A stretch of DNA of 32,162 nt from Parcubacteria group bacterium (lineage in GTDB: Bacteria > Patescibacteriota > Patescibacteriia > Patescibacteriales > GWC2-42-12). This document shows, in pieces, positions 1-32,162 of this stretch. The stretch covers positions 1 through 32,162 of the forward strand of contig JACPHD010000004.1 in the NCBI GenBank assembly GCA_016188785.1. The letters run 5' to 3'. The notes beneath the pieces are model-generated. The model saw only the letters and a list, made by a program, of their open reading frames with translations, ran no database searches and was not told where the DNA came from. Each line of letters begins with the position of its first letter. Position 1 is the first letter of the stretch. A program made the position numbers and the translations under genes.

Positions 1-1
1 T

Positions 2-1117
2 ATTTTTCCTTATGACTGGCGCTGGGATTTAAACTGGTCGGCTAATGGTATACCGTATAGTGGTTTTGATTCACTTAAAGATAAAATTGCCAAAGTTAAA
101 GCCCAAACCGGCGCGCCAAAAGTAAATATTATCGCGCATAGCTTAGGCGGATTAGCAGTTAAAAATTATCTTAAGCATTATGGCGGAGATTCGGTTAATA
201 AATTTATAGACATTGGCACGCCGCATTTAGGCGCGCCTAAAATGATGAAAGTTTTGCTGTATGGGGATGATTTAGATTTTAATTTTTTGGGGTTAGGATT
301 AAATTCAGAACGAGTTAAACTTATTTCCCAAAATTTCCCCTCGGTTTACCAACTTCTGCCCAGCCGCGATTATTTTGATGCAACCGACAATGACTATGCC
401 TATTATCTTGATGATCTGCATGATTTAGACGCTAACGGCATAACCGGCCGGCTAAATTACGGTCAGTCAATTGATTTCATAAAAAATACGGGCAGAAATA
501 GTTATCTGCTTGGTTTTAACGACGCTTTACATACTGATCTGGATAATTACTCGCCCCAGCCAGACGGCATAAAAACCTATAATATCATGGGTTGCGGCCG
601 GCCTACTATTGGGCAAATTTTTGTTTTAAACAAAGAAAAATCAGGCGGCTTGGAATATGGCTTAAAATATATAACCGGCGACGGCACCGTGCCTTTAAGA
701 AGCGCCGAAGCGCTGGCGTCCGACGACCGCTTTTATGTCAGGGGCGCGGAGCACGGGAGTTTTCCTAGCGCCGCAGAAGTTAAGCAATTAGCCGTAACTA
801 TGCTGAAAGATACAATTAGCTCATTTCCTCTGCAAAATTATCCAACCATTGCCAGCAGCAGCGCAGTATGTTCCCTAACCGGCACGCAAATCAGTTTTCA
901 CAGCCCGATAGAATTAAATGTTTATGACGAAAATGGCAGTCATATCGGACCTAACCAAAACGGCGATATTGAGCTGGGTATAGAGGGCGCGCAATATGAT
1001 AATTTAGACGGCAATAAATTCGTGTTTTTGCCGGAAGGCCATAATTACCGAATAGTAGGCCAAGCTACGGCCAGCGGACGGCCAGCGGAACATTTAACGC
1101 CAGAATCCAGAAAATAG
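2..1117 (+). pseudogene. Lipase/esterase-like alpha/beta hydrolase (PGAP1/LCAT-like), 5' truncated by the window edge; frame ends early because of an 11-bp tandem duplication and continues in 1081-2235
   Basis: Frame 2 is open from base 2 (IFPYDWRWDLNWSANG...VNIIAHSLGGLAVKNYLKHYG...FIDIGTPHLGAPK), with a GxSxG-like AHSLGG nucleophile elbow; stop at 1115-1117 directly after the duplication at 1067-1088. Confidence 0.75.
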
Positions 1118-2235
1118 CCAACGGCCAATATATTGAAACAGCGTATTACAATCAAGTGCCGCTCAATAGCTCCAGCACGGTGGCGCAGCTGCAGATTAAC
1201 AACGGCCAGCCGTCTAGCGCTATAGAATTAGACCAAAACGGGGATCAGGTTTTTGAAACCACAGTTGAGCCATCAGCTATTTTAAACCAGACCGAAACCA
1301 CTGATTTAATCAAGCCGGAAACGGAAATCAGTTTAGCCGGAAATTTAGGTGATAATGGCTATTATATTTCAACCACCACCGCGACCCTGACGGCCACTGA
1401 TAATCAGAATGGCTCGGGCATTTTAAAGATTGAATATAGTTTAGACAAGGGCCAGAGCTGGCAGAATTATGCCAATCCGATTAGTTTAACCAGCGACGGC
1501 GAATATAATATTTTATATAAATCCACGGATCGCGCCGGTAATGTGGAAATAGAGAAAACGCAAACATTAAAAATAGATAAAATCGCTCCGGTCATAAATA
1601 TTTTATTGCCGCTGGAAAATCAAGAATTTACCCGTTCTGAATTTTTTACACCTGAAGATGAAATCACGGACAGTTATTCCGGCGTGGCCACCGGCAGTTT
1701 GGCAATGTTATTAGACGGCCAGCCAATTATTCAGGAACAGCAGGATTTATTTTATTATAGTTTGGGTGAGCATGTTTTAAACATAACGGTTGCTGATTTA
1801 GCCGGCAATCAGGCCCAAGCCAGCGTAAAATTCAGTGTCAGCGCCGATTTAGACAGTACGATTAGCGATGTTAATCGCAGTTACGATTTAAGCTGGATTA
1901 AAAATGAAAAAGTAAAAACTTGGCTAATTAAAGAGTTAAACCAGATAAAAAAATATCAGGAAAAATTCGGTCAGCGGCAGAAGAAATTAGCGGAAAAACA
2001 AGAAAAAATCATGGTGCAATGCTTAAAAAAGAAAAATCAGACTTGGTGCGATAAGCGGCTGGAAAATTATCATAAGGCGGTTTATAGATTAAACCAAAAT
2101 CATCAGAAAATAGTCGCTAAACGTTATCAGGAGATATTAAAGAAATTAGAGAAATATTATATAAAGCAATGGCTTGATCAGGCGGTTTATGATATAATTA
2201 GGGAGGATGTGGAGTATTTAATTAGTAAGTTGTAA
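1081..2235 (+). pseudogene. Continuation of the lipase-like protein: Ig-like/OmpL47-like domain and charged C-terminus
   Basis: Frame 1 reads ASGTFNARIQKIANGQYIETAYYNQVPLNSSS... continuously upstream of the ATG called at 1156; contains ATLTATDNQNGSGILKIEYSLDKGQSWQNY...YKSTDRAGNVE, typical of bacterial Ig-like repeats. Confidence 0.7.
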
Positions 2236-2238
2236 AAT

Positions 2239-2559
2239 ATGGAAAATAACAAACAAAATATTAAGATGATTTTATATCCAATTCTATATTGGGTTATCTT
2301 TATAGTTATTCCTTTTATCATTACGCAAATAGTGAAGATTGATAGCTGGATTTATAATTTTGCCGGTTTGATATTTATTTATATATTATTTATTGCTCCG
2401 TTATTATTTATAGTTCCTTATAAATTATTGAATTTCACTACCAAAGCGCAAAGAATTATTTTCTGGGTTATAGGCTTAGTTTTACCTTATATTATTATAT
2501 ATATATATGCTTACTACCAGTTAATCCATATGTATGATAATTTTAAAGCAATAGGATAA
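2239..2559 (+). CDS. Small multi-pass membrane protein, hypothetical
   Basis: 106-aa ORF with several hydrophobic segments, 3 nt after the preceding stop. Confidence 0.6.
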   Translation: MENNKQNIKMILYPILYWVIFIVIPFIITQIVKIDSWIYNFAGLIFIYILFIAPLLFIVPYKLLNFTTKAQRIIFWVIGLVLPYIIIYIYAYYQLIHMYDNFKAIG

Positions 2560-2711
2560 TTTGGAAAAATAATCAATTCCACAAATTATAAAACACAGCC
2601 CTCGTCGCGGTGTTTTTTATTTCTATGAAGCGGGGGCTTGCTAATTTTTCGGTTATGAGATAAATTAAAAATAACCAGAACCGTTTTCATCAATGGAGGG
2701 AGGTGAGAGCA

Positions 2712-2909
2712 ATGGCCGAAATAAATATGAAATGGGGGCATTTAGATCAAGGGTTTTTTCGTTATGACAACCGCATATATTTCGCTACGCCGCACGGGAA
2801 GTGGGTTTTTTATTTTCCTGTCAAAGACGGAAAGATCTGTCGGTCCAGCGGTGTTGATTGTCCAAACATTTGTCCTGGTGAAGAGATTAGCGTTATTCCT
2901 GACAGATAA
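2712..2909 (+). CDS. Small hypothetical protein, about 65 aa, Cys-containing C-terminus
   Basis: ATG at 2712 preceded by a very strong Shine-Dalgarno (GGAGGGAGGTGAG); MAEINMKWGHLDQGFFRYDNRIYFATPHGKWVFYFPVKDGKICRSSGVDCPNICPGEEISVIPDR. Confidence 0.6.
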   Translation: MAEINMKWGHLDQGFFRYDNRIYFATPHGKWVFYFPVKDGKICRSSGVDCPNICPGEEISVIPDR

Positions 2910-2932
2910 GGCGGTTGCTGGCCGTAATCGGC

Positions 2933-3035
2933 GTGTCCGCAATCCGGACACTATACCAGCCAATTGCGGCGATCAATAATCGGCCCAGTCTGGCTTACCG
3001 GCCAGACTATAAAAAGGGGGAAATAAGGCTTTCCC
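2933..3035 (+). other. Cluster of three perfect stem-loops (2933-2951, 2987-3008, 3018-3035) downstream of the small ORF; candidate structured 3'UTR or ncRNA
   Basis: GTGTCCG-caatc-CGGACAC; AGTCTGGC-ttaccg-GCCAGACT; GGGAAA-taaggc-TTTCCC, followed by the terminator at 3067. Confidence 0.45.
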
Positions 3036-3066
3036 GGTTTACCAGACCCTCTCTCGCCAGATTTCA

Positions 3067-3100
3067 GCCCAAGCCCTCAAAGCTTGGGCCTTTTTATTTT
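3067..3100 (+). terminator. Intrinsic terminator
   Basis: GCCCAAGC-cctcaaa-GCTTGGGC followed by CTTTTTATTTT. Confidence 0.8.
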
Positions 3101-4563
3101 ATCCTCGGTATAAATCTTCTGATATTATCCAGCACCGAACGTCTTAAATTCTGCTTGATTTTATTTCTGGCCGTAGCGGTTTTAATGAATTTAAGCCAGT
3201 CGCGGTTCGGACCTTTGCGTTTTTTGTCCGTGATGATTTCCACCAGGTCGCCGTTTTTTAGTTCTACATCCAGGGGCGCGATTTTATCATTCACCAGGGC
3301 GCTTATCGCCTGGTTGCCCACGTCTGAATGAACATAATAAGCAAAATCAATCGGCGTTGATCCTTCGGGCAAGTCAAAGACATCGCCCTTAGGCGTAAAG
3401 ACAAAAATGCGGTCATTAAAAACATCAAATTCTATTTGCTTGATAAAGTCAGAAGTGTTTTCGGTTTCTTTTTGAATATTCAGAATTTCTTTTACCCAGG
3501 CTGGTTGCCGGTGCGCGTTTTTGCCGCGGCCGCCGTCCAGCTTATAAAACCAATGGGCGGCGATGCCGTATTTAGCGCCATCATCCATTTCTTTGGTCCT
3601 GATCTGGAATTCGGCCGGTTTGCCGCCCGGACCATAAACCGTGGTGTGCAAGGCTTTATAGCCGTTAGGTTTTGGCACGGCGATATAATCTTTAAATCGG
3701 CCCGGGTTGGGCCGCCACAGAGCATGAATTATGCCTAAAGCTTTATAGCAATCAGCAATGTCAGGCACGATAATGCGCAAGGCGAAAACATCATAAATTT
3801 CGTCAAATTTCCGCTCTTTTTTCCGCAGTTTTAAATAAATGCTGTAAAGATTTTTAAAACGGCTGGTAATCTTAAAGGGAATTTTTGCTTCCCGCAGTTT
3901 GGCGCCCAGCAGGTTTTTCACTTTTTGAATATATTGATTATGCTCAAGCTTTTTTTCCACTTCGTATTTATAGGCTAATTTTTTATAATCTTCTTGGTAA
4001 AGATACTTAAAGCAAATATCTTCCATCTGCAGTTTTAACCGCCAAACGCCTAAAAGTCCGGCTACGGGCGCGTAAATTTCCAAAGTCTCGCGGGCAATGC
4101 GCTGCCGTTTTTCCAAAGGCAGATATTCCAAGGTTCTTAAATTATGCAGGCGGTCGGCGAACTTTATTAAAATAACTCTTAAATCTTGCGCCATGGCTAA
4201 AAACATTTTGCGCAAACTTTCGCGGTAACGTTCAATGCCGCGGTATTTTATTTTGCTTAATTTAGTTATACCTTCCACCAGACTGGCCGTTTCTTTGCCG
4301 AAATTTTTTTCAATATCGGCCAGGGTGAATTCAGTGTCTTCGGGAATGTCATGCAAGAGGCCGGCAATAATGGTTTCCAGATCAGCCTTAATTTGAACTA
4401 AAGTGAAAGCCGTGTGCAGGCAGTGCTGAATGTAGGGTTCGCCGCTTTTTCTTTTCTGGCCGGCATGGGCTTTAACGGCAAAATCATAGGCCAGCCGGAT
4501 CATGGTGGTATCGGCCCCGGGATTATTTTTTTTAAAGTCGTTTATGATTTGGCTGATGGTCAT
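3094..4563 (-). CDS. RelA/SpoT-family (p)ppGpp synthetase/hydrolase with HD, synthetase and TGS domains; no ACT domain
   Basis: HD motif (AGLLHDIPEDT), synthetase motifs (RFKDYIAVPKPNGYKALHTTVYG, EFQIRTKEMDDGAKYGIAAHW), TGS (VFTPKGDVFDLPEGSTPIDFAYYVHSDVG); ends shortly after TGS at 489 aa. Confidence 0.92.
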   Translation of the reverse strand: MTISQIINDFKKNNPGADTTMIRLAYDFAVKAHAGQKRKSGEPYIQHCLHTAFTLVQIKADLETIIAGLLHDIPEDTEFTLADIEKNFGKETASLVEGITKLSKIKYRGIERYRESLRKMFLAMAQDLRVILIKFADRLHNLRTLEYLPLEKRQRIARETLEIYAPVAGLLGVWRLKLQMEDICFKYLYQEDYKKLAYKYEVEKKLEHNQYIQKVKNLLGAKLREAKIPFKITSRFKNLYSIYLKLRKKERKFDEIYDVFALRIIVPDIADCYKALGIIHALWRPNPGRFKDYIAVPKPNGYKALHTTVYGPGGKPAEFQIRTKEMDDGAKYGIAAHWFYKLDGGRGKNAHRQPAWVKEILNIQKETENTSDFIKQIEFDVFNDRIFVFTPKGDVFDLPEGSTPIDFAYYVHSDVGNQAISALVNDKIAPLDVELKNGDLVEIITDKKRKGPNRDWLKFIKTATARNKIKQNLRRSVLDNIRRFIPRIK

Positions 4564-4566
4564 TGT

Positions 4567-4596
4567 TTGCTTTTGTTATTTTATTTGTGTTATAAT
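4567..4596 (+). promoter_or_regulatory. Sigma70-like promoter with extended -10
   Basis: TTGCTT-N18-TATAAT with TGT immediately before the -10, about 40 nt upstream of the 4637 CDS. Confidence 0.55.
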
Positions 4597-4636
4597 ATTA
4601 TTATAAAATTGTGCAAAAGTCAAAAAAGTTTTTCCC

Positions 4637-7306
4637 ATGCTTATTCGCTTAAAATACGTTAAAATTTTAAAGATAGCTGTCTGTTTGTTTATCGCCACAA
4701 CCGCTATTTTTTTATTGGCAAATTTTTCTTTGGCCGCTAACGATGATTTTGGCTTAAATTTCGCGGCCGGCACAGGTTTAAATAACTCCCAGGACATTAG
4801 AATAATTATCGCCAAAATTATTAGAATAGCTTTTGGTTTTTTAGGCATCATCGCGGTCGTCTTAATCATGTACGCCGGCTGGCTTTGGATGACGAGCCAA
4901 GGTAATGAGGATAAGATTGAGCAAGCCAAAAAAATATTAACCAACGCGGTTATCGGTTTAATAATTATTATATCCGCTTTTGCCATTGTAAGTTTTATTT
5001 TAAATAAATTAGTTAGCGGTGGCGGGCCGGGCGGTGGCGGGCCGGGCGGTGGCGGGCCGGGCGGTGGCGGAATTTCTGCCTTGGGCAATGGCATTATTGA
5101 AGCGCATTACCCGGTCCGCGATCAAAAAGAAGTGTCGAGAAATGTAAGCATTATTATTACTTTCAGGGAGCCCATAAAAGCCAACACCGCCTGTGAAACC
5201 ACGGCTGATAAGTGCGCGGGTGAAAATATTAATAAAGCAGTGGTTAGAATTTTTAGAAAAAGCCAAGCAGCTAAATGCGCGATTGATTACTCGGTTGAAT
5301 CCGGCTGCGATTCTTTGGTTGAAACAAAAGTTTATTCATCGGTTGACGGCAAAACTTATGTTTTCGCGCCCAAAGATTATTTAGGTTCGCCTTCAGAATA
5401 TATTGATTATTCAGTTTATTTGGGCAGTGGTTTATTAAGGCGGTTGGGCGAAAAAGCTTTTCCCGGATTGGCAAAGGATTATGGCTGGAGTTTTGAAGTA
5501 AGCAATAAAATTGATTTAACGCCGCCGCAAGTTAAGCGGGGCGAAGCGGTTCCGGCGCCGGATAATATAAAAGACATAACAAATTCTGTCGGCGGCGCGC
5601 TAGCCAGCGGCCTGATTACGGTTAACGCAAATCCGTTAATTGATCAAGGCGGCAGGGTGGTGAGCGTAACCGAGACAGGGGATAGTCCGGCGGCCAGTGC
5701 GGCAGTTAATAAAAATTGCCAAAGAGACGGAAATTTTAACATAGATATAAAAGACGGTCCGATCGCCACCCTGTATCAAGACAGTATTAAATTGGGGCAG
5801 GGAACTTTTGGCTCCAAGGGTAATAACAAACAAGCGGTTTTTTCTGAATGTAATTTAGCCTTAACTATTTCTCAAGCTGATATTAGTTTTAAAGAAGGCG
5901 ATTTATGGAATTTAGTATTAAATAAAGCGATCGCGGCCGATATTATAACCGCGGGAAATATAACCTATACTGCTAGCAGTAGTGAAAGCGGCGTTAATTT
6001 TAAAGTTGGGCCAACTAATGAAGCTACCGCTCAAAGCTTAGTTAATATTTTAGCTAATAATCCAGATCTAACAGCGGATAGAACAGACAATGTTGTCGTG
6101 GTAACGGCTAAAATAGCTGGCGCGGCTGGCAATAATATCAATTTATCAAGTAGCAACCCGTCGGCTTTAGCCATCAGCGCCATGTTCGGTGGAAAGGATA
6201 AAGTAAATAATATCACGATCAACGACCAAAAAGACCAGCCCATGAATACAGCTGTTCAAATTAACTTTAATGAAGCTATTATGCCCTTAACGGTTTCCGG
6301 GACTAGTGATGAGTTAAAAGATTATATAAAAATAGTTAATGCTGACCCGGCCGCCAAGCCAAAGGAGGCGGTTTGCGCGGCTGACGCCGAGTGTAAGTCA
6401 TTTATTTGTGCCAACGGAAACTGTATTGGTGATAATGAATATTTAAGAGGAAAATTTACGGTCTCTAACCAATACAGCACGGTTGAATTTTTATCGGATA
6501 AAGAGTGCGGTTTTAATACTTGCGGCGAAAAGATCTATTGTTTGCCGGCTAATAGTCATTTAAGGGTGGAACTCTCCGCGGCTGATTTAATTACTTGCGC
6601 CGATAATAGTGACTGTCGGGATAAATCGCCGTTTAATATTTGCGATCCGGCCAGAAAGTTTTGCCGCGATAATGAAAATGAATATTATCCTCAAGCCGAT
6701 AAAACTAGACCCAACATCGTTAATGGCCTAGTTGACGCGGCTTTTAATTCCTTGGACGGCAATCGCGACGGCTCGGCTTATGGTCCGGCCAGTTTTTATA
6801 ATGAGAATGCGCCGCTGGCTATTGGCAACGGCGACAATTATGAATGGTCGTTTTTTATAACCGATCGGCTTGATTTAACCCCGCCGAAAATTAAAACCAC
6901 TACGCCGGTAATCAATGAGCCTGATGTTGATTTAATTAAGGCGATTAAAATTAGTTTTGACAAATTAATGCTGTCTTCGCGTTTAACCACCGGCAGTTTG
7001 ACAATTCAAAACGGTAAAGACAGCATAATTCATTATTTGCTTAATTTAAGAAGTTTTGTTGATCAGCCTTTAGGCTATTGGGTGACTAATGTTGGACGGC
7101 AAAGCGTAGCCGGCGGAGTGATAGATCAAACTGACGCCTATATAAACCATAGCCAGTTTAGCGGAGCTTCAACCTATAAGGCTCAGGCCGGTTCAGGCTT
7201 AAAAGATATTCACCAAAATTGTTTTCTGCCTTGTTCCAGCCAAACTATAGCCGGCGCTCCATCTTGCTGTAATGGCGCGCCCACGGAAAAAGAAAGCTGC
7301 CCATAG
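4637..7306 (+). CDS. Large surface protein: VirB2/TrbC-like pilin-type two-TM N-terminus, Gly/Pro linker, Ig-like (Big_5/SbsA-like) domains
   Basis: AAGTGLNNSQDIRIIIAKIIRIAFGFLGIIAVVLIMYAGWLWMTSQGNEDKIEQAKKILTNAVIGLIIIISAFAIVSFIL; (GGGPG)n linker; GIIEAHYPVRDQKEVSRNVSIIITFREPI and TTPVINEPDVDLIKAIKISFDKLM resemble Big_5. Confidence 0.85.
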   Translation: MLIRLKYVKILKIAVCLFIATTAIFLLANFSLAANDDFGLNFAAGTGLNNSQDIRIIIAKIIRIAFGFLGIIAVVLIMYAGWLWMTSQGNEDKIEQAKKILTNAVIGLIIIISAFAIVSFILNKLVSGGGPGGGGPGGGGPGGGGISALGNGIIEAHYPVRDQKEVSRNVSIIITFREPIKANTACETTADKCAGENINKAVVRIFRKSQAAKCAIDYSVESGCDSLVETKVYSSVDGKTYVFAPKDYLGSPSEYIDYSVYLGSGLLRRLGEKAFPGLAKDYGWSFEVSNKIDLTPPQVKRGEAVPAPDNIKDITNSVGGALASGLITVNANPLIDQGGRVVSVTETGDSPAASAAVNKNCQRDGNFNIDIKDGPIATLYQDSIKLGQGTFGSKGNNKQAVFSECNLALTISQADISFKEGDLWNLVLNKAIAADIITAGNITYTASSSESGVNFKVGPTNEATAQSLVNILANNPDLTADRTDNVVVVTAKIAGAAGNNINLSSSNPSALAISAMFGGKDKVNNITINDQKDQPMNTAVQINFNEAIMPLTVSGTSDELKDYIKIVNADPAAKPKEAVCAADAECKSFICANGNCIGDNEYLRGKFTVSNQYSTVEFLSDKECGFNTCGEKIYCLPANSHLRVELSAADLITCADNSDCRDKSPFNICDPARKFCRDNENEYYPQADKTRPNIVNGLVDAAFNSLDGNRDGSAYGPASFYNENAPLAIGNGDNYEWSFFITDRLDLTPPKIKTTTPVINEPDVDLIKAIKISFDKLMLSSRLTTGSLTIQNGKDSIIHYLLNLRSFVDQPLGYWVTNVGRQSVAGGVIDQTDAYINHSQFSGASTYKAQAGSGLKDIHQNCFLPCSSQTIAGAPSCCNGAPTEKESCP
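5016..5070 (+). repeat. 15-bp tandem repeat (about 3.7 copies) encoding the GGGPG linker
   Basis: gcggtggcgggccgg repeated at 5016, 5031 and 5046, partial at 5061. Confidence 0.9.
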
Positions 7307-7315
7307 TAAAATTTT

Positions 7316-7412
7316 ATTGTCATTGCGAGCGACTGAAAGGAGCGAAGCAATCTCACGGACGAAGAGTTTAACCAGAGATTGCTTCGTCGCTAGCGCTCCT
7401 CGCAATGACAAA
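7316..7412. repeat. Dispersed-type palindromic repeat (TTGTCATTGCGAGCG...GAAGCAATCTC / GAGATTGCTTCG...CGCAATGACAA)
   Basis: Imperfect inverted repeat: left arm 7316-7354, right arm 7375-7411. One strand gives the MSLRGALATKQSL...REIASLLSVARNDNK pseudo-translation. Confidence 0.85.
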
Positions 7413-7418
7413 AACTCA

Positions 7419-10400
7419 ATGACTAAAAAAATAAAAAATCTAATAATATTTACTTGTCTGGTAACGGCAATTTTTGCCGCGGCTCATTTTGCCGTGGCGG
7501 CCGGGCTTGATGTTGGTTTAGACAAGGCGGCTGGCACGGGTTTAAGCGCGGTTAACGACCCGCGCGTTATCGCGGCCAAGATAATAAGAATAGCCTTGGG
7601 TTTTTTGGGCCTGATCGCGGTCAGCCTGATTATTTACGCCGGTTGGTTATGGATGACCGCCGAGGGTCAGGAAGAAAAAATAGCCAAAGCCAAAAAAGTT
7701 TTAATCGGCGCGGTCATCGGCCTGCTCATAGCCGTGTCGGCTTTTGCCATCGCCAGTTTTATCTTATCCAAACTAATTGGCGCGACCACTGGCGGCGGCG
7801 ATGGTACGGTTTGCGACCCGCCTTGCGGCAACGGACAATTTTGCTGTAATAGTTCATGTTCCAGCTCGCCTTGCGGCGGCCCTCCCGGCGGCGATTTTTT
7901 TAATATAAGATCAACTATTCCGAGAAATTTAGATACTGGGGTAATTAGAAATGCGATCATAAAAGTTTTCTTTAATAAAACTATCGGCGATACTGTTAAT
8001 CAGGCGATTTTAGATAATAATTTTAAAGTGGAAAAAATTGCCGTTATTGATCCGGCGACTGAAGCTGAAACTGACTTTGGTCCTGAGCTGGTGGCCGGTA
8101 TGGTAGGTCTAGCGCCCAACCGCGAAGAAATAAATTTTAAGAGCGGCGCCGCTTGCGGCAATGAAGCCAATACTCCCAATTGCTTGCCAGAGTGGAGTAA
8201 ATTCAGGGTAACTGTTAACGGCGCTAGCGGTCTAGTGTCAGTCAATGGCCAAAGCTTAAATTGCTCTTTAGGAGCTAACTGCCAGTTTGTATTTTCAACT
8301 AGTAATGTTATTGATGCGAGCGGGCCCAGGTCAGGAATCTTGTCAGCGCAAATCTGTCGGGATGATGGCGCGTTAGCCTCAATCCCGAATGCCAATTTAG
8401 TTAATGGCTGGGCCAGAGATGATATCGGCGTGGCTGATTTAAGATTTTGCTCCCTAAAACAAGGCGAAACGGAAAATTGTTTTCCTGATTCGGTTAAAAC
8501 CGGCGGTCTGAGCCAAACTTATTTAAGCCATAGTTATAAATATGATACTAGTAGCTATCAAGTTGGCGATAATTATATATTTAGAGTTAAAGCTAGCGAT
8601 GCGGCGGCGCAAATTGGTAACGCCGAGTTTACTACAACAATACGCGCCGGACATTGCTGTAATGGCGTAAAAGATTCAAATGAAACCGATGTGGATTGCG
8701 GCGGCGAGTGCGGGGCCTGCGAGGGCGCGGCGTGCGCTAATGATATGAGCGCGCCGGCGGTTTGCAGTGATAATTTATGCGCTTCACAAACTTGTAGTTC
8801 TAATGGTTCTACGGCCGCCAGCTGCGCCCAAGCCGGTTATGCGGCCGGAACTGAAAGCTGCTGTTTGTGCCAGCGGCCGCCGATCATTACCGGCTTGTCT
8901 CCTTTAGGCGGTTTTTGCGCTGATGACATAAATAAAGCCTGCTTAACCGATAACGATTGCGGTCCGGTCATTAAATGCGATATTAATACGTCTAATGGCG
9001 CGGTGGGTAATTTTTTTACGATTTCCGGCAGATATTTTGGCGCCAGTCCGGGTAAAGTTTATACTTTTGACGGCGCCGCCGGCTGGGTTGAAGCCAAATT
9101 AGCCAATGATGCCGCGGCCGGTAATGCTCAATGCGGCAATAAGGTTTGGAGCGACAGCCAAATAATTGCTATTGTTCCGACCGGCGCTAAAACAGGAGCA
9201 GTAAAAGTAGAGGTTGCTGGCGGGTTAGACACGACTAGCAATAAAACCGGCGTGCCTGATTTTAAAATAAATACCATTGATCGGCCCGGACTTTGTTTAT
9301 TAAATCCTGATCAGGGCAAACAAGATGATATAATAAATTATAATGGCATTAAACTCTCTGCTGCCAGCCCTTATTTTGGTAATTTAGAAAGTAAAGTCGC
9401 CGGAGTTGAACCAGTTTTTAATAATAAAGACGGCACGGCTAAAGTGCCTAATATCGCGGCCGGCAGAACCACCAGTTTTGTTATAAAAGGCAAAGTAATC
9501 AGTAATTTTTTAAATTTTACTAAACAGGCGGAAGTGGATAAAGGACCGTTTATTACTTCATTTGAACCTCACGAAGGCGCGGTCGGACAATATGTAACCA
9601 TTAACGGCCGTGGTTTCGGCAATACCAGAGGATTGGTTTATTTTGGCGGTATTGACGGTCAGGCGGCTAGTTTTGATTTTCCCCAAATTTGCGCCGACTC
9701 AATTTGGAGCGATAAGCAGGTTATTATAAAAGTTCCGACCGGGCTGGCTAATGGCCATTATAGAATCACCATGAAAATCGGCGCTTGGCCGGCTATTGAT
9801 ACTACGGCTATTCAGCCGGCGGTTGATTTTGAGGCTGATGATTCTTTGCCGTTAAAACCTAGTCTATGTAAAATCAATCCCATAATCGGCCAGGCTAATA
9901 GCCAGATAAATTTGTATGGCGAGTATTTTGGCCAGCAAGACAGCAACAGTAAAGTAAGATTTCAGCTAAATAAAGATCAGACGGTTTTTACTTATTGGGC
10001 TAAGGATGATGATCCAAAAATAACCGGCTTTAAGTCTGATAAAATAATAGCTAAAGTGCCGGTTGAGGCTATAACCGGACCGGTCAGGGTAGTTAAGAAT
10101 AATCCAGAATTAGTTGGCAATGGTTTAAATTTTACCGTGGGCGCTTGCGAAAAAACCGCTGATTGCGGCGCTGGCAGTCTTTGCTGTTCGGCCGGCACGC
10201 CTTACGCCGGCCAATGCAAAACCGGCGTTGTCGAGCAAGATGTTTGTTTTCTGGAAATAAAAGCTTGCGTTTATGAATGGAATTTTAGTACCGCCGGTTC
10301 TGTCTGCTCGGTTAATCAGAGACAATGCGGCCTTTCTTGCTGTAACACAGGCGATAGCTGTGATGCTGGCTATGATAATGGCACAGGCAAATGCGATGAT

Positions 10401-13400
10401 ATTATTTGCGCGCCGGGAGTGATTACTTGCGGCAGTCAGTGTTGTCCAGGCGCGATTAGCTGTGATATTGAGACTGGAGCTTGTCCCGGACAATGCGCGG
10501 CCGGCCAGACAAGATGCAATATCCCGAGTTCGCCGATTGGCGCGCCTCAATTTAATTGCTGTAGTAGGGGTCAGTGTAATGAGTTGACAGGCCAATGCGA
10601 TAGTTGTCCGGTTGATAAACCGGATCAGTGCGGCAACGGCGGCTGTTGCAGCAGTGTGGCCAATTGTAAAGATACTGACAATAATCCGGCTACTCCCACT
10701 CAATGCGCTGATCCTCTATCTTGCGCCAGTTATGGCAATCAGTGTTCAGATTCTTATTTATGTCCTAATTCGCCGGGCAAGTGTTCAGTTAAGCCAGGCG
10801 GCCCGGTTGATACTGGTATAAAATGCAGCGATGACGTCTGCCAAGAATTAGCCGGCTGCCAGGGCAATGATGGAAGTAATCTATGCTCCTACAGTTTAAC
10901 CTTAAATAGATGTAAAAAAATTTCCGACACTTGTGATTTAGCTCAAGTTATTAATGATATAAACGGTAGACAAGTTGCGTTAAAATGCGGCTTGGTTGAC
11001 AGTAAAAATGTCTGGTATTATGAGAGTAAACAAACTTGCGTAAGCGGCTACAGCAAAAGTATTGATAAAAATAAATGTTTGGGTGCGGACTGTACTGCTT
11101 GCGACAATGGATTTGCTTGTGTCGCGGAAAATGAAGCTGGGATTTGCGTGGTTGATATGAATATTTGTCCGGCCGACTCCAGCTGTGATAATGGTAAGTG
11201 TTTAAAAATAATACAGTCGAATTGCGAATGCTGTTGCAATAAAACTGAAAATACGGTCAGCGGCAGTAATCCGGCTTGTTGTACTGGTCTTAGTTGCCAA
11301 TCAACTTGCGGCGCTGGCGGAAATTTTGGGCTTTGCACCGGTTGCACCGTGGCCGGCGATCAGGCCGCTGCTAACGCGAAATGCAATTGTACCGGCGCTA
11401 GCGGAAAATTTTGCGATATGGCCGGCGCCGGCGGACTAGGGACCTGCTTAGACTGCGCTTCTCTAACTAATGCGCAAGCGTGCAGTGATCAGGGAAAAGA
11501 TTCCTGTTGTGTTGATGCGCAGTATGGCAATACTTGCCGCGCCGGCGCCGGGCAAAAAGGCATTGGCGTTAGCGGCAGTCCTGATTATAATTATTGCGCT
11601 TATTATCAGTGCCAGATAATAAACGTTAGCGCTGTCTGCGGCGGACCGATAGCCTCCTCCACTTCGCCGACTTATAAAACTGAAACTGACTGTAACGAGC
11701 AATGTGAACCGCCACCGCAATTCGGCCAGCAGTGTTCTACTTATGGTTCAATCAAGGGCGAAAAAACAGCGGGAAAAAGCTGTAATATCAGCCAATGCGC
11801 CGGATTTTCTTGCTTAAATGATAATGGGTCTGGTCCGACGGCGCCTAATGCCTGCGGCACTTGTTGTTGTGATCCTAATGCCGCAGTTGATCAATGTAAA
11901 GCAATCAGCTCAAACTTGTCTTGTTATAAAGATAAAGGCAGTTGTTCTGGCGCTAATCGCGGACTTTGTTGCGGTTGCAGTAAGGATAATGAATGCGGCG
12001 ATGGTAATATAGGCTGTGGCGGTGATACCTGTTGCCAGGCCAGGCCCAGAGTAGTTGAAACCACGCCGACTGACGGAGACGGCAATGATGGCGAGCATAA
12101 AGTTTGCCGTAATAGCCTGATTAAAGCCGTTTTTAATCAGGCTATGCAAATAAATAGTTTTAACACCAATATTATCGTAGTCGGCGATTATAAACTGGAA
12201 GCTTGTCCGGCTGATACCGAATATTTAACCGCTATTTATAGACCGAACATTTTTGTTAGAATAAAATTTTGGCTGGCTAAAATACCAGTAGTTAATAAAT
12301 TATTTATCTCTGAAGTCAGAGCCTTAACTGGAAATTATTGCTCAGTTATCGGCAAAGTCAGCGGTCTGATAAAAACCGATGCCAGCGGCGCTAAAACAAC
12401 CGATCTGGAATTCCGGCCGCAAAAGGCCCTAGAGGCAAATCGGAAATATTATGTTATAATAAAAGGCGACTCTGACGTGGCCGATGCTGTGAGCAACGGA
12501 GTTTTAAGCCAAGCTGGCATTGGTATGAAAGCAGAAGGCTATAATGAGGAAAACCCAGCTATTTTTAACGGCCTAGCTTTCGCTAATGCTAAGGTTTGGT
12601 CGTTCACTACTATGGGCGAAAATGAAGTAAATAAGGGAATTTGCACAATTGATAAGGTTGTGGTAAATCCAAGTTCGTATGTTTTTCAGACCAATGAAGA
12701 TAATAATAGAGATAATAATCAGGCTGATAAAACGACTTTTAACACCATTACCGATAGTGATCTGGTTTTTAGCGCACAAGCTTACGCCAGCAACGGCCAG
12801 CTTTTAACCGCTACGGCTGATTATAACTGGTCCTGGACCTGGACATCAGATAATGAGGCTGTGGCTAAGGTAGAAAAACTTGCCGAACCAGAGCCTTTTA
12901 GAGCTATGGTTACAGCACAAAAAAAAGTAGTTGATGATAAAACTGAAATTACCGCTATGGCTAAATTTTCCGATATAGAGAAAGCCGGTAGCGCTAAGGT
13001 CTATGTATTTTTATGTAAAAATATTTGGCCGCCGCTTAAGAACGACATAGGCGGTAATTTAATTTGGGAGTCATGGCGAGATGCGCCTAATAATTGCACT
13101 ATCCCGGCCGATAATTGTTCTGACAATAATTTTGAATTATATTATTGCCGCGATGCTGGTGGCTTAGGCACGGCTGATGATTTGCCGGCTATTTTAAGCG
13201 ATACGGCCGTAATCCGCGGTTTTTCAGCCGAACCGGATATTTTAAAAGAATTTTATTTCTTTAGAGAAGAGTTGCCTGATACGGCTGGTATAAATTTAGC
13301 TACTACGACTAACGACACGATTAAACAGGGTGGCAAGGCTGGTCTGGTTTGGCAGGCTATTACTGTGCCCGATGGACAAACCTTAGACAAATATTTGGTT

Positions 13401-13883
13401 TATTATGGCGTTAAATCTAAAAATTATACTGAATTAGCTGCCGTGGCCACAGTCGGCACAATTGATAACCCGTTTATCATCAGTAATTTAATCAATGGTG
13501 TTAAATATTATTTCGCGGTTACAGCCAAATACAAGAGCGGAGCCGAGAGCGGCTATTCTAATCAGACTAATTTTATCCCGGCTGACAAGTGGCCGCCGTT
13601 TAAGCCGGTTTTGTCCGGCGTATCTATGGCGACAAGCACTGCTAGCTTAAGCTGGCCGGATAATCAAGACGATACTGCCTTTTATAAAATTTATTATGGC
13701 GCCATTAGCGGCTTTTTAGGCGCGTCGGTAAGTTTAGATAAAAATAAATGTGTTGATGAAAAATGCGAATTGAAAATAAATAATTTAAACAGCGGCACAA
13801 CCTATTATTTCGCGGTCTCGGCTATAGACGGTTATAATAATGAAAGCAATAAGTCTAGTGAAATTAATTTAATAATAAAATAA
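7419..13883 (+). CDS. Giant Cys-rich surface protein (about 2154 aa): VirB2/TrbC-like pilin-type N-terminus, IPT/TIG-like, Cys-rich, Big_5-like and fibronectin-III-like regions
   Basis: N-terminus MTKKIKNLIIFTCLVTAIFAAAHFAVAAGLDVGLDKAAGTGLSAVNDPRVIAAKIIRIALGFLGLIAVSLIIYAGWLWMTAEGQEEKIAKAKKVLIGAVIGLLIAVSAFAIASFIL parallels the 4637 gene; start moved from 7272 to the ATG at 7419 because 7272-7418 overlaps the upstream gene and the palindromic repeat. Confidence 0.85.
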   Translation: MTKKIKNLIIFTCLVTAIFAAAHFAVAAGLDVGLDKAAGTGLSAVNDPRVIAAKIIRIALGFLGLIAVSLIIYAGWLWMTAEGQEEKIAKAKKVLIGAVIGLLIAVSAFAIASFILSKLIGATTGGGDGTVCDPPCGNGQFCCNSSCSSSPCGGPPGGDFFNIRSTIPRNLDTGVIRNAIIKVFFNKTIGDTVNQAILDNNFKVEKIAVIDPATEAETDFGPELVAGMVGLAPNREEINFKSGAACGNEANTPNCLPEWSKFRVTVNGASGLVSVNGQSLNCSLGANCQFVFSTSNVIDASGPRSGILSAQICRDDGALASIPNANLVNGWARDDIGVADLRFCSLKQGETENCFPDSVKTGGLSQTYLSHSYKYDTSSYQVGDNYIFRVKASDAAAQIGNAEFTTTIRAGHCCNGVKDSNETDVDCGGECGACEGAACANDMSAPAVCSDNLCASQTCSSNGSTAASCAQAGYAAGTESCCLCQRPPIITGLSPLGGFCADDINKACLTDNDCGPVIKCDINTSNGAVGNFFTISGRYFGASPGKVYTFDGAAGWVEAKLANDAAAGNAQCGNKVWSDSQIIAIVPTGAKTGAVKVEVAGGLDTTSNKTGVPDFKINTIDRPGLCLLNPDQGKQDDIINYNGIKLSAASPYFGNLESKVAGVEPVFNNKDGTAKVPNIAAGRTTSFVIKGKVISNFLNFTKQAEVDKGPFITSFEPHEGAVGQYVTINGRGFGNTRGLVYFGGIDGQAASFDFPQICADSIWSDKQVIIKVPTGLANGHYRITMKIGAWPAIDTTAIQPAVDFEADDSLPLKPSLCKINPIIGQANSQINLYGEYFGQQDSNSKVRFQLNKDQTVFTYWAKDDDPKITGFKSDKIIAKVPVEAITGPVRVVKNNPELVGNGLNFTVGACEKTADCGAGSLCCSAGTPYAGQCKTGVVEQDVCFLEIKACVYEWNFSTAGSVCSVNQRQCGLSCCNTGDSCDAGYDNGTGKCDDIICAPGVITCGSQCCPGAISCDIETGACPGQCAAGQTRCNIPSSPIGAPQFNCCSRGQCNELTGQCDSCPVDKPDQCGNGGCCSSVANCKDTDNNPATPTQCADPLSCASYGNQCSDSYLCPNSPGKCSVKPGGPVDTGIKCSDDVCQELAGCQGNDGSNLCSYSLTLNRCKKISDTCDLAQVINDINGRQVALKCGLVDSKNVWYYESKQTCVSGYSKSIDKNKCLGADCTACDNGFACVAENEAGICVVDMNICPADSSCDNGKCLKIIQSNCECCCNKTENTVSGSNPACCTGLSCQSTCGAGGNFGLCTGCTVAGDQAAANAKCNCTGASGKFCDMAGAGGLGTCLDCASLTNAQACSDQGKDSCCVDAQYGNTCRAGAGQKGIGVSGSPDYNYCAYYQCQIINVSAVCGGPIASSTSPTYKTETDCNEQCEPPPQFGQQCSTYGSIKGEKTAGKSCNISQCAGFSCLNDNGSGPTAPNACGTCCCDPNAAVDQCKAISSNLSCYKDKGSCSGANRGLCCGCSKDNECGDGNIGCGGDTCCQARPRVVETTPTDGDGNDGEHKVCRNSLIKAVFNQAMQINSFNTNIIVVGDYKLEACPADTEYLTAIYRPNIFVRIKFWLAKIPVVNKLFISEVRALTGNYCSVIGKVSGLIKTDASGAKTTDLEFRPQKALEANRKYYVIIKGDSDVADAVSNGVLSQAGIGMKAEGYNEENPAIFNGLAFANAKVWSFTTMGENEVNKGICTIDKVVVNPSSYVFQTNEDNNRDNNQADKTTFNTITDSDLVFSAQAYASNGQLLTATADYNWSWTWTSDNEAVAKVEKLAEPEPFRAMVTAQKKVVDDKTEITAMAKFSDIEKAGSAKVYVFLCKNIWPPLKNDIGGNLIWESWRDAPNNCTIPADNCSDNNFELYYCRDAGGLGTADDLPAILSDTAVIRGFSAEPDILKEFYFFREELPDTAGINLATTTNDTIKQGGKAGLVWQAITVPDGQTLDKYLVYYGVKSKNYTELAAVATVGTIDNPFIISNLINGVKYYFAVTAKYKSGAESGYSNQTNFIPADKWPPFKPVLSGVSMATSTASLSWPDNQDDTAFYKIYYGAISGFLGASVSLDKNKCVDEKCELKINNLNSGTTYYFAVSAIDGYNNESNKSSEINLIIK

Positions 13884-13884
13884 T

Positions 13885-14544
13885 ATGTTTGATGAATTAG
13901 ACAAGCAAAATACACCGCTCCAACCGCCAGCGCCGGTTAAAACCGAAGACATTTTTTCCCAAGTTGATAAAACCGTTAAACCCGAGCCGTTCAGGCCAAG
14001 AGATCCTAATTCTCCGCCAGCTTCAGGCACGGTCATACCGGCGGCGGCCGGCTGGCTAAAAAATAAGCCCATGGTTTTCAGCTTGATTTTTGGCGGCTTA
14101 TTGGTAGTTTTAGCTGGTGGCTATTTTGGTTTAAAGCTGGCGGTTAATGGCGCGGCCACGGTTAAAAAGACCGCGGTTCAAGAAGAAACAAAAAATAACC
14201 CGTCGGCGCCGGCGGGTCAAGTCAAAACAGAAATTCCAAATTTAGTTGAGCCGCCGCTTCAGGCGACTAGCACGCCCCTAGATCAGCCGGTTGAACCGCC
14301 CAAAGTTAGCCAGCCGATTGATACTGATCAGGATGGCTTAACCGATGAAGAAGAGGCCAGATTAGGCGCTAATGCTAATAATCCGGATACTGATGGCGAT
14401 GGTTTGACTGACCGCGAAGAAGCCAAAGTCTACGGCACGGATCCGCTTAAAGCTGATACTGACGGCGACGGCTATGCGGACGGCGCTGAAATTAAAAATA
14501 ACTATAATCCTAATGGCCAGGGCAAATTATATGAAATAAAATAG
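13885..14544 (+). CDS. Single-TM protein with thrombospondin type-3 (Ca2+-binding) repeats
   Basis: DTDQDGLTDEEEARLGANANNPDTDGDGLTDREEAKVYGTDPLKADTDGDGYADGAEI after one TM segment. Confidence 0.8.
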   Translation: MFDELDKQNTPLQPPAPVKTEDIFSQVDKTVKPEPFRPRDPNSPPASGTVIPAAAGWLKNKPMVFSLIFGGLLVVLAGGYFGLKLAVNGAATVKKTAVQEETKNNPSAPAGQVKTEIPNLVEPPLQATSTPLDQPVEPPKVSQPIDTDQDGLTDEEEARLGANANNPDTDGDGLTDREEAKVYGTDPLKADTDGDGYADGAEIKNNYNPNGQGKLYEIK

Positions 14545-14555
14545 CCTTATGTATT

Positions 14556-15566
14556 ATGTTTAATTTTTTCAATTTTTTTAAAAAAAATAAATTAGAACAG
14601 CCTGAAATAATAGAAAAAAAAGTTTCTGATGCTTTGCCAGAACCGGTTAAAACTGATGATGTAGTTATTCATGTTATGCCGGAACGTTTCCGCCATCAGC
14701 CGGTTAAACAAAGTAACGCTAAAACTACCGGCTTGGTGATAATTGTCAGTGGAGCCATGGTTTTAATAGTGGCTTCGGCGGCTTTATATTATTTTTTATT
14801 AAGGCAGCCAAGCGCCACGGTTGTTCAAAAGCCGCCAGCGGCCGCGGAGAATAATCAGCCGCCAGAAACCGCGCCGACCGTTAAAATTCCCGAGGTTATA
14901 ACCGCCACTGGCACCGAAACCGCGACTTTGTCTTTAGGCGGCGAAAGCGCCACTACCACCGCGGCTACGACAACTCCTGAAAATGCGCCGCCGGCTCAAG
15001 ACCTTAATTTGCGCGCCGGCGCGGACCGTGATAATGACGGCTTAACCGACTTGGAAGAGACTCTTTTAGGCGTCAGTTCAACTACGCCGGACACTGACGG
15101 CGATGGCTATCTTGACGGCGCTGAACTTATAAATTTATATAATCCGGCCGGCGCTGGCAAATTAACCGCCAATGCGCATATTTCTCTTTATGAAAACAAG
15201 ACTTTTGCTTATGATTTGCTTTATCCCTCGGCCTGGACAACCAGCATTAACGGCGGGGACGATTCGCTCATGTTTAAATCAGGCGATAATCAATTTGTGC
15301 AGATCATCGCCCAGCCTAACGCCAATAAAGAAACACTTGACGCTTGGTATATGGAACAGCTGGCCGTTTTAACTATCAATGAAGCCGATCGAGCAAGCGG
15401 TTCTAATTGGCAGGGTCTTAAAAGTCCGGACAGTTTAAATGTGTATCTAATGGATAAAAAGCAAAACTATATTTTCAGCTTAACCTATAACCCGGGCAAC
15501 GCCGATGTTTTAGATTATTCTAATATTTTCAAGATGATGATTAAGTCATTTAATTTAAAAGATTAG
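14556..15566 (+). CDS. Single-TM protein with thrombospondin type-3 repeats and a C-terminal PsbP-like domain
   Basis: DRDNDGLTDLEETLLGVSSTTPDTDGDGYLDGAELINLYNPAGAGKL, then YENKTFAYDLLYPSAWTTS...; shared layout with the preceding gene. Confidence 0.78.
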   Translation: MFNFFNFFKKNKLEQPEIIEKKVSDALPEPVKTDDVVIHVMPERFRHQPVKQSNAKTTGLVIIVSGAMVLIVASAALYYFLLRQPSATVVQKPPAAAENNQPPETAPTVKIPEVITATGTETATLSLGGESATTTAATTTPENAPPAQDLNLRAGADRDNDGLTDLEETLLGVSSTTPDTDGDGYLDGAELINLYNPAGAGKLTANAHISLYENKTFAYDLLYPSAWTTSINGGDDSLMFKSGDNQFVQIIAQPNANKETLDAWYMEQLAVLTINEADRASGSNWQGLKSPDSLNVYLMDKKQNYIFSLTYNPGNADVLDYSNIFKMMIKSFNLKD

Positions 15567-15571
15567 CCGGC

Positions 15572-15979
15572 ATGAAAATTGAGATAAATAATTTAACTAA
15601 AGAAAAAATTGATTTGAGGTTGGTAAAGAGAATTATAAGCGCTTTTAGCCGGGCTTATAAAGTAAATAAAAATAAAGAGCTTTCTCTGGCCTTTGTCAGC
15701 GATGCGGTCATAAAAAAATTAAATAATACTTATCGCGGCTTAAATCAAACGACTGACATTTTGTCGTTCGCGGGAGAAGAAAATTTTTTAGGCGAACTGG
15801 TTATTAATTATAGTCAAATTAAGCGCCAAGCCGGCGACTTTAAGAATAGCGCTGAAAAAGAATTGGTTTTTATATTAGTCCATGGCTTGCTCCATTTAAT
15901 CGGTTGTGATGATAAAACCAAAAAACAAAGGCTAGAAATGATAAAGTTGGGCGAAAAGTTTATAAAAAATTATTTATGA
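15572..15979 (+). CDS. ybeY: YbeY-like rRNA maturation endonuclease
   Basis: LNNTYRGLNQTTDILSFAGEENFLGELVINYSQIKRQA...LVFILVHGLLHLIGCDD; the third Zn-ligand position is Asp instead of His. Confidence 0.88.
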   Translation: MKIEINNLTKEKIDLRLVKRIISAFSRAYKVNKNKELSLAFVSDAVIKKLNNTYRGLNQTTDILSFAGEENFLGELVINYSQIKRQAGDFKNSAEKELVFILVHGLLHLIGCDDKTKKQRLEMIKLGEKFIKNYL

Positions 15980-15985
15980 TATGAT

Positions 15986-16360
15986 ATGATTAGAGTTTCA
16001 AGACTGTTTAAAAGCTATACCTACGCTATTAAGGGGTTGTTTAAAACTTTTCGCGAAGAGCAAAATTTAAAAATTCAAATTTTTGCCAGCCTGATGGTAT
16101 TTATTTTAGGAATTTATTTTTCTCTTAGCCGGCTTGAATGGGCGGTTTTAACGTTGGCGGTTTGTTTGGTTTTAACCGCCGAGATTACCAACAGCGCGGT
16201 TGAACGGGTAACTGATGTTTTAAAACCCAGGATCAATACTTACGTCAAAGAGATTAAAGATATTATGGCGGCCGCGGTTTTACTGTCGTCCATCGCGGCG
16301 GCGATTATCGGTATTTTAGTTTTTTGGCCTTATTTGAGTAAATATTTTGGACAGTTTTAA
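15986..16360 (+). CDS. dgkA: Diacylglycerol/undecaprenol kinase family
   Basis: FREEQNLKIQIFASLMVFILGIYFSLSRLEWAVLTLAVCLVLTAEITNSAVERVTDVL...VKEIKDIMAAAVLLSSIAAAIIG. Confidence 0.88.
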   Translation: MIRVSRLFKSYTYAIKGLFKTFREEQNLKIQIFASLMVFILGIYFSLSRLEWAVLTLAVCLVLTAEITNSAVERVTDVLKPRINTYVKEIKDIMAAAVLLSSIAAAIIGILVFWPYLSKYFGQF

Positions 16361-16385
16361 ATTATTTTAGTATAATATAAATACG

Positions 16386-16485
16386 AATTACGAATCCTTT
16401 ACGAATTTACAAATAATATAATAAAAATTAGCGAATAAATTAAACCGTATTCGTAAATTCGTATTAAATTTGTAATTTGTATACA
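16386..16485. repeat. AT-rich low-complexity inverted/direct repeat between dgkA and ftsA
   Basis: Repeated (t)acgaatt units; TACGAATTTAC (16400-16410) is inverted as GTAAATTCGTA (16453-16463). Confidence 0.7.
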
Positions 16486-16487
16486 TT

Positions 16488-17753
16488 ATGAAAGATAACG
16501 TTATTGCCGGACTTGATATCGGCTCAACCGCCATTAGATTGGTGGCCGGTAAAAAGATGGCTGGTGAATCAGGTGAACAACTGCATATTTTAGGCGCGGT
16601 TAGCGTGCCGGCCCAGGGTATCAGCCGAGGCGTGGTTAATAGCATAGAAGACGCCACTTCGGCTATTTCGGCTTGCCTGGAAAAGGCGGAAAGATTGATC
16701 GGCGTGCCGGTAACCAATGTCTGGGTAGGCATCAACGGTCCTAATTTAAAATGTGAAAAAAGTCAGGGTGTCGTGGCCGTGGCCCGGAGCGATAATGAGA
16801 TAACCGAGGACGACGTTAATCGGGCGGTTGAAGCGGCGCAAGCTTTATCCGTGCCGCCCAATTATGAAATCATTCATGTCATACCGGTAAGGTTCGCGGT
16901 GGATAACCAGCAAGACATAAAAGACCCGATCGGCATGACCGGCGTCAGATTAGAAGTTGAAACCTTGATTATTCAGGGCCTGTCCAGCCAGATAAAAAAT
17001 TTAACCAAAGCTATTTATCGCACCAGCCTGGAAATTGAAGATTTAGTTTTATCGCCCTTAGCCGCGGCTGAAGTCGTTATCGGCGCCAAGCAGAAAGAAT
17101 TAGGCGCGGCCTTAATTAATATCGGCTCGTCAACCACCAGTCTGGCGGTTTTTGAGGAAGGCGAACTGCTCCATGCGGCGGTAATTCCCATCGGCTCCGA
17201 GCATATCACGGCCGACGTGGCCATCGGTTTGCGCTGCCCGATTAATTTGGCCGAAAGAATTAAACTGGAATTTGGCTCGGCGCGCGGCGATAAGTTCACT
17301 AAAAAAGACGAGGTGGATGTAAGCGATTTAGCCAGAGAAGAAAATATTTCCGAAGATAATTTAGTGATTTCTAAAAAATACGTGGCCGAAATCATTGAAG
17401 CGCGGGTTGAAGAAATTTTTGAAAAAATTGACAATGAATTTAAAAAAATAGATCGCTCGGGCATGCTGCCGGCCGGAGTTTTTTTAATCGGCGACGGCGC
17501 TAAATTAAATGATTTGGTGGAAGTGGCAAAAAATAAATTGCGCTTGCCCGCCTGTCTGGGTTCTAATCAAAATGTTTCTTTGGCCATTGATAAAGTTAAT
17601 GATGTTAATTATTTAACCGCTTTGGGGTTGGTCGCCTGGGGCAATCAGCTAACCAGGCGCAAAAAAAATTCTAAGATAAGCTGGCCGTCCGCCGGCGCGG
17701 CCGGCAAAGGCCTGGAGCAAATTAAAGACTGGCTTAAATCGCTGATACCGTAA
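16488..17753 (+). CDS. ftsA: Cell division protein FtsA
   Basis: NVIAGLDIGSTAIRLVAGKK...GISRGVVNSIEDA...LINIGSSTTSLAVFEEGELLHAAVIPIGSEHITADVAIGL. Confidence 0.95.
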   Translation: MKDNVIAGLDIGSTAIRLVAGKKMAGESGEQLHILGAVSVPAQGISRGVVNSIEDATSAISACLEKAERLIGVPVTNVWVGINGPNLKCEKSQGVVAVARSDNEITEDDVNRAVEAAQALSVPPNYEIIHVIPVRFAVDNQQDIKDPIGMTGVRLEVETLIIQGLSSQIKNLTKAIYRTSLEIEDLVLSPLAAAEVVIGAKQKELGAALINIGSSTTSLAVFEEGELLHAAVIPIGSEHITADVAIGLRCPINLAERIKLEFGSARGDKFTKKDEVDVSDLAREENISEDNLVISKKYVAEIIEARVEEIFEKIDNEFKKIDRSGMLPAGVFLIGDGAKLNDLVEVAKNKLRLPACLGSNQNVSLAIDKVNDVNYLTALGLVAWGNQLTRRKKNSKISWPSAGAAGKGLEQIKDWLKSLIP

Positions 17754-17900
17754 TTTAGGCGGGTGTATAAAAGATTTATACAGTCTGGCTTTTAGGGTAA
17801 TTGGCAGGCACTTGATAAAAATATTATTATAGGTTAAGCTTTAAGTAGTGAATTATGAATAATGGATTAAGCAAATTAAGCAATTCGCCGCGGTTTATAA

Positions 17901-17933
17901 AATTCCTAATTCCTAATTCCTAATTCCTAATTC
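17901..17933. repeat. 7-bp tandem repeat (AATTCCT)4-AATTC just upstream of ftsZ
   Basis: Four exact copies 17901-17928 plus a partial copy; 7 nt separate it from the ftsZ ATG. Confidence 0.9.
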
Positions 17934-17940
17934 TATTTAT

Positions 17941-19119
17941 ATGGCGGAAGTAAAACCGGTGGTGGAAACATTTGCTAAAATAAAAGTTATCGGCGTGGGC
18001 GGTTCGGGCGGGTCGGCCGTCAATCGCATGATTGATTGCGGTATCAGGGGGGTTGAGTTTATCGCGGTTAATACCGACGTGCAGGCGCTTCATTATAATA
18101 AAGCTTCAAAAAAAATACATATTGGAAAAACCATAACCCGAGGCTTGGGCGCGGGCATGAATCCGGATTTGGGCAAACGTTCGGCCGAAGAGGCGCAGAA
18201 CGAAATCAGAGATATGCTTAAAGACGCGGACATGGTTTTTGTCACTTGCGGCTTGGGCGGCGGCACCGGCACCGGCGCTTCGCCTTCTATCGCCGAGATT
18301 GCCCGCGACTTAGGCGCTTTAACCGTGGCAGTCGTAACTAAGCCGTTTGCTTTTGAAGGCGCGCAAAGAAAAAATATCGCCGAGCGCGGCTTAGCCGAGC
18401 TGGCTGATAAAGTAGATACCATCATTACCATTCCTAATGATAAACTTTTGCAAGTGATTGATAAAAAAACTTCGCTGTTAGACGCGTTTATGGTGGTTGA
18501 TGAAGTTTTAAGGCAGGGGGTGCAGGGCATTTCCGAGTTAATTACCGTGCCTGGCTTAATCAATGTGGATTTTGCGGATGTTAAAGCGGTTATGGCCAAT
18601 GCCGGTTCGGCCTTAATGGGCATCGGGCAGGCTTCAGGCGAGAATAAAGCCATTGAAGCGGCCAAGGCGGCTATCAGTTCGCCGCTACTCGAGATGTCGA
18701 TTGAAGGCGCGCGCGGCATTTTATTTACCATCGTGGGCGGGCCGAATTTAGCCATGCACGAAGTTAATGAAGCGGCTAAAGTAATTACTTCTTCGGTCGA
18801 TGAAGACGCTAAAATTATTTTTGGCGCGGTCATTGACGAAAAATATAAAGATGAAATTAAAATAACCGTGGTGGCTACTGGTTTTGACGGCCGCCGTCTG
18901 GGCGTAAGCGAAGCGGTTGCTTCAGACCGGATTTATACGCCCAATCCTTATATAATCGCGGAAGAGGATAGAGACAATAAGGAGCAGCTGGCTAAAAAAA
19001 GAAGTAAAATTTCTCCTTTGAAGCAAGCTCAATCAGAGCCGGCGCAAAAAAAAGGCGCTGAAGCCGAAGCTGAAGATGAATTAGGCATCCCGGCCTTTAT
19101 TCGGAAGAAGATGATGTAA
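17941..19119 (+). CDS. ftsZ: Cell division protein FtsZ
   Basis: [19 protein letters not shown]...[14 protein letters not shown]...[23 protein letters not shown]-terminal peptide [11 protein letters not shown]. Confidence 0.97.
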
Positions 19120-19134
19120 ATTTGATCTCGCATC

Positions 19135-19180
19135 ATTCCGATATCCGTCAGCCGGCTGAGTCGGAATCAAAAATTTTGTT
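19135..19180 (+). terminator. Probable terminator of ftsZ
   Basis: ATTCCGA...CAGCCGGCTG...TCGGAAT stem followed by caaaaattttgtttttt. Confidence 0.45.
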
Positions 19181-19414
19181 TTTTATTCTTATCCATAGTT
19201 TACGTAGAGGAGAATTTATCTATTAAGCCACGCTACTTTTGCTTCAAGCCTGGTTTTTTGTAATTTTCAATTAAATAAAATCCATGAAAGAAGAAAAATT
19301 TAGTTGACTAGCGATGCTTCTAAAATTGGGTTGATCACGGAAATGCCTTTATGACTTTTAAAAACATAGCAGCCAATTTTTTTCCGACGGCATTAATGGG
19401 GTTTTAATAAAATC

Positions 19415-19442
19415 TTGCAATTTTAAATTATTAGTGTATAAT
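19415..19442 (+). promoter_or_regulatory. Sigma70-like promoter upstream of rpsA
   Basis: TTGCAA-N16-TATAAT. Confidence 0.5.
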
Positions 19443-19654
19443 GGAAATAATTAAATATCACCTATAATTAAGCTTTTAGTAAAAGGTGGCTAAAGGGCTT
19501 TTCTGCGAAGAAAGGTTAAGAGATTTTTTTATTTTATTTACCCCGTTCCGAAGAAATTAAATTAAATAATAATCAGCCTGATATTTCTAACGATGACTTT
19601 CAGAAGCTTTTAGACGCGGAAAACGGCAAGATTCCTCAAGTCGGCGATATTATC

Positions 19655-20731
19655 ATGGGTACGGTTTTAGCCGCTTCCAAAGCCGAAGTTAAACTTGATA
19701 TCGGCGGCATCGCTACCGGCGTGGTGCGCGGCCGCGAGCTTTATTTTGAAGCTGAAGAATACGCTAATTTAAAGCCGGGCGATGAAGTTGAAGCCACTAT
19801 TGTTGAAGAGGAAAACGAAAATGGAGACATAGAATTGTCATTCCGGAGCGCCGGCCAGCAAAAAGCCTGGAGCGCTTTATTTGACGCTTATGAAAACCGG
19901 AAAATATTAAAGTTCAGGGTTAATGACGCTAATAAAGGCGGCCTATTGGTAAGCTATGGCCAAATTCAGGGTTTTTTGCCGGTGTCGCAGTTAGCGCCGG
20001 AAAATTATCCGCGAATTAATGGCGGCGACAAAGGCCGGATTTTAGATAAGTTAAAATCTTTTATCGGCTCTGATTTTGAAGTTAAAATCATGACTTTGGA
20101 TGAAAAAGATGAAAAATTGATCGTCAGTGAGAAAGAGGCCTGGCAGGAAAAGCAAAAAGACATAATTTCCCAGTATAAAGTCGGCGGTACGGTTGAGGGA
20201 GTAATTACCGCTTTAACCGATTTTGGAGTTTTTGTAAGTTTTGGCGAAAATCTGGAAGGCTTGATTCATATTTCCGAGTTGGCCTGGCAGCGGATTGATG
20301 ATCCGTCCGATTTATTTAAAGTTGGCGACAAAGTTAAGGCCGAAATAATTTCTATTGAAGGTTCAAAAATATTTTTATCAACCAAGAAACTTTTAACTGA
20401 TCCCTGGAGCGAGGTAGAAAAAAAATATAAGATCGGTCAGGCGGTTGCCGGTACGATTCTTAAAATCAACCCGTTCGGCTTATTCGTTGAGTTGGACGCG
20501 GATATTCATGGCCTGGCGCATATCAGCCAGGTTGGTTTAACGCCGGGACAAAAGATCAGCGAGGTTTTTCGGCCCGGAGAAAAAAAGAATTTTACCATTG
20601 TTTCTCTTGAATCTAAAGAACACCGCTTAGGTTTAGTTATAGCGGCCGCGGATGAACCTGCCCGCCTGCCTGCGCAGGCAGGCGCAGGCAGGCAAGACAC
20701 TAAAATCAAGGCGAAAAAAAGACTTTCGTAA
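19655..20731 (+). CDS. rpsA: S1-domain ribosomal protein (four S1 repeats); true N-terminus probably upstream of the first ATG
   Basis: VEGVITALTDFGVFVSFGENLEGLIHISELAWQRIDDPSDLFKVGDKVKAEIISIE; VAGTILKINPFGLFVELDADIHGLAHISQV; frame is open back to 19520 and the first S1 strand (VGDIIMGTVLA) begins before the ATG. Confidence 0.88.
   Translation: MGTVLAASKAEVKLDIGGIATGVVRGRELYFEAEEYANLKPGDEVEATIVEEENENGDIELSFRSAGQQKAWSALFDAYENRKILKFRVNDANKGGLLVSYGQIQGFLPVSQLAPENYPRINGGDKGRILDKLKSFIGSDFEVKIMTLDEKDEKLIVSEKEAWQEKQKDIISQYKVGGTVEGVITALTDFGVFVSFGENLEGLIHISELAWQRIDDPSDLFKVGDKVKAEIISIEGSKIFLSTKKLLTDPWSEVEKKYKIGQAVAGTILKINPFGLFVELDADIHGLAHISQVGLTPGQKISEVFRPGEKKNFTIVSLESKEHRLGLVIAAADEPARLPAQAGAGRQDTKIKAKKRLS
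20664..20693. repeat. GC-rich palindromic repeat inside the 3' end of rpsA
   Basis: GCCTGCCTGCGCAGGCAGGC perfect 20-bp palindrome (20664-20683) plus an extra GCAGGCAGGC half. Confidence 0.85.
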
Positions 20732-20849
20732 TTCAATTCAAAGGTTATAAAAGAGATTGAAGTAGAAATTGAAAAAATAAAATTTATTATAGTGAACACG
20801 GTTGGCCGCGAATTAGTTGACTGGATAAGTATTTTAGATTATGATTTTT

Positions 20850-20877
20850 TAGCCTGCAATAGGGCTATTTATTTTTT
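20850..20877 (+). terminator. Probable rpsA terminator
   Basis: TAGCC-tgcaatag-GGCTA followed by TTTATTTTTT. Confidence 0.5.
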
Positions 20878-20918
20878 GCCGCTATCGTCTAGTGGTTAGG
20901 ACACCAGGTTTTATTCAT

Positions 20919-21058
20919 CCCCGCACCTTTTTTTATTTGAATTTACGGCCCCTTCGTCTAATGGTTAGGACACCAGGTTTTCATCCTGTAAACAGGAGTT
21001 CGATTCTCCTAGGGGCTACGAATTTATTTTATTAAAATTTTTCCATAAAGGTGCGGGG
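20919..21058. repeat. Perfect 12-bp inverted repeat inside the tRNA insertion
   Basis: CCCCGCACCTTT (20919-20930) and AAAGGTGCGGGG (21047-21058). Confidence 0.95.
20947..21018 (+). tRNA. tRNA-Glu(UUC), nested within the insertion of the outer tRNA
   Basis: GGCCCCT TC GTCT AATGGTTA GGAC A CCAGG TTTTCAT CCTGT AAAC AGGAG TTCGATT CTCCT AGGGGCT A; anticodon TTC. Confidence 0.92.
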
Positions 21059-21168
21059 CAAGCCTGGTAACCGGGGTCCGATTCCCCGTAGCGGTGCCAA
21101 ATGCTTTACATTATTCAGCGCAAAGTATATAATTTAAACATAATAATAATTAACTAAATAACATCACT

Positions 21169-21903
21169 ATGGAAAAAACTAACAAGTTATTTCTTTGGGC
21201 CGGGCTTTTAATCGGTTTAGCCGTTTTCTCCCTGCTCTTGAATCTAGTTTTTATTTTTAATGGCGCTTTAGGCTCGTTAACGATAAAAACCAGCCGGGTG
21301 GCTGGAGCAACGATTAACCAAGATACAACCACGCCGCCGTCTAATCAACCCGCGCCTTCGCCCGCGCCAGCCGCGCCAGCGCCAGCGGCTAAACAAACCT
21401 TTAATATTACCAAAAGCGATCATGTGCGCGGCGATTTTAACGCGCCGGTCACTTTAGTGGAATTTTCTGATTTTGAATGTCCGTTTTGTGAACGGCATTA
21501 TCCAACCATGAAACAAATTCTTAGTAATTATAAGGATAAAGTAAGGATGGTTTATAAACATTTTCCTTTAAGTTTTCATCCCAGCGCTCAAAAAGCGGCC
21601 GAGTCTTCAGAATGCGCTTCCGAACAAGGCAAATTTTGGGAATATCACGATAAAATATTTGACAATCAGTCCAGCGGCTTAAGCCTTGACAAATTTAAAC
21701 AATGGGCCGTAGATTTAAAACTCAACACTAAAAAATTTAATGATTGTCTTGATACTGGAAAATACGCCGCAAAAGTCCAGTCCGATACCCAGGAAGGAGC
21801 GCAAAAAGGAGTTAATGGCACGCCGGCAACTTTCGTTAACGGCCAGTTAGTCAGCGGCGCTGTGCCTTATGAGCAATTTAAGCAGATAATTGACAGTTTA
21901 TAA
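21169..21903 (+). CDS. DsbA-like thioredoxin-fold thiol oxidoreductase, membrane anchored
   Basis: TLVEFSDFECPFCERHYPTMKQILSNY...NGTPATFVNGQLVSGAVPYEQFKQIID; N-terminal TM. Confidence 0.92.
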   Translation: MEKTNKLFLWAGLLIGLAVFSLLLNLVFIFNGALGSLTIKTSRVAGATINQDTTTPPSNQPAPSPAPAAPAPAAKQTFNITKSDHVRGDFNAPVTLVEFSDFECPFCERHYPTMKQILSNYKDKVRMVYKHFPLSFHPSAQKAAESSECASEQGKFWEYHDKIFDNQSSGLSLDKFKQWAVDLKLNTKKFNDCLDTGKYAAKVQSDTQEGAQKGVNGTPATFVNGQLVSGAVPYEQFKQIIDSL

Positions 21904-21910
21904 TTTTTTC

Positions 21911-22282
21911 ATGAAGAAAAATAAAATTATAATTATTATTGTTGCCGTTATAATTATCGGCTTAATGGCGCTATGGCTAAAATCAGCCGGGCCTGGTAAA
22001 CTTGACGCGTTCGCTGACTGTTTAAAACAAAACGGCGCGACGTTTTACGGAGCTTTTTGGTGTCCGCACTGCCAAAGCCAAAAAGCCCTGTTCGGCAAAT
22101 CGGCTAAACGTTTGCCGTATCTAGAATGTTCAACGCCGGATGGCCGCGGCCAAACAGCAGTTTGTAAAGACAAAAAGATTGAGAGTTATCCTACCTGGGA
22201 GTTTAAAGATGGTTCGCGTTTAAACGGCGAGATACCTTTAGCGCAGTTAGCTGAAAAAACCGGCTGTTTGTTGCCCCAATAA
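21911..22282 (+). CDS. Membrane-anchored thioredoxin-like protein
   Basis: MKKNKIIIIIVAVIIIGLMALWLK...GATFYGAFWCPHCQSQKALFGKSAKRLPYLEC; ATG at 21911 preferred over the TTG at 21890. Confidence 0.85.
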   Translation: MKKNKIIIIIVAVIIIGLMALWLKSAGPGKLDAFADCLKQNGATFYGAFWCPHCQSQKALFGKSAKRLPYLECSTPDGRGQTAVCKDKKIESYPTWEFKDGSRLNGEIPLAQLAEKTGCLLPQ

Positions 22283-22286
22283 ATTT

Positions 22287-22829
22287 ATGCAACTCATTGC
22301 CACAGTTAATCAACTATTAATGCTGGCCACGATCGCCGGTCAGATTATCTTGGCTGTCCTGATCGTGTCGCTCGCCACCAGAAAGAGCGACCTGCTTAAT
22401 TTTTTTGCCAAGCGCGCCCTGATCTTTTCGTTTATAGTCGCGCTTATGGCAACGCTCGGCAGTTTATTTTATTCGGAAATCGCCGGCTATGAGCCGTGTA
22501 AACTTTGCTGGTTTCAGCGGATTTTAATGTATCCGCAAGCGATTATTTTAGGCCTAGCCTGGTTGAAAAAAGATTATAATATTGCCTTATACAGTCTGGT
22601 TTTGTCGTCTCTAGGCGCGCTGATCGCCGCTTATCATTATCTTTTGCAGATTGGCCTGGCGCCTGCTATCGGTTGTTCGGCCGTTGGTTATTCAATTAGT
22701 TGCGCACAGAGGTTTGTCATGCGATTCGGTTATATTACCATCCCGATGATGTCCTTGACCGCGTTTTTACTTATTATAGGTTTTATGATCATACTTAAAA
22801 GGTCTAACTTATTAAATAAATTAAAATAA
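22287..22829 (+). CDS. DsbB/BdbC-like disulfide bond formation protein
   Basis: Multi-TM; GYEPCKLCWFQRILMYPQAIILG...LAPAIGCSAVGYSISCAQRF; two Cys pairs. Confidence 0.9.
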   Translation: MQLIATVNQLLMLATIAGQIILAVLIVSLATRKSDLLNFFAKRALIFSFIVALMATLGSLFYSEIAGYEPCKLCWFQRILMYPQAIILGLAWLKKDYNIALYSLVLSSLGALIAAYHYLLQIGLAPAIGCSAVGYSISCAQRFVMRFGYITIPMMSLTAFLLIIGFMIILKRSNLLNKLK

Positions 22830-22835
22830 AATTTT

Positions 22836-23033
22836 ATGGCCAGAAAAATAATTAAAACTTTAAAAGAGCCTTTAGAAATAAAGCCGCAGCAAGAATCGGT
22901 TTGGATTTGCACCTGCGGATTATCAAAAAACCAGCCTTTTTGCGACGGCTCTCACAAAAAAACCTTGGATGAGTCAGAGGATAAAATATATGAATATGAT
23001 GAAGAAGGGCATCGGCAAGAAGTTAATAAATAA
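22836..23033 (+). CDS. CDGSH iron-sulfur domain protein
   Basis: WICTCGLSKNQPFCDGSHKK matches C-x-C-x2-S-x3-P-x-C-D-G-S-H. Confidence 0.9.
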   Translation: MARKIIKTLKEPLEIKPQQESVWICTCGLSKNQPFCDGSHKKTLDESEDKIYEYDEEGHRQEVNK

Positions 23034-23091
23034 CTAAATAAAGTAAGAATAAAATTACGGTTGCTAAAGGCCGAAGATTAGAATTATTATT

Positions 23092-24417
23092 ATGGCCAGA
23101 AAAATAAAAGCCAGAATCATAATAATAACCGCGGCGGTTTTTTCAGGTTTATGTTTTACTGTTTTTATTAGGACGATTTTTAAGCTCGGTAATTTTCATG
23201 ATTTGAAAATTGCCGAGTTTTTTTATTTAACCGGCAAATTGGCCGGTCTGACCGGTTTTTTATTTCTTGCCTTGCTCATATTTTCCGGCGACACGGCCAG
23301 ATTTTTTGACCGATTTTTCGGCCTGGATAAAATAATAAAATTCCAGAGAAAATTTTCTGTCTTAAATTTGATTTTTATTTTAGCGCATCCGCTTTTTTTT
23401 ATTTTAGCCGGCCTTTTATCCGGCCAATCGGTTTGGCCCTATATAATTCCGGATTTTTCAGTTATACCTTTGGTTTTAGGCCTGATGTCTCTTTATATTT
23501 TTATCATTATCCTGATCGCTTCTAAATTATATAAAAGAATTTCTTATACTATCTGGCAATATCTTCACATTTTAACTTACCTGCTGTTCTTTTTTGTTTT
23601 TTATCATGCGTTTAATCTTGGTTCTGATTTGGGTAATTGGCTTATTAGACTAATTTTCTTTACGCTTTTTTTAGCGGTCGCGAGCGGCATAATTTACCGG
23701 ACTAATTATAAAATTAAACACAGATACGCCGGGAAATTTTATGTTCAAGCGGTTAAGCAAGAAACTACGGATGTTTTTACGGTTAGGCTGAAAGCGGAAA
23801 AAAAATTCCTCTTTAAAGCCGGGCAATTTTGTTTTTTAAGGTTAACTAAAAATAAATTATACGCCCGTCATCCTTTTACTATTTCCAGCGCGCCCGAACA
23901 AGCTGGACTTAATTTTACGGCCAAACTTACCGGCCGGTTTACCAAAGCCTTGTCAGAATTAAAAACCGGCGAAGAAATAATTATAGACGGCCCCTACGGG
24001 ATTTTTACCATAGAAGATTGCGACAAAGATTTAATTTTGATCGCCGGCGGAGTCGGCATCACGCCTTTTATGAGTATGATCGGAGACAAGCTGGCGGCTA
24101 ATAAAACGCAAAATATTATTTTACTGTACGGCTCAAAAACTAAAACCGATATAATTTATAAGCGGGAATTAGATAGCATACAAAAAACCTGGTTTAAAAA
24201 AATCTATATTTTAAGCCATGACCAGACCGTCTCCGGAACAAGCGAATATGAAACCGGCTATGTTGATCAGAAAATTATAAAAAAATATGTCAGCAATATA
24301 AATAATTCATTATTTTACATTTGCGGCCCGGAGCCAATGAAAAACAGTTTAAAACAAATACTGTGCCGGCTTGGCGTAAAGAAGCGCGATATTATGGTTG
24401 AAAATTTTTTTTGGTAA
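23092..24417 (+). CDS. Ferric reductase-like TM protein with FAD/NAD(P)-binding ferredoxin reductase domain
   Basis: Multi-TM N-terminus with His residues; YARHPFTISSAPEQAGLNFTAKLTGRFTKAL...IIDGPYGIF...LIAGGVGITPFMSMI...YICGPEPMKNSLKQIL. Confidence 0.88.
   Translation: MARKIKARIIIITAAVFSGLCFTVFIRTIFKLGNFHDLKIAEFFYLTGKLAGLTGFLFLALLIFSGDTARFFDRFFGLDKIIKFQRKFSVLNLIFILAHPLFFILAGLLSGQSVWPYIIPDFSVIPLVLGLMSLYIFIIILIASKLYKRISYTIWQYLHILTYLLFFFVFYHAFNLGSDLGNWLIRLIFFTLFLAVASGIIYRTNYKIKHRYAGKFYVQAVKQETTDVFTVRLKAEKKFLFKAGQFCFLRLTKNKLYARHPFTISSAPEQAGLNFTAKLTGRFTKALSELKTGEEIIIDGPYGIFTIEDCDKDLILIAGGVGITPFMSMIGDKLAANKTQNIILLYGSKTKTDIIYKRELDSIQKTWFKKIYILSHDQTVSGTSEYETGYVDQKIIKKYVSNINNSLFYICGPEPMKNSLKQILCRLGVKKRDIMVENFFW
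23185..23224 (+). terminator. Terminator-like hairpin inside the ferric-reductase-like CDS
   Basis: CTCGGTAATTTTCA-tgatt-TGAAAATTGCCGAG followed by TTTTTTT. Confidence 0.5.
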
Positions 24418-24433
24418 TTACACAGCGCGCTAA

Positions 24434-24462
24434 TTGTCAACTTCACTAGTGTATGCTACCAT
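24434..24462 (+). promoter_or_regulatory. Sigma70-like promoter for the MntA/HepT-type pair
   Basis: TTGTCA-N17-TACCAT with TGC before the -10. Confidence 0.55.
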
Positions 24463-24487
24463 AAAAATATCAATTTAAGCGTAAAAT

Positions 24488-24877
24488 ATGTCTCCTAAAG
24501 TAAAGAAACTTATTCCCCTGTTTGCGCTATATCCATCAATCAAACTGGTGTATTTTTTTGGTTCTCGCGCGCGAGGCGAGGAGGGGCCATTAAGCGATTA
24601 TGACTTCGCGGTGTATACGGACGGACTTAGTTCTAAAAAAATAAGCGAATTAAAAATTGAGCTTATCGGAAAAATCAGTTTAATTCTTAAGACCGATGAC
24701 GTAGATGTGGTAATGCTTAATATCACTAAAAACTCCGAACTGAAATATAATATCATTCAGGAAGGAGTTCTGATCTTTGAACGAGAGCCATATAAAATTA
24801 TCGTCGAGCCGAAAATTTTGAATGAATATTTTGATTTTTATTATCTGATTAAAAAAAATAATCTTACTAAAGCCTAA
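24488..24877 (+). CDS. MntA-type minimal nucleotidyltransferase (antitoxin-like)
   Basis: VYFFGSRARGEEGPLSDYDFAVY: GS-x10-DxD motif; adjacent HepT-like gene. Confidence 0.88.
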   Translation: MSPKVKKLIPLFALYPSIKLVYFFGSRARGEEGPLSDYDFAVYTDGLSSKKISELKIELIGKISLILKTDDVDVVMLNITKNSELKYNIIQEGVLIFEREPYKIIVEPKILNEYFDFYYLIKKNNLTKA

Positions 24878-24886
24878 CACGCTCAT

Positions 24887-25300
24887 ATGACTTCACCTAC
24901 CAACATTGAAAATAAAATTAGCCTAATTGAAAAATATTTAGGTATTTTAGAAAGATACCAGAAATATTCACGAGAGGAAATTGAGCATGACATAGACATA
25001 CGAGGAGCCGTTGAAAGGTACCTTTATCTTGCCGCGCAAGCTACTATTGAACTGGCCGAAACAGTAATAGCCTATAAAAAATTTAGAAAGCCTACTTCCA
25101 TGAGCGAAAATTTTAGTATTCTTAATGAAGAAGGCGTTATCTCTTTGGAATTTTCTGAAAATTTAATAAAAATGACAGGATTTAGAAACGTTATTGCTCA
25201 TGATTACGACAATATAGATTATGACATTGTCTATGATGTGCTTCATCATAAGTTAAATAACATCAAAAAGTTTATAGAGCTAGCAGAGGACTTGATTTAA
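24887..25300 (+). CDS. HepT-like (DUF86) HEPN toxin
   Basis: MTGFRNVIAHDYDNIDYDIVYDVL: R-x4-H-x-Y HEPN motif; YLYLAAQATIELAETVI. Confidence 0.88.
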   Translation: MTSPTNIENKISLIEKYLGILERYQKYSREEIEHDIDIRGAVERYLYLAAQATIELAETVIAYKKFRKPTSMSENFSILNEEGVISLEFSENLIKMTGFRNVIAHDYDNIDYDIVYDVLHHKLNNIKKFIELAEDLI

Positions 25301-25319
25301 ATTTACTCTTGAATTAGAA

Positions 25320-25358
25320 AACGGCGAGTTCTATATAAGCGACTCGCCGTTGTTTTGT
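25320..25358. terminator. Probable bidirectional terminator between convergent operons
   Basis: AACGGCGAGT-tctatataagcg-ACTCGCCGTT followed by GTTTTGTT; TTTTC on the other strand. Confidence 0.7.
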
Positions 25359-25375
25359 TAATTTTACCTTTATTC

Positions 25376-25528
25376 CTATTTCTTTTTTTCCTTAAAAAAA
25401 GAATAAGAAAATGCAAGTAATAAAAAAATTACTCCCAAACCAAAATAAACCTCCCATTTTACCTGCGACCATACGTACCAACAAATTAAAGCAATAATAA
25501 AACAAAAAACCGCTATCATCTTTTCCAT
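25376..25528 (-). CDS. Small membrane protein (50 aa), absent from the ORF track
   Basis: MEKMIAVFCFIIALICWYVWSQVKWEVYFGLGVIFLLLAFSYSFFKEKKK; leader AAGGAGGAATAAAAGATG nearly identical to that of the adjacent ATPase gene. Confidence 0.7.
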   Translation of the reverse strand: MEKMIAVFCFIIALICWYVWSQVKWEVYFGLGVIFLLLAFSYSFFKEKKK

Positions 25529-25574
25529 CTTTTATTCCTCCTTGCTTTTATTTCTTGTTGTTAACACTAAATTG

Positions 25575-26034
25575 TTAAAGAAAAAAAATTTTCATCCTTA
25601 CGGCAGTTCCCTCCCCCAGGGTTGAATGAATTTCACATTCATCCGGCAAGTTGTGAATGTAAAAAAGCCCCCAGCCGATACGGTTGCCCTCGGCGTCAAC
25701 AGAAAGCTCCCCTTTTTCCACCATTGAAACAACGTCCGGCGGCTTAAGAATCTTATTTGTTCCTTTACCGAAATCTCGCACCTCTACTTCCAGAAAAGAG
25801 ACGGACATTCTAATGATGACTTCCACCTTGAATTCAGGTGACACGGCATAGCCGTGCTTTACTGCGTTTTGAAAGGCCTCGTGCACGGCTCTTTCAAGAT
25901 CTTCAATTTTTTCCGTTTTTCTCCTTTGTTAAAGACAGACTTTCTACGATAACCCTGATAATCGCCAGCACAAGGTAAATATTATCCAACGTACTGGTCA
26001 ACGATAATTGAACCTCTTCCACCTTATCCGTCAT
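25575..26034 (-). pseudogene. RsbW-like HATPase_c protein, frameshifted near its N-terminus by a 1-nt homopolymer change
   Basis: Frame A from ATG 26034: MTDKVEEVQLSLTSTLDNIYLVLAIIRVIVESLSLTKEKNGKN*; frame B: KIEDLERAVHEAFQNAVKHGYAV...EVEVRDFGKGTN...GWGLFYIHNLPDECEIHSTLGEGTAVRMKIFFL. Removing one A joins them into a paralog of the upstream gene. Confidence 0.75.
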
Positions 26035-26037
26035 CTT

Positions 26038-26496
26038 TTATTCCTCCTTACTTTTTTCGCAAAACATTTTCATTCTTACTAAAGTCCCTTGGCCAAGAGT
26101 TGATTCAACGGCCAATTCGTCAACAAACTGCCTGACTAAAAAAATTCCACAGCCTTGTCTAGCCTGACCATCTTTTATCCGTCTTATTTTTAGATCTTTT
26201 TTGTCTATTTGTTTAAAAACTTCAGCCGGACAGCCTTGGCCAAAATCCTGAATTTCAACAGTTAGACTTTTATCGTCAAAAATGAAAATTATATTAACAA
26301 CATTTTCGCCTTCAATGCCTTTGTAGCCATGCTCAATGGCGTTAACCACAATTTCCTCTACGCATCGCTCCAGATTTTCAATCCTTTCTATACTTAACCC
26401 AACTTCATGAGCGATAAGTCGCATAACAACAATTGCGACTTCATCATAATGATACTCGCTTGGAATAGTCAGCTTAATCTCTTTTTTTTCTTTCAT
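26038..26496 (-). CDS. RsbW-like anti-sigma-factor-type HATPase_c protein
   Basis: ENLERCVEEIVVNAIEHGYKG (N box), VEIQDFGQGCP, QGCGIFLVRQFVDELAVESTLGQGTLVRMKMF. Confidence 0.85.
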   Translation of the reverse strand: MKEKKEIKLTIPSEYHYDEVAIVVMRLIAHEVGLSIERIENLERCVEEIVVNAIEHGYKGIEGENVVNIIFIFDDKSLTVEIQDFGQGCPAEVFKQIDKKDLKIRRIKDGQARQGCGIFLVRQFVDELAVESTLGQGTLVRMKMFCEKSKEE

Positions 26497-26571
26497 TTTT
26501 TACGCTCCTTATTAAATTGGATTGTTAAAGAAACTAAATTATCTTCAGCGCCTATTCACCAAAGACTTTTT

Positions 26572-26599
26572 AGCATATCATAAAACACCAATTTGTCAA
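26572..26599 (-). promoter_or_regulatory. Sigma70-like promoter for the HATPase operon
   Basis: Reverse strand TTGACA-N16-TATGCT, about 75 nt upstream of the start at 26496. Confidence 0.65.
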
Positions 26600-26800
26600 G
26601 CGCCACACCCCAGCGACCTTGCAGGCGGGAGCCTTGTATGGTTTTTAGCTTAAAATAGTTTTCTTTTTTTCGTCATTAAAGTTAGCTAAGATTAGTCTAT
26701 CATGTTTTAATTGTTTTTGTTAGGGGCTATCGGTTTTCGCAGTGCGCACAGGGTAGATTCAAGACTTTACTTTCTTACTTCTTTTTGCTACAATCCTAAT

Positions 26801-27280
26801 ATGTTTAGACGCTCTAAAGGAGCGATTTTTAAATGCTATTTTATGATTAAGAGCGGACGAAAAAAATTGAAAATTAGAGTGGAAAAAAAGCAAAAACCCA
26901 GCCGGGGCGGCAACCTGGTAGTTTTAGAAAATAAAGCCCAAGCCGAAGAAAATAAAAAGCTGTTAATCATGCGGCTGGGCGTGGCAGGGGTTATGCTTAT
27001 TTTTTTTGCGGCCTGGATTTTTAGCTTAAAATATCAGTTTAAAACTAATGCGGCCAATAACCATAAAAGTTCGTTTGACTGGGAACAAACTAAAACTGAA
27101 CTGGATAAAGCCCTGGGCCAGGTAAAACAGGGCTTTACCGAAATTAAACAGATTCAAGCGGCTAAACAGCAGAATACTTTGCCGCGCCCGCCCGAGCTGA
27201 CGAGCCGGCAGATAAATTTATTAAAAGGCAAGCTGATAAACGAAACAGCGGCTAGTACGGCGAGCAGTACGAAGAAGTAA
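26801..27280 (+). CDS. Hypothetical single-TM protein; start codon uncertain
   Basis: RLGVAGVMLIFFAAWIFSLKYQF TM segment, Lys/Gln-rich C-terminus; the ORF-track start at 26711 lacks support. Confidence 0.6.
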   Translation: MFRRSKGAIFKCYFMIKSGRKKLKIRVEKKQKPSRGGNLVVLENKAQAEENKKLLIMRLGVAGVMLIFFAAWIFSLKYQFKTNAANNHKSSFDWEQTKTELDKALGQVKQGFTEIKQIQAAKQQNTLPRPPELTSRQINLLKGKLINETAASTASSTKK

Positions 27281-27358
27281 TAACAAATGACAAATTTCTA
27301 ATGACAAATCAATGTCAAAATCCAAATGTCAAAAAATAAATAATTTGTCATTAAATAT
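27281..27358. repeat. AT-rich low-complexity repeat upstream of gyrA
   Basis: aatgacaaat/aatgtcaaa units, inverted AATTTGTCATT near 27342. Confidence 0.65.
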
Positions 27359-27361
27359 ATT

Positions 27362-29929
27362 ATGCCTAAAAAAATATTAAAAATATTAAAGAAAAACCAT
27401 CAAGAAAAAATTGAGCTGGAAGCGAAAAACGGCGTTGGTTCAATCCCTAATTTAACCGTGGTTAAAAAAGAAAAAACTCTTTACGGCATTGTTGAGCCCC
27501 AGCCGATTAACCAAGAAATGCGCCGGTCTTATTTAGACTATGCCATGAGCGTCATTGTTTCGCGCGCCTTGCCTGACGTGCGCGACGGGCTAAAGCCGGT
27601 GCACCGCCGGATTTTATACGCTATGTGGAGCGTTGGCCTTAGGGCTGGCGCTAAATTCAGAAAATCGGCTACGGTAGTCGGAGAAGTTTTAGGTAAATAT
27701 CATCCGCATGGGGATACGGCGGTTTATGATTCTCTGGTTAGAATGGCCCAGGATTTTTCCCTGCGCTATACCCTAGTCCGCGGCCAAGGCAATTTCGGTT
27801 CCATGGACGGGGATCGGGCCGCGGCCATGCGCTACACTGAAGCTAAATTATCCGCCATCGCCGAGGAATTATTATTTGATATTGAAAAAAATACGGTTAA
27901 TTTTACGCCCAACTTTGACGGTGCACAGCAAGAGCCGCTGGTTCTGCCGGCTAAACTGCCTAACCTGCTCTTAAACGGCACCATGGGCATAGCCGTGGGT
28001 ATGGCCACTAATATACCGCCGCGTAATTTAAGAGAATTAACCCAGGCTATTATCCACCTGATTGATAGCCCGGAAACCGCGGTAGAAGATTTAATGCAGT
28101 TTGTTAAAGGACCTGATTTTCCCACCGGCGGCGTAATTTATAATCAAAAGGATATTTTGCAAGCCTACGCCACCGGCAAAGGCGGTATCGTCATGCGCGG
28201 CGTGGCCGAGGCGCAAGAAAATAAAAACGGTTTATGGCAAATTATTATTTCCCAAATACCTTATCAGGTTAATAAGGCCTCTTTAGTGGAAAAAATTGCT
28301 GAATTAGTTAAAGATAAAAAACTGGACGGCATTAAAGACTTGCGCGACGAGTCGGATAAAGACGGCGTGCGCATAGTGGTTGATTTAAAAAAAGACGGCT
28401 ACCCGAAAAAGATTTTAAACAGCTTGTTTAAGCTTACCCAATTGCAGGAGACCTTTCATGTTAATATGCTGGCGCTGGTTGACGGGCTGCAGCCTAAAGT
28501 CTTAACCTTAAAAATGGTTTTGGAAGAATATATTAAGCATCGGACCGAAGTGGTTAAGCGCCGCACGCAGTTTGATCTGGATAAAGCGCGCGAACGGGCG
28601 CATATTTTAGAAGGCTTAATGATCGCTCTGAATAATATTGACGCGGTCATTAAAGTGATTAAGGCTTCGCGCGACCGGGAAGAGGCTAAAGTGAACCTGA
28701 TGAAAAAATTTAAGCTGTCCGAGCGGCAGACCCTGGCGATTCTGGACATGAAACTGTCAACTTTGGCTAATTTAGAAAGATTAAAAATAGCTGATGAGCT
28801 TAAAGAAAAAAGAGCTTTAATAAAAGAGCTGGAAGGAATTCTAAAATCGGCGCTCAAAATAAAAGATATTATTAAAAAAGAAATTACGGCTTTAACGGAA
28901 AAATTCGGCGATGAGCGCAAAACTAAAGTAATGGCCCATGGCGTTAAGGAATTTTCCGCCGAAGATCTGGTGCCGAACGAAGAAGCCGTGGTCATGATGA
29001 CGCGGGACGGCTATATTAAACGCACCGCGCCTGACACTTTTAAAGTGCAAGGCCGGGGCGGCAAAGGCGTTATCGGCTTAACCACCAAAGAAGAAGATAT
29101 GGTTGAATTCATGTTTAGCACTTTGACGCATAATGATTTACTGTTTTTTACCACCAAAGGCCGGGTCTTTCAGCTTAAAGCCTATGAAGTGCCCCAAGCC
29201 GCCCGAACGGCTAAAGGCACGCCCATCGTTAATTTCCTGCAGCTTTCGGGCGGAGAAAAAATTACTTCGGTTTTACCTTTGGACAAATTGGCTAAAAGCA
29301 AATATTTGTTTTTCGCCACGGAAAAAGGCTTGGTTAAAAAAGTTGAGATTAGCGCTTTTGCCAATGTTAGACGTTCCGGTTTATTGGCCATTAAAATTAA
29401 AGATGATGATGCGTTAATTTGGGCTAAACCAACCGCTGGCCATGATCATATTGAATTAGTCACGGCCGAAGGCCAGGCGATCAGATTTAAAGAAAGCGAT
29501 GTCCGCGATATGGGCCGGGGCGCGGCCGGGGTGCATGGCATTAGATTAAAAAAGCCAGACGACGCGGTCGTGGGCATGGGCGTAATTAAAAATGATGATA
29601 AAGAAAAAATTAAAAAATACCAGGTTTTAGCCATTACCGAAAACGGCTTTGGCAAACGTACGCCGATTGGTCTATATAAAGTGCAGGGACGCGGCGGTTC
29701 GGGCATTAAAACCGCCAAAATAACCTCTAAAACCGGAAAAATAATCAGCGCTTTCGTAGTTAACGCCGAAGCCATGGCGGATAAAGATATGATCATTATT
29801 TCGGCTAAGGGGCAGGTTATAAGATTAACCTTTAAAACCGTGAACCAATTGGGCCGCGACACTCAGGGCGTCAGGCTAATGAGGTTTAAGGAAGACTCGG
29901 ACAAAGTGGCCTGTGTTACCTGGGTCTAA
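27362..29929 (+). CDS. gyrA: DNA gyrase subunit A
   Basis: [36 protein letters not shown]...[53 protein letters not shown]; GyrA-box-like QGRGGKG. Confidence 0.96.
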
Positions 29930-29931
29930 AA

Positions 29932-30062
29932 TCAATTTTCAATTTTCAATAACCAATTTTCAATGAATGATTAAATTATTAAATTTTCAATTGAAAATTA
30001 TGACATTGATTCGCCAGCTGGCGAATTGTTTGAAAATTGTAAATTGATAATTGAAAATTAAT
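29932..30062. repeat. AT-rich repeat block with an 18-bp perfect palindrome
   Basis: Multiple (c)aattttcaat units in both orientations; ATTCGCCAGCTGGCGAAT at 30009-30026. Confidence 0.8.
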
Positions 30063-30112
30063 TAACTTATTTTTTAAATTTAAAAATTGACTTTAAGAAA
30101 TTTAATAATATT

Positions 30113-30289
30113 ATGGTGATTAAAGTAATTCATGATCTCTGTATCGGCTGCGGGACTTGCGAAGTTTTATGTCCGGCCGTCTTTAAATTAAACGTCGAAG
30201 GCAAAGTGGATGTGATTAGCCAAGGCGATATTGAGTGCGCTAAAGAAGCGGCCGAAGGCTGTCCGACGCAGGCGATTGAAATCACCTAA
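30113..30289 (+). CDS. 4Fe-4S ferredoxin (58 aa), absent from the ORF track
   Basis: MVIKVIHDLCIGCGTCEVLCPAVFKLNVEGKVDVISQGDIECAKEAAEGCPTQAIEIT. Confidence 0.9.
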   Translation: MVIKVIHDLCIGCGTCEVLCPAVFKLNVEGKVDVISQGDIECAKEAAEGCPTQAIEIT

Positions 30290-30301
30290 AAATAAAACTT
30301 T

Positions 30302-30949
30302 ATGAAATTGTTCCAGTCTGAAAATTACAGCGGTTTAGCCATCGTTAATTTTGCCCGCACCCTTTTCGCGGGTCTTTTTATTTTTGAACTGCTTAATTAT
30401 CTTAAAATCCTGGAGTTCAGCCTGGAATATACTTGGCTCGGCCTGATTATTACTTCGGCCGCTTCTTTTACCATTCTGGAAATTACCGCTTACAAATATA
30501 AAAAAGTAAAAAATCATTATCTGCATTGGTCAATGTGGCTTATTATTACGGCCGGACTTTCCTTAGACGCGGCTGGCGATTTTTTTCATCTCTACGGAAA
30601 ATATTACTGGTGGGACCAATTTGTCCATACTTTCATAAACGCGGTGGTTTGCTTTACTTTATTTATTGTTATTAACGCTTTTTGGATAGATAAATTTAAA
30701 TTCAGCCTGCTTTTTGACGCCGGCCGGCTTAAACTGTCTCTTTTTTTAGCCTCGACGGCCACTTTGTCTTTATCGGCTATTTATGAGATTGAAGAATACG
30801 TAGAAGATATTTTATTTCAGACCAATCGCCTGGGTCCGGGAACGGACACGGCTAATGATTTATTTTTTAATTTAACGGGCGTTTTAATAGCGGTGTTTTT
30901 CATTTTAATTTACCACGGCTTAACTAATAAGCGGGAAATTTTTGAATAA
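30302..30949 (+). CDS. DUF2238/YjdF-like membrane protein
   Basis: WWDQFVHTFINAVVCFTLFIVIN...LSAIYEIEEYVEDILF...GPGTDTANDLFFNLTGVLIAVFF; multi-TM. Confidence 0.6.
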   Translation: MKLFQSENYSGLAIVNFARTLFAGLFIFELLNYLKILEFSLEYTWLGLIITSAASFTILEITAYKYKKVKNHYLHWSMWLIITAGLSLDAAGDFFHLYGKYYWWDQFVHTFINAVVCFTLFIVINAFWIDKFKFSLLFDAGRLKLSLFLASTATLSLSAIYEIEEYVEDILFQTNRLGPGTDTANDLFFNLTGVLIAVFFILIYHGLTNKREIFE

Positions 30950-30951
30950 AT

Positions 30952-32162
30952 ATGAATATGAATTTAAAAACCATAAAAAAATTAAACCTTCCTCAATCGC
31001 CGGGAATTTATCAATTTAAAGATAAAAAAAATAAAATCATCTATATCGGCAAAGCGGCTAATTTGAAAAACCGGGTGCTGTCTTATTGGCAGGCCGGCGC
31101 CAGCCATTCGCCGGCCAAGCTAGCCATGCTAAAGCAAATAGTTAAAATTAACTGGCTGGAAACCGAGAGCGAAATTGAAGCTTTACTGCTGGAAGCTAAT
31201 TTAGTAAAAAAATATCAGCCTTATTATAACGTTTTGTTGCGCGATGATAAACGTTTCGCCTACATTAAAATTTCCACCGAAGACGAAATTCCCGGCGTAT
31301 TTATTACGAGAACCGTTGATAAAGCCGGCCGATATTTCGGCCCGTTCACGAGCGCTTTAGCCGCGCGCGAAACCATTAAAACCATTAGAAAAATTTGGCC
31401 GTATTGCACTATGAAAAAAGCGCAAACGCGCGCCTGCTTTTATTATCAGATCGGCCGCTGTCTAGGTATTTGCGCCGGTAAAATAACTAAACAAGAATAT
31501 TTAAAACAGGTAATCAAACCGCTGATTTTATTTTTACAAGGCAAGAAGAAAAAAATAATTAAAAATTATCAATTACAAATTACGAATTTAGAAAAAACTA
31601 ATATTAACGGCGGCGATGATGAAATGCTGGACAAATTAAAATTTGAATTAAAAAATATGAATCAGGTGCTGGCCAGTTCAAGAATTTTGAGCGTGCATGA
31701 AAAATACGCCAGCGACGTAGTGGAATTAGCTAAAATACTGGCCTTGCCGAAAACTCCGGAACGGATAGAAGGCTATGATATCGCTAATATTTTTGGCCAA
31801 GAAGCTGTGGGTTCAATGGTGGTATTCAATCACGGCGAGCCGGACAAGAATGAGTATCGCAAATTTAAAATAAAGATCAATCAGGGGCTGGCCAATGATG
31901 TTGGCATGCTAAAAGAAGTTTTAGAGAGAAGATTCTCTCATTCAATTTTCAATCCGCCAACTGGCGGACAATTTTCAATTTTCAATAAAAATACAAAAAA
32001 ATTTTGGCCATCTCCCGACTTGATCGTAGTTGACGGCGGCAAAGCGCAATTAAATGCGGCCAGCCGAGCTTTAAAAAAATATAATTGGCAAATTCCAATT
32101 ATAGCCATTGCCAAAGGCCTTGGTCTGCGTTCAGCCGCGGCGCCGGACAAATTATTTTTCCC
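30952..32162 (+). CDS. uvrC: Excinuclease ABC subunit C, 3' truncated by the window edge
   Basis: LPQSPGIYQFKDKKNKIIYIGKAANLKNRVLSYW (GIY-YIG); ETESEIEALLLEANLVKKYQPYYNVLLRDDKRFAYIKI; YYQIGRCLGICAGK; PDLIVVDGGKAQLNAA; open to the window end. Confidence 0.93.
   Translation, partial: MNMNLKTIKKLNLPQSPGIYQFKDKKNKIIYIGKAANLKNRVLSYWQAGASHSPAKLAMLKQIVKINWLETESEIEALLLEANLVKKYQPYYNVLLRDDKRFAYIKISTEDEIPGVFITRTVDKAGRYFGPFTSALAARETIKTIRKIWPYCTMKKAQTRACFYYQIGRCLGICAGKITKQEYLKQVIKPLILFLQGKKKKIIKNYQLQITNLEKTNINGGDDEMLDKLKFELKNMNQVLASSRILSVHEKYASDVVELAKILALPKTPERIEGYDIANIFGQEAVGSMVVFNHGEPDKNEYRKFKIKINQGLANDVGMLKEVLERRFSHSIFNPPTGGQFSIFNKNTKKFWPSPDLIVVDGGKAQLNAASRALKKYNWQIPIIAIAKGLGLRSAAAPDKLFF
31943..31987. 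repeat. Palindromic repeat in frame inside uvrC
   Basis: TCCGCCA-ac-TGGCGGA (31953-31968) flanked by direct CAATTTTCAA copies. Confidence 0.8.

Follow-up and report, generated by a model that had tools for sequence, protein, structure and literature searches.

Integron gene cassettes consist of a small ORF and an attC site, as described for the general structure of integrons and their attC sites (PMC9668308). The locus studied here, part of a 32,162-nt stretch of DNA that we call the window, resembles such cassettes in that a homologue of its small gene sits in a site of this kind in the genome G202 and in that the window genome has an integrase, but the window copy lacks an adjoining core-site motif and its hairpins are not the arms of a single long palindrome. 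With a second type of system, small-protein mRNAs with a structured 3′ untranslated region (3′ UTR), the locus shares a short ORF, a strong Shine-Dalgarno (SD) sequence, stable stem-loops, and a terminator; it differs in having three extra hairpins ahead of the terminator and in encoding a protein of an unnamed family. A literature search on the window element itself found nothing relevant. For a phylum with poor annotation, the locus contributes a small-protein family, orphan and unnamed, whose gene has an unusually hairpin-rich 3′ end.

A rare small-protein gene beside relA

The window corresponds to contig C9 in a ~1.0-Mb genome of 45 contigs; its homologues place this genome in the same order as a "Candidatus Falkowbacteria" (Patescibacteria) genome. 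A scan of strong-SD ORFs recovered the 65-aa ORF and its strong SD exactly where the original prediction had put them (Table 1), with an 8-nt match complementary to 16S rRNA (GGAGGTGA, 2699-2706) lying 5 nt ahead of the ATG at 2712. A protein search, proposed at that stage as a check, yielded two homologues with ~50% identity, both in G202 ("Ca. Falkowbacteria" UBA12426, same order), and no named family. Because these two homologues exist and 26 of the 65 residues are invariant, the ORF is a real but rare protein gene. Both homologues carry extra C-terminal residues that are missing from the window copy, and reading the window ORF on past its stop gave no likeness to these longer C termini. 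Searches of the remaining genomes of the order, of genome samples from the class and phylum, and of viral contigs, phages, and plasmids confirmed no further homologue (two marginal profile matches were left out because of internal stop codons). Profile searches against Pfam, NCBIfam, PHROGs, and PADLOC gave no significant match, nor did a search of solved structures, and AlphaFold models of the family (run twice, three sequences) had a mean pLDDT of 43 to 44, too poor for a fold search.

The next gene is a convergent relA, and the hairpin stretch therefore has no downstream gene to regulate in cis. As read from the sequence, the 3′ neighbor of relA in most relatives examined is an rpsU-like gene, often with a GatB/YqeY-like gene after it, so the window locus is lineage specific. 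On the + strand between 2408 and 3200, no sigma70-like site reached at least 9/12, although promoters in this phylum may escape a consensus-based scan; the best promoter-like site upstream of the ORF, at 2638, scored only 8/12. Since the ORF itself has no clear promoter, the missing promoter between ORF and hairpins is weak evidence.

Table 1. Features of the small-gene locus and its convergent neighbor (window coordinates)
Feature	Position	Strand	Basis
Shine-Dalgarno region, GGAGGGAGGTGAG	2695-2707	+	Read from sequence
65-aa ORF, orphan small-protein family, MAEINMKWGHLDQGFFRYDNRIYFATPHGKWVFYFPVKDGKICRSSGVDCPNICPGEEISVIPDR	2712-2909	+	Homologues in G202
Extended hairpin, outer stem GCCGTAAT/ATTGCGGC (2921-2928/2963-2970), 7-nt bulge	2921-2970	+	Predicted fold
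Inner perfect hairpin of 2921-2970, 7 bp	2933-2951	+	Perfect-hairpin scan
Hairpin AGTCTGGC...GCCAGACT, 8 bp perfect, 9 with one more pair in fold	2987-3008	+	Scan and fold
Weak hairpin GGGAAA...TTTCCC, 6 bp	3018-3035	+	Perfect-hairpin scan
Intrinsic terminator GCCCAAGC...GCTTGGGC then CTTTTTATTT, 8 bp plus T tract	3067-3089	+	Terminator scan, hairpin scan
RelA/SpoT gene (HD_4, RelA_SpoT, TGS), convergent	3094-4563	-	Domain matches

Perfect hairpins 3′ of the stop codon

A scan for perfect hairpins returned exactly the four that had been described from the letters alone (Table 1). An outer stem GCTGG/CCAGC, suggested to enclose the first of them, is possible, but the predicted fold favors GCCGTAAT/ATTGCGGC in that place. 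The region is also, as had been noted, less AT-rich than its neighbors (GC 0.525 versus 0.24 to 0.32 just upstream); the same higher GC is seen in many other parts of the genome. It folds mainly into separate tandem hairpins, not one long palindrome, and the hairpin at 3018-3035 is also terminator-like on the - strand, reading towards the ORF. The segment up to 2911, including the ORF, has a fold z of 0.13 and is unstructured beyond chance, so structure is limited to the stretch 3′ of the stop codon. Pairing of the SD with the 3′ UTR was considered and rejected: 8 bp can form, but 60% of shuffles equal this.

None of 2,000 dinucleotide shuffles contained four such hairpins in 191 nt (mean, 0.22), and only 4 of 220 long intergenic regions of the same genome reach four perfect hairpins (top 2%). 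Across the ~1-Mb genome there are eight places with four such hairpins, including the 16S rRNA, a small-ORF element on locus L051 (see below), and L061:15221; among the rest, inspection showed coding sequence and palindromic repeats in intergenic DNA. Relative to shuffles, the fold z is -4.6 for 2910-3100 (about -4.0 without the terminator) and -5.1 for 2916-3010. Background windows of the same genome (751 intergenic windows) average -2.1 (standard deviation, 2.5), and ~21% of them lie at or below the target's fold z. The count of perfect hairpins is beyond chance, and folding energy alone is ordinary for this genome.

The hairpin stretch as a probable 3′ UTR

We found no blastn homologue of the hairpin stretch in its own genome, its family, or 111 genomes of the order; weak short matches to the region include a coding TPR-like gene and an SD region. 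A covariance model (R1), which was built from a single sequence and may miss distant relatives, gave no second match in 381 genomes. In an Rfam search of the whole window only a tRNA at 20947 reached the gathering threshold, and the best subthreshold match at the hairpin stretch (anti-hemB, 18.9 versus 49.5 bits) was driven by the terminator. The earlier impression that the stretch lacks recognizable hallmarks of tmRNA, RNase P, or SRP RNA is borne out: no Rfam family falls within it, ARAGORN finds no tmRNA in the window, and the tmRNA of this genome sits elsewhere (L070:3804-4191). Both homologous genes in G202 end in a simple terminator without a hairpin cluster; the gene and the hairpin stretch are therefore separable. 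The proposal of a candidate structured RNA stands insofar as the stretch is structured and belongs to no known RNA family. Its stronger form, a conserved functional noncoding RNA (ncRNA), is unsupported because the searches gave no homologue, the ORF homologues occur without the stretch, no recognizable promoter precedes it, and the intergenic background is itself rich in strong hairpins. Nothing shows the stretch to be a conserved regulatory RNA, given that it has no detectable relatives.

Because the hairpin stretch has no detectable relatives, no recognizable promoter ahead of it, and no downstream gene and is separable from the gene, we consider it on balance probable that it is the 3′ half, or 3′ UTR, of a single-gene unit for an accessory orphan small protein and not a conserved regulatory RNA. 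The mRNA would start upstream of 2695 and be translated efficiently from its strong SD, and the transcript would continue for ~157 nt beyond the stop codon via three stable hairpins into the terminator, so that ORF and hairpins would be cotranscribed. Hairpins at the 3′ end of an mRNA can stabilize it. Those of the window would most likely be passive, stabilizing the short mRNA by shielding it against 3′ exonucleases and insulating it from the convergent relA gene; the small gene itself may have been acquired by horizontal transfer. Counting against a plain 3′ UTR, four perfect hairpins in 191 nt exceed what one needs.

A hairpin density above all shuffles and among the top eight places of the genome, the fold z of -5.1, and an intrinsic terminator at its end would suit an independent or processed structured ncRNA at 2910-3090 with its own function, whose family would be restricted to close, unsampled relatives. 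We regard this as unlikely: neither blastn nor the covariance model finds a homologue, Rfam gives no match, the stretch has no recognizable promoter of its own and is missing beside the G202 ORF homologues, and the fifth or so of intergenic windows noted above fold equally strongly relative to shuffles.

An integron-like system in the same order

One of the two G202 homologues (L099/L010) is enclosed by imperfect inverted repeats whose core is common to three sites on another contig of that genome (L100), where they adjoin a tyrosine recombinase. The site of the homologue reads GTTAAGTGAAATA at L099:14395, with the arms TGTATCTG...CAGATACA around the ORF. Combining a core-site motif with an imperfect palindrome, this homologue is, judged by sequence, a candidate integron cassette. 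At both L100:194-394 and L099:14611-14844 a small ORF lies in the loop of the palindrome, between the inner arms and not beside it; the latter ORF is the homologue of the window gene. The palindromic sites share GTTNNNYG(A/C)AATA.

The L100 recombinase scores above the NCBIfam cutoff for NF040815 (site-specific tyrosine recombinase/integron integrase) and below that for TIGR02249 (integron integrase). A recombinase 62% identical to it lies in the window genome at the end of contig C28, and upstream of both is an attI-like sequence, CAATAAGTTCG(C/T)ATATAA. Of 111 genomes from the order, 7 contain a 17-nt version of this site, a reversed control pattern having no match, and an integrase lies alongside it in 6 of 10 fetched loci. 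The sequence 3′ of the site differs between most genomes (three begin alike), and several contigs end shortly past it. The parts of this system (recombinase, conserved attI-like CAATAAGTTCGYATATAA, mostly differing inserts, and palindromic sites) were seen across L091:2450-3568 (the C28 end in the window genome), L100:1-2877, L099:14370-15000, and L121-L130. This combination of a recombinase, an attI-like site, and varying inserts looks like an integron. A narrow literature search found no paper describing an integron in this phylum. As a side finding, the integron-like system holds more interest than the hairpin stretch itself. Its wider value is that it carries part of the small gene's family in this Patescibacteria order, and such a system would be a concrete route for reduced genomes to acquire small genes. 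Separately, an identical 42-nt sequence with a core-like GTTCATTGCAATA occurs at or near two contig ends of the window genome (L042:26 and L048:18425), where another recombination site may have interrupted the assembly.

The integron-like surroundings of the L099/L010 homologue, the related integrase and same attI-like site on C28, and the lineage-specific locus beside relA could mean that the window palindromes act at the DNA level, as a degenerate recombination site or as the remnant of a mobile element that delivered the gene. Near the gene, however, we found neither classical attC boxes (RYYYAAC/GTTRRRY, 2560-3110) nor the GTTNNNYG(A/C)AATA core (2500-3150), and we rejected the hairpins as attC; they are mainly tandem and separate instead of one long palindrome, with no clear flanking terminal repeats, and a role in DNA recombination seems quite unlikely. 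That the stretch is ordinary hairpin-rich intergenic DNA, clustered without function, would fit a background with many far more structured windows, but is very unlikely given a perfect-hairpin count that even so places it among the top 2% of long intergenic regions.

Other structured elements in the same genome

Elsewhere in the window genome, L051:14928-15300 (contig C27) carries a near-perfect sigma70-like promoter, ~320 nt with about eight hairpins (z, -9.4), and a terminator. It lies just downstream of a tRNA-Leu, and its first hairpin encloses the SD of a 37-aa ORF. From 14980 to 15300 it shares the layout of the window locus (strong SD, short ORF, hairpin run, terminator), but the two have no sequence similarity, and the L051 element is far more structured and has a sigma70-like promoter. 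Rfam gave no match to it, a search of 111 genomes gave no homologue, and it is a stronger structured-RNA candidate than the window stretch. The two could conceivably belong to a loose class in Patescibacteria, whose members join a very short ORF with strong initiation to a multihairpin RNA body and, as dual-function mRNA/small RNAs, travel as mobile cassettes, but we consider this a long shot.

Two minor observations concern the same genome. Near a tRNA-Pro, L061:15121-15450 is a GC-rich multihairpin stretch that no Rfam family matches at the gathering threshold. At L051:15620-15688, a 22-aa lysine/alanine-rich ORF (MAKKKAAKKKATKKKATKKRKK) has a perfect AAGGAGGTGA SD and a strong terminator.
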